Below, piece by piece: positions 1 through 64,000 of a stretch of DNA of 64,000 nt. Under the pieces are notes generated by a model, which searched no databases, was not told where the DNA came from, and saw only the letters and a program-made list of their open reading frames with translations. Each line of letters starts with the position of its first letter. The stretch's first letter is position 1. This stretch comes from Bacillus sp. HMF5848 (GTDB lineage: Bacteria; Bacillota; Bacilli; Bacillales; HMF5848), in contig NZ_RWIV01000001.1 in NCBI RefSeq assembly GCF_003944835.1, forward strand, positions 380,001 to 444,000, read 5' to 3'. Made by a program: the position numbers and the translations under genes.

Positions 1-356
1 CGAACTGGAAAAGGAAGGTTTAATGACTTTTGAAACTTTCCTTGATATATGTTTTCATCTACAATTTCAAAACCTTTAAACTTTAGGTTAATATGACCTG
101 TTAATTCAATAGTCTTATAATCGATATACACATCAAGATCCTCAAGCTTTGTAAGACCCGGAATGCTGACGACAACTAATAATTCATTTTCTTTCTTATA
201 TAAGTTATATTGAGTATGACTTTCTTGGAATAAAGGTTCAAAATTTCCCCAAAAGTCTTCTCCTAGCATGTCACCCCATTGATCTTTCCAGGTTTCTACA
301 TTTCGGAGATTTTGCATATGTTTCATTTGCGGAAATCGATTAAAAAAATTGTTCAT
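1..356 (-). CDS. Hsp20/alpha-crystallin small heat-shock protein (3' part missing)
   Basis: The reverse strand reads from ATG at 356 to the window edge, giving 118 residues with no stop, so the C-terminus is cut off. The N-terminal 45 residues are rich in Phe, Met, Asn and Trp, as in small heat-shock proteins. They are followed by a beta-sandwich start (YNLYKKENELLVVVSIPGL, then a segment ending in IELTGHI), which is the typical opening of an alpha-crystallin domain. Such proteins hold unfolding proteins as ATP-independent chaperones; related Bacillus proteins also occur in spore coats. A GGTGG ribosome binding site lies just upstream of the ATG. The gene lies downstream of the BCCT transporter on the same strand but beyond a terminator, so it is probably a separate unit. 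Family fairly sure, exact member unknown. Confidence 0.75.
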   Translation of the reverse strand, partial: MNNFFNRFPQMKHMQNLRNVETWKDQWGDMLGEDFWGNFEPLFQESHTQYNLYKKENELLVVVSIPGLTKLEDLDVYIDYKTIELTGHINLKFKGFEIVDENIYQGKFQKSLNLPFPV

Positions 357-470
357 TACTACCACCTGCCATTACATGTCGTTTCTACATGCTATGAAAG
401 GACGGCTTGGTTGTTGCCCATGCAAACTAGAAAATACAAAGATGTCCGCCGAAATACGAGTTATGAAAAT

Positions 471-492
471 CCCCTCTCAGTGATAAGAGGGG
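471..492 (-). terminator. Intrinsic terminator of the BCCT transporter gene
   Basis: An 8-bp CCCCTCTT-type stem (cccctctc / aagagggg with one mismatch) is followed on the reverse strand by ATTTT. It lies 15 bases past the transporter stop codon. The T run is short, so efficiency is uncertain. Confidence 0.6.
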
Positions 493-507
493 ACAACAAG
501 TTCAAGC

Positions 508-2061
508 TTAATCTGGTTGTTCTTTTAAGCGACTATCATCTGGTACAGTTTTTACTTTTACAAATTTTTCTCCTTGTAGGGATTTAATCAGAGAAAATAC
601 CATTAAAATCATAATAAATGTAAATGGGAATGCTGCAATAATAGACGCCGTTTGTAAGGCACCTAAGCCACCAGTCCATAGCAATATAGCTGCAGCCGAG
701 GATTGAATAAGTCCCCAAACAAATTTAATTGAGTTTGGTGGATGTAGGTTTCCATTTGTAGTTTGCATTCCAAGTACAAAAGTAGCCGAATCTGCAGATG
801 TAACGAAAAAAGTTGTGATTAAAAAAATGGCTAATCCTGACATAATAAGACCGAGCGGATAGTTTTCCAGTACGGAAAACAGTGCTAACTCCATTCCTTC
901 GTTAGTGATGACTCCCATTATGTCTACGCCTTCATTTCTTTGTAGATATATAGCAGAACCTCCGAATACCGAAAACCATAATCCTCCGAATACAGTAGGA
1001 ACTAATAAAACACCGATAATAAATTCACGAATTGTTCTTCCTTTAGAAATTCGAGCAATGAACGTGCCAACAAAAGGTGCCCAAGCAATCCACCATGCCC
1101 AATAAAAAATTGTCCAAGCTTGTACCCAATTATTCTCTTCAAAAGGGCTAAGCTTAAAGCTCATAGAAGGAAGGTTTTGCAAATAGTTCCCTATGGTAAG
1201 CGTGAATACGTCCATAATAAAATTAGTTGGTCCGGCAAATAAGAGAAATAACACTAAAAGAAAAGCTAGAACTACATTGAGATTACTTAGTATTTTAATA
1301 CCCTTATTTAAGCCAGTTTGAGCCGAGAGCATGTAAAGAATTGTAACAATTAAGATAATAACTAGCTGTGTTGTTATACTGTTTGTGATGTTAGGAAATA
1401 GATACGACATACCACCGCTAATTTGTATCGCTCCAAGACCTAGAGAGGTTGCAACACCAAAAATGGTTGCAAATACAGCGACAAAATTTACTATTACACC
1501 AACACCTCCATCTACCCTATCACCAAGAACTGGTCTTAATATAGAGCTTATGACACCAGGTGCGCCTTTTCTAAACTGAAAATATGCTAAAGCTAATGCT
1601 ATAACAGCGTATATCGCCCATGGGTGTAATCCCCAATGAAAAAAAGAATAGCGAAGTGCGGCACGTGCGGCCTCTGCGGTTTCACCTTCGCCAACTGGTG
1701 GATCAAAGTAATGATACATCGGTTCAGATACTCCCCAGAAAACGAGGCCGATTCCCATTCCTGCACTGAATAACATGGCGAACCATGATAAATACGTATA
1801 ATCCGGTCTATCAGAATCTTTACCAAGACGAATGTTACCGTATTTGGTAAATACCAAAACCAGTACAAAAACTAGAAAACCTGTTGCAGATAGTAAATAA
1901 AACCAACCAAATTTATCAATTATTGCACCTTGTAACTTCGTTGTTACATTAGCAAGATTTGCCGTAGGTAAAATATTCTTTGGAATTACCCCCCAAACAA
2001 TAAAGGCGGTTGCGACAATAACAGATATGATAAAAACGGGAGTTAATTTTTGTTTTGCCAT
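508..2061 (-). CDS. BCCT-family glycine betaine/choline/carnitine transporter
   Basis: The 517-residue protein has about twelve hydrophobic segments and the hallmarks of the BCCT family: GMGIG at residues 101-105, the glycine-rich substrate/Na+ site seen in betaine carriers, and FYWAWWIAWAPFVG at 319-332, the tryptophan-rich binding region, followed by ISKGRTIREFI. BCCT proteins such as OpuD and BetL import compatible solutes with Na+ for osmoprotection; the GMGIG form favours glycine betaine, but specificity is an inference. The ATG at 2061 has a good AAAAAGGAGG site 8 bases upstream. The gene stands alone, divergent from yebE, and a terminator follows it. Confidence 0.92.
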   Translation of the reverse strand: MAKQKLTPVFIISVIVATAFIVWGVIPKNILPTANLANVTTKLQGAIIDKFGWFYLLSATGFLVFVLVLVFTKYGNIRLGKDSDRPDYTYLSWFAMLFSAGMGIGLVFWGVSEPMYHYFDPPVGEGETAEAARAALRYSFFHWGLHPWAIYAVIALALAYFQFRKGAPGVISSILRPVLGDRVDGGVGVIVNFVAVFATIFGVATSLGLGAIQISGGMSYLFPNITNSITTQLVIILIVTILYMLSAQTGLNKGIKILSNLNVVLAFLLVLFLLFAGPTNFIMDVFTLTIGNYLQNLPSMSFKLSPFEENNWVQAWTIFYWAWWIAWAPFVGTFIARISKGRTIREFIIGVLLVPTVFGGLWFSVFGGSAIYLQRNEGVDIMGVITNEGMELALFSVLENYPLGLIMSGLAIFLITTFFVTSADSATFVLGMQTTNGNLHPPNSIKFVWGLIQSSAAAILLWTGGLGALQTASIIAAFPFTFIMILMVFSLIKSLQGEKFVKVKTVPDDSRLKEQPD

Positions 2062-2200
2062 TCATCTAGCCTCCTTTTTGTCTACTTTCATTTTTGTCCA
2101 AATGGAGTACCACTATGTATAATGATTGCATCTTTTTTTGTTTAAAGGCTTTGTATTGAGGGAAAATCGGTTATTATATTAAAAAGGAGGTTTCAATACA

Positions 2201-2752
2201 TTGTTATCATCAAGTATAGTCATGGTCATCATTATTTTGTTAATTAATGTTGTGTACGTTTCGTTTTTTACAATTCGTATGATCTTAACTCTGAAAGGAA
2301 GACGATATGTAGCAGCTGCTATCAGTATGATAGAAGTTGTTATCTATGTGGTAGGGTTAGGTTTAGTACTAGAAAATTTAAATCAAATACAAAACCTAGT
2401 GGCCTATGCTGTTGGTTATGGTTTAGGTGTAATCGTTGGTATGAAAATAGAGGAAAAACTAGCACTCGGTTACATAACTGTTAATGTTATAACAAAAGAG
2501 TATGATAAAGATTTACCAAATGAACTACGCGATAAAGGGTATGGTGTAACAAGCTGGCAAGCTCAGGGTCTTGAAGGCAACCGAATGGCGCTTCAGATAC
2601 TCACACCAAGAAAGTATGAGCTAAAGCTATACCATACAATTAAAGAGCTGGATCCAAAAGCATTTATAATCGCTTATGAACCAAAAACAATATACGGTGG
2701 ATTCTGGGTAAAAGCTGTTCGTAAAGGTAGGCTAAATAAAAGTGAAGGCTAA
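2201..2752 (+). CDS. yebE: UPF0316 membrane protein (DUF5698/DUF2179), YebE-like
   Basis: The protein has 183 residues. Three hydrophobic segments fill the first ~85 residues, followed by a soluble C-terminal domain (about 95-175) of the DUF2179 type, a small alpha/beta domain also found in YitT-like proteins and possibly binding a ligand. The start is TTG at 2201, set by AAAAAGGAGG at 2181-2190. The downstream gene starts inside its end, and both stand directly before the purine operon, exactly as yebE-yebG stand before purE in B. subtilis. The function is not established. Confidence 0.85.
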
Positions 2753-2936
2753 AAAAATGTTCATTGTAGAAGAATTAGAAACAATAGAGCAATGTTTGGC
2801 GCGAATGATGAAAGAAGGCTATAGTCCAGTACGTCGAATTGAGGAGCCCATTTTTCAAGAAATTGTGGAAGACGGTCAAAAACAAATCGTACCATGCGGT
2901 AGAATAATTAAATTTGAAGGTAAGATTCAAAAGTGA
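2742..2936 (+). CDS. yebG: NETI-motif small protein, YebG-like
   Basis: This 64-residue protein starts at GTG 2742, overlapping the yebE end by 11 bases; an internal ATG at 2757 is an alternative start. The segment [20 protein letters not shown] matches the NETI-motif family, where a short segment of this kind is followed by a variable-length Arg/Glu-rich stretch and a conserved C-terminus (here GRIIKFEGK). The family is restricted to Bacilli and has no known function. It is translationally coupled to yebE and lies just before the purine regulatory region, as in B. subtilis. Confidence 0.8.
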
Positions 2937-2942
2937 TAAATA

Positions 2943-2977
2943 CGAACATTATATTTTACATATCAATATAACGTTCG
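2943..2977 (+). promoter_or_regulatory. PurR operator (two inverted PurBoxes)
   Basis: CGAACATT at 2943-2950 and AACGTTCG at 2970-2977 form an inverted pair with the core of the Bacillus PurBox (consensus with central CGAA). They lie just upstream of the -35 box of the pur promoter. In B. subtilis, PurR binds such paired boxes and represses purine synthesis until PRPP releases it. Confidence 0.8.
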
Positions 2978-2984
2978 ATTTTCA

Positions 2985-3014
2985 TTGACGATACAAGTGG
3001 GAATTTGTTAAGAT
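2985..3014 (+). promoter_or_regulatory. Sigma-A promoter of the pur operon
   Basis: The -35 box TTGACG lies at 2985-2990. The -10 box TAAGAT at 3009-3014 is preceded by TG one base earlier, an extended -10, with an 18-bp spacer. The position is right after the PurBoxes and about 100 bases before the riboswitch aptamer. Confidence 0.75.
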
Positions 3015-3117
3015 GGTCTTAAATGAAAAGGAACTCCTGCAAATGGAGTTTTTATTTATGGACGTAGAAACTCAATTTCTAAGTTTTATTACTATGAATA
3101 ATACATAACTTATAACA

Positions 3118-3186
3118 CCTCATATAATCTTGGGAATATGGCCCATAAGTTTCTACCCGATGACCGTAAATCGTTGGACTATGAGG
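3118..3186 (+). ncRNA. Guanine (purine) riboswitch aptamer
   Basis: P1 is formed by CCTCATA (3118-3124) and TATGAGG (3180-3186). The L2 loop AATATGG, the junction GTTTCTACC, the L3 loop CCGTAAA and the 3' GACTATG all match the purine aptamer consensus. The C in GACTATG is the specificity base that pairs with the ligand (position 74 in the xpt numbering), which indicates guanine/hypoxanthine rather than adenine. It precedes a terminator and the pur genes, so ligand binding should stop transcription. Confidence 0.95.
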
Positions 3187-3234
3187 GAAAGTATAGCGGA
3201 AGAATTACTTCCGTTGTTATTCTTGTCACAGAAT

Positions 3235-3286
3235 GTCTGGCAGGTTGCTTTCTCTTTTAGAATGCGCAACTACCAGGCTTTTTTTG
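3235..3286 (+). terminator. Riboswitch-controlled terminator ahead of purE
   Basis: CTGGCAG/GTTGC pairs imperfectly with GCAACTACCAG, followed by a run of seven T. It lies 50 bases past the aptamer and 32 before the purE ATG. A separate GCGGAAG/CTTCCGT hairpin at about 3196-3214 lies between aptamer and terminator. Confidence 0.8.
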
Positions 3287-3317
3287 TTTGAAAAATGTTA
3301 TAAAAATGGGGTGTACC

Positions 3318-3812
3318 ATGGCTGACAAACCAGTAATTGGCGTAATTATGGGAAGTATATCAGATTGGGATACAATGAAGCATTGTTGTGACATACTTGA
3401 TGAGTTACATGTGTCTTATGAAAAAAAAGTAGTATCGGCGCATCGTACACCTGATCTCATGTTTCACTATGCAGAAACAGCTAGGGAACGTGGCATAAAA
3501 ATTATTATAGCTGGGGCTGGAGGTGCGGCGCACTTACCTGGAATGGTTGCTGCGAAAACGACGTTACCTGTCATAGGGATACCGGTTCAATCAAGAGCCC
3601 TAAATGGATTAGATTCTTTGTTATCGATAGTGCAAATGCCTGGAGGTGTCCCAGTGGCTACTGTAGCTATTGGAAAGGCAGGAGCAACTAACGCGGGTTT
3701 ACTGGCTGTGCAAATGCTCAGCATGTATGATGAGGTACTAGCCGAACGTCTAGAAAAGAGAAGAATAGTTATATCAGAATCTGTCATAGAAAGTAGTGAT
3801 AAACTTGTCTAG
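3318..3812 (+). CDS. purE: N5-carboxyaminoimidazole ribonucleotide mutase
   Basis: PurE converts N5-CAIR to CAIR in de novo purine synthesis. The 164-residue product has the class I PurE motifs GSISDWDTM (12-20), SAHRTP with His42, and [13 protein letters not shown] chose ATG 3318 because the longer TTG frame (3288) begins directly at the terminator T run. The Shine-Dalgarno sequence (TGGGGTG) is weak. It is the first gene of the operon; purK starts inside its last 17 bases. Confidence 0.96.
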
Positions 3813-4947
3813 CATCATTGTACCGGGACAAACAATTGGTATTATAGGTGGTGGACAGCTAGGAAGGATGATGGCTATTGCCGCTAGAGAAAAGGGGTAC
3901 TGCATAGCGGTTTTGGACCCAACTCCTAATAGTCCATGTGGACAAATTGCTGATTATGAATTTACAGCATCTTTCAATGACTTAGAAGCTATTAAAGAGC
4001 TAGCCTCTGTTAGTGATGTTATTACATATGAATTTGAGAACATAGATTACGAGGCGTTAACATGGCTGGAGCAGTATGCCTATTTGCCACAAGGAAGTGC
4101 GTTACTTAAAGTAACGCAGGATCGTGGAGATGAGAAAAAAGCTTTGCAGGGAATGAATATACCGACCGCACCATATAAGTTGGTTAATAGTGAGGAGCAG
4201 CTCGTTTCAGCGATTCAGGAAATAGGCGTGCCTTGTGTATTAAAGACATGCCGAGGTGGTTATGATGGGAAAGGGCAGTTTGTTATACGCTCATTAGAAG
4301 ACTATCATAGTGCTAGCGCATTGTTACAATATGGTAGCTGTGTGCTAGAATCATGGATACCGTTCCAATTAGAGTTATCTGTGATTGTAGTAAGAAGTGT
4401 AAGTGGTGAAATCTGCACGTTCCCAGTTGCTGAAAACATTCACATAAATAATATACTACATAAGTCTATTGTACCGGCACGGGTACCGATAGAAGTAATC
4501 CAAAAAGCAGAAAACGTGGCCCGGAAAATAGCGGGTAATTTTTCGCTCGTTGGAACATTAGCGGTTGAGATGTTTGTTACGTCAGATGGTAACGTTCTTG
4601 TCAATGAGTTGGCACCACGCCCCCACAATTCAGGTCACTATACAATAGATGCCTGTGAAACATCTCAATTTGATCAGCACATTCGTGCTATATGCAACCT
4701 ACCACTAGGTCGTACAACATTGTTAAGGCCAGCAGTGATGGTGAATATTTTAGGGCAGCATATACCGCCTCTGCTTGAAAATGTATCATTGCTATCAAAT
4801 AGTAAATTGCACTTGTATGGAAAGAAAGAAGCAAAGCAAAACAGAAAAATGGGGCACATCACGCGGTTAGCAAATACCACTGATGACGCAGAAAAACAGC
4901 TTGATGGCTTACCTATATGGGAAGCACGTACTGAATGGAGGATATAA
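3796..4947 (+). CDS. purK: N5-carboxyaminoimidazole ribonucleotide synthase
   Basis: PurK uses ATP and bicarbonate to carboxylate AIR to N5-CAIR, the substrate of PurE. The 383-residue ATP-grasp protein has [12 protein letters not shown] near residues 14-25, the ATP-grasp segment with [12 protein letters not shown], and the metal/substrate motif [14 protein letters not shown]. The start is GTG 3796, overlapping purE by 17 bases, so translation is probably coupled. The length agrees with the family. Confidence 0.95.
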
Positions 4948-4950
4948 AAT

Positions 4951-6246
4951 ATGATTGAAAGATATACGAGACCAGAGATGGGTGCCATATGGACGGAGGA
5001 AAATCGCTTTAACGCTTGGCTTGAGGTTGAAATTTTAGCATGTGAAGCGTGGGCTAAGCTTGGTGCGATACCTGAAGATGATGTTAAAAAGCTGCGTGAA
5101 CATGCTAGCTTTGATGTAAATCGCATTAAAGAGATCGAAGAAGAAACACGTCATGATGTGGTGGCTTTTACAAGAGCTGTTTCGGAAACATTAGGTGAAG
5201 AACGTAAATGGGTACATTATGGATTAACGAGCACCGATGTTGTTGATACCGCACTTTCCTATTTAATTAAGCAGGCAAACAATATTTTAGAAAAGGATAT
5301 TGAGCGTTTTGTTGAGGTATTAAAAGAAAAAGCACAGGAGCATAAGTATACAGTTATGATGGGGCGCACACATGGTGTGCATGCGGAACCAACTACATTT
5401 GGGTTAAAGATGGCGCTTTGGTATGAAGAGATGAAGCGTAATCTAGAAAGATTCCGCCAAGCTGCTGACAGCGTACGCGTCGGTAAAATTTCGGGTGCTG
5501 TTGGAACGTATGCAAATATCGATCCATTTGTTGAGCAATATGTGTGTGAACAGCTTGGACTTGAAGCAGCCCCTATTTCAACACAGACTCTGCAGCGTGA
5601 TCGTCATGCTCACTATATGTCAACTCTCGCACTGATTGCTACATCTATTGAGAAATTTGCTGTCGAGATACGTGGCCTACAGAAAAGTGAAACACGTGAA
5701 GTGGAAGAGTTCTTCGCTAAAGGTCAAAAGGGCTCATCAGCGATGCCACATAAGCGTAATCCGATAGGTTCAGAAAATATGACAGGGTTGGCACGCGTAA
5801 TTCGAGGCTACATGCAAACAGCTTATGAAAATGTACCACTTTGGCATGAGCGTGATATTTCTCATTCTTCTGCTGAAAGAATTATCATACCTGATGCAAC
5901 GATTGCTCTTAACTATATGCTTAACAGATTTGCTAACATTGTTAAAAACTTAACTGTTTTCCCAGATAACATGAAACGTAATATGGATCGTACACTTGGT
6001 CTTATCTATTCGCAACGTGTGTTGCTTGCTTTAATAGATAAAGGAATGCCACGCGAAGAAGCATATGACACTGTACAACCAAAAGCAATGGAAGCGTGGG
6101 AAACACAAGTCCCATTCCGATCTTTACTAGAAAAGGATGAAGTGATTACGACGCATCTATCGACTGATGAGTTAGCTAACTGCTTTGATTATAGCTATCA
6201 CTTAAAGCAGGTTGATTATATTTTTGATCGTTTAGAGTTGTCTTAA
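4951..6246 (+). CDS. purB: Adenylosuccinate lyase
   Basis: PurB cleaves SAICAR to AICAR plus fumarate, and adenylosuccinate to AMP. The 431-residue protein carries the fumarase/aspartase superfamily signature [11 protein letters not shown] (from 261) and the catalytic [14 protein letters not shown] with His141. ATG 4951 is three bases after the purK stop, with TGGAGGA upstream. Length and order match B. subtilis. Confidence 0.97.
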
Positions 6247-6323
6247 ATAACGCAGCACATGTAGTGTGTAGCTGAAGAAATCGTTCTTGATAGGAGTTCT
6301 TAAAAACGGGGGGTCAACAAGCA

Positions 6324-7049
6324 GTGGAAAAATTGCAATTGTTGTATGAAGGCAAGGCTAAAAAACTTTTCAAGACAAATGCTGACAATATTGTGTGGGT
6401 CGAGTACAAGGATAGCGCTACTGCTTTTAATGGGGAGAAAAAGGCAATTATCGCAGGCAAAGGTAGACTGAATAACGAGATTTCATCGAAACTGTTCACT
6501 ATCCTAAAAGATGCAGGTTTAAACAGTCATTTTATTAAAAAAATATCAAATACGGAACAGTTAGTTGAAAAAGTCGAGATTGTACCATTAGAAGTTGTAG
6601 TGCGAAATATCGTAGCAGGAAGTATGGCAAAAAGATTAGGTCTCACTGAAGGTCTGCAGATGAAAAAGCCTCTTGTAGAGTTTTACTTAAAAGATGACGA
6701 TTTAGGTGACCCAATTATTACAGAGGATCACATTGATCTACTTGAGGTCGCAACAGCTGAAGAGGTTTCACAGCTAAAGGAGATGGCTTTGCAAGTAAAT
6801 AATATTTTAAAAGATTACTTTTTAAGCTGTGATGTAAGATTAGTAGATTTTAAGCTTGAATTCGGGAGATTATCTAATGGAACACTTATTTTAGCAGATG
6901 AGATTTCTCCAGATACTTGTCGTTTATGGGATTTGCAAACGAATGAAAAGTTTGATAAAGACGTCTTTCGCCGTGATTTAGGAAGCTTAACAGATGCTTA
7001 TGAGAAGGTATTACAACGATTAGGAGGCAACAGTGCATGTACAAAGTAA
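6324..7049 (+). CDS. purC: Phosphoribosylaminoimidazole-succinocarboxamide synthase
   Basis: PurC joins CAIR and aspartate to SAICAR with ATP. The 241-residue product shows YEGKAKKLF at the N-terminus, VPLEVVVRNIVAGS and the LADEISPDTCRLWD motif of SAICAR synthetases. The start is GTG 6324, after a GGGGGG site at 6307-6313. The 77-base gap from purB is the longest within the operon, and I see no terminator in it. purS begins 13 bases before its end. Confidence 0.96.
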   Translation: MEKLQLLYEGKAKKLFKTNADNIVWVEYKDSATAFNGEKKAIIAGKGRLNNEISSKLFTILKDAGLNSHFIKKISNTEQLVEKVEIVPLEVVVRNIVAGSMAKRLGLTEGLQMKKPLVEFYLKDDDLGDPIITEDHIDLLEVATAEEVSQLKEMALQVNNILKDYFLSCDVRLVDFKLEFGRLSNGTLILADEISPDTCRLWDLQTNEKFDKDVFRRDLGSLTDAYEKVLQRLGGNSACTK

Positions 7050-7291
7050 AGGTGTATGTAACATTAAGAGAAAGCGTTCTTGATCCACAAGGGAGTGCGG
7101 TTGTTCACTCGCTAAATAGTTTGGGGTATAGTTCAATCGAGGATGTTCGTATCGGAAAGTATATGGAGCTTACTGTTGCAAAAAGCGACCGCGCTGTAGA
7201 AGATGTCGTGAAAGAGGTTTGTGATAAGCTACTAGCAAATCCTGTTATGGAAGATTACCGATTTGAAATTGAGGAGGTAGTTCCTCAATGA
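7037..7291 (+). CDS. purS: FGAM synthase subunit PurS
   Basis: This 84-residue protein is the small structural subunit of the three-part FGAM synthase (PurS-PurQ-PurL) of Gram-positive bacteria. It links the glutaminase to the large subunit. The N-terminal [20 protein letters not shown] is characteristic. It overlaps purC by 13 bases and purQ by 4 (ATGA), consistent with stoichiometric coupled translation. Confidence 0.95.
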
Positions 7292-7977
7292 AGTTTGCTG
7301 TGATTGTGTTTCCAGGCTCTAATTGTGATGTCGATATGTTTCACGCAATTCAAGATGAGCTAGGTGAGCAAGTGGAGTATGTATGGCATGATCAAGCAAA
7401 CCTTGATGGCTTTGATGGAATCTTACTTCCGGGTGGGTTTTCATATGGTGATTATTTGCGTACGGGAGCCATTGCTCATTTCTCAAACATTATGTCTGCT
7501 ATAAAAAAAGCGGCTGATGAAGGCAAACCTGTGTTAGGTGTGTGTAATGGATTTCAAATTTTACTAGAGACGGGCTTACTACCAGGCGCGATGCTAAGAA
7601 ATAAGGATTTAAAATTTATATGTCGTACAGTAACGCTGTCAGTTGATAATCATGAGACAATGTTTACAAATGCTTATAACAAACAGGAAAAAATCCAAAT
7701 TCCAATCGCGCATGGAGAAGGAAACTATTACTGTGATAAAAAGACACTTCATAGATTACAAGAAAACAATCAAATTGTATTTCGATATGATGGCAACAAT
7801 CCAAATGGGAGCATAGACAATATTGCCGGTATTATGAACGAAAGAGGCAACGTATTAGGCATGATGCCGCACCCGGAAAGAGCCGTTGACTCTTTACTTG
7901 GAAGTGCTGATGGCTTAAAGCTGTTTAAATCCATTGTGAAAAATTGGAGGGAGATTAATCATGGCGTTATTGCTTGA
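7288..7977 (+). CDS. purQ: FGAM synthase glutaminase subunit PurQ
   Basis: PurQ releases ammonia from glutamine for PurL. The 229-residue class I amidotransferase has the nucleophile Cys86 in GVCNGFQIL and the His195/Glu197 pair in MMPHPER, completing the triad. The N-terminus [14 protein letters not shown] is typical. ATG 7288 overlaps the purS stop; purL starts 17 bases before its end. Confidence 0.96.
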
Positions 7978-10195
7978 ACCAGCATCACAACAAATTAAAG
8001 ATGAGAAGATATACCAAGAACTTGGTTTAACAGATGCTGAATTTGCCATGATTGAAAACATTCTTGGCAGACTCCCAAATTACACAGAAACAGGCTTGTT
8101 TTCGGTTATGTGGTCTGAGCACTGTAGCTATAAAAACTCCAAACCAGTGTTACGTAAATTCCCAACATCGGGAGAGAAAGTATTACAAGGACCAGGCGAG
8201 GGTGCCGGTATCGTAGATATAGGGGACGGGCAAGCTGTCGTGTTCAAAATTGAAAGTCATAACCATCCATCAGCGATTGAACCTTACCAAGGGGCAGCAA
8301 CTGGTGTCGGTGGCATTATTCGTGATGTGTTTTCAATGGGCGCGCGTCCAGTAGCATTACTTAACTCGTTACGGTTTGGTGAATTAACGAATTCACGAGT
8401 GAAATACTTGTTTAAAGAGGTTGTTGCAGGGATTGCTGGATATGGAAATTGTATTGGCATTCCGACTGTTGGTGGCGAGGTGCAGTTTGATCCAGCGTAT
8501 GAGGGAAATCCGTTAGTGAATGCTATGTGTGTCGGAATTATTAATCATGAAGATATAAAGAAAGGCCAGGCGAAAGGCGTAGGCAATACTGTCATGTACA
8601 TTGGGGCGAAAACAGGTCGTGATGGAATTCACGGTGCAACATTCGCATCAGAAGAGTTATCCGAGGCGTCTGAAGCAAAGCGTCCAGCGGTTCAAGTGGG
8701 GGATCCATTTATGGAAAAGCTTTTACTTGAAGCATGCTTAGAGCTAGTAAAGTGTGATGCTCTTGTTGGTATTCAAGATATGGGCGCAGCAGGCTTAACG
8801 AGTTCTAGTGCAGAAATGGCAAGCAAAGCGGGGTCAGGTATCGAGATGAATCTTGACCTTGTGCCTCAACGAGAAACGAACATGACAGGCTATGAAATGA
8901 TGCTGTCTGAATCACAAGAGCGTATGCTCATTGTTGTGGAAAAAGGCCGTGAAGAAGAAATTCAAGACATTGTTAAAAAGTACGATCTTGAAGCAGTGGC
9001 TATAGGTCGCGTAACAGATGATAAAAAACTTCGACTCATTCATAAAGGTGAAGTCATTGCAGACGTGCCTGTTGATGCACTTGCAGAAGAAGCGCCTGTA
9101 TATCATAAACCTTCAAAGCAGCCAGCATATTATGAAGAGTTTCAGGCTATGACGCTGGAAGCACCAGTAGTGACTGACTACAAACATACGCTGATTGAGC
9201 TATTAAAGCAGCCGACGATTGCATCTAAGGAATGGGTGTATGATCAATACGACTACATGGTTCGTACTAACACGGTTGTGCAGCCTGGGAGCGATGCAGC
9301 TGTTGTTCGTATTCGTGGTACGAAAAAAGCATTAGCGATGACGACAGATTGTAATTCACGTTATTTATACTTAGATCCGCTTGTTGGTGGACAAATCGCT
9401 GTGGCAGAAGCAGCTAGAAACGTTGTTTGCTCAGGAGCAGAGCCGTTAGCCATCACAGATTGCTTGAACTTTGGCAATCCAGAGAAACCCGAGATTTTTT
9501 GGCAGCTAGAAAAAGCAGTAGACGGTATCAGTGAAGCCTGTCGTACGTTACAAACACCTGTCATTAGCGGGAATGTATCTCTTTATAATGAAACAAATGG
9601 TGTAGCTGTATATCCAACCCCTGTTGTTGGTATGGTGGGGTTAATAGAGGATATTCAGCATATTACAACGCAAGCATTTAAAGAAGCTGGTGATGCTATT
9701 TATGTGATTGGTGAGGCATTCTGCGAGTTTGGAGGCAGTGAGCTTCAAAAGTTAAAAAACAACGGTAAAATCTTCGGAAAAGCACCAAAGCTAGATTTAG
9801 CTGTTGAAGTAACGCGTCAAAAACAACTTCTTAGTGCCATTCGTCAAGGTTTAGTGCAATCAGCGCATGATATCGCTGAAGGCGGAGTTGCTGTAGCCGT
9901 TGCTGAGTGCGTCATGGCGAATAACGGGCTAGGTGCGAATGTTAAGGTGAGCGGTGAACCCGTGAGTGCCTTATTTAGTGAAACACAATCACGCTTTATC
10001 GTGTCTGTGAAACAAGAACATAAACAACGATTTGATGAGCTGGTGTCTGATGCATGCTTAATTGGCTCTGTAACAGAAGATAATAGACTAGAAATATATG
10101 CAGATAATGGAGATGCCTTAGTACAAGTGGATGTTCCGGAGCTTACGACTGCTTGGAAAGGAGCTATTCCATGCTTGCTGAACTCAAAGGGTTAA
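7961..10195 (+). CDS. purL: FGAM synthase large subunit PurL
   Basis: PurL converts FGAR, ATP and ammonia to FGAM. The 744-residue length is that of the small, Gram-positive form that needs PurS and PurQ. Motifs include [13 protein letters not shown] with the substrate-binding His, [20 protein letters not shown], and [16 protein letters not shown] in the second AIRS-type half. The ATG has GGAGGGAG upstream and lies inside the purQ end; purF begins 25 bases before its stop. Confidence 0.97.
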
Positions 10196-11583
10196 ACGAA
10201 GAATGTGGCGTTTTTGGCATATGGGGACATAAGGATGCTCCTCAAATTACGTATTATGGTTTGCATAGCCTACAGCACCGTGGACAAGAAGGTGCTGGGA
10301 TTGTTGTGACGGATGGAGAGAAGCTCAAAGGGTACAAAGGGGAAGGACTTATTGTTGATGTGTTCAATAATGGTCAACTCTCCGACCTTAAGGGGATGGC
10401 AGCTATCGGGCACGTCCGTTATGCGACAGCAGGTGGTGGGGGGATCGAAAATGTCCAGCCGCTTATGTTTCGCTCACAAACAGGTGGGCTTGCGATTGCA
10501 CATAATGGTAACTTAGTGAATGCCAATGCACTAAAGCATCAGCTTGAAAGCCAAGGAAGCATCTTTCAATCGACCTCTGATACGGAAGTGTTAGCTCATC
10601 TTATTAAAAGAAGCGGATTTCCGTTACTTAAAGACCGTGTAAAAAATGCGCTAACAATGTTAAAAGGTGCGTATGCATTTTTAATTATTACGGAAACAGA
10701 AATGATGGTTGCACTCGATCCAAACGGATTACGTCCTTTAGCTTTAGGGAGAATGGGTGACGCATATGTTGTCGCGTCTGAAACGTGTGCGTTTGATGTT
10801 GTCGGGGCCACATATGTCCGTGATATAGAACCAGGAGAGTTACTTGTTATTGATAACGGGGGTCTTCATAGTGAACGTTTTGCTATGTCTATGAATCCGG
10901 CGATGTGTAGCATGGAATATATATATTTTTCAAGACCTGACAGTAGCATCAACGGAATCAATATTCATAAGTCTCGAAAAAATTTAGGGAAGCAACTTGC
11001 ACGTGAGTTCCCAATCGACGCGGATGTTATTACAGGTGTACCTGATTCAAGTATATCTGCTGCTATCGGATATGCAGAGGAATCTGGTATTCCGTACGAG
11101 CTTGGTTTAATAAAAAATCGTTATGTAGGAAGGACATTTATTCAACCTTCTCAATCATTACGTGAGCAAGGTGTTAAGATGAAATTATCTCCTGTACGCG
11201 GAGTGGTGGAAGGCAAACGCGTTGTGATGGTTGACGATTCTATCGTCCGTGGAACAACAAGTAAGAGAATCGTGCAAATGCTCCGCGATGCGGGCGCAAC
11301 CGAAGTACATGTGCGGATAAGCTCGCCACCAATTAAACACCCATGCTTTTATGGCATTGATACATCTACACATGAAGAACTGATTGCCTCTAACAAGTCT
11401 GTTGAAGAAATAAAAGATATTATTGGAGCAGATTCGATAGGTTTTTTAAGCTTAGAGGGTATGGTTTCAGGTATAGGACGTAAATCGACGGGCGAGCATT
11501 GTGGTCAGTGTGTTGCTTGCTTCACTGGTAAATATCCTACGGAGATATATCCAGATACATTACTACCACATGAGAAATGCTAG
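10171..11583 (+). CDS. purF: Amidophosphoribosyltransferase (PRPP amidotransferase)
   Basis: PurF makes phosphoribosylamine, the first committed step of the pathway. The start is ATG 10171 with AAAGGAG at 10157-10163; a longer TTG frame from 10153 is less likely. The first 11 residues form a propeptide removed to expose Cys12 (in NEECGVFG), as in B. subtilis. The PRPP loop is [14 protein letters not shown] (351-364). Cys246, Cys392, Cys444 and Cys447 are in place to bind the oxygen-sensitive 4Fe-4S cluster of the Bacillus-type enzyme. The gene overlaps purL by 25 bases. Confidence 0.96.
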
Positions 11584-11624
11584 TTAGCTAGATTTATGAA
11601 TAAAAATTGAAGGGGTTCTTAAAA

Positions 11625-12662
11625 ATGGCTGATGCATATAAACAGGCTGGTGTTGACATTGAAGCAGGATATGAAGCGGTTGAGCGCATGAAGCATCATG
11701 TCGCTCGGACCATTCGACCTGAGGTACTAAGTGGATTAGGTAGTTTTGCGGGTATGTTTGACATATCAAAATTCTCCTTCAAAGAGCCTGTTCTACTTTC
11801 AGGTACGGATGGGGTTGGTACAAAGCTAAAGCTTGCTTTTCAAATGGATAGTCACGATACGATAGGCATAGACTGTGTAGCAATGTGTGTGAATGATATC
11901 GTTGTCCAAGGTGCAGAGCCGATATTTTTCTTAGATTATATTGCATGTGGCAAAGCAATTCCTGAAAAAATTGAAGCGATTGTCAAAGGGATTGCTGATG
12001 GATGTGAGCAGGCAGGCTGCGCTTTAATTGGGGGAGAAACAGCAGAGATGCCAGGTATGTATCCAGAGGATGAGTATGACCTCGCGGGATTTACAGTAGG
12101 GATCGCTGATAAACCAAACCTTATCACAGGCGATTCCATTAAACCAGGGGATGTCTTAGTCGGGTTGAGCTCGAGTGGTTTGCATAGCAATGGTTTTTCA
12201 CTTGTTCGCCGCGTGCTACTTGAAAAGGCTCAGTTATCTGTATATGAAACTTACGGTGATTTAGAGAAACCATTAGGAAAAGAGCTTCTAACACCTACTC
12301 GTATTTATGTGAAACCAATTTTAAACCTATTAAAAACATATTCTATTAAAGGGATGGCGCATATAACAGGGGGAGGCTTTATTGAAAATATTCCCCGCAT
12401 GTTGCCTGACGGTGTGAGTGCTGAAATTGATGTGGGATCGTGGCCTATCCCAGCTATATTTAATCTTATTCAGGAAAAAGGCTCTATTCCGATGAAGGAA
12501 ATGTTTAATATTTTTAATATGGGAATTGGTCTTGTTATGGTAGTGAATGAACAAGACTTGTTAGGTGTTTTAGCTGATTTAGAAAAATCCGGTGAGCATG
12601 CATTTATAATGGGGCGAATAAAAGAAGGAAGTGGAATGGAGTTTGGAGGCAGCTTAGTATGA
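11625..12662 (+). CDS. purM: Phosphoribosylformylglycinamidine cyclo-ligase (AIR synthetase)
   Basis: PurM closes the imidazole ring, FGAM to AIR. I take ATG 11625 ([12 protein letters not shown]) rather than the TTG at 11607: GAAGGGG at 11609-11614 is well spaced for it, and the 345-residue length fits the family. Motifs are [24 protein letters not shown] and [14 protein letters not shown]. It is separated from purF by 41 bases and shares ATGA with purN. Confidence 0.95.
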
Positions 12663-13237
12663 CAATGCCAATTGCTATCTTTGCCTCTGGCAATGGTTCA
12701 AACTTTCAAGCGCTTGTAGAAGCAACTGCTAGCAGTGAGCTATTAGCAACTATCAAATTGCTAGTATGTGATAACCCTAATGCTTACGTTATTGAGCGGG
12801 CACAAAAGTTAGGAATTCCTACTTTTATATTCAATCCAAAGAACTATGCAACTAAGGCTGATTTTGAAAAAGATATCATCGAACAGCTTAACGAACACGC
12901 TGTATCATATATCGTGTTAGCAGGATACATGCGATTAATTGGACCAACACTTCTTAATGCTTTTCCTAAAAAAATTATAAACATTCACCCTTCGCTACTG
13001 CCAAGCTTTCCGGGCAAGGATGCTATTGGGCAAGCATTTCGAGCTGGTGTAAAGCAAACAGGTATAACAGTACATGTTGTTGATGAAGGAATGGATACCG
13101 GGCCAATTATTGCACAGAAACCAATCAACATTGAAGATAATGAGTCGTTAGAAAGTATTGAGGCACGTATTCATGAGCTTGAGCATGACTTTTATAAAGC
13201 TACATTGCAGATGGTATTTCGGAAAGGAGAGTTGTAG
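12659..13237 (+). CDS. purN: Phosphoribosylglycinamide formyltransferase
   Basis: PurN transfers a formyl group from 10-formyl-THF to GAR. The 192-residue protein has [11 protein letters not shown] at the N-terminus and the catalytic set Asn108, His110 ([13 protein letters not shown]) and Asp146 (EGMDTGP), matching Asn106/His108/Asp144 of the E. coli enzyme. It overlaps purM by 4 bases and is directly followed by purH. Confidence 0.96.
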
Positions 13238-14776
13238 ATGATGAAAAAACGTGCGCTTGTCAGCGTTTCAAATAAAGAAAATCTTGTGCCGTTTGTACAA
13301 GGGCTTCAGGCACTTGGCTATGAAGTAATTTCAACTGGTGGGACAAAAAAACAACTTGAAGAAAACGGTGTAACTGTAATAGGTATATCTGAGGTGACTG
13401 GTTTTCCTGAAATTCTTGACGGACGTGTCAAAACATTACATCCTGCCATTCACGGTGGATTATTAGCAATGCGCAGTAAGCAAGAGCATACGCAGCAAAT
13501 TAAGGAACATGCCATTCAACCTATTGATGTTGTTTGTGTCAATTTGTATCCGTTTAAAGAGACAATCTCAAAACCTAATGTTCGCTTTGAGGACGCAATC
13601 GAAAATATTGATATTGGTGGGCCCTCTATGCTTCGGTCAGCAGCAAAAAACCACGAGGCTGTAACGGTTGTTGTTGATCCAGAAGATTATGAAAAAGTAT
13701 TAGTTGAACTAAAGGATACAGGTGATACAACGGTGGAAACAAGACGTCGCTTAGCAGCAAAGGTGTTTCGCCACACGGCTGCGTATGATGCGTTAATTGC
13801 TGAGTTTTTAACAACGCAATCAGGTGAGGAGTTTCCGGAAAGCTATACTGTTACATATGAGAAAAAACAAGACTTACGTTACGGTGAGAACCCGCATCAA
13901 CAAGCAGCATTTTATAAAAAGCCATTAAGCACGAGTGTGTCTATTGCGGCAGCTACGCAGCTGCATGGTAAAGAACTATCTTATAATAATATAAACGATG
14001 CAGATGCAGCTTTAGCAATTGTAAAAGAATTCTCAAACCCAGCAGCAGTTGCTGTTAAACATATGAATCCTTGTGGAGTTGGTGTGGGAGAAACAATTCA
14101 TGAAGCTTATTTGCGCGCTTATGAAGCTGATTCCACCTCTATATTTGGGGGGATTGTCGCATTAAATCGTGAAGTGGATGTGCAGACAGCCCAAGCTCTT
14201 CATGAAATCTTTTTAGAAATTATCATAGCACCAAGTTTCTCAGATGAAGCACTTCAAGTGCTTCAAGGTAAGAAGAATATTCGATTGCTGCAAATAGACA
14301 TGAACGCTGATGATAAGGCAGAGAATAGAGTGGTTTCAGTGCACGGTGGGATGCTCGTTCAGACAGAAGATGCGTACACATTAGAAAATGCTGATGTGCA
14401 AGTGGTGACAAAGCGGGAACCAACAGAGCAGGAGTGGCAGGATCTTCGCCTTGCTTGGCAGGTTGTGAAGCACGTAAAGTCCAATGCGATTGTATTAGCA
14501 AAAGACAGCATGACGATAGGTGTAGGGGCTGGTCAGATGAATCGTGTGGGAGCTGCTCAAATTGCAATAACGCAAGCTGGCGATAAAGCAATTGGAAGTG
14601 CGATGGGTTCAGACGCCTTTTTCCCAATGGCTGACACAGTAGAAGCGGCAGCTCGTGCGGGTGTTACAGCTATTATTCAGCCAGGTGGCTCTATTCGAGA
14701 TAATGATTCTATTGTCAAAGCAGATGAATATGGCATAACGATGGTTTTCACGGGACTTAGACATTTTAAGCATTAA
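13238..14776 (+). CDS. purH: Bifunctional AICAR transformylase/IMP cyclohydrolase
   Basis: PurH carries out the last two steps, AICAR to FAICAR to IMP. The N-terminal cyclohydrolase domain has [13 protein letters not shown] and [19 protein letters not shown]. The C-terminal transformylase domain has [13 protein letters not shown] and the catalytic KHMNPCG. The length of 512 residues is normal. The ATG directly follows the purN stop, with AAAGGAGAG upstream. Confidence 0.97.
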
Positions 14777-14800
14777 TATTCGGTAAAAAACCCCATTTAA

Positions 14801-16176
<1,376 letters not shown>

Positions 16177-16198
16177 ACTTATACGCTCCTTTGTATAG

Positions 16199-16224
16199 GC
16201 CCCTTGCTCTATGATGCAAGGGGC
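16199..16224 (+). terminator. Probable terminator of the pur operon
   Basis: GCCCCTTGC (16199-16207) pairs perfectly with GCAAGGGGC (16216-16224), and TAATCTTATTT follows on the + strand. It lies 120 bases past the purD stop and upstream of the small minus-strand gene. Confidence 0.6.
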
Positions 16225-16292
16225 TAATCTTATTTCAAAACGATCGCCGCTATACAAAAATTTAATCGCGGTTCCTTAGATTGTATCGCTTT

Positions 16293-16577
16293 TTATGATT
16301 CAGGTGGAAAGTTAGTTGAATACATGCTTCCTTGCATTTTTTGCTTTGTTTGTTCTTGTGAACATTGTTCTTTGCTGAACTGTTCAAACATGTACGTCAT
16401 AGGACAAAAACGCGTAATACCTTCAGCAATCTTCATACCACCAAGCATGGCCATCATTAAATATGAATCACTTCGCCAAGGCTGACGAGTAAGCTTTGCT
16501 GTTGCCCACGATATGGTAGTAAACCCACATGTAATTCGAACGAGAGCATTGACTATACCGATATTCGGTTTGACCAT
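16293..16577 (-). CDS. DUF2892 (YgaP-type transmembrane) protein
   Basis: The protein has 94 residues and begins MVKPNIGIVNALVRITCGFT, the typical opening of DUF2892 membrane domains: two short hydrophobic hairpin helices (about 10-30 and 42-55), with the 'NIG..(N)..R...G' pattern. The tail (QFSKEQCSQEQTKQKM) is polar. Such domains sit alone or are fused to rhodanese domains; the function of stand-alone versions is unknown. ATG 16577 is preferred over GTG 16586 because TAAGGAG would touch the GTG. Confidence 0.7.
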   Translation of the reverse strand: MVKPNIGIVNALVRITCGFTTISWATAKLTRQPWRSDSYLMMAMLGGMKIAEGITRFCPMTYMFEQFSKEQCSQEQTKQKMQGSMYSTNFPPES

Positions 16578-16684
16578 TACGCCCACTCCTTACATTTTTT
16601 TCTAACATACCTATAGCTCTTTAATGCGTTAATGAACGAATTGTGATACGATACTTGTAAGCAGTTTAGAAGGAGGATAACCCT

Positions 16685-18433
16685 GTGCTTGAACAACGAT
16701 ATCGCTGGAAAAATAAACAGTTACGCGAACATATAGATGTTATTGATGGGAAAAAAGCACCATCTATTGTTTTAAAACAAGCTACTTATTTAAATCAATT
16801 CGTTCGCCGTTGGATGACGGCCAACATTTGGATATATGAAGATAGAATTGTATACGTTGGTGACCAAATGCCAACAAATACAAAAAATACAGAAATGGTT
16901 GACTGTCAAGGTGTAACACTTGTACCAGGTTACATTGAACCTCATGCCCATCCATTTCAGTTATATAATCCCCACACATTTGCTATGTATGCATCGCAAA
17001 CCGGTACAACAACACTTATCAATGACAACATGGTACTTGCTTTACAATTAGAAAAAAAGAAAGCGTTTTCTTTTTTGGGTGATATTCGTCATCACTTACC
17101 TGTTTCTATGTATTGGTGGTGTCGCTTTGACCCACAAACGGAGATACAGTATCAAGAGACAAAGTTTTCTCATGCCAATATTAAGTCCTGGCTTGAGCAT
17201 GATGGTGTATTACAAGGCGGTGAATTAACAGGCTGGCCGAAGCTTCTTGATGGTGATGATTTGATGTTACATTGGATTCAAGAAGCAAAAAGAATGCGCA
17301 AGCAAATCGAAGGACACTTTCCGGGAGCAAGTGAGCGTACGCTAGTGAAAATGATGCTTTTAGGAGCGGATTGTGATCATGAAGCCATGAAGAAGGAGGA
17401 AATATGGAATCGTCTATATCATGGATACACAACATCGTTGCGGTATTCCTCCATTCGTCCTGATTTGCCTGATTTGTTAGATGGTCTTAACGAACTCGGT
17501 ATAGAGTATTATGATAATATAATTTTAACAACAGATGGATCACCTCCTTCATTTTATGAAAAGGGTGTGATGAATGAATTGATTCGAATTGCAATAGACA
17601 AACAAATTCCTGTTATAGATGCGTACAACATGGCAACGATTAATATTGCCAAGCATTATAAAATAGAGCACTTGCATGGATCGATTGCGACAGGACGTGT
17701 AGCGAATATTAATATTTTAGCAAATAAAAATGAACCTACTCCAATTGGTGTGTTAGCGAAAGGCCAATGGATAAAACGACATGATGATAAGCAAGTGGAC
17801 TCCTATCCTTCCTTTCCATGGGAAAAACATGATTTGAAGCCATTACAATTAGATTGGGAATTAACAATCGATGACCTACAATTTTCAATGCCTTTAGGCA
17901 TGAAAATGGAGAATGAAGTTATCATTAAGCCATATTCCGTGTCAGTCGATGCCTCAGTCGATGAGTTATCGAAGAATCATGATGAATGTTTCCTAATGCT
18001 AGTGGACCGATATGGAGAGTGGCGCATTAATACAATTTTAAAAGGCTTCTCAAATTCAGTCGATGGGTTTGCGAGTTCGTATTCTACAACGGGCGATATA
18101 ATATTAATTGGGAAAAATAAAAACAGCATGATTGTAGCATTCAATCGAATGAAAGAGCTGGGAGGTGGAATCGTTGTAGTTGATGGCAATGATGTGATCC
18201 ATGAGCTCCCTCTAACCTTAATGGGTGTTATGAGTGATAAACCATTAGAAGAGTTAATGGTTGAAGAAAAGGGTCTTAAAACGATCTTACAAGAGCGAGG
18301 CTATTACTTTAATGACCCGGTTTATACGTTACTGTTTCTTATGTCAACCCATCTTCCGTATATTCGCATTACCCCAGTAGGAATTTACGATGTTATGAAT
18401 AAAGTTGTACTCTTTCCAGCGATAATGCGTTAA
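16685..18433 (+). CDS. yerA: Adenine deaminase family amidohydrolase YerA
   Basis: The 582-residue amidohydrolase resembles adenine deaminases of the YerA branch. It has the metal-binding EPHAHPFQLY after a beta-sandwich start, GHFPGASERT, GADCDHEAM, the catalytic-region TTDGSPPSF, and a C-terminal domain with IGKNKNSMIVAFNRM...GGGIVVV. Adenine deaminase makes hypoxanthine from adenine, which fits the neighbouring purine genes. Whether the YerA branch has this activity is inference. GTG 16685 follows AGAAGGAGG with good spacing. In B. subtilis yerA-yerB-yerC also lie together near the pur operon. Confidence 0.88.
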   Translation: MLEQRYRWKNKQLREHIDVIDGKKAPSIVLKQATYLNQFVRRWMTANIWIYEDRIVYVGDQMPTNTKNTEMVDCQGVTLVPGYIEPHAHPFQLYNPHTFAMYASQTGTTTLINDNMVLALQLEKKKAFSFLGDIRHHLPVSMYWWCRFDPQTEIQYQETKFSHANIKSWLEHDGVLQGGELTGWPKLLDGDDLMLHWIQEAKRMRKQIEGHFPGASERTLVKMMLLGADCDHEAMKKEEIWNRLYHGYTTSLRYSSIRPDLPDLLDGLNELGIEYYDNIILTTDGSPPSFYEKGVMNELIRIAIDKQIPVIDAYNMATINIAKHYKIEHLHGSIATGRVANINILANKNEPTPIGVLAKGQWIKRHDDKQVDSYPSFPWEKHDLKPLQLDWELTIDDLQFSMPLGMKMENEVIIKPYSVSVDASVDELSKNHDECFLMLVDRYGEWRINTILKGFSNSVDGFASSYSTTGDIILIGKNKNSMIVAFNRMKELGGGIVVVDGNDVIHELPLTLMGVMSDKPLEELMVEEKGLKTILQERGYYFNDPVYTLLFLMSTHLPYIRITPVGIYDVMNKVVLFPAIMR

Positions 18434-18442
18434 AATTAGAAA

Positions 18443-19546
18443 GTGAGAATAGATCGGAAAAGGTTGTGGAATGTTTTGAAGCAAAGAACAGTGTTAGTCT
18501 TTATTGCATTATTATTATTTATGCTGGCAGGATGTGGGCAAGAAAAGGAAACTGTCCAAGTTCAACAAACAGGTCCTGACAATGAGGTTGTCGAACAAAC
18601 AGCCCCACCAACACCTGAGGAACCAAAAGAAGAAGAACCTGCATTTGCAAACACGTACCCTTTAACTGGTATAGGCACAAATGAAGAAGTTGACCACAGA
18701 GTATATGCGGTCATGATAAACAATCATCCAAAGGCAAGGCCTCAATCAGGTTTACACAATGCAGATATTGTATATGAAGTTTTAGCCGAAGGCGATGTAA
18801 CAAGGTTTTTAGCTTTATATCAAAGTGAACAGCCTAAAGTTGTTGGACCTGTTCGTAGTGCACGCCATTATTTCATAAATCTAAGCAACGGTTATGACGC
18901 TTTATATGTCAGTCATGGATGGAGCCCACAAGCGAAAGCTATGTTAGAAGCAAATAAAGCAGACTACTTACAAGGCTTGTTTTATGATGGGACACTTTTT
19001 AAAAGAGCGGATTTTCGAAACGCTCCTCACAACTCATATATTACATATGAGAACATTTTAAAAGGTGCTGAAAAAATAGGCTATAGTATGAAACAAGAAG
19101 TGAAGCCGCTTGTATTTTTAAAAGAAGAGGAAGTTGCACAACTATCTGGTGAAAAGGCTAACGATATTTTTGTAAATTACTATAACAGCTCATATTCAGC
19201 AGTTGAATTTGAGTATAAAGATAGTGACGATAAATACATTCGCTTTAATGGTGGCGAGCAAACTGTTGACTTAGAAACAAACACGCCAATCGCAGTAGAC
19301 AATATATTCATCATTGAAACAACACATAAAGTACTTGATTCTGTTGGCAGACGTGATATTGATTTAAACAGTGGTGGCAAAGGGTTATTATTTCAAAATG
19401 GGGTTGTCCAAGAAGTACAATGGAGAAATGTTGATGGGAAAATTTTACCGTACTTAGACGGAGAGCCGGTCGGCTTACTGCCAGGGAAAACATGGATTAG
19501 TATTGTTCCTAGTCTGAGTGACATGGTATCATTTGAATCAAATTAA
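18443..19546 (+). CDS. yerB: DUF3048 lipoprotein YerB
   Basis: The signal sequence ends in the lipobox LAGC (Cys about 31), then a Glu/Pro-rich linker. The DUF3048 domain includes YAVMINNHPKARPQSGLHNAD, VGPVRSARHY and SHGWSPQAKAML, with the C-terminal half of the family from about residue 240. Its role is unknown; it is membrane-anchored outside the cell. The start is uncertain: GTG 18443 has no clear RBS, while TTG 18476 lies after AAAAGG. It is nine bases downstream of yerA and 14 upstream of yerC, so it is in one operon with them. Confidence 0.88.
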   Translation: MRIDRKRLWNVLKQRTVLVFIALLLFMLAGCGQEKETVQVQQTGPDNEVVEQTAPPTPEEPKEEEPAFANTYPLTGIGTNEEVDHRVYAVMINNHPKARPQSGLHNADIVYEVLAEGDVTRFLALYQSEQPKVVGPVRSARHYFINLSNGYDALYVSHGWSPQAKAMLEANKADYLQGLFYDGTLFKRADFRNAPHNSYITYENILKGAEKIGYSMKQEVKPLVFLKEEEVAQLSGEKANDIFVNYYNSSYSAVEFEYKDSDDKYIRFNGGEQTVDLETNTPIAVDNIFIIETTHKVLDSVGRRDIDLNSGGKGLLFQNGVVQEVQWRNVDGKILPYLDGEPVGLLPGKTWISIVPSLSDMVSFESN

Positions 19547-19560
19547 AAGGAGAACAATAT

Positions 19561-19860
19561 ATGCAAATTGAAAAACTACGCGGGAAAGAATTAGATCAGC
19601 TATTTAATGCTGTCTTGTCTTTAAAGGATTTAGAGGAATGTTATCGTTTTTTTGATGATCTTTGTACAGTAAATGAAATTCAATCACTTGCTCAGCGTTT
19701 AGAGGTAGCTAGAATGCTCCGGGAAGGCTTTACATACCATAAAATTGAAACAGAAACGGGAGCCTCAACTGCAACCATCTCTCGTGTAAAACGCTGTTTA
19801 AATTATGGTAACGATGCGTATGAAATGGCATTAGACCGAATTAAGGAAGAAAAAGAGTAA
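19561..19860 (+). CDS. yerC: TrpR-superfamily DNA-binding protein YerC/YecD
   Basis: This 99-residue all-helical protein has the TrpR-like fold: EIQSLAQRLEVARMLREGFTY precedes the helix-turn-helix HKIETETGASTATISRVKRC. The YerC/YecD family is conserved next to pcrB-pcrA in Bacilli and is presumed to bind DNA; its targets are not known to me. ATG 19561 has AAAAGGAG upstream. A strong terminator follows. Confidence 0.92.
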   Translation: MQIEKLRGKELDQLFNAVLSLKDLEECYRFFDDLCTVNEIQSLAQRLEVARMLREGFTYHKIETETGASTATISRVKRCLNYGNDAYEMALDRIKEEKE

Positions 19861-19867
19861 TATTTTG

Positions 19868-19905
19868 AACACATAATCCCTCTTAGGTGGTTATGTGTTT
19901 TTTTT
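19868..19905 (+). terminator. Terminator of the yerA-yerB-yerC operon
   Basis: AACACATAA (19868-19876) pairs with TTATGTGTT (19891-19899), followed by eight or more T. Confidence 0.9.
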
Positions 19906-19962
19906 GTTGTGGCTACCTGTCGGTTGAAAGAGGGTGAGCACAATCTGGTGCAACTGACAGGA

Positions 19963-20362
19963 TAATTGCGCATAACCTCAAAAATTTGGCGCATAACTAG
20001 AAAATACGCATAAACTTTAAAATTTGACGCATAAACAGGCGGAAATGGCGCATAAAACTTAAAATTTAGCGCATAATCAGGCGGAATTGGCGCATAAAAC
20101 TTAAAATTTGACGCATAAACAGGAGGAATTGGGACGTTAGCGCTTGGGATTTGCCCATAAATAGCGAGAGTTGCCCCATAAACATCTAGAAAATGCCCAT
20201 AAATAGCTGAAATTGGCCCATAACCTATTAAAATGTACCCATAAACAGCGGTGAATTGCCCGTAATCAGGCGGAATTGGCGCATAAACCATAAATTTCAC
20301 GCACAAACAAGTCGAATTCACGCTTAAACTCAAAAATTCACGCATAAAAAGGCGAGTGTATG
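19963..20362. repeat. Array A1: 19 degenerate units, 21-bp pitch, GCGCATAA core
   Basis: The CATAA element of successive units starts at 19971, 19992, 20009, 20030, 20051, 20072, 20093, 20114, 20135 (degenerate), 20156, 20177, 20198, 20219, 20240, 20261, 20282, 20302, 20323 and 20343. Fifteen of 18 intervals are exactly 21 bp. The unit consensus is roughly ATTGGCGCATAAACnnnnnA. Units from 20093 back to 20030 alternate two spacers (AACTTAAA and CAGGCGGA), giving a 42-bp higher-order repeat. Units from 20156 to 20261 have CCCATAA (or CCGTAA) in place of CGCATAA. The array begins 58 bases after the yerC terminator. Confidence 0.9.
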
Positions 20363-20399
20363 GCTTCTTTTTTATAATTTTGATTTTTGTGAAAATACC

Positions 20400-20428
20400 T
20401 TTATAAGCCTCGTTATAAACGATACAAT
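20400..20428 (+). promoter_or_regulatory. Probable sigma-A promoter of the 45-residue ORF
   Basis: TTTATA at 20400-20405 and TACAAT at 20423-20428 are 17 bp apart, 35 bases before the small ORF. The -35 match is moderate. Confidence 0.45.
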
Positions 20429-20462
20429 AATAGTGTAAACTAGTAGTAGGAGGTGCCACAGC

Positions 20463-20600
20463 ATGACAAGTAAACCAATTCATTACGATGGAAGTGTACC
20501 AGCTGAAGCTAACACAGAAAGCGTTACCAGCGAACTGTTACAAATTACAGATGAAATGCGTTTGAATATTAGCGCCAATCCATACGAGGTAAAAGCTTAG
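20463..20600 (+). CDS. 45-residue hypothetical protein with its own expression signals
   Basis: The frame runs from ATG 20463 to TAG 20600. It has a strong GGAGGTG site at 20449-20455 and a perfect terminator hairpin beginning at the stop codon. The peptide starts MTSKPIHYDGSVPAEANTES and ends ISANPYEVKA; it is hydrophilic and acidic, with no membrane segment and no signal peptide. I do not recognise a family. The tight packing of RBS, frame and terminator makes it likely to be a real gene. It lies between array A1 and the azoreductase gene. Confidence 0.65.
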   Translation: MTSKPIHYDGSVPAEANTESVTSELLQITDEMRLNISANPYEVKA

Positions 20601-20628
20601 ATTTGTCAGCCGACAAATCTTTTTTTAT
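20599..20628 (+). terminator. Terminator of the 45-residue ORF
   Basis: AGATTTGTC (20599-20607) pairs with GACAAATCT (20612-20620) and is followed by seven T. The stem begins within the stop codon of the ORF. Confidence 0.9.
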
Positions 20629-20703
20629 TGTTAGGTAGGTTGCCGTGGATAAATCATATTTTTAAGAGCAAAATATTAAAAAATATGAGAAAGAGGGCAT
20701 AAT

Positions 20704-21339
20704 ATGGCTAAAGTTTTATACATAACGGCGCACCCACACGATGATAAAGTATCCTATAGTATGAGCGTAGGAAAAGCGTTCATAGATACGTATAGAGAGG
20801 TTAATCCAAGTGATGAAGTCGTTCATATAGATTTATATCGGGAGCATATTCCACATATTGATGTAGATGTTTTTAGTGGTTGGGGGAAGCTACAGCAAGG
20901 ACAAGGATTTGAAGAGTTATCTTCTGAGGAAAAAAATAAGGTTTCTCGTTTATCAGAACTTAGTGAGCAGTTTGTTTCAGCGGACAAATATGTTTTTGTA
21001 ACACCTTTATGGAACTTCTCGTTTCCACCAGTGATGAAGGTTTATATTGATGCTGTTGCTGTTGCCGGAAAAACGTTCCAGTATACAGACAAAGGCCCAG
21101 TGGGTCTTTTAACAGATAAAAAAGCATTGCATATTCAAGCTCGTGGAGGGATTTATTCCGAAGGACCAGCTGCAGCATTAGAAATGGGACACCGCTATCT
21201 AAACATTATTATGCAGTTTTTCGGCGTACCATCATTCGAAGGTTTGTTTGTCGAGGGTCACGCGGCTATGCCCGACAAGGCAGAGCAAATCAAGCGGGAT
21301 GCAATTGCTCGTGCAAAAGAGCTTGCGAATACGTTTTAA
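20704..21339 (+). CDS. azoR: FMN-dependent NADH-azoreductase
   Basis: This 211-residue flavodoxin-fold protein starts [20 protein letters not shown], and [20 protein letters not shown] is the FMN/active-site region. [20 protein letters not shown] matches the GG(I/V)YS segment of AcpD/AzoR azoreductases. They reduce azo and quinone compounds with NADH by a ping-pong mechanism; quinone detoxification is the likely natural role. ATG 20704 has AAGAGGG upstream. It is a single-gene unit. Confidence 0.9.
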
Positions 21340-21397
21340 TAATTATAAAAAAATGGACAACGTACGTGATGTCAGTCTGTGCATTATGCAGCAAGTC

Positions 21398-21520
21398 AAA
21401 ATACGCATTAAACGTAATATTTAGCGCATAAACAGTAAAAATGGCGCATAACATGTAAAATTTCACGCATAAACGCGTGAATATAGCGCATAAACCTCAA
21501 AATCTCACGCATAAACTAGC
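21398..21520. repeat. Array A2: six units, 20-21-bp pitch, CGCATAA core
   Basis: CATWA elements start at 21406, 21427, 21447, 21468, 21489 and 21510, with intervals 21, 20, 21, 21, 21. Cores alternate TAGCGCATAA and TCACGCATAA forms. The array lies between the azoreductase gene and the converging YebC-type gene, about 65 bases beyond the latter's terminator. Confidence 0.85.
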
Positions 21521-21584
21521 AACTCATAAAGAAACAGTTCAAGCCCATACTCAGAAACGAAATCTCGTCTAAAATCCAACAAAC

Positions 21585-21614
21585 AAGCGCGTAACTATTC
21601 AAAGTTACGCGCTT
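21585..21614 (-). terminator. Terminator of the YebC/PmpR gene
   Basis: AAGCGCGTAAC (21585-21595) pairs with GTTACGCGCTT (21604-21614). The reverse-strand transcript continues GTTTGTTGG, so the U tract is interrupted. Confidence 0.6.
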
Positions 21615-21627
21615 TCGTATCGTACTT

Positions 21628-22350
21628 TTATTCACCTAACTCAACATTGTGATACACTTGTTGCACGTCTTCTAAATCCTCAAGTACATCAATAAGTTTT
21701 TCAAACTGTGCGACAGCTTCTTCATCCGGAAGAGTGATGAAATTTTGAGCTAGCATTGTAAGTTCAGCAACTGTGAAATCAGAAACACCTGCATCCTTAA
21801 ATGCTTGCTGTACAGCATGGAATTGGTCCGGCTCAGCATAGACGATGATACCCTCATCCTCTTCTAAAATATCGCGAACGTCAACATCTGCTTCCATTAA
21901 GATTTCCAGCGCCTCGTCAGCTGTTTTTCCTTCTAAACCAATTACAGCTGTTGCATCGAACATATATGAGACAGAACCACTGACACCCATGTTACCACCA
22001 TTTTTACCGAAGGCTGCTCGTACTTCTGAAGCTGTGCGATTTACATTGTTCGTTAAGGCATCAACAATAACCATCGAGCCGTTAGGACCGAATCCCTCGT
22101 AACGTAGCTCGTCATAGTTCTCTTCAGAGCCACCTTTTGCTTTTTCGATAGCACGATCAATTATATGCTTAGGAACGTTGTATGTTTTTGCGCGTTCCAA
22201 CACAAACCTCAAAGCTTGGTTAAGCTCTGGATCTGGCTCACCTTGTCGTGCGACAACGTAAATTTCACGTCCGAACTTCGCATAAATTCTACTTGTATTT
22301 GCGTCCTTTGCCGCTTTTTTTTCTTTAATATTGTTCCATTTGCGTCCCAT
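21628..22350 (-). CDS. YebC/PmpR (TACO1) family regulatory protein
   Basis: This 240-residue protein has the YebC signature: [20 protein letters not shown], then [12 protein letters not shown], a domain with [12 protein letters not shown] and [19 protein letters not shown], and the acidic C-terminal third. Members act as transcription regulators (PmpR) and, in recently studied cases, relieve ribosome stalling at proline-rich stretches. The YeeI-type paralogue of B. subtilis is the closest fit. I use ATG 22350, with GTGAG upstream; the frame extends to 22380 without a better RBS. Confidence 0.92.
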
Positions 22351-22495
22351 TTTTGAACACTCACTTTCAACTTTATACATTCACTTCGTTATTATACCGT
22401 ATATTCTTGTCTAGTTAAAAGACTATCGATGACGACTTTTAGAAAAGCTATAGTATTGTTACAATACAACTAACATTTTAATTGGGGGTTTATAT

Positions 22496-23236
22496 ATGCA
22501 GCTTACAGGGAAGGTAGCATTAGTAACAGGGGGATCAAAGGGGCTTGGCCGTGTTATAAGCATGCAGATAGCCGCGGCAGGAGCAAAAGTGTACATTAAC
22601 TATGCCCATGATTCGAGTGCTGCGAATGAGGTTGTACGTAAGATAGAGCAGAACAGTGGACAGGCTGAAGCTATTCAAGGTGATGTTACTAATGAAGGTG
22701 CCGTTTTACGTATGATTGATGAGATAGGTGATATTGACATCCTTGTTAATAATGCAACAGGACCGCAGCCGGAGCTTTCAATTGAAGAGAGCGATTGGCA
22801 AGCATACCTTGATCAACTAGAATTCTTTGTAAAAGCACCTTTGCTGTTAACGAAAGCCGTTTTACCTTGTATGAAAAGAAAAAATAGTGGTCGGATTATT
22901 AATATTGGAAGTGAGGTTGTCCAAATAGGCAATGCCAATTTTGGTAATTATGTTACAGCAAAGTCAGCTCAGCTCGGTATGACTCGTTCATGGGCAAACG
23001 AATTAGGACCGTATGGTATAACTGTTAACATTGTTAACCCTGGTTTTATCCCTGTTGAACGTCATGCTGATGTTAAACAAGACAGCATTAACTTTTATGC
23101 TGAAGGAACTGCATTAAAAAGAATAGGAGTACCTCAAGATATCGCAAATAGTGTTGTTTTTTTAGCATCTGATCAAGCTAGCTTCATTACAGGACAAGTA
23201 TTATCTGTTAATGGTGGCAATACATTTGGAATTTAA
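22496..23236 (+). CDS. Short-chain dehydrogenase/reductase (FabG-like)
   Basis: The 246-residue SDR has the cofactor motif TGGSKGLG (about 11-18), NNAT in place of the usual NNAG, a catalytic Ser in INIGSEV, and a tyrosine in NYVTAKSA (YxxxK). VNGGNTFG at the C-terminus is typical of 3-oxoacyl-ACP-reductase-like members. The substrate cannot be told. ATG 22496 follows TTGGGGG. It is probably a single-gene unit, divergent from the YebC gene. Confidence 0.88.
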   Translation: MQLTGKVALVTGGSKGLGRVISMQIAAAGAKVYINYAHDSSAANEVVRKIEQNSGQAEAIQGDVTNEGAVLRMIDEIGDIDILVNNATGPQPELSIEESDWQAYLDQLEFFVKAPLLLTKAVLPCMKRKNSGRIINIGSEVVQIGNANFGNYVTAKSAQLGMTRSWANELGPYGITVNIVNPGFIPVERHADVKQDSINFYAEGTALKRIGVPQDIANSVVFLASDQASFITGQVLSVNGGNTFGI

Positions 23237-23303
23237 TTGAATCTTTCTCGTATCCCGTACGTATATTTACAAGGGACTATTTTTAAAAAGAAAGGGAGAT
23301 TAC

Positions 23304-23918
23304 ATGTTAAAGAGAGTTGCGTCAGACGTATTAGGATTAAGTGATATTGGATCAGTTATTAAACCGGTAGACTATGATAAAGTGGATACAGACGATTATG
23401 TGATGCATGAGGATAACGAAAAAATCTACTTTTTAATTAAATCCAAATCAGATGAATATTGCTTTACTAACAAAGCTCTCATTCACTTAGATGGAACAAG
23501 TGCAGCTAGTAAAAAAAGAATGCTATATCGTTATGAGTACGATATTAATACTGTATCCAATGTTATGTTAGAAACGGCAGGTACAGTAGACCTTGATGTT
23601 GAGGTGAAATTCAACATTGGCAGTACACCATTTTCTATTGATGTGCACAAAAAACATATAGAAGAATTAAAAGACCTTTATAAAGCTCTTATAAAAATCG
23701 CTGAAATTCAAAGGGATAACGCTACTATGCTAAAATTTGCCGGAGAAAGTTTAAGTCTTGCATCAGCGACGTTGAACCGGACAGAAGGTACTGAAGTAAG
23801 TATATCTGATGAATTCAAAGCAATGAATGAGCTCGCGTTTAATTGGTTTGCTCAAACTAAAAAGCAATATAATGTAAAAGATTTCGGAGATGTATTTGAA
23901 AGATATATAAACAATTAA
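23304..23918 (+). CDS. PH-domain protein, YvbH-like
   Basis: This 204-residue protein has an N-terminal bacterial pleckstrin-homology-type domain (about 20-125; EKIYFLIKSKSDEYCFTNKA then YRYEYDINTVSNV), followed by a helical C-terminal part from about 130. The pattern agrees with the YvbH-type bacterial PH family, whose function is unknown. AAAGGGAG precedes ATG 23304. A bidirectional terminator follows, shared with the fasciclin gene. Confidence 0.75.
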   Translation: MLKRVASDVLGLSDIGSVIKPVDYDKVDTDDYVMHEDNEKIYFLIKSKSDEYCFTNKALIHLDGTSAASKKRMLYRYEYDINTVSNVMLETAGTVDLDVEVKFNIGSTPFSIDVHKKHIEELKDLYKALIKIAEIQRDNATMLKFAGESLSLASATLNRTEGTEVSISDEFKAMNELAFNWFAQTKKQYNVKDFGDVFERYINN

Positions 23919-23995
23919 TTCGGAGCAACGCTTTGCGTCTCATGTTAAGGAAAACTCTAGCCGAATTGCCAAGCTATATGTTGAAAACATAAACA

Positions 23996-24020
23996 AACGG
24001 ATGTCCTTGGACATCCGTTT
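23996..24020. terminator. Bidirectional terminator between PH and fasciclin genes
   Basis: AAACGGATGTCC pairs with GGACATCCGTTT around a TT loop. It has A-rich and T-rich flanks and can serve both converging genes. Confidence 0.8.
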
Positions 24021-24042
24021 TATCTCGGTAATGCAATATCTT

Positions 24043-24540
24043 TTATTTTGGCAGCAGTACTTCATCAATGACATGAATCACGCCATTTGATGCTTCAATG
24101 TCTGGTTTTACTACATTTGCTTTATTGACTCGAATAGGATCAAGTGAGATTGTTACTTTTTCTTTAGCTAATGTTTTAACCTTCATTCCGTCTTTTAACT
24201 CATTCGACATCACTTTACCAGGCACGACGTGGTACAGTAAAATGTCCTTTAAGTCTTCTCTAGCCAGTAATTCCTCAGCTGTTATATCTAATTGTTTTAG
24301 TAGTTTTTCAAACGCCTCATCTGTTGGTGCAAATACAGTAAATGGACCTTCCTCTTTCAATGTCTCGACCAAGCCCGCCTTCTCTAAAGCAGCTGCCAAC
24401 GTATTAAAGTCACCTGCTTCTATAGCTGTATCGACAATGTCCTTTTCACTGCCTTGCTTCTCCGCAGCGAATACTCCCGAAGTTAATGACATGATCATCA
24501 TGAAAATCAATAATACGAACCCATAGCTTTTCTTTTTCAT
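24043..24540 (-). CDS. Secreted fasciclin (FAS1) domain protein
   Basis: The 165-residue protein starts at ATG 24540 after AAAAGGAGG. It has a signal peptide (MKKKSYGF then a long hydrophobic stretch ending about VFA-AEK) and one FAS1 domain: FNTLAAALEKAGLVETLK, the H1 motif GPFTVFAPTDEAFEKL, YHVVPGKVMS and the H2-type SNGVIHVIDEVLLPK. FAS1 domains mediate cell-surface adhesion; single-domain secreted forms are common in Bacilli and of unknown role. The frame extends to 24591, but without an RBS. Confidence 0.92.
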   Translation of the reverse strand: MKKKSYGFVLLIFMMIMSLTSGVFAAEKQGSEKDIVDTAIEAGDFNTLAAALEKAGLVETLKEEGPFTVFAPTDEAFEKLLKQLDITAEELLAREDLKDILLYHVVPGKVMSNELKDGMKVKTLAKEKVTISLDPIRVNKANVVKPDIEASNGVIHVIDEVLLPK

Positions 24541-24591
24541 AAAAAATCCTCCTTTTTTTACCTCATATAAAATTATTAAAGAAACCATCAA

Positions 24592-25029
24592 TCACTTTAA
24601 TACAGTTTGATATGTAAATCCCTCCCATACGTATAATCTAAAATGTAGTATTTGTTTTTTATGAAATTTCATCCGAAAATTTATCTTTCATAGAATAACT
24701 TTTTGAGTGTTGATATTTAGTAAGTTTTTTCTTTCCTATTTTACTTTTCCATCTCATAACAGATTTCGTTCGGTTTGCGATTATACTTTTTATTTACTTC
24801 TCAGTACTCAAGCTACAAAGGTTCAGAGGGGAAAACGGAAAACAGTGTTCTTGGCCACATGCCAATCGCTCTAGAAGGCGGATCAGTGCCTCCGATGGCG
24901 CTCACCGACGTTAGAAAGCGTCTTCCGTTTAGTAACTATAAATCGAAAATATTTTTAAATATATTTACATAAAAAAATGTCTTTAGGGAAATTTAAAATT
25001 GATTAACATTAATTGGAAGGAGATTTATT
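24592..25029. other. Intergenic stretch with a locally GC-richer, structured segment
   Basis: No convincing gene is present. Most is AT-rich, but 24812-24936 is visibly richer in G and C. AAACGGAA (24833-24840) can pair with TTCCGTTT (24923-24930) to close a region that includes GAAGGCGG/CCTCC and GACG/CGTC pairings. A 65-residue frame at 24775-24972 crosses it but has no RBS. It could be a structured RNA or leader, which cannot be decided here. Confidence 0.3.
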
Positions 25030-25335
25030 ATGAACAAATTGTTTCTTTTATTGGCAGGTCTTCTGTTATCGGTCTCAATGTTAGCTGGATGTAACGCTGG
25101 TGATGAGGCACCACCACCAGCAGACGATGATACAATCATGGAAAATGACATGGACATGGATAACAATGGTTTAGACAATAATAATGGCATGGATAACAAC
25201 GGCATTAACGGAGATATGGGTATGGATGAAGATGGTGGCATGATGGGCGACGATGAAAATGATGCAAACCCAGATAGAGAGGATATAATTGAAGATCCAC
25301 AAGATATGAATGATGCAAACAATAAGGACCAATAA
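25030..25335 (+). CDS. Asp/Asn/Met-rich lipoprotein
   Basis: The 101-residue protein has a lipoprotein signal (MNKLFLLLAGLLL to the lipobox LAGC, Cys21). The rest is low-complexity: repeated MDNN, MDMDNNG, MDEDGG and GMMGDDEN units, strongly acidic. Such a tail could bind divalent cations at the cell surface, but that is inference. AAGGAG precedes the ATG. I do not recognise a named family. A terminator follows directly. Confidence 0.75.
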   Translation: MNKLFLLLAGLLLSVSMLAGCNAGDEAPPPADDDTIMENDMDMDNNGLDNNNGMDNNGINGDMGMDEDGGMMGDDENDANPDREDIIEDPQDMNDANNKDQ

Positions 25336-25340
25336 GATAA

Positions 25341-25372
25341 AAAGGTTGCGAGCTAAAAGCCGCAACCTTTTT
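25341..25372 (+). terminator. Terminator of the lipoprotein gene
   Basis: AAAGGTTGCG (25341-25350) pairs with CGCAACCTTT (25361-25370), ending in TTTTT. Confidence 0.85.
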
Positions 25373-25380
25373 GGCAGACT

Positions 25381-25428
25381 GGGGACGGTTCTCGTGCTAC
25401 CTTCGATGGCAGCATGAGAACCGTCCCC
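25381..25428. repeat. REP-like inverted repeat, copy 1
   Basis: GGGGACGGTTCTCGTGCT (25381-25398) and AGCATGAGAACCGTCCCC (25411-25428) form an 18-bp near-perfect stem around a 12-base loop, followed by ATGTTTCC. The same GGGGACGGTTCTCGTGC sequence recurs at 30086. It lies between converging genes, nine bases from the SDR stop. The motif resembles interspersed elements mobilised by REP-associated tyrosine transposases; no transposase is in the window. Confidence 0.85.
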
Positions 25429-25437
25429 ATGTTTCCT

Positions 25438-26298
25438 TTATGCTTTTGTGAAAAATTCAGCAGATGGATTGACACCTTCTAGCATATCTTTTACACGTTT
25501 GCCGATGACCGGATGGTATTGTGGATGAGTGAGAATATAGAATTTCTCATCTTCAATCGCTATAAATACACTTTGAGCAATCGAATCAATAGGGATACCA
25601 GTTGTAATGACATGTTGACCACGTGCTAGTCCCTCTTTATAGGTTTTGCTTTCATAATAAGGATTGTTTGGATCAATTTTAAATCGTTCTGGGCGATGGC
25701 GATCACAATTATGTAAATCAGTTTGCACAAAGCCCGGACAGAAAACAGACATTTTTATATTCGCATTAATCGCTTGTAAACTGTAATTAGTAGCTTCGGT
25801 TAACGCGACAGCTGCATGCTTTGTCGTGTGGTAAGCGACCATGCTTGGTGTTGTTAATAATCCTGCCACAGAGGATGTGTTCACGATATGACAAGGGGTA
25901 CCTTGCTTAAGCATGATCGGAATAAATGCTCGTAAACCATACACAAGACCGTTCACATTCACACCCATAATCCAATCCCAGTCGTTAACGGGAAGCTCCC
26001 AAACAGGTCCAGCGGCAACAACACCTGCATTGTTAAATAATAAGTCGACTGAACCAAACGTATCTATCGTAATTTTAGCTAGAAGTTCGACTTCTTCGTA
26101 TATAGAAACATCTGTTGCGACGGCAACAACATCTGCTCCCATCTCTATTAACATTGATTCTGTTCTGTACAAATCATTTTTGTCTATATCCGCAATGACA
26201 ATCTTCATACCACGTGTTGCACATTCCTTCGCTAGTTCAACTCCAAAGCCGTTTCCAGCACCTGTAATAACGGCTACTTTTCCTATGAAATCTTTCAT
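25438..26298 (-). CDS. SDR family oxidoreductase
   Basis: The 286-residue SDR has TGAGNGFG for NAD(P) binding, DIDKND after beta-2 (an acidic end that suggests NAD), LFNNAGV, INTSSVAGL-type Ser (VNTSSVAG) and YHTTKHA (YxxxK). The C-terminal region is longer than in FabG-like SDRs. ATG 26298 is favoured because AGAGGAG is nine bases upstream; GTG 26304 would be too close. It follows the enoate-reductase-like gene on the same strand with a 98-base gap, so the two probably act together. The substrate is unknown. Confidence 0.88.
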   Translation of the reverse strand: MKDFIGKVAVITGAGNGFGVELAKECATRGMKIVIADIDKNDLYRTESMLIEMGADVVAVATDVSIYEEVELLAKITIDTFGSVDLLFNNAGVVAAGPVWELPVNDWDWIMGVNVNGLVYGLRAFIPIMLKQGTPCHIVNTSSVAGLLTTPSMVAYHTTKHAAVALTEATNYSLQAINANIKMSVFCPGFVQTDLHNCDRHRPERFKIDPNNPYYESKTYKEGLARGQHVITTGIPIDSIAQSVFIAIEDEKFYILTHPQYHPVIGKRVKDMLEGVNPSAEFFTKA

Positions 26299-26396
26299 AA
26301 ACACATGCTCCTCTCAAGTCGAAATATTGTATCGTTACGTTAATAACGTTTACCGCTCTTTTTTTGGGAATAGCACATGAAGCACCATGCTATCAT

Positions 26397-28334
26397 TTAC
26401 GCTAATACATACGCTTTTTCATAGCCTTCACGTACGGCTTCTGCGATACGGCCTACTGCTCCAGCATCACCGATTACCTTCACTCGAGAGTAGCGGTCTT
26501 CTATGTCTTGTAAAAGCTGTCTAGGTCTCACACCCATTGAAAGAACAACAATATCAGCTTCCATTGTGAGTGGTGTTCGAGTGCTGACGGATGCAACTGA
26601 GACAGTTGTGTCATTAATAGCGGCTAGCGAATGACCTGTTACAACGTTCACTTTATACTTTTTAAGCTTTTGCGAAATGTCATAAAGAATAGGTGCATAT
26701 ATGCCATTTCCTATTGATTGTTTCATTTCTACAATCGTAACGTCATTTTGTTGACTTGCTAATAGCTCAGCTGTCTCACAGCCTGTCATACCAGACCCAA
26801 TAATCACTGCTTTTTTTCCAGTAACGGTTACTTTGCCGTCTAAAATATCATTTGCCGTACAAACGTGAGGTAGGTTGATCCCTGGCACATTAGGAATGAT
26901 TGGTGATGCACCAGCTGCCCAGAACACAGCATAAGGATCTAGTGCGTCTATGTCTTCAAGTGATGGCTCACTGTTTAAACGGACGTCTATATTCATTTCC
27001 TTAAGTTCATTAGCTAAATAGTCGACAAACCATGTCATTTTGTCCTTACCAGGAGGCATACCAGCAAGACGTAATGCCCCACCTAAATGCCCTTCTTTTT
27101 CAAATAATACAGGGCGGAATCCTCTCATGGACAATGTACGAGCTGCCTCCATACCAGCAGGTCCTCCTCCGATAATCGCAACAGTTCGGTCGTTTCCATT
27201 AGTATCAAGTTGAGAGAATTCTAATTCTCGTCCCATTCTAGGGTTAACGGCGCACTTTATACAGCCACCTTTCCCAAGTTCCTCAATACAGTGTAAGCAG
27301 GAAATGCAAGGACGGATGGATGAATCAAGCCCTGCAAAAGCTTTGTTACTCCACTCAGGGTCAGCTAACTGAGCTCTTCCAACAGCTACAAAGTCAGTTG
27401 CCCCTTCAGTTAATAATGACTCAGCAAATTCAGGCTTGCGGATAACTGATACAGCAATAACAGGAATATTAATGGCTTGTTTGACCCCTTGAGCTAAATG
27501 CTTTTTCCAGCCTTGAGGATATGAGGTAGGTTCTACAATGGTGACACCAGACTCATATGTGCCACAGCTAACATTAATTGCGTCCACACCAATACTTTCT
27601 AAGTACTTCGCAATTTTTATTGTATCCGCTAGTTTTAATCCACCTTCAACAAACTCATCACCACTTAAGCGAACGCTTACAGGGAAGTCCTTGCCGCATA
27701 TATGTTTAATTCCTAAAATGATCTCTGTTATGAAGCGAGCGCGATTTACAAAGTCCCCGCCATATTTATCTGCCCGTTTGTTTGTATAAGGACTTAGAAA
27801 TTGATTGATTAAATATCCGTGTGCGCCGTGAAGCTCTACGCCATCAACGCCCGCCATTTGTGCAATCTTGGCGCCTTTTACGAATTTTTTTATCAAGCCT
27901 TCTACTTCTTCAGTAGTTAAAGCTCTTGGCATTTCTTTTGTTCTGTTACACATGATGGCACTTGGGGCTACGATTTGTTTGCCATCAAGTAAATGTGAAT
28001 GTGTTTGTCTACCAGGATGGTGTAATTGAACAAAAAGCTTTGTATCATATTTGTGTACAGTTCTAACTAATCTTTCAAGCTGAGGAATATGAATAGGCTT
28101 CGTTACAGCAAGCTGGTTGGCACAGCCCACGCCTAATTCGTCATCAATTCTCGTAATCTCTGTAATGATTAAGCCGCACCCACCTTTTGCTCTTTCTTCG
28201 TAATAGGCGATGAGTTCTGATGATGCTTCTCCGGTGGAGCTTGCAAGTGAGGTACCTATAGCTGGCATCACAATTCTATTTTTTAACTGTAGTGTACCGA
28301 TACGACCTTTGGAAAACAAATGTGTATAAGTCAT
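26397..28334 (-). CDS. NADH:flavin oxidoreductase with Fe-S site (2,4-dienoyl-CoA/enoate reductase type)
   Basis: The 645-residue protein has three parts. The first is an old-yellow-enzyme TIM barrel (about 1-340; FSKGRIGTLQLKNRIVMPA, GVDGVELHGAHGYLINQFLSP). The second is a Cys cluster CISCLHC...GGCIKCAVNP that should hold 4Fe-4S. The third is an FAD/NAD(P) part with VAIIGGGPAGMEAARTL and a second dinucleotide fold (AVIIGSGMTGCETAELL). This matches FadH, enoate reductases and bile-acid BaiCD/BaiH enzymes, which reduce alpha,beta-unsaturated acids or CoA esters. The Cys spacing (C-x2-C-x2-C) is one shorter than in E. coli FadH. ATG 28334 follows AAGGAGG. A PucR-type regulator is divergent. Confidence 0.9.
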   Translation of the reverse strand: MTYTHLFSKGRIGTLQLKNRIVMPAIGTSLASSTGEASSELIAYYEERAKGGCGLIITEITRIDDELGVGCANQLAVTKPIHIPQLERLVRTVHKYDTKLFVQLHHPGRQTHSHLLDGKQIVAPSAIMCNRTKEMPRALTTEEVEGLIKKFVKGAKIAQMAGVDGVELHGAHGYLINQFLSPYTNKRADKYGGDFVNRARFITEIILGIKHICGKDFPVSVRLSGDEFVEGGLKLADTIKIAKYLESIGVDAINVSCGTYESGVTIVEPTSYPQGWKKHLAQGVKQAINIPVIAVSVIRKPEFAESLLTEGATDFVAVGRAQLADPEWSNKAFAGLDSSIRPCISCLHCIEELGKGGCIKCAVNPRMGRELEFSQLDTNGNDRTVAIIGGGPAGMEAARTLSMRGFRPVLFEKEGHLGGALRLAGMPPGKDKMTWFVDYLANELKEMNIDVRLNSEPSLEDIDALDPYAVFWAAGASPIIPNVPGINLPHVCTANDILDGKVTVTGKKAVIIGSGMTGCETAELLASQQNDVTIVEMKQSIGNGIYAPILYDISQKLKKYKVNVVTGHSLAAINDTTVSVASVSTRTPLTMEADIVVLSMGVRPRQLLQDIEDRYSRVKVIGDAGAVGRIAEAVREGYEKAYVLA

Positions 28335-28436
28335 TGTATAACCTCCTTGTGAAATAATGAGCAATTAAATTAACTTAACTGTATCACAGAGAAAATACGT
28401 GGCATATGTCCGTTCTAGACAAAAAATTACGTTTGT

Positions 28437-28463
28437 TTTGTGCTTTGTGAATGAATGCACAAA
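28437..28463. promoter_or_regulatory. Inverted repeat in the divergent control region (possible operator)
   Basis: TTTGTGC (28437-28443) and GCACAAA (28457-28463) are exact inverted repeats 13 bp apart, in the 179-bp space between the reductase and the PucR-type regulator. The placement suits an operator for that regulator; binding is inferred. Confidence 0.4.
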
Positions 28464-28513
28464 GACTCTGTTCAGACGAAAAGCAATCAAGTATACTTTA
28501 AGAGGGTGATACT

Positions 28514-30118
28514 ATGCTAATAAGTAAGATATATGAAAGATTATCAGATCAGTTTGAGTCACGAGTTCTAGTTTCTAGGGAGCCTGCTGTTGTCGAGGAT
28601 GTGTATTTTATATCACGAGAAAACATGCAAAAGCTCAACAGTCGCTGTATGTATGTGTTACAAGCATCGCAGCTAGATTTGTATTGCGCAGCCCTAATAG
28701 ACTGTCACGTTGTTTTAGTGGAGGACGTGAATGCAAGCAGTGAGAAGTTAAAGCAACTTATGAAAACGGTTTGTAGTCTCATCATCGTTAAAAATACATG
28801 CATATTTAGTGTGTTTAATGCAGTAAAAACTATCTATCAATCTCAATATGTATTTTACAAGCAATCGCATCAGCTATATGAGGGGTTAGTTACTAAAAGT
28901 AGTTTACTAGACGTTATGGAGATTGGTGAAAAGCTGCTGAATAACCCTATCATTGTCATTGATGAAAGCTTCAAGGTCATCCAATATACGAAAAGGCTTC
29001 ATTTGACAGATGAAATTTGGGCTAGAAATGTAGCAAAAGGCTTTTGCTCATATGAATTTATTACAGAAGTTAATAAACTGAAAGCGCTTGCCAATTCTCC
29101 GGATTCACATATTCCGTTTTCCATTGAGTGTCATGCCAATAAAATTAAGAAGTGGGTTAGTAAATTATATATTAATAAAGAGCTTAAAGGGTATGTTATC
29201 GTACCAGAATGCTATACACCTGTTACCTCCGAACAACTAAAGCTTCTTGGTGAACTAGCACAGATTATTTCATTTCATTTAAATCACCATGCAGAGTCAT
29301 CGATGGCGATTTCATATGGTATGTTAGAGGAAAAACTATTTGTAGATTTAGTAGCTAACACTATTCATTCAAAGGATGAACTGGAAAGTCGTCTGCAAGC
29401 TTCCAAGCTTACATTACTGACATACAAAAGATTAATTGCTATAAAAGCCAAAGATAGTACAAAACGAGCTAAGTGTTCAGAGGATATACAGAATCAAATT
29501 CGCTTACTTCTTCCTAACAGTAAGCAATTTATTTATAAAAAAGATTTATATGTACTGTTATCAGATAAAGAAAAAAGTCCAGCCAAATGGGAAAAACTAT
29601 GTAGTAACGTTTCGTCCCTTTTAGAAAGGCACCATTTACATGGGATGGTAAGTGACATTTTTACTGATTTGTATGATTTGAGCATACAGTACAAACAGTT
29701 AGAAAAGGGATTCGAGCTAGTGTCCCTTTTAGATAAGCAATCTTCTCTCTTTTTCTATAATGATTTAAAGTTCTATCATCTGCTAGATGACTTTGTTGAT
29801 AAAGACAAATTACTTTCATACTGTCATCCGGCAATACTTAAGCTAAAAGAGTATGATGACAAAAATAAAACAGATTACTACAATACGTTGTTTATGTATT
29901 TATTACATAACCAAAACATTCATGATACAGCAGATATGCTCTATATTCATAGAAATACATTAAAATATCGTTTGAATAAAATTCTCGAGTTATCACAATT
30001 GAATTTAAAAGAAGGTGAAGTAATTTTTCAAATCGCTTATTCATACATGATCTTAAATTATATACGAAAAAAAGAAATGCAGCGTGGGGACGGTTCTCGT
30101 GCTTCCTTCGAGTCATGA
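28514..30118 (+). CDS. PucR/CdaR-type transcriptional regulator
   Basis: The 534-residue protein ends with a PucR-type helix-turn-helix: HNQNIHDTADMLYIHRNTLK, then YRLNKILELSQLNL, about residues 465-510. The centre resembles the GGDEF-like region of CdaR/PucR proteins, and the N-terminal half shows an unassigned sensor domain. PucR members activate catabolic genes in response to substrate; the divergent reductase-SDR pair is the natural target. ATG 28514 has AGAGGGTG upstream. Its last 11 codons are supplied by a REP-like element, so the true C-terminus may have been shorter before that insertion. Confidence 0.85.
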   Translation: MLISKIYERLSDQFESRVLVSREPAVVEDVYFISRENMQKLNSRCMYVLQASQLDLYCAALIDCHVVLVEDVNASSEKLKQLMKTVCSLIIVKNTCIFSVFNAVKTIYQSQYVFYKQSHQLYEGLVTKSSLLDVMEIGEKLLNNPIIVIDESFKVIQYTKRLHLTDEIWARNVAKGFCSYEFITEVNKLKALANSPDSHIPFSIECHANKIKKWVSKLYINKELKGYVIVPECYTPVTSEQLKLLGELAQIISFHLNHHAESSMAISYGMLEEKLFVDLVANTIHSKDELESRLQASKLTLLTYKRLIAIKAKDSTKRAKCSEDIQNQIRLLLPNSKQFIYKKDLYVLLSDKEKSPAKWEKLCSNVSSLLERHHLHGMVSDIFTDLYDLSIQYKQLEKGFELVSLLDKQSSLFFYNDLKFYHLLDDFVDKDKLLSYCHPAILKLKEYDDKNKTDYYNTLFMYLLHNQNIHDTADMLYIHRNTLKYRLNKILELSQLNLKEGEVIFQIAYSYMILNYIRKKEMQRGDGSRASFES

Positions 30119-30136
30119 AGGCGCACGAGAACCGTC
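30086..30136. repeat. REP-like inverted repeat, copy 2 (overlaps a gene end)
   Basis: GGGGACGGTTCTCGTGC (30086-30102) and GCACGAGAACCGTC (30123-30136) form the same stem as copy 1 (25381). The left arm lies in frame inside the PucR-type gene and the stop codon falls in the loop. The right arm has lost the final CCC. Confidence 0.85.
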
Positions 30137-30203
30137 AAACAACAATGAAAAAAGTCTAGTTTGAAGGATTTAATGTAATTATTAACGATATATAGGATTG
30201 AAA

Positions 30204-30247
30204 GAAGTTAATCAACTACATATAGTAGATGATTAGCTTCTCTTTTT
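30204..30247 (+). terminator. Possible terminator of the PucR-type gene
   Basis: GAAGTTAATCAACTAC and GTAGATGATTAGCTTC pair with bulges, followed by TCTTTTT. Confidence 0.6.
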
Positions 30248-30275
30248 CGTAGCTGCTACTTTTTTAGCGTCCTCG

Positions 30276-30299
30276 AGCTGTCCCCGTGTTTCCTTACCT
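30276..30299. repeat. Fragment of the REP-like family
   Basis: GCTGTCCCCGTGTTTCCTTA resembles the right end of copy 1 (CCGTCCCCATGTTTCCTTTA at 25421-25440). No left arm is recognisable. It overlaps the expected -35 region of pcrB. Confidence 0.5.
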
Positions 30300-30353
30300 A
30301 TTTTAGTTCTGCTATAATGATTTAATGGAAATTATAAGATGGAGGAGTTACAT

Positions 30354-31046
30354 ATGTATGAAATTTCAGAGTGGCGTCATGTATTCAAGCTTGACCCCGC
30401 AAAAGAGCTTAGTGATGAAGCGTTAGAAAGACTTTGTGAGTCGGGGACTGATGCCATAATGGTAGGAGGTACGGATGACGTCACTCTTGATAATGTTCTT
30501 CAGCTTATGGCTCGTATTCGTAGATATGTAGTTCCATGTGTACTGGAGGTTTCTAATCTTGAAGCTCTTACACCTGGATTTGACTATTATTTCATTCCTT
30601 CTGTTCTAAATAGTAAAGACCGCGAGTGGATTGTTGGGCTGCATCATGATGCTATTAAGGAATTCGGGGATATTATGAACTGGGATGAAATTATATTTGA
30701 GGGATATTGTATCTTAAATGATGAATGTAAGGCCGCCCAGGTCACAAAAGCCGATACAGCATTAAGTAGCGAAGATGTTATTGCTTATGCTCGTATGGCT
30801 GAAAAAATGCTACGTCTACCAATTTTTTATATGGAATATAGCGGAACATATGGAGATGTGAATGTTGTGAAGGAGGCAAAAGCATCACTCACACAGACGC
30901 AGCTCTTTTATGGCGGTGGCATTCGTGATGACAAGCAAGCCGTTGAAATGGCAAAACACGCTGATACGATAGTGGTAGGTAATATTATTTATGATGATGT
31001 AGAGGCAGCACTTCAAACTGTCCGAGCTATAAAGAAAGATAAGTAA
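30354..31046 (+). CDS. pcrB: Heptaprenylglyceryl phosphate synthase
   Basis: PcrB is a TIM-barrel prenyltransferase that joins heptaprenyl diphosphate to glycerol-1-phosphate, giving an archaea-type ether lipid precursor in Bacilli. The 230-residue product has [40 protein letters not shown] and [12 protein letters not shown], all typical. ATG 30354 follows GATGGAGGAG; the frame from 30339 is not needed. A TATAAT box lies at 30313-30318. pcrB-pcrA-ligA-camS is the B. subtilis order. Confidence 0.95.
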
Positions 31047-31104
31047 TAAGCAAATTATATGTTATAATAGAAACAAATGTTCGATAAAAGGGACGGTGTA
31101 TGAC

Positions 31105-33306
31105 TTGGGTATAATCTCTAAACAATTGTTAACAGGTTTGAATCCGGAGCAACAAGAAGCAGTAAAAGCAACGAATGGTCCGCTACTTATTATGGCTGGA
31201 GCGGGAAGTGGTAAAACACGCGTGCTGACCCATCGTATAGCTTATTTAATGGCTGAAAAACAAGTAGCACCTTGGAATATTCTTGCTATTACCTTTACGA
31301 ATAAGGCAGCACGTGAAATGCGTGAGCGTATCCAAAAGATTGTCGGCGGTGTCGCAGATGATATTTGGATTTCAACATTTCACTCTATGTGTGTTCGTAT
31401 ATTGCGACGTGAAAGTGATAGGATTGGTATAAATAGAAACTTCTCGATTTTAGATCCAACAGATCAGCTATCTGTTATTAAAAATATTTTAAAGGAAAAG
31501 AATATTGACCCGAAAAAATTTGAACCGCGTGGAATTCTCTCTGCAATTAGCAGTGCCAAAAATGAGTTAAAAACATATGAGGATTATGGCAATTTAACAG
31601 GTGGTTATTTTGAAGATATCGTCAGTGATGTGTATGAAGCGTACCAAAAGCGACTTCGTAAAAATCACTCGCTTGATTTTGATGATCTAATTATGACAAC
31701 AATTCAGCTATTTAAAGACGTACCAGAGGCGCTTGAATACTATCAAAACAAATTTCAATACATTCACGTTGATGAGTATCAAGATACGAACCATGCACAG
31801 TACATATTAGTAAGCTTGCTTGCTAATCGCTTCAGAAATATTTGTGTTGTGGGTGATTCAGATCAGTCGATTTATCGTTGGCGTGGTGCAGACATTGCAA
31901 ATATATTATCGTTTGAAAAAGAGTATCCAAATGCGAAGATTGTGTTGCTAGAACAAAACTATCGCTCATCTAAAACAATTCTTGACGCTGCAAACAGTGT
32001 CATAGAACGTAACACGAACCGTAAGCCGAAAAAACTATGGACAGATAATGACACTGGTGAAAAAATCACATACTTCCGCGCTAACAATGAATATGCAGAG
32101 GCTGAGTTTGCAGCAGGGAAAATTCGTGACCTAGTTAGTGGAAATAAGAAAAGTTATTCTGATTTTGCTTTTCTTTATCGAACGAATGCGCAGTCACGTG
32201 TAATAGAAGAAATTCTGCTTAAATCAGATATTCCATATCAAATCGTCGGTGGGATTAAGTTCTATGAACGTAAAGAAATTAAGGATATACTTGCCTATTT
32301 GCGAGTCATTGCAAATCCTGACGATGATTTGAGCCTAGCACGTATTATTAATGTTCCAAAAAGAGGTGTAGGTGCCGCTTCCGAGGATAAAATTGCTGAC
32401 TACGCAATAGCACATGGTCTATCGGTGTATGAGGCGCTTGATAAAATAGACGACATTGGCCTCAGCACAAGGGTAGTTAAATCACTTGCTGAATTCCGTG
32501 ATATAATCCAAAATCTTTGGAAAATGCAAGAGTACCTGTCTGTTACAGAACTAGTAGATGAAGTAATTAATAAGACAGGCTATCGAGCGATGCTTGAAGC
32601 GGAAAAAACTTTAGAAGCGCAAAGTCGCCTTGAAAATATTGAGGAATTTTTATCAGTAACGAAAAACTTTGAACAAAAAAATGAAGATAAAAGTCTTGTT
32701 GCTTTTTTAACAGACTTAGCACTGATTGCTGATATTGATTCTGTTGATGAGGACGATGAAGCAGACCAGGATAGTGTTATTTTAATGACACTTCACTCGG
32801 CAAAAGGACTAGAGTTCCCTGTCGTATTTTTAATGGGGCTAGAAGAAGGGGTATTTCCTCATAGTCGTTCCCTAGAGGATGAAGCAGAAATGGAAGAGGA
32901 ACGCCGTCTTGCCTATGTTGGGATTACACGCGCCGAAGAACAATTATATATTACGAATGCAGGCTCGCGTACATTATACGGACGGACAAATTATAATGAA
33001 GTGTCCCGTTTTATCAATGAGATTCCAGAGGAGCTTATTGAAAAAGAGCATATAGAAGTACCACGTTCTACTACACAAATCAATACACCATTTAAACCTG
33101 GTGTTGTGCAAAAATCCATTCACAAAACAACAGGTGGAGAAAAGGCTGATTGGCAGGTTGGCGATAAAGCTAGCCATGGCAAGTGGGGTGTAGGAACCGT
33201 TGTAAGTGTGAAGGGTTCTGATGAGGATAAAGAGTTAGATATCGCATTCCCAGGCCAAGGTGTGAAACGCTTATTAGCAAAATTTGCACCAATTACAAAG
33301 ATATAG
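31105..33306 (+). CDS. pcrA: ATP-dependent DNA helicase PcrA (UvrD family)
   Basis: PcrA is an essential superfamily 1A 3'-5' helicase used in repair, plasmid rolling-circle replication and clearing of RecA. The 733-residue product has Walker [62 protein letters not shown] and [13 protein letters not shown]. Its C-terminal Tudor-like domain ([20 protein letters not shown]) binds RNA polymerase. I prefer TTG 31105: AAAGGGA fits it, and the length then equals that of B. subtilis PcrA at the N-terminus. GTG 31096 is too close to the RBS. Confidence 0.96.
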
Positions 33307-33325
33307 AGTTATGTTAGTTAATGAT

Positions 33326-33347
33326 GCCGTATACTAAAGTATACGGC
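33326..33347 (+). terminator. Possible terminator or attenuator after pcrA
   Basis: GCCGTATAC and GTATACGGC form a perfect 9-bp stem around TAAA, followed by TTGTATTT. The T run is interrupted, so partial read-through to ligA is possible. Confidence 0.5.
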
Positions 33348-33491
33348 TTGTATTTAATCGATGTATGTTGTTTTGGTCGAACAAGTAAGTAGAGGTTTTA
33401 CATAAGAATACTGTGATGGCGTAAGTTTGATAGAGTTTAACAATATTTGTTAATGCAACCATGTTATTTTCTCGAAAGGGATGGCTGATAG

Positions 33492-35498
<2,007 letters not shown>

Positions 35499-35511
35499 GA
35501 GGTGCATATGA

Positions 35512-36684
35512 GTGAGGTATATATTAACTGTGTTCACATGCTGCTTAGTCTTACTTGCAGCATGTGCACCTAACTTTAAACAGGAAGAGGAGTTAATTCA
35601 AGAAACAACGGAGCAAACGACTGAAAGAGCTATTATCCCAAAATACAACATCTCAAATTCATACTATCAAACTATATTGCCATTTCAGCCTAGCGCAGCA
35701 AGAGGGTTGGTTACAAATCTAATGCGCACTAGGTATGATATAGACGAATTTGAAACAGGGTTAATCCGCGTGGCACAAGACAAATTTCCTACTGATGAAT
35801 ATTTGTTTCAAGAAGGTCAATTTCTTGATGAAAAAACAATATATTCATGGATCAGTCGAAAGAAAACGGCTGACGAGGTTGCTGAATCTCAAAGTCCAAA
35901 CCTTGGGTTGAATCCAGCTTTATCTGAAGAGGAGCGCTTAAGTTTACAGGCGAACGAAGAAAGTCCTCAATATTTGTCATATATACTCGAGCACAATTAT
36001 TATAAAAAAACAGATGATGGAAAAATAGAGTTAGAAGCGATTGTACTCGGATTGGCACTTAATTCAGTACATTATTTCAATGCAGAGTATCCCGAAGGAA
36101 TTTTCCCGCGCGAATATGAGATTCCAGACGAAGATATTGAACGAGAAGGCGAAAAAATGGCACAGCAAGTCCTACAACGAGTTCGTCAAATTGAAGGATT
36201 AGAAGAGGTGCCAATTGTCATTGCCTTATTTAAACAAGAAGCTGCTTCGTCAATTACACCAGGAAACTTCTTTGCTAAAACATATGTGAATGGAAAAAAT
36301 AATTCTGTAGGTAAATGGGAGCCGATTTTTGAGGATTACATTTTATTCCCATCGTCAGAAGCGATGGATACGTATCGTGAGGATGCAATCCTATTTAATA
36401 ATTTCAAAGACGATATAGCTGAATTTTTTCCGAATTTCACAGGAATTATAGGAACGGGCTTTTATGCAAGCCAGGAATTGCAACATTTGGAGATTGATAT
36501 AAATATGCAGTTTTATGGCAAAGCAGAAGTCATTGGTTTTACTCAATACGTAACAGGTATCATGCTAGAGCAATTTCCACCATATATTTCTGTCGAAATC
36601 CACATATCTTCTATAAGTGGCCCAGAGAGTCTTATAGTTCGAGAAGTAAATGAAAAAGACCCATTAGTTCATATATATAACTAA
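35512..36684 (+). CDS. camS: CamS-family lipoprotein (YerH)
   Basis: The 390-residue lipoprotein has its lipobox LAAC at about residue 18, then the CamS domain (SNSYYQTILPFQPSAARGLV and YSWISRKKT in the first part). In Enterococcus and Staphylococcus the signal peptide of this family is the source of the sex pheromone cAM373; the role of the mature protein is unclear. GTG 35512 is set by AGAGGTG; an ATG at 35508 is out of frame. Order after ligA matches B. subtilis yerH. Confidence 0.92.
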   Translation: MRYILTVFTCCLVLLAACAPNFKQEEELIQETTEQTTERAIIPKYNISNSYYQTILPFQPSAARGLVTNLMRTRYDIDEFETGLIRVAQDKFPTDEYLFQEGQFLDEKTIYSWISRKKTADEVAESQSPNLGLNPALSEEERLSLQANEESPQYLSYILEHNYYKKTDDGKIELEAIVLGLALNSVHYFNAEYPEGIFPREYEIPDEDIEREGEKMAQQVLQRVRQIEGLEEVPIVIALFKQEAASSITPGNFFAKTYVNGKNNSVGKWEPIFEDYILFPSSEAMDTYREDAILFNNFKDDIAEFFPNFTGIIGTGFYASQELQHLEIDINMQFYGKAEVIGFTQYVTGIMLEQFPPYISVEIHISSISGPESLIVREVNEKDPLVHIYN

Positions 36685-36701
36685 TATATGACTAACAGAA
36701 A

Positions 36702-36734
36702 AGCCGTGTTGTATATTAGCAACACGGCTGTTTA
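36702..36734 (+). terminator. Terminator of camS
   Basis: AGCCGTGTTG (36702-36711) pairs with CAACACGGCT (36720-36729). The T tract (GTTTAA) is the first unit of the repeat array that follows. Confidence 0.75.
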
Positions 36735-36850
36735 AGCGCGAGTTTTTGGGGTTTAAGCGTGAATTTCAGGGATTTATGCGTGAGTTTCAGGGGTTTAAGC
36801 GCGGGTTTTTGTGATTTATGCGCGAATCCCCCCAGAGATTAAGAGTGAAT
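36731..36850. repeat. Array A3: five to six units, 21-bp pitch, opposite orientation
   Basis: TTTAWGCG starts at 36731, 36752, 36773, 36794 and 36815, four intervals of exactly 21. A degenerate TTAAGAGTG at 36839 may be a sixth unit. On the + strand the core reads TTTATGCG/TTTAAGCG, the reverse complement of the core in arrays A1 and A2. The rest of the gap to 37053 is AT-rich, with a likely promoter for the next gene that I cannot place exactly. Confidence 0.88.
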
Positions 36851-37053
36851 ATCTGAATTAGAACATAGATGAGTCAGTTAATTTCTGCCTAATATTAGCT
36901 TAAAAAGTTAGCGGTTATGTTAGCTGAAATGATACGGATATAGCACTTATAATTTTTTAAATTTTACGAAAATAATAACATGTTTGAAGCATTCGACTTT
37001 ATGTTATAGAATGTTAATGAAACCGCTTAATTCATTAGAGGGGGGCAAAACAG

Positions 37054-38601
37054 ATGGTCCAGCCATATAAGCATGAACCGTTTACTGATTTTTCTGTTGA
37101 AGCAAACAAAGAGGCATTTTTGAAAGGCTTAAAAATAGTAGAGTCATATTTAGGGCAAGATTATCCGCTTGTTATTGGAGGAGAAAGAATAACAACTGAG
37201 GATAAAATTGTTTCTATAAATCCAGCTAACAAAGATGAGGTTATAGGTCGGGTGTCGAAAGCTAATAAAGAGCTTGCTGAACAAGCGATGCAGGTAGCTG
37301 ATAAGACATTCCAAGATTGGCGTAAGTCTAAGCCAGAGGTGCGAGCTGATATTTTATTCCGTGCAGCAGCGATTGTTCGTCGCAGAAAGCATGAGTTTTC
37401 AGCATTGCTAGTTAAAGAGGGCGGTAAGCCGTGGAATGAAGCAGATGCTGATACAGCGGAAGCAATCGACTTTATGGAGTATTACGGTAGACAAATGCTT
37501 GCTCTTAAAGATGGGGTACCTGTTAATAGCCGTCCTAATGAGTACAATCGCTATAACTACATTCCACTAGGAGTGGGAGTTGTCATTTCTCCGTGGAATT
37601 TCTTATTTGCTATTATGGCAGGTACGACTGTTGCAGCCATGGTAACAGGAAATACAGTGTTACTTAAACCTGCAAGTTCTACACCTGTAGTAGCATATAA
37701 ATTTTTAGAAGTGCTTGAAGAAGCAGGCCTACCACCTGGTGTTATTAACTTTATTCCGGGTAGCGGGAAAGAAGTGGGAGACTATCTAGTTGACCATCCA
37801 AAAACTCGCTTTATTAGCTTCACAGGATCAAAAGAAGTAGGGCTACGTATTTATGAACGTGCAGCAAAGGTTCATCCAGGTCAAAAATGGCTTAAGCGTG
37901 TAATTGCTGAGATGGGTGGAAAAGATACAATTGTAGTAGATAAAGAGGCTGACCTAGAGTTAGCAGCACAATCTATCGTTGCATCTGCATTTGGCTTCTC
38001 AGGTCAAAAATGTTCTGCATGCTCACGTGCTGTTATAGTGGAAGATGTGTATGACGAAGTTCTAAATCGTGTTGTAGAATTAACGAAAAAGTTAACGGTT
38101 GGTAATACGACTAACAATGAGTTCTTCATGGGTCCTGTTATCGATCAAGCGGCTTATAATAAAATTATGGAATACATTGAAATTGGAAAAGGCGAAGGTA
38201 GGCTTATGGCTGGTGGCGAAGGTGATGATAGCACAGGTTACTTCATTCAACCTACTATATTTGCAGACCTAGCACCAGATGCACGCCTTATGCAGGAAGA
38301 AATCTTTGGACCAGTTGTGGCATTTGCGAAGGCTAAAGACTTTGATGAAGCACTTGAAATTGCAAACAATACAGAGTATGGTCTAACGGGCGCTGTTCTT
38401 ACTAACAACCGTGCACATATTGAAAAAGCACGTGAAGATTTCCACGTTGGTAACCTTTATTTTAACCGTGGTTGTACAGGTGCTATTGTAGGCTATCAAC
38501 CATTTGGTGGATTCAATATGTCCGGAACAGATTCTAAAGCAGGCGGTCCTGATTACTTAGTCCTTCACATGCAAGGAAAAACAACATCAGAGATGCTGTA
38601 A
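37054..38601 (+). CDS. pruA: L-glutamate gamma-semialdehyde (delta1-pyrroline-5-carboxylate) dehydrogenase
   Basis: This 515-residue aldehyde dehydrogenase oxidises P5C/glutamate semialdehyde to glutamate in proline and arginine breakdown. It matches the RocA/YcgN-type group: the N-terminus is [13 protein letters not shown], followed by [35 protein letters not shown], the catalytic Glu in IAEMGGKD and the catalytic Cys in [19 protein letters not shown] precedes the ATG. A proline symporter is encoded nearby, which suggests proline use or osmoprotection. No proline dehydrogenase is in the window. Confidence 0.93.
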
Positions 38602-38637
38602 AGATTGCTGAAACTAAAAAAAATATATACATGCACA

Positions 38638-38667
38638 AAAGCTTAAGGACGGATGTCCTTAAGCTTT
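38638..38667. terminator. Bidirectional terminator, pruA / pyruvate-kinase-like gene
   Basis: AAAGCTTAAGGAC pairs with GTCCTTAAGCTTT around a GGAT loop, with A- and T-rich flanks. It ends two bases from the stop of the minus-strand gene. Confidence 0.85.
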
Positions 38668-38668
38668 A

Positions 38669-40489
38669 TTAATTATTATCCTCATCTATAAAGATACCGC
38701 ACTGCTTCGTAAAATGCGTGAAGACTTGTCGTTTTTTTACGTGTGAAAGAGCTGCGTTTTTAAGTAAAGTTGACAGCACTTCGACAGCTTCGACGATATG
38801 TGGTCCTTTGTTTAGCATGACGCATTCAGCTCGTATGCCCATCGCCGCATCGGTTATTTCTGCACGAGCAGGAGTTCCTTCTTTGGCAAGACGTTCTAGT
38901 ATTTGAGTAGCTAGAATAACAGGTATATGGGCTGCTTCACACATACATAATATATCTTCCTGGACGTGAGATAGATTTTCAAAACCAACTTCAACCGCTA
39001 AATCCCCGCGTGCAATCATGACACCAAAGGACTCAAACTCCAATCCTTTTAGTAAAATACTAGCTAAGTTACGAATAGCATCTTTTGTTTCTATTTTGGC
39101 TACAACCGCTAAATGTGTGCCGCCTAATAGAGTTAAGTGAGTTTGTAGATTCTCCAAATCAGCAGCACTATGAATAAATGACAGACCCACAATATCGGCA
39201 TGTTTAACAGCAAATTCTAAATGAGTAATATCTTCATCAGAAAGAGAAGATATATTAATTGCTGTATCAGGCAAATTTATTCCTTTTCCCGATTTTAACT
39301 TTGCGGGCTTTATATGTGGTGCTGTAATAGTAATGTCAATGTAATCTTCTGCTATATGAGTGGAGATACCGGATATTTTTCCATCATCAAAAAACACTCG
39401 ATCCCCTTCAATAACTTGTGTAAGTGCTTCTGGAAGTGTACATGAAATAGATGCTGGATGAGATTCTGAAGCAGGTTGACCGATAATTGTGCTGTCACGG
39501 TAAAGTCGCAGTACGTCTCTTTTTTGAAGCTTGCAAGGAACTTGTACAGCTTGTGTTGGACCGATCTGATATTTTTCCTCATCAACATATATGTACGCGT
39601 TCTCAATTATGAAAGCTTTTCTATCAATTTGTACCTTCAATCTAGTGTTTTCTATGTCAGTTACAAGTATTTCTCTTGTTTTTCCACGCTCGTCTACAAT
39701 CATCAGTTTATCACCGGTGGTTACCCTTTGTACTAGCTCATACGGAACTGCTAACACACATGCTTTATCTAACTCTCTCTCTTTTTTTATAAAGCTATTT
39801 GTTACATTACTGTCTAAGTACCCAATGTTTTTTGGTGAAAATTTAATCATGCTACGTTTCATTACGAAAGCACCTGTACGAATTTTTGGGCCGGCTAAAT
39901 CCATATAAATTCTACAATGACGATTAGGAGAGTATAAGCCTTTGCTTATAAGGAGCTGCTCAGTGGTGCGAATTCTATTAATAATTTGCAGCCAATCATC
40001 AGTCCTATCATGAGCTGTGTTAATACGTGCAATATTCATACCGCGGAGTAGTAGGTTTTCTATTAAACTATCATCTTCAAGTGATTTAGCATCGATTGTA
40101 ACCATGATGCTCGTTTGTTTTGTTTCACTATGCCTTCCGTAGATGCGTTCTTTCCGGGATTGGATAATGGATAACGGCGATACATTCTGACTGGGTTGCG
40201 GTATGTGATGACTCGTAGGTAGATGCTGTAAAACTGCTGTAATACTTTCAAGGACATTATGTTCGGAGCGACCTAAAGAGGAAAGTCCCATATCTGCTAA
40301 CTGCATTTGTAGGTCGTGGATATCTAATTGACGTAATGCCAAATAAGCTAGGAGATTATCGCGACTAAATGTACGGTCTTCCGTATGATAATGCCATTTT
40401 TGCACGGTTTGCATTGTTCTTGCTTGAATAAAATCTAATACTTCAACCAGCTGTTGAGAAATAGTGTCTTCTTTTAATACAGAATTCAT
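38669..40489 (-). CDS. Pyruvate-kinase-like protein with N-terminal extension
   Basis: The product has 606 residues. The first ~125 form a helical region with no known domain. A pyruvate-kinase-like barrel follows: MNIARINTAH (substrate Arg), MDLAGPKIRTG, AKIE with the catalytic-type Lys, IARGDLAVEVGFE and ATQILERLAKEGTPARAEITDAA. The B-domain insert (about 200 residues) is roughly twice normal, the usual SGETA loop is replaced by NKGPH, and the C-terminal allosteric domain is absent. True pyruvate kinase activity is therefore uncertain. ATG 40489 follows AGGTGAT. The gene is monocistronic. Confidence 0.8.
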   Translation of the reverse strand: MNSVLKEDTISQQLVEVLDFIQARTMQTVQKWHYHTEDRTFSRDNLLAYLALRQLDIHDLQMQLADMGLSSLGRSEHNVLESITAVLQHLPTSHHIPQPSQNVSPLSIIQSRKERIYGRHSETKQTSIMVTIDAKSLEDDSLIENLLLRGMNIARINTAHDRTDDWLQIINRIRTTEQLLISKGLYSPNRHCRIYMDLAGPKIRTGAFVMKRSMIKFSPKNIGYLDSNVTNSFIKKERELDKACVLAVPYELVQRVTTGDKLMIVDERGKTREILVTDIENTRLKVQIDRKAFIIENAYIYVDEEKYQIGPTQAVQVPCKLQKRDVLRLYRDSTIIGQPASESHPASISCTLPEALTQVIEGDRVFFDDGKISGISTHIAEDYIDITITAPHIKPAKLKSGKGINLPDTAINISSLSDEDITHLEFAVKHADIVGLSFIHSAADLENLQTHLTLLGGTHLAVVAKIETKDAIRNLASILLKGLEFESFGVMIARGDLAVEVGFENLSHVQEDILCMCEAAHIPVILATQILERLAKEGTPARAEITDAAMGIRAECVMLNKGPHIVEAVEVLSTLLKNAALSHVKKRQVFTHFTKQCGIFIDEDNN

Positions 40490-40759
40490 GTATATCACCT
40501 ATTTGCCACTTATATATTTACTTTAACGATAATAGGAATTGCAATTGAATTACAATGAATGAAATGTTAATTTTTCCTAAAAGTTTTGTAAGGTTAAAAA
40601 GGGGGAATCTTACAAATTTGCATTCTAGTTGGATTTTCGGTACGATTATATATGTGTTTTTTTTAATATAGTTATATAAGCAACAGGTAAAACTATTGTA
40701 ATAAAGTAGGGAACTTGTGCTTATACATAACAATGTGTCATTTGAAAGGAGGCGGATGT

Positions 40760-40861
40760 GTGGGTATCTCAGCTCTAACATGGCTGCTATTAGCAGTTCC
40801 AATGCCAATCTTGGTTGTGTTATCAGTTATCTCACTTGTTAAAGAAAACAACCAAGCATAA
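40760..40861 (+). CDS. 33-residue membrane peptide, likely symporter accessory protein
   Basis: The frame GTG 40760 to TAA 40861 encodes one hydrophobic helix (ALTWLLLAVPMPILVVLSVI) and a polar tail VKENNQA. AAAGGAGG at 40746-40752 is seven bases upstream, an excellent site. It ends 54 bases before the Na+/proline symporter gene on the same strand. Several sodium:solute symporters of Gram-positive bacteria have such a small accessory peptide encoded just upstream. An alternative ATG (40756) in another frame gives a 28-residue peptide that is not membrane-like. Confidence 0.6.
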   Translation: MGISALTWLLLAVPMPILVVLSVISLVKENNQA

Positions 40862-40915
40862 GGAAAAAGGAACCATGGAAAAAGTGAGATTAAGAAAAAA
40901 GGAAGGAATGATTAT

Positions 40916-42394
40916 TTGTCAACTCCAACGTTAGTTACGTTTATGGTGTATTTAGTAGGAATGTTAGGAATAGGTATTTTATTTTATCGTCTAACTAATA
41001 ACTTATCAGACTATGTATTAGGTGGCAGAAGCCTAGGACCAGGTGTTACAGCACTAAGTGCAGGAGCATCTGATATGAGTAGTTGGTTGCTATTGGGGCT
41101 TCCAGGATATGCTTACACTGCAGGTATGGATGCATTATGGATATGTGTAGGTTTAGCTGTCGGGGCTTACTTAAACTGGCAATATGTTGCAGGACGTCTA
41201 CGTACATATACAGAGATTGCTCAGGATTCGATTACAGTACCAGATTATCTAGAGAATCGTTTTAAGGATTCTACTAAGCTATTACGTGTTATTTCAGCAA
41301 TAGTAATCTTATTGTTCTTTACCTTCTATGCTTCATCTGGTTTAGTAGGAGGCGCGATTTTATTCCAAGAAACATTTGGAATGACGTATAACCAAGCACT
41401 ACTAATTGGTGCAATCGTCATTATATCGTATACGTTTTTAGGAGGGTTCCTGGCGGTTAGTTGGACTGATTTTGTTCAGGGAATTTTGATGTTCTTAGCC
41501 CTCATCGTCGTGCCGATTGTAGCAATTAATAGTATAAATGGCTGGGAAGAAACAATTGCCAAGGTTGGTAGTATTGATCCGTCATATTTGAGTGCGTATG
41601 ATAATATGACGCTTATCGGTATTGTTTCATTACTAGCATGGGGCTTAGGGTACTTTGGTCAGCCTCATATCATTACGCGTTTTATGGCGATTCGCTCGCG
41701 TAAGGATGTACCAGTAGCCCGTGTAATTGGGATGAGCTGGATGGTTTTAGGTTTAATTGGTGCAATTTTGACTGGATTTGCTGGCGTTGCTTACTTCGCA
41801 GAGAGCACTGTAACAGTCGATAATCCTGAAAAAGTATTTATCCTATTTACGGATGTATTATTTAATCCATGGGTATCGGGTATTTTGCTAGCTGCTATTT
41901 TGTCAGCTATTATGAGTACCATCGATTCACAGCTACTTGTGTCTTCAAGTGCGCTAGCTGAAGACTTTTATGGTGCCATCTTAAAGAAGGATGCTAGCCA
42001 AAAGGAATTAGTTTGGGTTGGCCGTTTAGGGGTTGTAGTCATTGCTCTTATTGCTATATTCTTAGCATGGACAGCGAACCCTGCTAACGAGAATGCTTCA
42101 TCCATTCTCGATTTAGTAAGCTATGCATGGGCAGGATTCGGTGCTGCATTTGGACCGGTTATTATATTATCATTGTTCTGGAAGAAGATGAATCGCTGGG
42201 GTGCCCTTTCAGGTATGCTTACAGGTGCTATAACAGTTGTTGTATGGGCAAAACTAGAAGGTGGCATTTTTAACTTATACGAAATCGTGCCAGGCTTCCT
42301 AATTTGTGCGTTCATGATTTGGCTTGTGAGTGTCGTGACAGGTGGATCTTCTATGGAAATTCAGGAAGAGTTCGAACAAATGCAAACAGCGTAG
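40916..42394 (+). CDS. opuE: Sodium/proline symporter (OpuE/PutP)
   Basis: The 492-residue SSS-family transporter has about 13 membrane helices. LGPGVTALSAGASDMSSWLL and LGLPGYAYTAGMDALW (Na+/proline site), LGYFGQPHIITRFMAIRS and AILSAIMSTIDSQLLVSSS are characteristic. It imports proline with Na+. The position before gatCAB is that of opuE in B. subtilis, where it serves osmoprotection. TTG 40916 follows AAAAAAGGAAGGA; no other good start is near. Confidence 0.93.
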   Translation: MSTPTLVTFMVYLVGMLGIGILFYRLTNNLSDYVLGGRSLGPGVTALSAGASDMSSWLLLGLPGYAYTAGMDALWICVGLAVGAYLNWQYVAGRLRTYTEIAQDSITVPDYLENRFKDSTKLLRVISAIVILLFFTFYASSGLVGGAILFQETFGMTYNQALLIGAIVIISYTFLGGFLAVSWTDFVQGILMFLALIVVPIVAINSINGWEETIAKVGSIDPSYLSAYDNMTLIGIVSLLAWGLGYFGQPHIITRFMAIRSRKDVPVARVIGMSWMVLGLIGAILTGFAGVAYFAESTVTVDNPEKVFILFTDVLFNPWVSGILLAAILSAIMSTIDSQLLVSSSALAEDFYGAILKKDASQKELVWVGRLGVVVIALIAIFLAWTANPANENASSILDLVSYAWAGFGAAFGPVIILSLFWKKMNRWGALSGMLTGAITVVVWAKLEGGIFNLYEIVPGFLICAFMIWLVSVVTGGSSMEIQEEFEQMQTA

Positions 42395-42400
42395 ATATTA

Positions 42401-42443
42401 AAAAAACGGTCACACTCTTTATTGCGAGTGTGGCCGTTTTTAT
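42401..42443. terminator. Bidirectional terminator after opuE
   Basis: AACGGTCACACTC pairs with GAGTGTGGCCGTT, flanked by A6 and T5. It ends six bases before the stop of the converging gene. Confidence 0.9.
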
Positions 42444-42448
42444 TTAGG

Positions 42449-43156
42449 TTAATCACATTTTTGTGGGCATTCATTAATCCGACCGTTATTAAAGTCATCA
42501 AGGTCATCAGCTAATGCAGAAGCTTGAGTTGGATCTGCTGGCGTTACATTTGAAAGAAATGCGTCTGCTGCGGCAATTGCTTCTGTAGCAAAATCACAAG
42601 TTGCCCCACGAGCAACATTTAATTTAGCTGTTAACAACTGAATATATAAAGTTTCGTATTGCGGAATATCAGGTGCTGGAGCTGGTGGATTTCCGTCAAA
42701 GATATCAGCGACATTACCAGTGGTAGCTAATATACTAAAGTTACCACCGTTTCCTAATGGTATAGATCCACCTTCAGCTTCGATGATTGAATTAGTAAAT
42801 TCCTCATCCGTTTGATAACGGCCTCTTGTTAATACACAACCCATTGGTGGTGTTCCGCACCCACCTATGATTGGATCATCACATACTAAACCATTTGCCC
42901 CAACGCTCGCATTCGCACCAAAGCTTACATCAAATTCTACACATAAATCTTGAGAGACATTGAAAGTACAGTTATCATCAAATTCTGGTAACATATCTAT
43001 AATCTCTGGTTCTCCGATACATTCTACAGTAGGAGTCCCTGCAATAATATTTGGTTCAATAATTAATTCTGCAAATTCAGTGATATTTCGACTGAAAGTT
43101 CTTGTACAGCCAGTTTCTTCTTGATTAATCCCGATTTGTCTTTTATTTTGAGCCAT
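42449..43156 (-). CDS. Cys-repeat protein, probable spore-surface protein (paralogue 1)
   Basis: The 235-residue protein has no signal peptide. It contains two 30-residue segments bounded by cysteines, C17-C46 (C-T-x2-F, A-E, P at 19, P at 26, V at 28) and C63-C92 (C-T-F-x-V-x-Q-x-L). Both match, in exact length and key positions, two segments in the neighbouring gene at 43270. The C-terminal half (from about 110) is Ala/Asn/Asp-rich and has further Cys. Such Cys-bounded beta-rich repeats are typical of exosporium or coat proteins; the assignment is inferred. The start is ATG 43156 after AAAGGATGG. Confidence 0.6.
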   Translation of the reverse strand: MAQNKRQIGINQEETGCTRTFSRNITEFAELIIEPNIIAGTPTVECIGEPEIIDMLPEFDDNCTFNVSQDLCVEFDVSFGANASVGANGLVCDDPIIGGCGTPPMGCVLTRGRYQTDEEFTNSIIEAEGGSIPLGNGGNFSILATTGNVADIFDGNPPAPAPDIPQYETLYIQLLTAKLNVARGATCDFATEAIAAADAFLSNVTPADPTQASALADDLDDFNNGRINECPQKCD

Positions 43157-43269
43157 CTACAAACACACCATCCTTTTCATTGTTTACTATAATACATGCT
43201 AAGATTTCGGAAATCGTAATAGTGTAAAGGCACATTTATGTGGAATACGTTGAAAATTAGTGCAAGTAA

Positions 43270-43698
43270 CTAGTATTTTTTACTTCTTGGCATGTGTTTT
43301 TTATTAAATGGCTTAATAGGCTCATAATCAAACCAGTCGCAAGGTTGATTTTTCTTACGGTGCGCATGGGGACCATGTTTGTAGTCAGGTTTGCAATCAT
43401 GTTTAGGCGGGTCACAGTTCACCCCTAATGTTTTTGCATCAACCTCGACACTAAATTTTAGGGGGATTTTTAATGTTAGCTCTTGTTCAACAATAAACTT
43501 GCAGCTTTCATTATGATGATGATGGTGGTGACAGTTAGACTTTGGTCGAACTACAGCTTTATCAGAACAGTCAACCTCTGGCTCTAATACATTAACGTGT
43601 GGTGTAACTTCTACTTCAGCTCCTACTTTAATATCCTTTTTTATGAATTTTGTACAGCTATCTTCATTCTCTAGTGGCCTGTGTTGTTCGTTTTCCAT
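43270..43698 (-). CDS. Cys-repeat protein with natural His6 run, probable spore-surface protein (paralogue 2)
   Basis: The 142-residue protein starts at ATG 43698 after AAAGGAGGAG. The Cys-bounded segments C15-C44 and C66-C95 are each 30 residues and align without gaps with those of the 42449 protein. Between them, six consecutive His (57-62) lie within NCHHHHHHNESC. The basic tail has more His, Lys and Pro (KHGPHAHRKK). Metal binding by the His run is plausible but untested. It lies upstream of, and on the same strand as, its paralogue, with 113 bases between. Confidence 0.6.
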   Translation of the reverse strand: MENEQHRPLENEDSCTKFIKKDIKVGAEVEVTPHVNVLEPEVDCSDKAVVRPKSNCHHHHHHNESCKFIVEQELTLKIPLKFSVEVDAKTLGVNCDPPKHDCKPDYKHGPHAHRKKNQPCDWFDYEPIKPFNKKHMPRSKKY

Positions 43699-43739
43699 AA
43701 TACTCCTCCTTTCGTAATGCCTACAAAGCAAAAGAATGG

Positions 43740-44123
43740 AATTTCATTTATTCTCTAAATTCCCTTACAATTATTAGATGCAGGCGAACGCTATTTGGGA
43801 CTAGTCTGATGCCTAATAATTAAAGTAAAACGAAGGTTAGCGACCAGATAATGTTATATGACAAGCTAATATCGCTTGCTTGAGATAGGAACGTCATATA
43901 ATTGTAATGTGCTGTCGACGCTGTGAGGGGAAGATATAGGATTTTTAATATATTAAAAAGAGTGCCTTTTAGGGGATCGGAAAATTGAGATGAGTCCTCT
44001 TAAAAATGTGGCGGGAAGTAATGTGTATGACCAATCCTCCTGTTTTTAGTCTTGCTTTAATGGTTTAAAGTCTGTTATTATCTTATTTAAAAATATGGAA
44101 CGATTTTCTAAGGGGGACTTGAT
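43740..44123. other. Upstream region of gatCAB
   Basis: No gene is visible. TTATATGAC (43854-43862) and GTCATATAA (43893-43901) are exact inverted repeats that can close a 48-base stem-loop containing AAGC/GCTT. I see no T-box features (no AGGGUGGNACCGCG). The gatC promoter must lie near 44040-44095, which is AT-rich; no clear -35 is visible. Confidence 0.4.
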
Positions 44124-44414
44124 ATGTCACGGATTTCCATTGACCAAGTGAAGCATGTGGCGAATTTAGCGCGCCTTGCCATTTCTGAAGACGAAGCTGC
44201 AATGTATCAACAACAGCTGGACAAGATTATTACATATGCAGAGTTATTAAACGAGCTCGATACGAGTAATGTAGAGCCTACTTCCCATGTGTTACCACTG
44301 AAGAATATAATGCGCGAAGATGAGCCGAGCGAAGGATTACCGATAGAAAAAGTACTGAAAAATGCGCCAGACCATCAAGATGGCCAATTCCAAGTACCAG
44401 CCATTATTGAATAA
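44124..44414 (+). CDS. gatC: Glutamyl/aspartyl-tRNA amidotransferase subunit C
   Basis: GatC is the small scaffold subunit of the GatCAB complex, which converts Glu-tRNAGln to Gln-tRNAGln. The 96-residue product shows [20 protein letters not shown] and the [20 protein letters not shown] segment conserved in GatC. AAGGGGG precedes ATG 44124. It heads the gatC-gatA-gatB operon. Confidence 0.96.
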
Positions 44415-44427
44415 GGAGGGATGCTGC

Positions 44428-45879
44428 GTGTCTTTATTTGAAAAAAGAATATCTGAGCTTAAAGGGTTATTGCATAAAAGTGAGATTACAGTAACCGATT
44501 TAGTGGATGAATCTTTTAAACGAATTAAACAAGTGGACGGGGATGTTAAAGCATTTTTAACACTAAATGAAGAGCAAGCGTATGTGAAAGCAAAAGAACT
44601 TGATGAGTCAAAACAAAAGGAGCACGGCCTGCTCTATGGAATGCCGATTGGACTTAAAGATAATATTGTAACCGAAGGATTACGAACAACAGCAGCTAGT
44701 AAAATATTACATAATTTCGATCCGATATATGACTCAACAACAGCAGCTCGGATACGTCAGTCAGATGCGATAATCATCGGAAAGCTGAACATGGATGAGT
44801 TTGCGATGGGTTCATCGACGGAGAACTCTGGTTTTCAAAAGACACGTAATCCATGGGATTTAGACCGTGTACCTGGCGGATCTAGTGGTGGATCAGCTGC
44901 TGCTGTAGCGGCGGGTGAAGTGCCATTTTCATTAGGGTCTGATACAGGTGGTTCTATACGCCAACCAGCTGCCTATTGTGGAATTGTCGGGTTAAAGCCT
45001 ACATATGGACGAGTGTCACGTTACGGTTTAATAGCATTTGCATCTTCTTTAGATCAAATCGGCCCACTATCCCGAACGGTTGAGGACAATGCCTTTCTTT
45101 TACAAGCAATATGTGGGGTTGATCCTATGGACGGAACATCAGCACATGTAGAAGTGCCGGACTTCTTATCCAGCTTAACAGGAGATGTTAAGGGATTGAA
45201 AATTGCTGTTCCGAAAGAGTACATCGGAGAAGGTGTGGATGCTGCCGTAAAAGAAAAAATTATGGCTGCGTTAAAAGTACTTGAAGGCCTTGGTGCAGAG
45301 TGGGAGGAAGTATCTCTACCACATTCTAAATATGGTCTAGCAACGTATTACCTATTAGCATCTTCAGAGGCATCTTCAAATTTAGCACGCTTTGACGGTG
45401 TTCGATATGGATATCGCTCTGACAATGGCAAGAACTTATTGGACATGTACAAGCTGAGTCGCAGTGAAGGATTCGGAGAAGAAGTGAAGCGACGTATCAT
45501 GCTCGGAACATATGCGTTAAGCTCGGGCTATTATGATGCATACTACAAAAAAGCACAGAAGGTACGTACATTGATTAAGCAGGATTTTGAAACTGTTTTT
45601 GAGAAATACGACGTGATTATTGGTCCAACAGCTCCCACACCAGCCTTTAAAATTGATGAGAATATGAGCGACCCTATGACGATGTATGCCAATGATATTC
45701 TTACAATTCCGGTAAATCTAGCGGGTGTGCCAGGTATTTCTGTTCCATGTGGATTGGTAGATGGACTGCCTGTTGGGTTACAAATTATTGGCAAGCACTT
45801 TGATGAAAGTACAGTATATCGAGTGGCACATGCATTTGAACAAGCAACTGATTTTCATAAAGCGAGACCACAATTATAA
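44428..45879 (+). CDS. gatA: Glutamyl/aspartyl-tRNA amidotransferase subunit A
   Basis: GatA is the amidase that hydrolyses glutamine and feeds ammonia to GatB. I start at GTG 44428, with AAGGAGGG just upstream, giving 483 residues beginning [15 protein letters not shown]; the longer frame overlaps gatC without an RBS. The Ser-cisSer-Lys catalytic set is in GLKDNIV (Lys), [12 protein letters not shown] and [11 protein letters not shown]. It is 13 bases downstream of gatC. Confidence 0.96.
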
Positions 45880-45894
45880 AAGGGGTGAAAGAAA

Positions 45895-47325
45895 ATGTCA
45901 TTTGAAACGGTAATTGGTCTAGAGGTTCACGTTGAGCTAAAAACAAAATCAAAGATTTTTTCTAGTAGCCCTGTAGACTTTGGGGTTGCGCCAAATACGA
46001 ATACAACAGTTATTGATTTAGGGTACCCAGGTGTGCTGCCAGTTGTGAATAAAAAAGCAGTCGAGTTTGCGATGAAGGCTGCGATGGCTCTAAATTGTGA
46101 AGTTGCTCCTGTCACAAAGTTTGATAGAAAAAACTATTTTTATCCCGACAACCCAAAGGCGTATCAAATCTCGCAATTTGATCAGCCTGTCGGAGAAAAC
46201 GGTTGGATCGATATAGAAGTGAACGGCGAAACAAAGCGTATTGGTATTACGCGTTTACATTTGGAAGAGGATGCAGGCAAGCTAACACATTCAGGTTTTG
46301 GTTATTCATTAGTTGACTACAATCGCCAAGGAACACCATTGATTGAAATTGTCTCAGAGCCTGATTTGCGTTCACCTGAAGAGGCTTATGCTTATTTAGA
46401 AAAATTAAAAGCAATCATTCAGTACACAGGTGTATCCGATTGTAAAATGGAGGAAGGCTCACTTCGTTGTGATGCTAACATTTCACTGCGTCCTGTTGGG
46501 CAGGAAGAGCTTGGGACGAAGACAGAATTGAAAAACCTTAACTCGTTTGCGTTTGTTAAAGCAGGCTTAGAGTATGAAGAACGTCGTCAGGAGCAAGTGT
46601 TATTAGCCGGTGGTAAGATTGATCAAGAAACACGACGTTTCGATGAAGCTACGAAAAAAACAATTTTAATGCGTACAAAAGAAGGATCAGATGACTACCG
46701 CTACTTCCCTGAACCAGATTTAGTCGTATTGCATATTGATGACGAGTGGCGCGAGCGTATTCGTGCTGAGATTCCAGAGCTTCCCGATGTACGTCGTAAG
46801 CGATATATAGAGGAGCTAGGACTGCCAGCATATGATGCGAGCATTTTAACAATCACAAAAGAGAGTGCCGACTTTTTTGAAGCAACGGTAGCGGCAGGTG
46901 CTGATGCGAAACAGGCTTCAAACTGGATAATGGGTGAGTTGTTAGCTTACTTAAATGCCGAAGGAAAAGAGCTTCATGAGGTGGCGCTCACACCAAAATC
47001 GTTAGCTGGTATGATAAAGCTCATTGAGGACGGAACAATATCATCAAAAATAGCGAAAAAAGTATTTAAAGAACTCGTTGAAAAAGGTGGCGATGCGAAG
47101 GAAATTGTCGAGGCACAAGGCCTTGTGCAAATTTCTGATCCTGCACAGCTACTGCCAATCATTAATGAAGTTTTGGACGCGAATCCGAAAATTATTGATG
47201 ATTATAAAAATGGGAAAACAAAAGCAGCCGCATCTTTAGTAGGGCAAATTATGAAAGCTACACGCGGCCAAGCCAACCCACCAATGGTAAATAAATTGTT
47301 GAATGAAGAGTTAGAAAAAAGATAG
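45895..47325 (+). CDS. gatB: Glutamyl/aspartyl-tRNA amidotransferase subunit B
   Basis: GatB phosphorylates the tRNA-bound glutamate and transamidates it. The 476-residue product has [20 protein letters not shown], the zinc/catalytic region with [35 protein letters not shown], and a C-terminal YqeY-like tRNA-binding tail ([14 protein letters not shown]). AAAGGGG precedes the ATG. It is the last gene of the operon, with a terminator 12 bases after the stop. Confidence 0.97.
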
Positions 47326-47336
47326 AGCGTGGATAG

Positions 47337-47374
47337 GAGATGTTACTCTTTCGTTGAGTAATGTCTCTTTTTTT
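47337..47374 (+). terminator. Terminator of gatCAB
   Basis: GAGATGTTACTC (47337-47348) pairs with GAGTAATGTCTC (47356-47367), with one bulged position. Seven T follow. Confidence 0.9.
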
Positions 47375-47411
47375 GATGGAGAACGTTCTGATAAGTGTTG
47401 AGGCTTCTGAC

Positions 47412-47523
47412 CAAACACCTGTCGAGCTAACACCGTTTCGTGTCGACTACGTTCTCATTTGGTGTCGAATACGTACCCTATTCATGTCGAATAACTACCC
47501 ATTCTGTGTCGACTCTGTACCTA
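47412..47523. repeat. Array B1: five units, 21-22-bp pitch, TGTCGA core
   Basis: GTCGA starts at 47421, 47442, 47464, 47486 and 47508, with intervals 21, 22, 22, 22. The best units read TGTCGAATACGTACCCTATT-like, with TACC at a fixed distance after the core. The array begins about 45 bases past the gatB terminator. Between it and the next promoter (47524-47660) I see only AT-rich sequence. Confidence 0.85.
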
Positions 47524-47662
47524 ATTAAAGCAAAACCACAATAATCTTAGTACTAGAAGACCATTTATATGCCAGTGGTTAACAAATGCTTAGCCCCCAA
47601 TAAAATATTTACACGTTCAATTATCCATCCTAACAAAACCCACCATTACTTTTACAAAAATT

Positions 47663-47689
47663 TGAAACCAACCTATAGAGCTATTCGTA
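47663..47689 (+). promoter_or_regulatory. Sigma-W-type (ECF) promoter
   Basis: TGAAAC at 47663-47668 and CGTA at 47686-47689 are 17 bp apart, matching the TGAAAC-N16/17-CGTA pattern of sigma-W promoters. It lies 43 bases before the PspA-like gene. The B. subtilis yuaF-floT operon is a known sigma-W target, which supports this call. Confidence 0.75.
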
Positions 47690-47731
47690 CATAGTAATGC
47701 AGACTTATTAAAGGAGGGTGCGTGACGTGAG

Positions 47732-48379
47732 ATGAAGGATATTCTGAAAAACTTATTTCGTATTGGTGGAGAAAAAAATAATCCTGTTATTCTCATTGAA
47801 GAGTATTTGATGCAGCTGAATAATCAGATTCGAGAGCTAGAAAAGCAGGTTGCGAAAACGATTGCAGAAGAAAAACGTCTGCAAAGAGATGTAATGGATG
47901 CAAAGCAGCGAATAGATGCAAGGCAATCTCAAGCGATACGCGCCTTGGAAGAGAATAATGAAAATTTGGCAAGACGTGCTTTATCTGATAAGGTTCAGGT
48001 GCAAAATAACCTGGAGCAATTAACAAAGCTATATAAAGATACTAAAACGGTTGCTGAAGAGCTTTCTAATAAGCTTAGAGATTTAAAGCATGACTATGCA
48101 GAAACAAGCTTGCAACTTAAAACGTTGAAGTCGCAGGAACATTTGGCAAACTTAAAAACACAAGTGAACCGAGATATGGCTAATCTTCAAGAAAAAGCGG
48201 TAAAGAAGCAAATAGAAACCCTTGAGCAGCAGGTGCTTCAAGTAGAAGCGGATGCTGAATTAGCTGACATGAAGCGACAATATTCACAAAGCTTAGGAAA
48301 AGACTTTCATAGTGTAGAGCTTGAAGAAACGGTTGATACCGAGCTAGCAAAACTTAAAAAAGAGAAGGATGAATCATGA
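47732..48379 (+). CDS. PspA/IM30 family protein
   Basis: The 215-residue protein is nearly all coiled coil, with the PspA/Vipp1 layout: an N-terminal amphipathic helix (MKDILKNLFRIGG), then long helices with QLNNQIRELEKQVAKTIAEE and a Gln/Lys/Glu-rich centre. ESCRT-III-like PspA proteins coat and protect stressed membranes. This one is a short, divergent member. ATG 47732 follows AAAGGAGG with an unusually long 13-base spacing. It is in one operon with NfeD and flotillin, which supports a membrane-stress role. Confidence 0.8.
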   Translation: MKDILKNLFRIGGEKNNPVILIEEYLMQLNNQIRELEKQVAKTIAEEKRLQRDVMDAKQRIDARQSQAIRALEENNENLARRALSDKVQVQNNLEQLTKLYKDTKTVAEELSNKLRDLKHDYAETSLQLKTLKSQEHLANLKTQVNRDMANLQEKAVKKQIETLEQQVLQVEADAELADMKRQYSQSLGKDFHSVELEETVDTELAKLKKEKDES

Positions 48380-48891
48380 TGGAATCAATTTTTTTATGGG
48401 GGCTCATAATAGCCGGCGCTACCACTGTTATTTATATATTATTATCTGATATACTAGATGGCTTTTTTGACTGGATCCCATTTGACTTTTTAAATCCATC
48501 TCTCATCCTATCGTTTTTATCTATCTTTTTTGCTAGTGGCTATATATTTGTAAGATTTACAGCGTTTTCTGATTTTATGTCGATTGTCATAGCTTTTGGT
48601 ATAGCATTTATCATTGCGGTCCTACTGCACTTTTTCGTTTTTATCCCGTTAAAGTCGGCGGAGGCATCTCTAACGTATTCTGATGATGATCTAAAGGGAC
48701 GAATTGGCTCGGTCATTACCGGTATTCCAGTCGATGGGTTCGGGGAGGTTGTTATCAAGAGTAGCTCAGGCACAATCTCAAAGTCTGCGCAAAGCTTTGA
48801 AAATGTAGAAATTCCTTATGGACACGATGTGTTGATTGTAGATGTGAAAAACGGAGTACTACAAGTTACTCCATATGAAACTTTATCTTAG
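48376..48891 (+). CDS. yuaF: NfeD-like membrane protein (YuaF type)
   Basis: The 171-residue protein has an N-terminal membrane part (about three helices to residue ~90) and a C-terminal OB-fold NfeD domain (LKGRIGSVITGIPVDGFGEV, then VLIVDVKNGVLQVTPY). NfeD proteins partner with flotillins in membrane microdomains. ATG 48376 shares ATGA with the PspA-like stop; a second ATG at 48379 is an alternative. Flotillin follows nine bases downstream. Confidence 0.88.
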   Translation: MMESIFLWGLIIAGATTVIYILLSDILDGFFDWIPFDFLNPSLILSFLSIFFASGYIFVRFTAFSDFMSIVIAFGIAFIIAVLLHFFVFIPLKSAEASLTYSDDDLKGRIGSVITGIPVDGFGEVVIKSSSGTISKSAQSFENVEIPYGHDVLIVDVKNGVLQVTPYETLS

Positions 48892-48900
48892 GAGGCTTTT

Positions 48901-50433
48901 ATGAACACTATTATTATTGCTATTATTGCAGTTGTTGCGGTCTTACTTATCGCGCTTATTGCTGTGTTTGTCGCACGCTACCGTACGGTAGGGCCAGATG
49001 AAGCGTTAATCGTAACAGGAAGCTATTTAGGTGGAAAAAATGTAAATATCGATGAAGCTGGAAATAAAGTGAAAATAGTTCGCGGTGGCGGTACATTCGT
49101 TCTTCCGGTATTCCAGCAAGCTGAGCCGTTAAGCTTACTTTCTATTAAACTAGATGTACAAACACCAGAAGTGTACACAGAACAAGGTGTACCAGTTATG
49201 GCTGACGGAACAGCAATCATCAAAATTGGTAGTTCCATAGGCGACATCGCCACCGCAGCTGAGCAATTTTTAGGGAAAAAGAAAGAGGACCTTGAAAACG
49301 AAGCTCGTGAAGTGTTAGAAGGTCATTTACGCTCGATCTTAGGTTCGATGACGGTAGAAGAAATCTATAAAAATCGTGAAAAGTTTTCACAAGAGGTACA
49401 ACGTGTTGCCTCTCAAGACCTTGCAAAAATGGGCCTTATTATCGTTTCATTTACAATAAAAGATGTTCGGGATAAAAATGGATATCTTGAGTCGCTTGGT
49501 AAACCACGTATCGCACAAGTTAAGCGTGATGCGGATATTGCAACAGCCGAAGCGGATAAAGAAACACGTATCAAGCGTGCGGAAGCAGATAAAGATGCCA
49601 AACGTGCAGAGCTAGAACGTGCAACAGAAATTGCTGAAGCGGAAAAAATCAATCAACTTAAAGTGGCGGAATATCGTCGCGAACAAGATAACGCAAAGGC
49701 GCGTGCTGACCAAGCCTATGCCTTAGAGGAAGCAAGATCGAAGCAGGAAGTTACTGAGCAACAAATGCAAATTAGAATTATTGAGCGTCAAAAGCAAATA
49801 GAGTTAGAGGAAAAAGAGATTTTACGTCGCGAAAAGCAATACGATTCAGAAGTGAAAAAGAAAGCCGATGCCGACCGTTACTCTGTTGAACAATCGGCAG
49901 CTGCAGAAAAGGCTAAGGAAATGGCACAAGCAGATGCCACAAAATACCGTATTGAAGCAATGGCGAAAGCTGAAGCAGAAAAGGTTCGAATCGATGGTCT
50001 TGCAAAAGCTGATGCAGAACGTGCACAAGGGGAAGCAGAAGCAGAGGTTATTCGTCTTAAAGGTCTTGCTGAAGCAGAAGCAAAACAAAAGATCGCCGAA
50101 GCATTCGAGAAATACGGTCAAGCGGCTGTTCTCGATATGATTGTGAGAATGCTGCCTGAATACGCGAAGCAAGTGGCTACACCACTTTCTAATATTGATA
50201 AAATTACAGTTGTGGACACTGGTAGCGGCGAAGGTGGCGGTGCCAACAAGGTAACGTCATACGCGACGAACTTAATGTCAACATTACAAGAGTCATTGAA
50301 AGCTTCATCAGGTATTGATGTGAAAGACTTGTTAGAGAACTTCTCAGGAAAAGGAAACATAAAAGCAAGTGTCGATCAATTAACGAATGAGTTAACAAAG
50401 AAGCCTGTGAACAAGGAAGAGCGGGATCAATAA
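48901..50433 (+). CDS. floT: Flotillin (FloT/YuaG)
   Basis: The 510-residue protein has one N-terminal membrane segment (3-24), an SPFH/band-7 domain (about 30-210, with GPDEALIVTG and VAQVKRDADIATAEADKETR at its end), a long coiled coil rich in Glu-Ala (AEAEKVRIDGLAKADAERAQ) and the flotillin C-terminus. Flotillins organise functional membrane microdomains, affecting fluidity and signalling. AGGAGG precedes ATG 48901. It is the last gene of the sigma-W-type operon. Confidence 0.95.
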   Translation: MNTIIIAIIAVVAVLLIALIAVFVARYRTVGPDEALIVTGSYLGGKNVNIDEAGNKVKIVRGGGTFVLPVFQQAEPLSLLSIKLDVQTPEVYTEQGVPVMADGTAIIKIGSSIGDIATAAEQFLGKKKEDLENEAREVLEGHLRSILGSMTVEEIYKNREKFSQEVQRVASQDLAKMGLIIVSFTIKDVRDKNGYLESLGKPRIAQVKRDADIATAEADKETRIKRAEADKDAKRAELERATEIAEAEKINQLKVAEYRREQDNAKARADQAYALEEARSKQEVTEQQMQIRIIERQKQIELEEKEILRREKQYDSEVKKKADADRYSVEQSAAAEKAKEMAQADATKYRIEAMAKAEAEKVRIDGLAKADAERAQGEAEAEVIRLKGLAEAEAKQKIAEAFEKYGQAAVLDMIVRMLPEYAKQVATPLSNIDKITVVDTGSGEGGGANKVTSYATNLMSTLQESLKASSGIDVKDLLENFSGKGNIKASVDQLTNELTKKPVNKEERDQ

Positions 50434-50439
50434 AAAGGG

Positions 50440-50473
50440 AACTGTAGGGTTGTTAGCCCTGCAGTTTTTTTGA
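50440..50473 (+). terminator. Terminator of the PspA-NfeD-flotillin operon
   Basis: AACTGTAGGG (50440-50449) pairs with CCCTGCAGTT (50457-50466), followed by T7. Confidence 0.9.
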
Positions 50474-50607
50474 TTAAAGAATGAATGAGGAAGAAGCATA
50501 AAATAAGATTACCCTTTTCAAATACTTGCTGCTGCAGCAACGTGTGAGAAAATTTACTGTTTAAAAAATAAAATGAAGAATAGTAGATTGTGACGTGTTT
50601 CAATCAT

Positions 50608-50644
50608 AAAAAATGCCTGACATCAATGATGGACAGGCATTTTC
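50608..50644 (-). terminator. Terminator that contains the M28 peptidase stop codon
   Basis: TGCCTGACATCA and TGATGGACAGGCA pair with a bulge, and on the reverse strand TTTTTT follows. The stop codon of the peptidase (50623-50625) is inside the hairpin. Confidence 0.85.
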
Positions 50645-52272
50645 GTATTATGTTGAATTGCTTTTGACTGAAACCTAAAGTTAAGTGGTAGCACATACGG
50701 CACCGTAATGAATAACACCATGATAACAAATGGAGAAGATACTATCCCACCGCTAAGGCCAATGACATATAGTAACGGGAACAGTATAAGTGTAGCTGGA
50801 ATGATATACACGAAAGACATAAGAAATGCAACCGTTCCTTTAGCGTTACAAGCTAGTTGAATACTTAAAGTAAAGGATTGTAGAATTACAGTAATAGCGA
50901 ACAAGTAGTGAGAGTTAGGTAAATACAACGTACATAACCCTGTTAAAACAAATCCTATTAGTAAATTTGCTAGTATAATATCTAGTATAGTAAGTATCTT
51001 AACTCTGTTTGCAAGCTTGCTAACTAGCTTGAATTTACGGGAAACAAACGTCATAATAGTTACTACTAAAAGCCCTATGGCAATCGGAATTAAAACTGCT
51101 ACGAGCGAAAATAACTGATAAACTGCGATACAGGCTATTATTAATGTTGCCATAAAGAAGATGGCTATCATAGACACAACGGCAGTTATAAGCCAAGTTC
51201 TAATGTTGGTAACGGAAATGACTTGCTTTTTTATCGCTAAAAGAAAAACTAAGATAGTTAATACGAGAGCTATACCGCTCAAAATCAGGTTGTAATCTGC
51301 CTTATACATCACAGTGTGATAACCAAAGAGGTTGAAGTAGACAGCTTTTTCTTCGGTTTGTTTTGATTGGAAATCAATGTTTCCAAAATGCTCGGCTAGT
51401 TCTGTTGCGTATAATCCATTATGCTGAACTGAGGATAGTGTAACACTTTCTATGGTATCACTTGCGTTATGATATACCTCAAAGCCTTCGTTGTAAGAAA
51501 AATTCAAACCTTTTACACCTTCTTTTTTAAAAGGTTCATAATCTGTGTAGTTAGGCAATAGTTTGTAAATGTCATTTAAGAAGGAATATCCATACGGTTT
51601 TGATGAGGCAGCAAGATATTCTTTAACTATTTCATAATTGTTTTCGTTTGTTTCAAATAGCATAGATTTTCCTTTATTGCCCCGTGCTTCTAGGTTTACG
51701 ACTAATCCGATGTCTTCGAGGTTATTGCTCTTCGCATACGCTGTTGAACCTAAGACTCCATATTCTTCACCATCGGTAAAGAAAAAGGTGACATCATTTT
51801 TTAAAGGTGCAGAGTTCTTTAATATTTTCAATGTTTCTATCATAATGGCGACACCTTGTGCATTGTCATTTGCCCCAGGGCCTTCATCAACTGAATCATA
51901 ATGAGACATGAACAAAATTTCGCCCGTGTTATCGGTTCCTTTTATTGTAGTAGTTATATTATAAACGTCAATCATGCGATCCTCATACTTATGTTTAACG
52001 GTATGAAAACCTTCATTTACCACAAAGCCAAGTCCTTCAATTTGTGATTTAATATACTGCCGTACTTCTTTATTATAAGCTGACCCTGCTGGACGAGGTT
52101 GCTGTGCTATTTTTTGAATATGTTCCAGGGCATATTCTGCTGAAAATTCGGTTGGTGCTGTGTCTTCCTTTTTTGGAACATGAGCTTCGGGGGTCATAAC
52201 ATGGTTCGCATATATGACGCCAACAATTACAAGTAGATAAAATGTCCATGCGAGTATATTTTTTATTTTCAC
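50623..52272 (-). CDS. Membrane-bound M28 family metallopeptidase
   Basis: The 549-residue protein starts at GTG 52272 after GAAAGGACA. One N-terminal anchor precedes an extracytoplasmic M28 aminopeptidase domain with the dinuclear zinc ligands visible in SHYDSV (His), GANDNAQGVA (Asp), DGEEYG (Glu-Glu) and LEARG. From about residue 310 there are six to eight membrane segments. This layout, peptidase plus multi-spanning C-terminus, occurs in FXNA-like M28 proteins. The substrate is unknown. The frame extends to 52335 without an RBS. It lies 71 bases downstream of a hydrolase gene on the same strand. Confidence 0.9.
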   Translation of the reverse strand: MKIKNILAWTFYLLVIVGVIYANHVMTPEAHVPKKEDTAPTEFSAEYALEHIQKIAQQPRPAGSAYNKEVRQYIKSQIEGLGFVVNEGFHTVKHKYEDRMIDVYNITTTIKGTDNTGEILFMSHYDSVDEGPGANDNAQGVAIMIETLKILKNSAPLKNDVTFFFTDGEEYGVLGSTAYAKSNNLEDIGLVVNLEARGNKGKSMLFETNENNYEIVKEYLAASSKPYGYSFLNDIYKLLPNYTDYEPFKKEGVKGLNFSYNEGFEVYHNASDTIESVTLSSVQHNGLYATELAEHFGNIDFQSKQTEEKAVYFNLFGYHTVMYKADYNLILSGIALVLTILVFLLAIKKQVISVTNIRTWLITAVVSMIAIFFMATLIIACIAVYQLFSLVAVLIPIAIGLLVVTIMTFVSRKFKLVSKLANRVKILTILDIILANLLIGFVLTGLCTLYLPNSHYLFAITVILQSFTLSIQLACNAKGTVAFLMSFVYIIPATLILFPLLYVIGLSGGIVSSPFVIMVLFITVPYVLPLNFRFQSKAIQHNTKMPVHH

Positions 52273-52343
52273 GTTATACTGTCCTTTCGTTTTTAAATTA
52301 ACTGACCATCTGAACAAGAAATAGACATCGAGCACCCAGTTTT

Positions 52344-53342
52344 TTATTTAATCTGATCAACGACATCTTTAATTACATCTATTACTAACTGCGGTTCATC
52401 ATGGATAATATAATGACCACTGTTTTTGGCGACGATCAATTGACTGTTCGAAGAGATTTGAAGTGTTTGTTCTTGTTGTTGTTGCCACACATCTTCCATT
52501 ATTTGTGATTGCTCTTGAGTCAATCCTACTAATGTTAAATCTTCTGGCTGCCCATGTGTTAAAATTCGTAAAGGTATGTCACCTAATGATTGATTACGGA
52601 TGGCATCTTCTGTTACAGCCATGTCTCTTAATTCGGCTTCTCTCGCTTCGAAAAATTTGGGGCGCAGTTCAATATTTATAGATTCTTCCATTTCAGGGTT
52701 TCCCATGTTTAATAAGCGAATAACACCTGTTTGTTTTAATAAAGTTAAAATATGCTTTGCAGGATAGCCGGATAAAACTGGATCAAAACCAGCTGCAAGA
52801 AGGATAGGGTTTGTTTCCTTTGAATAATCCTCGTGTCTTGCGTCTATTAGAACGATTCCTTCCACCTCATCACTGTATGTTTGTGCAAACAATCTTGTGT
52901 ACATGCCACCTAATGAATGACCCGCTACGATATATGGCCCTTCAATGTTTTCTTTCTTTAAGGCCGTATAAAGCTCTTTCACGATATTCTCACCGGTACG
53001 TTCCGTTGTTGCTTTTTCACTCCACCCATAGCCACCACGGTCATATGTTACGACTGTAGTAAATTTAGCTAGTTCTTTCGGGATATCATTCCATACGTTT
53101 GCAGTAGATCCACTTGCTGTTTCTAGAATAATAGTTGGTGATCCACTACCTTGCTTATGAATGTGAAGATCAAAGTCACCTACATTTACTAGTTTTCCTG
53201 GTGGAGGTGATTGTTTGACACCGATATAGCTTGAGACAGCTTCGTAGACCACTCCCGCAGCTACAAGAAAAATCAAAAAGCTGCATATACCTAAAAGTAT
53301 TTTTTTCCATAGGTTCATTCGTTTTGTTGTTTGTAATTCCAT
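52344..53342 (-). CDS. Membrane-anchored alpha/beta hydrolase
   Basis: The 332-residue protein has an N-terminal anchor (about 10-35) and an alpha/beta-hydrolase domain: YDRGGYGWS, nucleophile Ser in AGHSLGGMY, an acid region around VLIDARH, and the catalytic His in KNSGHYIIHDEPQ. This is the proline-iminopeptidase/haloperoxidase-like group; the substrate cannot be told. I prefer ATG 53342, ten bases from AGGAGG, to ATG 53351, which abuts it. The M28 peptidase gene follows and may be co-transcribed. Confidence 0.85.
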   Translation of the reverse strand: MELQTTKRMNLWKKILLGICSFLIFLVAAGVVYEAVSSYIGVKQSPPPGKLVNVGDFDLHIHKQGSGSPTIILETASGSTANVWNDIPKELAKFTTVVTYDRGGYGWSEKATTERTGENIVKELYTALKKENIEGPYIVAGHSLGGMYTRLFAQTYSDEVEGIVLIDARHEDYSKETNPILLAAGFDPVLSGYPAKHILTLLKQTGVIRLLNMGNPEMEESINIELRPKFFEAREAELRDMAVTEDAIRNQSLGDIPLRILTHGQPEDLTLVGLTQEQSQIMEDVWQQQQEQTLQISSNSQLIVAKNSGHYIIHDEPQLVIDVIKDVVDQIK

Positions 53343-53474
53343 GTGTTTCATTCCTCCTAATTGTTTCGTTACATTTACTATAAAAAAATAAAGTCACTAC
53401 GCTGTAGTAACTACAATCACTAAAAAAGTCATAACAATATTGTGTTGAAACTAACTAAAAGGGTAGTTGCATCA

Positions 53475-53512
53475 TAAAAAAGCCCAAACACTCATTACGG
53501 AGTGTTTGGGCT
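53475..53512 (-). terminator. Terminator that contains the lipase-like gene's stop codon
   Basis: AGCCCAAACACTC (53481-53493) pairs perfectly with GAGTGTTTGGGCT (53500-53512). The reverse-strand transcript ends in TTTTTT. The TAA stop (53495-53497) lies in the six-base loop. Confidence 0.92.
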
Positions 53513-54943
53513 TTGAAGAGATGTAATAGTGAGGCGACTATATGGGATGTCGCGAGTATCGAAAACTGTCTCTGTCATATCATATAATGTTTTATTAAAA
53601 AATTGGACAAGAAGCCAGTTAATCATACTAGAATCTTCACGTACATGTACTTTATCTACAATTTGTAAAATGGGGCTAAACATATAGAAATCATTGAAGC
53701 TTAAATGCTTAAGATCGGTAAAAACTGCCTCGTACCCACCATAATGTGAGAAAATTTGTTTTCTATTTTCTAGCTTGCTATTTAACTCGTTGAATTGCTG
53801 TAAAGTTAAGCCTAAGCTTGCTAGTTCTTCCTGAGTAGGTGTTAATGTAAGACTTGCTTGTTCTTCTTTCACTTTCATGAATAAAAAAGGTTTTTTTGTA
53901 TCTGCTCCCTCTTGAACATGGCCGAAAAAAGTACCGTCCATATTGACACCAGCTTTTATCCGTTCGTCCGTTAATAATGTTTGAAATACTGCTGCACCAC
54001 CAAAGGAGTGTCCGAGAACCCCGACTTTTTCGACATTGAGTGTACCTGCAAATAAAGGATCATATTGCAGAGAGTTTAATATGAAATCAAGGGCTTGTTG
54101 CTGATCTTTCATCCACACAGATGAAATAATGTTATCCCACTCTTCGAGTTCTAGTGGGTTTGGAAGGGCTGCTGTAGAAAAAATTACTTTGTCGTCTGGT
54201 AAAATAGTGAGATTAGAGTAATACGTATGGTCAATGGCGGCTACAATGAAGCCGTTACTTGCAAGGTTTTCAGCTATGCTAGTCATCATCGAGCTGTTAC
54301 CAGGTAATCCGTGTGAAAGCAAAACGACAGGGAACCTTTGCTCAGATTCAGCAACTGCACCAGATGTAAAACTATTTGTTGTTACATCACTTAAGTAAGA
54401 TAGAAAGAAAGATGGAATTTGATAGTGATTAGCGATCGCTTCTTTTACTTTTGGTGTCATCTTTACATACGGTACTAATGCTGCTGAGGAATCCTCGGTT
54501 GGATACCAAATGGAAACAGGGAGTTCACGTGTGTCAGTTTGATCTGTTGTGGCTACTTCCTTACGTGTCGGATCTTTCAGATGATACGAAACCTTTGCTA
54601 CATCATAAATTCCTGAAGGCTCTGGTAAAGTAAAAATAGGCACAATAATCGGAAGTAGGATAGCGACTGGCACCCATATAATTAAAAAAAATGATATCAC
54701 TACACGTGACCATAAAGTGGAGAACTGAGGTCTCGTCAAAATGATATAAACTACAAAACTCCCTAGAATATAGGCAGGAATCATCTGCCATCGATACCCT
54801 TCAAATAGAAGGTGTGTAACAACCAAACATAAGATTCCTATATTGGCTAAATAGTGAAAGAGCATTATTTTTCTCGGTAAAGCAAAAAACATTAAGGCTG
54901 CTAAAACAACAAATGCAATGTAAGCCAACTCTAAAGTTCTCAT
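53495..54943 (-). CDS. Membrane protein with PAF-acetylhydrolase-like lipase domain
   Basis: The 482-residue protein has four to five membrane helices in the first ~125 residues, then an alpha/beta-hydrolase domain related to platelet-activating-factor acetylhydrolase: VVLLSHGLPGNSSMM (oxyanion region), nucleophile Ser in VLGHSFGGAA, Asp in GVNMDGTFFG and His in KHLSFNDF. A lipid or ester substrate at the membrane is likely. The ATG at 54943 has a weak AAGGGAC site upstream. The last five codons (SPNTP) are encoded by a terminator arm. Confidence 0.85.
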   Translation of the reverse strand: MRTLELAYIAFVVLAALMFFALPRKIMLFHYLANIGILCLVVTHLLFEGYRWQMIPAYILGSFVVYIILTRPQFSTLWSRVVISFFLIIWVPVAILLPIIVPIFTLPEPSGIYDVAKVSYHLKDPTRKEVATTDQTDTRELPVSIWYPTEDSSAALVPYVKMTPKVKEAIANHYQIPSFFLSYLSDVTTNSFTSGAVAESEQRFPVVLLSHGLPGNSSMMTSIAENLASNGFIVAAIDHTYYSNLTILPDDKVIFSTAALPNPLELEEWDNIISSVWMKDQQQALDFILNSLQYDPLFAGTLNVEKVGVLGHSFGGAAVFQTLLTDERIKAGVNMDGTFFGHVQEGADTKKPFLFMKVKEEQASLTLTPTQEELASLGLTLQQFNELNSKLENRKQIFSHYGGYEAVFTDLKHLSFNDFYMFSPILQIVDKVHVREDSSMINWLLVQFFNKTLYDMTETVFDTRDIPYSRLTITSLQSPNTP

Positions 54944-55304
54944 AAATAACAGTCCCTTCTAAACGTATGAGAAAGAAAAAAATTATATATTCGCAGCTCA
55001 GCTAGCATTTATCTTGTATAGTCCTTTCTCTCTATAGAGAAGGTGAGTAGGTGATTAGAGAACTCTTATCTATACTATTTAATGTTCGCTAGCCTGTGCC
55101 CTGTTGTTAATGCATTCAATATATCTTTTTAAAGTCACATTGGATAGTGAAGTGCGTCATAAATAAAGTCATACAGTTAAAGAAAAAGGGAAGCCAATGA
55201 AGCTATTTATAGCCCTTGCACCCTTTCTAATCCATAAAAAAATGGGAAAATCCCGATCAGGCTGTTAAAGCGTGCCCCTAGGAAAGTTCCCAATCTCCAA
55301 TATT
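54944..55304. other. Intergenic region after the response regulator gene
   Basis: No gene is seen. CCTTTCTCT / AGAGAAGG at about 55022-55042 is a short inverted repeat, possibly an operator or weak hairpin. TGGGAA/TTCCCA near 55241-55295 could end the two-component operon on the reverse strand (followed by T7), but the loop is long. Nothing else is recognisable. Confidence 0.35.
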
Positions 55305-55940
55305 TCACTTTTCATTTAACTTATTTAGTGCGCCGATCCGGTCATTTACATCTAGCTTCACATATATTTTTGAAACGTAATTTTTTACTGTCCCTTCTGT
55401 TAAAAAAAGCTTCTGAGAGATTTCACGGTTGCTTAAACCATTTGCGATGGCTTGCAAAATTTGTCCTTCTCGCTCGGATAACCCGTACCTTTTAAACAGA
55501 GATTCTTCTTTATTATCGTTAGGGATGTTAGCAAGAAGTTGCTTTGCCAAGCCTTGATTTATCAATGTTTCACCACGATGAACGAGGCGGATGCTAGCAG
55601 CTAAATCTTTAGGATGAATCGCTTTTAATAAATATCCTTCGGCTCCATAGCTTAGTGCTGTTTTTACATATTGAACTTCCTCAAATGTAGTTAGAATAAT
55701 TATTTGAACGTCTGGCCATCTGTCTTTTATAGCTTTAGTTGCTTCAATGCCATCCATAACAGGCATATTAATATCCATTAAGATAACGTCAGGTTGTTGT
55801 GTTTCACAAGCTTTTATTGCTTCTTTGCCGTTCGTGACGGATCCGATTAAATTAAAATCCTCTTCCATTGCTAAAATGATATGTAAGCTTTCTCTAATTA
55901 ACTCTTGGTCATCCACTAACAATAGCTTTATTTGACTCAT
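55305..55940 (-). CDS. NarL/LuxR-family response regulator
   Basis: The 211-residue protein has a receiver domain with the phosphorylation Asp in ILMDINMPVMDG and the switch Thr/Lys (IILTTFEE, YLLKAIHP). A C-terminal LuxR-type helix-turn-helix follows (LSEREGQILQAIANGLSNRE, then LFLTEGTVKNYVSKIYVKL). It is the partner of the kinase encoded just upstream, with which it overlaps by 32 bases. The divergent ABC exporter is the likely target. Confidence 0.94.
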   Translation of the reverse strand: MSQIKLLLVDDQELIRESLHIILAMEEDFNLIGSVTNGKEAIKACETQQPDVILMDINMPVMDGIEATKAIKDRWPDVQIIILTTFEEVQYVKTALSYGAEGYLLKAIHPKDLAASIRLVHRGETLINQGLAKQLLANIPNDNKEESLFKRYGLSEREGQILQAIANGLSNREISQKLFLTEGTVKNYVSKIYVKLDVNDRIGALNKLNEK

Positions 55941-57129
55941 ATTGACCCTCCTCTTTTATAGGTATAATGCATGTTAAAAGTGTACCTGTCGCTTCATCTG
56001 ATTTAACAGTGAGCTCTCCGTTTACTAACGATAATCGATCTTTCATCATTTGTAGACCAAAACCAAATTGTAGCTCCTCGTTGCCTTTCCCGTTATCATG
56101 AACGATTAAGCGAATTTCTGTCATGTTAAAATACAGCAACACAGTTACTTTAGTTGCTTCTCCATGTCTTTTAGCATTCGTCAAAGCCTCTTGTAAACAA
56201 CGATTTAGTATAATGCCGATTGAACGAGTGACGGTATATTCTCTTCCTGTTGTTTGCACAGACACCTCTGTGTTCGTATACTCGGAAAACTCTTTTGCAA
56301 GGTTTTCGAGTTTACTAGAGAGTGATAGCTGTTCATCTTCACGGGCCATGTTATGTATTTGTGCACGTACCTCCTGAAGACTAGTTTTTGTAGCATTACG
56401 TAATTTTTCTAATCTCTCTTTTGCCGTTTCGGGGGAGTAATCTATAAGGTAGATTGCTGCATCAATTCCAACGATAACAGATGTAAAGGTATGACCAACG
56501 GTGTCATGTAGTTCTCCAGCAATTCTGTTTCGTTCAGACTCTAGAGTAAGTTCCTCTACTTTGTTAGCATATTGCTCTAATGCTCTATTTTGCGTATGAA
56601 TGATTGTTGTTTGCTCTTCATTTTCCTCTAATAGTTTTTTCATCGTACTTTGTGTGTGTAGCAGACGATTAAACATATACCCAAAGGTAAAAAGCATAAT
56701 TAACACAAATAGATTATTAAGAACATCAACGAAAGCGATATCTAGGTAAACCACACATGCTGTCAAGATCAGTAAGATGATGGGACTAAAGATAAGCGTA
56801 TGTTTCCTTGCGATAAAACCAATGACGAGTGCAGGCATCATAAGCAAGGTAAACCCGGATGATGTCTTTAAGAAGAAAGTGAAGTATATATAAAAACTCC
56901 CTACTAAAAGAAACTCCGTTATTGCGAACAATACATCGTGAATATAGCGAGGATTCCAGAAAAGGTGTGGGGCAAACACACATAAGAAAAACCATAAAAA
57001 GAAAAATGCCTCATCCATCCCCATTTCTGAAGGGTTACTACTAAAATAAACAATACCAGTACCATAGAAAAATAATCGAACGAATGTTAATACGTAATCA
57101 ATCCACATCCATTTTCTTATTGAATTCAT
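55909..57129 (-). CDS. Sensor histidine kinase (HisKA_3 type)
   Basis: The 406-residue kinase has five to six membrane helices (to about residue 155), a short coiled coil, a HisKA_3 domain with the phosphoacceptor His in AGELHDTVGHTFTS, and an ATPase domain with the N box (LQEALTNAKRH) and G boxes (HDNGKG, FGFGLQMMKDR). With few extracytoplasmic loops it probably senses something within the membrane, like LiaS/DesK-type kinases. ATG 57129 has AAGGATGG upstream. Confidence 0.93.
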   Translation of the reverse strand: MNSIRKWMWIDYVLTFVRLFFYGTGIVYFSSNPSEMGMDEAFFFLWFFLCVFAPHLFWNPRYIHDVLFAITEFLLVGSFYIYFTFFLKTSSGFTLLMMPALVIGFIARKHTLIFSPIILLILTACVVYLDIAFVDVLNNLFVLIMLFTFGYMFNRLLHTQSTMKKLLEENEEQTTIIHTQNRALEQYANKVEELTLESERNRIAGELHDTVGHTFTSVIVGIDAAIYLIDYSPETAKERLEKLRNATKTSLQEVRAQIHNMAREDEQLSLSSKLENLAKEFSEYTNTEVSVQTTGREYTVTRSIGIILNRCLQEALTNAKRHGEATKVTVLLYFNMTEIRLIVHDNGKGNEELQFGFGLQMMKDRLSLVNGELTVKSDEATGTLLTCIIPIKEEGQYESNKAIVSG

Positions 57130-57363
57130 GTAATGCCCATCCTTATAGGTAAAATATATTGCTTCATAATTTTAACAGACGAATCGTTATACAGAAACTA
57201 TATTTTTTATAATTTTTTGTAAATATATAGGGGAAAATCAGGTGTTGGTCATATGAAAGAGTAGGAGAATATATGACTTATGATATGACTAGCGTTACTT
57301 ATGTATATGGCTGTGACCGGGGTATGATGTTGACAGATAATCAATGGAAGCGAGGATTGTACA

Positions 57364-58308
57364 ATGTCAAATTCAGTATTACAGCTAAAAAACGTGTCAA
57401 AGACAATTAAGGGAAAAACAATCATCAATGCCCTTTCTTTTGAGGTGATGAGAGGAGAGGTGTTTGGGTTCCTAGGTCCTAATGGTGCGGGGAAAACAAC
57501 ATCAATACGTATGATGGTAGGGCTTATGCAGATTACTTCGGGTCAGATTTTAATAGATGGAACATGTGTACAGAAAAATTTCGAAGAGGCCATGAAGAAA
57601 GTGGGAGCGATAGTCGAAAACCCAGAAATGTATAAGTATTTATCTGGGTATAAGAACTTGGTTCACTTCGCCAACATGTATAAGGGAATTTCAAAAGAGC
57701 GCATTGAAGAAGTTATTAAGCTAGTAGGGTTAGAAAAACGTATCCACGATAAGGTTAAGACATACTCATTAGGTATGAGACAAAGACTTGGTGTTGCACA
57801 AGCTTTATTACACAAACCTTCATTGCTTATTCTCGATGAGCCAACAAACGGACTTGATCCAGCAGGTATTCGTGAACTGCGCGACTATTTACGGACACTG
57901 GCTAAATCAGAGGGGATTTCTGTTCTTGTTTCTAGTCACCTTTTATCAGAAATGGAGCTTATGTGTGACCGTGTAGCAATTATTCAAAATGGTGCGCTCG
58001 TTTCAATTCAAGACATTACGAGAGAAGAGCGTCATTCGAATAATGTAAGTGTGCAATTGACAAAAGAGAAGAAGGCGTATCCGTATTTATTCACGGTGCA
58101 AAATCCGGAGAAAGCAAAGGAAATTTTAGTAGATTATGATGTCACCATCGTTAATGAAGGGTTAGAAATACAAATCACCTTTGAGGAGGTAGCGAGGGTA
58201 AATAAGCTGCTTACATTAGCAGATGTTTCGGTGTACGGTATTCGTCCAGCAACAAAAACATTAGAGGATAGATTCCTAGAAATTACAAGAGGTGAGGGCA
58301 TTGTTTAA
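57364..58308 (+). CDS. ABC transporter ATP-binding protein (BcrA/NatA-like)
   Basis: The 314-residue ATPase has Walker A GPNGAGKTTS, the signature YSLGMRQRLG, Walker B LLILDEPTNGLDP and a C-terminal extension of about 90 residues as in bacitracin/lantibiotic export ATPases. It energises the permease encoded next. Its gene is divergent from a two-component system, the usual arrangement for inducible export or self-protection against envelope-active compounds. ATG 57364 follows GCGAGG. Confidence 0.93.
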   Translation: MSNSVLQLKNVSKTIKGKTIINALSFEVMRGEVFGFLGPNGAGKTTSIRMMVGLMQITSGQILIDGTCVQKNFEEAMKKVGAIVENPEMYKYLSGYKNLVHFANMYKGISKERIEEVIKLVGLEKRIHDKVKTYSLGMRQRLGVAQALLHKPSLLILDEPTNGLDPAGIRELRDYLRTLAKSEGISVLVSSHLLSEMELMCDRVAIIQNGALVSIQDITREERHSNNVSVQLTKEKKAYPYLFTVQNPEKAKEILVDYDVTIVNEGLEIQITFEEVARVNKLLTLADVSVYGIRPATKTLEDRFLEITRGEGIV

Positions 58309-59248
58309 ATTAATAAGTAATGAGAATATGAAACTATATTCAAAGATAAGTACATGGGTCATGGTCGGAATATTACTAGTCGGTATTTTGATTGCAATTG
58401 CAGTTACAAAAGTAGTATCGAATCCAGCCGATTGGAAGAAAGATATGCAAAGTCAAATAGAGATGCAGCAAGTTGAATTGGAATCAGTAAGAAATATGGT
58501 GCCAGCAGAAGCCCTTGCAGAGATGGAACGAGAAATTCAACTAAATCAATACAGAGTAGACAATGACATCATGCCTATGACTACGACAGTATGGGGCATT
58601 ACATTACAAATGAGCCTGTACTTTATTCAATTAGTGACATTGTTTGCAGCTATTGTAGGAGGCAGTATTGTAGCGGAGGAGTTTTCTGCAGGTACGGTTA
58701 AAATGCTTTTAATTAGGCCGTTTAACAGAATAAAAATATTGATTTCTAAGTATATCACTACACTGTTGTATGCCGTGTTTATGCTCGGACTGTTATTCTC
58801 GACATCATTTGTGTTAGGTGGCATTTTGTTTGGATTTAGTGAAGCTAGTGCTCCATTCCTTTATGTAGACCAAAGTGGCATTGTACAGGAAGGAAACATG
58901 ATTGGATATGCATTAAAAACATACGGCTTACAGTCGATCCAGCTTATTATGATTGTTACTATAGCCTTTATGATTTCTACTATCTTTAGAAATAGTGCCT
59001 TAGCAATTGGGTTATCAATATTCATTTTATTTACAGGCACAAGCATCGCTATGCTACTTAGCCAGCTTAATCAAAATTGGGGCAAATACTTTTTATTTTC
59101 AAATACAGATTTAACACAATATTTAACAAACACACCACTTTTTGAAGGTACATCCATGGGGTTCTCGGTCATCATGTTAGTAATATATTTTGTTTTATTT
59201 ATGGGTATGTCATGGTTCATCTTTAAAAAGAGAGATGTGGCCGCTTAA
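58301..59248 (+). CDS. ABC-2 type transporter permease
   Basis: The 315-residue protein has an N-terminal helix, an external loop of ~90 residues (Gln/Glu/Met-rich) and five further helices, the ABC-2 layout. GSIVAEEFSAGTVKMLLIRP (FSAGTVKMLL) is the conserved cytoplasmic segment of BcrB/NatB-like permeases. I take TTG 58301, six bases from AGAGGTG, overlapping the ATPase gene by eight bases; GTG 58292 would lie inside the RBS. Confidence 0.88.
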   Translation: MFKLISNENMKLYSKISTWVMVGILLVGILIAIAVTKVVSNPADWKKDMQSQIEMQQVELESVRNMVPAEALAEMEREIQLNQYRVDNDIMPMTTTVWGITLQMSLYFIQLVTLFAAIVGGSIVAEEFSAGTVKMLLIRPFNRIKILISKYITTLLYAVFMLGLLFSTSFVLGGILFGFSEASAPFLYVDQSGIVQEGNMIGYALKTYGLQSIQLIMIVTIAFMISTIFRNSALAIGLSIFILFTGTSIAMLLSQLNQNWGKYFLFSNTDLTQYLTNTPLFEGTSMGFSVIMLVIYFVLFMGMSWFIFKKRDVAA

Positions 59249-59251
59249 TGT

Positions 59252-59292
59252 AAAAGCTACAAGATTCCGACGGGGATTTTGTAGCTTTTTTA
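59252..59292 (+). terminator. Terminator of the ABC exporter operon
   Basis: AAAAGCTACAAGATTCC pairs with GGATTTTGTAGCTTTT with a small mismatch, and T6 follows. Confidence 0.9.
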
Positions 59293-59332
59293 TTATTGTA
59301 AGGTTGACAGTGCGCTGAAGATTGATGCAAGA

Positions 59333-59470
59333 ATATGTCAAATTGGTGAATATCGACACAGAAGTGGTAATAATCGACACGGAACTGGTAGATATTCGAC
59401 ACAGAAGTGGTAGAATATCGACACGAAACCTGTAGATAATCGACACAAAAGTGGTAGAAATGCAACATGG
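59333..59470. repeat. Array B2: five to six units, 21-22-bp pitch, TCGACAC core (reverse of B1)
   Basis: TCGAC starts at 59353, 59374, 59396, 59418 and 59440, with intervals 21, 22, 22, 22. TGCAACA at 59461 is a degenerate last unit. Read on the minus strand the unit is close to GTGTCGATWWTCTACCACTT, with TACC at the same offset as in array B1. It lies between the ABC terminator and the SMP-30 gene and must contain or abut the promoter of that gene. Confidence 0.88.
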
Positions 59471-59505
59471 GACGACGTACACTTAGCTTATAGGGAGGAA
59501 TAACT

Positions 59506-60387
59506 ATGGCTCATATCGTTGAATTGGTAATAGATGCAAAGGCGAAGCTTGGTGAGGGACCTTGTTGGGATAAACAGACAAAGCGTTTGTACTGGGTTGA
59601 TATTGAAGGGAAGTATGTACATGTGTATGACTCGGTGACAAATATAAACCGGAGTATATCCGTAAGTCAAATGATCGGGGCGGTTGTGCCGCGTAATGAA
59701 AATGAAGTGATAGTGGCAGCAGAGGACGGCTTTTACATATTAAACTTAGAAACAGAGGAAACAAAAGCGATTGCTGACCCTGAGTCACACTTACCGAACA
59801 ATCGTTTTAATGATGGCAAATGTGATGAAATGGGGAGATTTTGGGCAGGGACAATGGATCGTTCTTTTAAAAAAGGACAAGGTGCCTTATATTGCTTAGA
59901 CACTGACCATAAGGTAGCTACGAAATGGGAAAACGTAAGTATTTCAAACGGATTAGCGTGGTCACCTGATAACCGTTATATGTATTATATCGATACGCCT
60001 ACACGTTGCGTTGTTCGGTTTGATTTTGACATAGAACAAGCGCATATATCGAATCCTACTACTGTTATTAGTTTTTCAGAAGAGACAGAGGGGATGCCTG
60101 ATGGAATGACAATAGACGAGGAAGGTATGCTATGGATTGCGCATTGGGGTGGGGCGCAAATTTCAAGATGGGATCCTTCTTCTGGTACACAGTTAGATTC
60201 GATTTCTATACCTGCTTTGAATGTAACGTCATGTGCCTTCGGTGGAGACGATTTAAGTGAGCTATTCGTTACAACAGCTAGAGGAGAAATGACAAAAGAG
60301 CAATTAGAAAAATATCCGTATACGGGTGGTGTATTTAAAGTGGTGCCAGGTATAAAGGGTACTCGAACATACTCATATCAGGGGTAG
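59506..60387 (+). CDS. SMP-30/gluconolactonase/LRE family protein
   Basis: The 293-residue six-bladed beta-propeller has KLGEGPCWDKQTKRLYWVDI, RFNDGKCDEMGRFWAGTMD, SNGLAWSPDNRYMYYIDT and GMPDGMTIDEEGMLWIAHWG, which contain the metal ligands (Glu18, Asn and Asp of the family). Members hydrolyse sugar lactones with Ca2+ or Zn2+. No sugar genes are nearby, so the substrate is open. GGGAGG precedes ATG 59506. Confidence 0.93.
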   Translation: MAHIVELVIDAKAKLGEGPCWDKQTKRLYWVDIEGKYVHVYDSVTNINRSISVSQMIGAVVPRNENEVIVAAEDGFYILNLETEETKAIADPESHLPNNRFNDGKCDEMGRFWAGTMDRSFKKGQGALYCLDTDHKVATKWENVSISNGLAWSPDNRYMYYIDTPTRCVVRFDFDIEQAHISNPTTVISFSEETEGMPDGMTIDEEGMLWIAHWGGAQISRWDPSSGTQLDSISIPALNVTSCAFGGDDLSELFVTTARGEMTKEQLEKYPYTGGVFKVVPGIKGTRTYSYQG

Positions 60388-60481
60388 AAAAATGTCGTGA
60401 AATATTCATTAATCAACTAGCATAATATCTCCTTATTAGACAAAAAGTAAATTTGTACTAAATGAAGGAGGGATATCCAGC

Positions 60482-60667
60482 ATGTCACATTTAAATGAAC
60501 TTGAACTTCAAAATCTACGTCACATGATAGGTGGGCATGAAACACTTGCTACAAAATTAGATACATATGCTCAACAATGCCATGACCCACAGATTAAAAA
60601 CATGCTTCAAAGACACGCACAAAGTGCACGTCAAACACAACAACAGCTTATGTCATTCTTAGGATAG
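60482..60667 (+). CDS. Small CotF-associated spore protein
   Basis: The 61-residue protein is helical and Gln/His-rich (LRHMIGGHETLATKLDTYAQ, then an amphipathic helix with QHRHAQ-like QRHAQSARQTQQQL). It resembles the N-terminal half of a CotF-type helical bundle and is encoded 12 bases before the CotF-domain gene, so the two probably form one coat component. GAAGGAGGG precedes the ATG. A possible sigma-G-like -10 (CATAATA at 60421) lies upstream, but its -35 is weak. Confidence 0.7.
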   Translation: MSHLNELELQNLRHMIGGHETLATKLDTYAQQCHDPQIKNMLQRHAQSARQTQQQLMSFLG

Positions 60668-60679
60668 GAGGAAGATAAC

Positions 60680-61051
60680 ATGTTAAATGAAAAGGATATG
60701 GTCGCTGATTATTTATCACAGTTAAATGCAAGTTTAGGAAGCTATGCACAAGTCATTGCACAATCCGATAATAAACAGCTTCGCGACACATTCGTGCAAA
60801 TTCGTAACCAAGATGAACAAAAGCAGTGGGAGGTTTATCAAGCTGCTTTACAACGCAATTATTATACGCCAGCGTCCAAAGCCAGTCATCAGGATGTTCA
60901 ACAGGTGAAGCAGCAATTTATGCAAGGAAATCAGCAGTCTCAGATGAACCAACAAATGATGAACCAACAAATGAACCAAAACATGATGTACACATATAAT
61001 CAAAATCCATATCCACAACATAATATGACTGATCAACATCGTTATCAGTAA
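60680..61051 (+). CDS. Spore coat protein, CotF family
   Basis: The 123-residue protein starts MLNEKDMVADYLSQLNASLG; the CotF helical domain spans about 1-75 (RDTFVQIRNQDEQKQWEVYQ). It ends with a Gln/Asn/Met-rich tail (MNQQMMNQQMNQNMM) and Tyr/Pro/His. CotF-type proteins are found in spore coats. ATAGGAGGAAG precedes the ATG. The gene is paired with the 61-residue gene and followed by a strong terminator. Confidence 0.88.
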   Translation: MLNEKDMVADYLSQLNASLGSYAQVIAQSDNKQLRDTFVQIRNQDEQKQWEVYQAALQRNYYTPASKASHQDVQQVKQQFMQGNQQSQMNQQMMNQQMNQNMMYTYNQNPYPQHNMTDQHRYQ

Positions 61052-61059
61052 AAACAAAG

Positions 61060-61101
61060 AAGCCACAAGGTTCTCGCATAAAGAACCTTGTGGCTTTTTT
61101 A
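61060..61101 (+). terminator. Terminator of the CotF-type pair
   Basis: AAGCCACAAGGTTCT (61060-61074) pairs with AGAACCTTGTGGCTT (61082-61096), followed by T6. Confidence 0.95.
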
Positions 61102-61214
61102 TTATGGTGTTATATTCACGATAATTTTTGAACCGTTTAGGTGTTAATGAAAAAGGGTATTTTAATGCCTTTAAGGAAAATACTATTAGTAATAATATGA
61201 AAGAGGGTAAAAAA

Positions 61215-62171
61215 GTGGTTTATATTTTATTAATTTTGGGCTTTGTATTATTGATTAAAGGTGCGGATTTTTTTGTGGATGGTTCTTCAAACATTGCACG
61301 AGCATTTCATGTTTCTCCGTTATTAATTGGCCTAACTATTGTAGCGTTCGGAACGAGTTCTCCAGAAGCAACAGTAAGTATTATTGCTGCATTAGAAGAA
61401 AATGCTGGAGTAGCCATTGGAAATATTGTGGGTAGTAATATTTTTAATATTACTTTAGTAGTGGGAGTGGCTGCATTAATTAACCCATTAAAAGTGGAAA
61501 GCGAAACGATTAGAAAAGAAATTCCATTTACGTTGTTAGCTAGTATTGCTTTACTGATTTTAGTTAGTGATGTCACACTTCAAGCTGTCAGTGAAAACCT
61601 GATTACAAGAGGAGACGGCTTAGTTATTTTACTTTTTTTCATCATTTTTTTGTACTATATATTTGAAGTCGCAAGGAATAATCGAGAAAAGATTAAGGAG
61701 GAAAATAAAGGACAGGAGTCCACTTCATGGGGCAAGAATATTTCACTTACTATTGGTGGTCTTGTTGGAATTATATTGGGTGGAGAGTTAGTTGTAAATA
61801 ATGCAACTGAAATTGCACTGTTCTTTGGAATGAGTGAAACTTTAGTTGGTTTAACTATTGTAGCAGTAGGGACGTCTTTACCAGAATTGATAACATCTAT
61901 TACTGCTGCGGTAAAGAAAGAAAGTGAAATAGCTTTAGGTAATATCGTAGGAAGTAACATCTTTAATATTTTATTTGTACTTGGAACTACTGCAGTCATC
62001 CATCCACTCACTGTAAATAGTAAGATAATAGTTGATATTTTTATTATGATTTTACTAACAGTTATATTGCTTATCTTTTCAAGAACAAACTTTAAAATTG
62101 GGAAATTTGAAGGAATGTTTCTAGTCGTTGCATATATTCTTTATATAATATTTGTTATTATAAGAAATTAA
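61215..62171 (+). CDS. Sodium:calcium antiporter family protein (YrbG-like CaCA)
   Basis: The protein of about 318 residues has two homologous halves of five membrane helices. The alpha-repeats are visible as IVAFGTSSPEATVSI...GNIVGSNIFN and IVAVGTSLPELITSI...GNIVGSNIFN, with the cation-binding Glu of each half. It exchanges Ca2+ or another cation for Na+/H+. I take GTG 61215, seven bases after AAAGAGGG; the frame is open from 61128, with ATG 61197 another option. It is monocistronic; no clear terminator follows. Confidence 0.85.
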   Translation: MVYILLILGFVLLIKGADFFVDGSSNIARAFHVSPLLIGLTIVAFGTSSPEATVSIIAALEENAGVAIGNIVGSNIFNITLVVGVAALINPLKVESETIRKEIPFTLLASIALLILVSDVTLQAVSENLITRGDGLVILLFFIIFLYYIFEVARNNREKIKEENKGQESTSWGKNISLTIGGLVGIILGGELVVNNATEIALFFGMSETLVGLTIVAVGTSLPELITSITAAVKKESEIALGNIVGSNIFNILFVLGTTAVIHPLTVNSKIIVDIFIMILLTVILLIFSRTNFKIGKFEGMFLVVAYILYIIFVIIRN

Positions 62172-62615
62172 TTTGAAAATAAAGTACTGTGTATTTTGTA
62201 ATAATTTTTTAAAAATATGATGCTTTTTAAAACAGCTGGAGGGAGGCGATTAGTTCTATGAAAAATCGCCTTCACGTCCACCTTCTGTGGTCCTAATGCT
62301 TTAGTAGTTATATTCTTATTATGTGGAATGCTCAAAGATTAGTATATGATATGTATTGTTATGCAGCTCATGTCGAGAAGAAATTGTATCATCATGTGCT
62401 GTAGCTGTTAAACTAACTTTTTTAAGCCATTCCTAGTTTAGGTGATATGTTCCAAAATAGACCCTTACTATACTATTAAATATGTTTTCCGACATTCTCT
62501 CTTTTAACAAACTGTGTAACTATTTGTGTATGTCTTTTATTTAAGAAAAACACTAGAAATATCCAAATACTAGTGTATAATCAATGTTAGTCGAAAAAAC
62601 AAAATATTTGGAATG
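62172..62615. other. Intergenic region ahead of the cobalamin riboswitch
   Basis: No gene is seen. GGCGATT and AATCGCC at about 62247-62272 form a small hairpin that might end the antiporter transcript, but no T run follows. The rest is AT-rich and should contain the promoter of the riboswitch transcript; I cannot place it with confidence. Confidence 0.35.
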
Positions 62616-62778
62616 AAATTAGGTGTCTTCTTAAATCGAAGACTTAATAGGGAAGTTGGTGAAATTCCAACGCGGTCCCGCCACTGTAAATGCGAGTGAG
62701 CTGCCAGAAACCACTGTACAAGCTAGTATGGGAAGGAGCAGCAAGCAATGACCATGAGCCAGGAGACCTGCCTAGTTT
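62616..62778 (+). ncRNA. Cobalamin (B12) riboswitch
   Basis: AAATTAGG (62616-62623) and CCTAGTTT (62771-62778) close P1. Between them lie AGGGAAGTTGGTGAAATTCC, CCCGCCACTGTAA and the B12-box-type end with GAGCCAGGAGACCTGCC. These match the AdoCbl-type aptamer consensus. It precedes a terminator and a btuF-like gene, so B12 should shut off expression. Confidence 0.95.
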
Positions 62779-62870
62779 TAGTGCACCAAATAACCTACGA
62801 GGATAGGGAGGTGTATGTCGGACGTGTGTGTATACATTTGTGTACACATGGCTGCTGTAGTCTAACATAC

Positions 62871-62902
62871 AACATCTCCTTGCAATTAGGAGATGTTTTT
62901 TA
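62871..62902 (+). terminator. Riboswitch expression-platform terminator
   Basis: AACATCTCCT (62871-62880) pairs with AGGAGATGTT (62888-62897), followed by T5. Upstream AGGGAGGTGTATGT (62805-62818) could instead pair with ACATACAACATCTCCT, forming an antiterminator. Confidence 0.85.
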
Positions 62903-63011
62903 ATTTAGCGCGGGGGGGTTAAACGAACTTGTATGAAGCGCGTTTATACGTTTTGCTCACCCAAGCATGCTAAGAGGACTTTTTAACATGAAAAAATATA
63001 TAGGGGGAAAC

Positions 63012-64000
63012 ATGATGCAAAAGAAGCTGTTTTTATGGATGTTGCCATTTTTATTATTTTTTGGAATTCTGACAGGCTGCAGCGATGTGAAAGAACCTGC
63101 CCAAGAAGAAACGAAGAGTGAAGAAAGTACAGCAACAACTGATCCAGTTACTGAACCAGCAGAAGAGGAAGCAGCGCAACCAGCTTTTCCTGTAACAGTG
63201 ACGGATGCCCTCGATTATGAGGTTGTGTTGGAAGAAGTACCAGAAAGAATCGTTACTTTAATTCCGAGTAACACTGAGATCTTGTATGCGTTAGGTCGTG
63301 GAGAAACCGTTGTTGGTGTGACTGATTTTGATAACTACCCTGAAGAAGTGCTGAATACAGAAAAAATTGGCGGCATGGAGTTTAATGTTGAAAAGATAAT
63401 TTCATTAAACCCGAACCTTGTGTTAGCGCACGAATCAAGCGCTTCATTTGCTGAACAAGGTTTACAACAGCTGCGTGATGCAGGAATCAAAGTATTTATC
63501 GTAAATAATGCTGAAAATTTCGAGCAAGTGTTCCAAACCATTTCGGAGCTTGGTCAGTTAACAGGAGCAACAAAAGAAGCCGACACTTTAGTGGCAGATC
63601 TTAGCGCAAGACTTGATGCTGTAAAAGAAAAAGCAGCACAGGTTGATGTAAAACGAAAAGTGTTTGTAGAAGTGTCGCCGGCCCCAGAAATTTATACAGC
63701 AGGTAACAACACTTTTATGCACGAGATGCTGACAATTATTAATGCCGAGAATGCAGCAGGTGATCAAGAGGGCTGGATAAAGGTGGATCAAGAAGCTATT
63801 TTGGCGATTAATCCGGATGTTATTATCACAACATATGGATATTATTCAGAAAATCCAATGGAGCAAGTAAAAAGTCGTGATGGTTGGCAGGATGTAACGG
63901 CTGTAAAGAATAATCAAGTGATTGATGTACACTCAGATTTAGTAACTCGTCAAGGACCGCGTATTATCGAAGGGGTAGAGGAACTTGCAAAAGCCATATA
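63012..64000 (+). CDS. btuF: Cobalamin ABC transporter substrate-binding lipoprotein (3' end missing)
   Basis: The open frame runs to the window end with no stop (330 codons seen). A lipoprotein signal (MMQKKLFLWMLPFLLFFGIL, lipobox LTGC) is followed by a Glu/Thr-rich linker and a class III periplasmic-binding domain: PERIVTLIPSNTEILYALG, VGVTDFDNYPEEV, KIGGMEFNVEKI, and a second lobe with EVSPAPEIYTAGNNTFM. BtuF-type proteins deliver vitamin B12 to BtuCD; the upstream cobalamin riboswitch supports B12. Start 63012 has TAGGGGG; ATG 62988, after AGAGGA, is in frame and also possible. Confidence 0.9.
   Translation, partial: MMQKKLFLWMLPFLLFFGILTGCSDVKEPAQEETKSEESTATTDPVTEPAEEEAAQPAFPVTVTDALDYEVVLEEVPERIVTLIPSNTEILYALGRGETVVGVTDFDNYPEEVLNTEKIGGMEFNVEKIISLNPNLVLAHESSASFAEQGLQQLRDAGIKVFIVNNAENFEQVFQTISELGQLTGATKEADTLVADLSARLDAVKEKAAQVDVKRKVFVEVSPAPEIYTAGNNTFMHEMLTIINAENAAGDQEGWIKVDQEAILAINPDVIITTYGYYSENPMEQVKSRDGWQDVTAVKNNQVIDVHSDLVTRQGPRIIEGVEELAKAI

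Follow-up and report, generated by a model that had tools for sequence, protein, structure and literature searches.

Introduction

Direct repeats with a pitch of about 20-22 bp that are bound on one face of the helix are found in plasmid replication iterons and in the parC repeats of ParR, and a replicon has a single set of these next to its rep or par genes. On chromosomes, the STAR element (Staphylococcus aureus repeat) consists of a 14-bp GC-rich core, T(G/A/T)TGTTG(G/T)GGCCC(C/A), and spacers of at least 40 bp, with repeats of about 50 nt that are often identical within a locus (PMC3532100). BldC of Streptomyces is a small protein that binds direct repeats of variable number head-to-tail and distorts the bound DNA; its sites are composed of 9-bp repeats at promoters, with one helical turn between protected tracts (PMC5859096). 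The TAACTGA repeats of Beggiatoaceae are abundant, lineage-restricted intergenic direct repeats, in which uninterrupted 7-bp units lie mostly just upstream of start codons (PMC4679880). Literature searches on the topic found no paper describing the arrays reported here.

In this study, an array of 19 units was analysed in Bacillus sp. HMF5848, within a stretch of 64,000 nucleotides (positions 380,001 to 444,000 of contig NZ_RWIV01000001.1; hereafter, the window). The array and its relatives resemble STAR in being intergenic direct repeats at multiple loci with a conserved core and variable spacers, and also in that the spacers are specific to each locus and seldom transferred to another, arrays grow and shrink locally, and the loci differ between species (PMC3532100). 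Unlike STAR, they have spacers of 11 bp, a persistent pitch of 20-22 bp tied to two helical turns, spacers that are nearly saturated, and cores that change between lineages. Since the core RCGCATAAAC and the 11-bp spacers (187 of 196 core pairs at exactly 21 bp) differ from the STAR core and spacing, membership of STAR was rejected. The earlier note had stated that it knew of no described element of this kind; that statement has to be qualified, as STAR is a described core-plus-spacer intergenic direct repeat (PMC3532100).

The arrays share with BldC sites the variable number of direct repeats and a periodicity that follows the helix, but they span two turns, are intergenic, and are seen from the DNA side alone, whereas BldC is a known protein (PMC5859096). 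They also share with the TAACTGA repeats their abundance, restriction to lineages and intergenic position (PMC4679880). In contrast to iterons and parC repeats, the arrays number in the tens, lie on the chromosome next to housekeeping genes, and matched nothing in the plasmid collection. Affiliation with CRISPR, in which cas genes accompany repeats that are identical and 23-47 bp long and spacers that are unique and non-homologous, was rejected, as the core here is 10 bp and the spacers show a consensus and a 42-bp alternation. The core GCGCATAAAC is identical to a half-site of parS from chromosome II of Burkholderia cenocepacia, gTTTATGCGCATAAAc (PMC7022226). Arrays of ParB half-sites were rejected, as no additional ParB was found and all array-bearing genomes searched encode exactly two ParB_N proteins, like most of the others searched.

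Results

Structure and surroundings of the 19-unit array

The features of the window that concern the arrays are as follows.

19561..19860 (+), yerC (TrpR-like) gene, upstream of the 19-unit array; landmark for inspecting the site in relatives
19868..19906 (+), hairpin with a T run after it, downstream of yerC and ahead of the 19-unit array (read by eye)
19968..20360 (+), 19-unit array with a 21-bp pitch; consensus RCGCATAAAC followed by an 11-bp spacer
20153-20265, block of the variant core CCCATAA inside the 19-unit array
20704..21339 (+), gene resembling an FMN-dependent azoreductase, located between the 19-unit and 6-unit arrays (named by inspection)
21403..21527 (+), second CGCATAA-family array, 6 units, between the convergent azoreductase-like and yebC-like genes
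36719..36823 (-), third CGCATAA-family array, 5 units with cores RCGCATAAAT / RCGCTTAAAC
47440..47512 (-), TCGACAC-family array with a pitch of about 22 bp
59352..59458 (+), array of a different family with the core ATCGACAC and a pitch of 21-22 bp

The earlier note had reported CATAA at 19 positions. Nineteen register positions were indeed present from 19971 to 20343, of which 15 carry an exact CATAA and four carry degenerate units (20132, GGACGTTAG; 20258, GCCCGTAA; 20300, CGCACAAA; 20321, CGCTTAAA); one extra CATAA at 20289 is out of register. The series of intervals was 21, 17, 21 (five times), 21, 21, 21 (six times), 20, 21 and 20, and the previous count of 15 intervals of exactly 21 bp among 18 was reproduced, the others being 17, 20 and 20. 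On the + strand of the window, 13 pairs of CATAA were found at a lag of 21, versus 0-1 at each other lag from 15 to 29, and TRF scored the array at periods of both 21 and 42. The spacers vary, as previously noted, although not freely: a loose RRRAWTT pattern and an alternation of 42 bp are retained. While the array is the largest in the window, as had been claimed, the genome contains a longer one (see below).

The array begins approximately 60 bp past the hairpin and T run 3' of yerC, and the third array starts 35 bp past the 3' end of a gene. A small open reading frame of 45 codons (20463-20600) with a strong Shine-Dalgarno-like GGAGGTG lies between the 19-unit array and the azoreductase-like gene, and it is followed by a hairpin and a T run. 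A protein-coding heptad repeat was rejected as an explanation, since the reading frame is lost where the pitch shifts to 17 or 20 and the arrays are intergenic; a 226-aa open reading frame had no Pfam match above the cut-off, and 17 of 35 arrays lack a stop-free frame.

Genome-wide distribution of the arrays

Two cores at a pitch of 21 gave 134 matches in the 4.5-Mb genome of the strain, and the pattern read backwards gave 0. When the spacing of core pairs was left free between 11 and 40 bp, 187 of 196 pairs were at exactly 21 bp, with 2 in the backwards control. The family was collected by a position weight matrix (PWM) search of the genome, which yielded at least 37 arrays with 331 units. 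Among 294 intervals in the 37 arrays, 255 were 21 bp, eight were 20 bp and none was 22 bp, and only 16 of 271 short intervals departed from 21 bp. The longest array has 33 units without any deviation in pitch (C1 702,922-703,614). In the family consensus, RCGCATAAAC is followed by an 11-bp spacer of the loose pattern MNNRRRAWTTS, and conservation was strongest in the CGC portion of the core, not in the A-tracts. The full core was not enriched outside arrays in 464 kb (1 occurrence versus 1 in the reversed control).

All 37 arrays were intergenic according to simple calling of open reading frames. They occupied 27 co-directional, 9 convergent and 1 divergent gaps, as compared to 77, 14 and 27 among background gaps of at least 150 bp; divergent gaps were thus avoided (1/37 versus 27/118). 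The arrays often lie behind the 3' ends of genes, and their orientation relative to the nearest 3' end was random (19 same, 17 opposite). The neighbours of the arrays examined are ordinary housekeeping genes, such as those for SirC, ThiM, FtsX, cytochrome c551 and an MCP. A comparison of array positions, strands and replichores gave no strand or replichore polarity. An arc of 1.13 Mb (C1 1.36-2.49 Mb), which contains the terminus at about 2.1 Mb, is free of CGCATAA arrays (P = 0.004 for the largest empty arc). The spacers of the array at 884915 contain CCCGGGAAAT, which resembles part of the Noc box. Contig C2 (29 kb) repeats the arrays and spacing of C1 3.941-3.960 Mb and looks like a duplicated or misassembled segment.

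A second family, TCGACAC, was found in about 20 places with a pitch of 21-22 bp; in the window it is represented at 47440-47512 and 59352-59458. Its spacers fall into the subfamilies GGAACCGGTAGATAA, GTGAACGTGCATTT and CCGACGGCGGAAAA, and one of its arrays lies near the terminus, at 2.13 Mb. On the opposite strand the core reads GTGTCGA(A/T), which resembles the Spo0A box TGTCGAA. These arrays do not avoid divergent gaps; location is thus not indicative of one function. A different kind of repeat in this genome is a near-identical tandem repeat of 38 bp, TAACTCTGCATCCTGACAGGGGGATGGATCCCGTAATG (L300:11269-11571).

Conservation of cores and saturation of spacers

Adjacent spacers differed at 1482 of 2805 sites (47% identical), and spacer identity between arrays was 0.41, as compared to 0.408 expected for independent draws from the column composition; the spacers are near saturation. 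The identity of cores was 0.85 within arrays and 0.80 between arrays, where collecting arrays by a core model could partly build in core conservation. No spacer order shared between loci exceeded a null obtained by shuffling units (best block 0.77; null maxima 0.70-0.82). Since the best block fell within this null, there is no sign that one locus was recently copied from another, and dispersal by copy-and-paste was rejected. Within arrays, spacer identity at lag 2 was higher than that at lag 1 in 22 of 34 cases, and a few arrays are nearly homogeneous and young-looking (e.g. 3907321). These observations fit local amplification in steps of 21 and 42 bp followed by drift. The core variants CCCATAA, CGCAGAA and CGCAAAA are homogeneous within arrays and clustered by array.

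Phased arrays in other lineages

Because collection with a core model might inflate core conservation, a core-free detector based on self-match at lags p and 2p only was used, and it recovered this architecture throughout the order. Periods of 20-22 accounted for 22 of 37 non-coding periodic segments in a set of scanned stretches, a count that includes some stretches of the genomes G071 and G037 selected for the arrays on them. A further 1.36 Mb from relatives, sampled without regard to where arrays lie, gave 20 and 21 as the two commonest periods (5 each), and period 26 was found in 4 segments, three of them at one locus. The core-free segments of G071 (118 kb) form a few recurring core families. 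The same detector found mainly heptamer-type and other repeats at non-Bacillales loci (403 kb) and nothing in 50 kb of E. coli.

The core word differed between genomes of the order, in which TCGGTCGT, TTTAAGCGAAA, GGGTTGAAT and TTCGCTC were found as other cores. TCGGTCGT at pitch 21 gave 204 pairs in G071 and 0 in 119 other genomes of the order. One genus (G049/G087/G003) has a pitch of 20 with the core TTTATGCG. In every family examined, a core of 8-11 bp is conserved and the remainder varies between loci, and core and pitch go together as family traits. The earlier note had proposed that random spacing in relatives would count against phasing; a strict pitch of 20-21 bp was kept.

CGCATAA pairs at pitch 21 numbered 187 in the strain studied and 31, 16 and 11 in a few other families. 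Degenerate 21-bp CGCATAA arrays were found in Sporosarcina, Aquisalibacillus, Amphibacillus, Salsuginibacillus, Neobacillus and Pseudoneobacillus, and also in Thermophagus (Bacteroidota). In Thermophagus xiamenensis, the 21-bp arrays have the core GCGCATAA and alternating CCTCTC/GGTCTC spacers, an apparent case of convergence. In Cloacimonadota and Patescibacteria, numerous places on the contigs have uninterrupted CGCATAA heptamer runs mixed with CGGATAA; they are like TAACTGA repeats, without the core-plus-spacer layout. Heptamer runs of CGCATAA and repeats of identical units, which a pattern scan found in many phyla, were set aside as chance or unrelated.

At one locus of the congeners G049 and G087, an array of 6 units is present in one genome and absent from the other, where the flanking gene is 95% identical. 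This fact implies that single arrays are dispensable. At another locus, both genomes carry a degenerate array in which the core and the 20-bp pitch were kept while the spacers and the number of units changed; this case is suggestive, being a single locus. Downstream of yerC, two relatives carry phased arrays with other cores, TCGGTCGT in G071 and TTCGGTAA in G028, with the words TATCGGTCGTC (G071, L210:1907-2057) and TTCGGTAAAA (G028, L214 about 1850-1960). The presence of other-core arrays at this site in 2 of 29 loci may be a coincidence in array-rich genomes.

Discussion

The arrays constitute a class in which a core of 8-11 bp recurs as direct repeats every 20-22 bp, and our tentative explanation, to which we give somewhat less than an even chance, is that core and pitch are held by a putative DNA-binding protein. 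As a pitch of 20-22 bp corresponds to two helical turns, the cores are all presented on the same face of the helix. An array would be born by local tandem duplication, in steps of 21 or 42 bp, from a pre-existing core-like word. A sequence-specific protein that needs several phased copies would then hold the core and the spacing while the spacers drift, and its assembly might be cooperative and head-to-tail, by analogy with BldC on direct repeats. Since the core and phase are conserved, the spacers are saturated, solitary sites are not in excess and orientation is random, a putative trans-acting binder of multiple copies is the simplest account; the lack of core enrichment outside arrays was counted in favour of avidity. 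At a weaker level, the bound array may serve, as DNA and whichever way it points, to separate transcription units as a boundary or roadblock or to organise the nucleoid between them, a role that fits best because the placement is intergenic and free of orientation.

Several observations speak against a binder. The turnover of cores between lineages would be difficult to reconcile with a single conserved regulator that has hundreds of sites, the several core families in some genomes would need several binders, and nearly identical, young-looking arrays are what plain satellites would give. Since cores turn over and individual arrays are dispensable, a function that is diffuse, or a life cycle that is in part selfish, is favoured. 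A broader proposal, possible though doubtful, is that the two-turn phased arrays of Bacillales are a class of chromosomal element that has escaped notice and are read by lineage-specific putative proteins that co-evolve with the core word; the arrays would arise in place, come under selection on core and helical phase, and serve to organise or insulate transcription units, so that spacing is conserved and the word is replaceable.

The arrays might instead be neutral or selfish satellite DNA, in which local tandem duplications of about 21 bp expand, drift and die without any function for the host, an explanation that we consider unlikely, if not by far. Growth in steps of 21 and 42 bp, the homogeneity of core variants in each array and the differences in array presence between congeners are as expected of such DNA. 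However, drift should strike core and spacer equally, yet the spacers are saturated while the cores are about 80-85% identical. One core at 37 arrays without shared spacer order, the scarcity of short intervals off 21 bp and the prevalence of 20-22 bp as the commonest non-coding period across genomes are likewise left unexplained by drifting duplication. The earlier note had offered a phased binding surface and, as the alternative, an old tandem duplication. Local tandem duplication does seem to be the origin, since copying across loci was not seen, but the contrast between core and spacer is too large for plain drift and in that respect favours a binding surface, where the binding itself is what we infer. 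Because the arrays seem to be born by local duplication, the two readings are not exclusive.

Recognition might also be unnecessary if phased A-tracts simply curve the array, which would pin a plectoneme or supercoil between genes without a specific protein. In a wedge model, CGCATAA arrays had a predicted curvature of 1.17 deg/bp, as compared to 0.57 for position-permuted units and 0.37 for genomic windows, and 29 of 34 arrays were within the top decile; the pitch of two turns and the random orientation are also in line with this structural role. The other families were inconsistent, with mean percentiles from 0.21 to 0.91, and the conservation of the CGC part of the core above the A-tracts points to sequence recognition. 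As curvature is high for the CGCATAA core but not for all families, it may assist and is not the common denominator, and we regard curvature alone as improbable. Somewhat less probable still is that a mobile element, REP/RAYT-like or driven by a transposase, has spread copies through the genome or left its remnants there. The single core family at many dispersed loci and the differences in loci between related species would agree with dispersal, and STAR elements have been suggested to require an unknown dispersal mechanism (PMC3532100). On the other hand, no two loci share a spacer order above the null, and the consensus units are direct, not palindromic, on inspection, where REP/BIME-RAYT elements have palindromic units and a cognate Y1 transposase. 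No transposase or other mobile-element gene was found among 20 flanking proteins scanned, and the match to a known satellite or mobile element family that the earlier note had named as a possible refutation did not appear. An origin from a phage or plasmid was rejected, since no match was found in phage or plasmid records. A function at the RNA level, in which transcripts of the repeats would work as small RNA or sponge, or as a terminator or Rho site, would suit the frequent position after gene 3' ends, but it is very improbable: the arrays point at random with respect to the nearest 3' end, the predicted folding is worse than that of shuffled sequences (z = +1.65), and the Rfam matches in the window are two riboswitches elsewhere, with none at the arrays.

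Judged from the sequence, these arrays suggest an unrecognised DNA-binding or chromosome-organising element. Even as satellites, they would be abundant and undescribed in the literature searched, and would naturally document how the helix constrains tandem duplication. Should the phasing be functional, the hundreds of intergenic sites would amount to a DNA platform that can be recognised as such. They would also be an unusual case in evolution, with spacing that is conserved and a sequence that can be replaced, and identifying the protein on the arrays would fill a gap in the biology of the nucleoid or of transcription boundaries.
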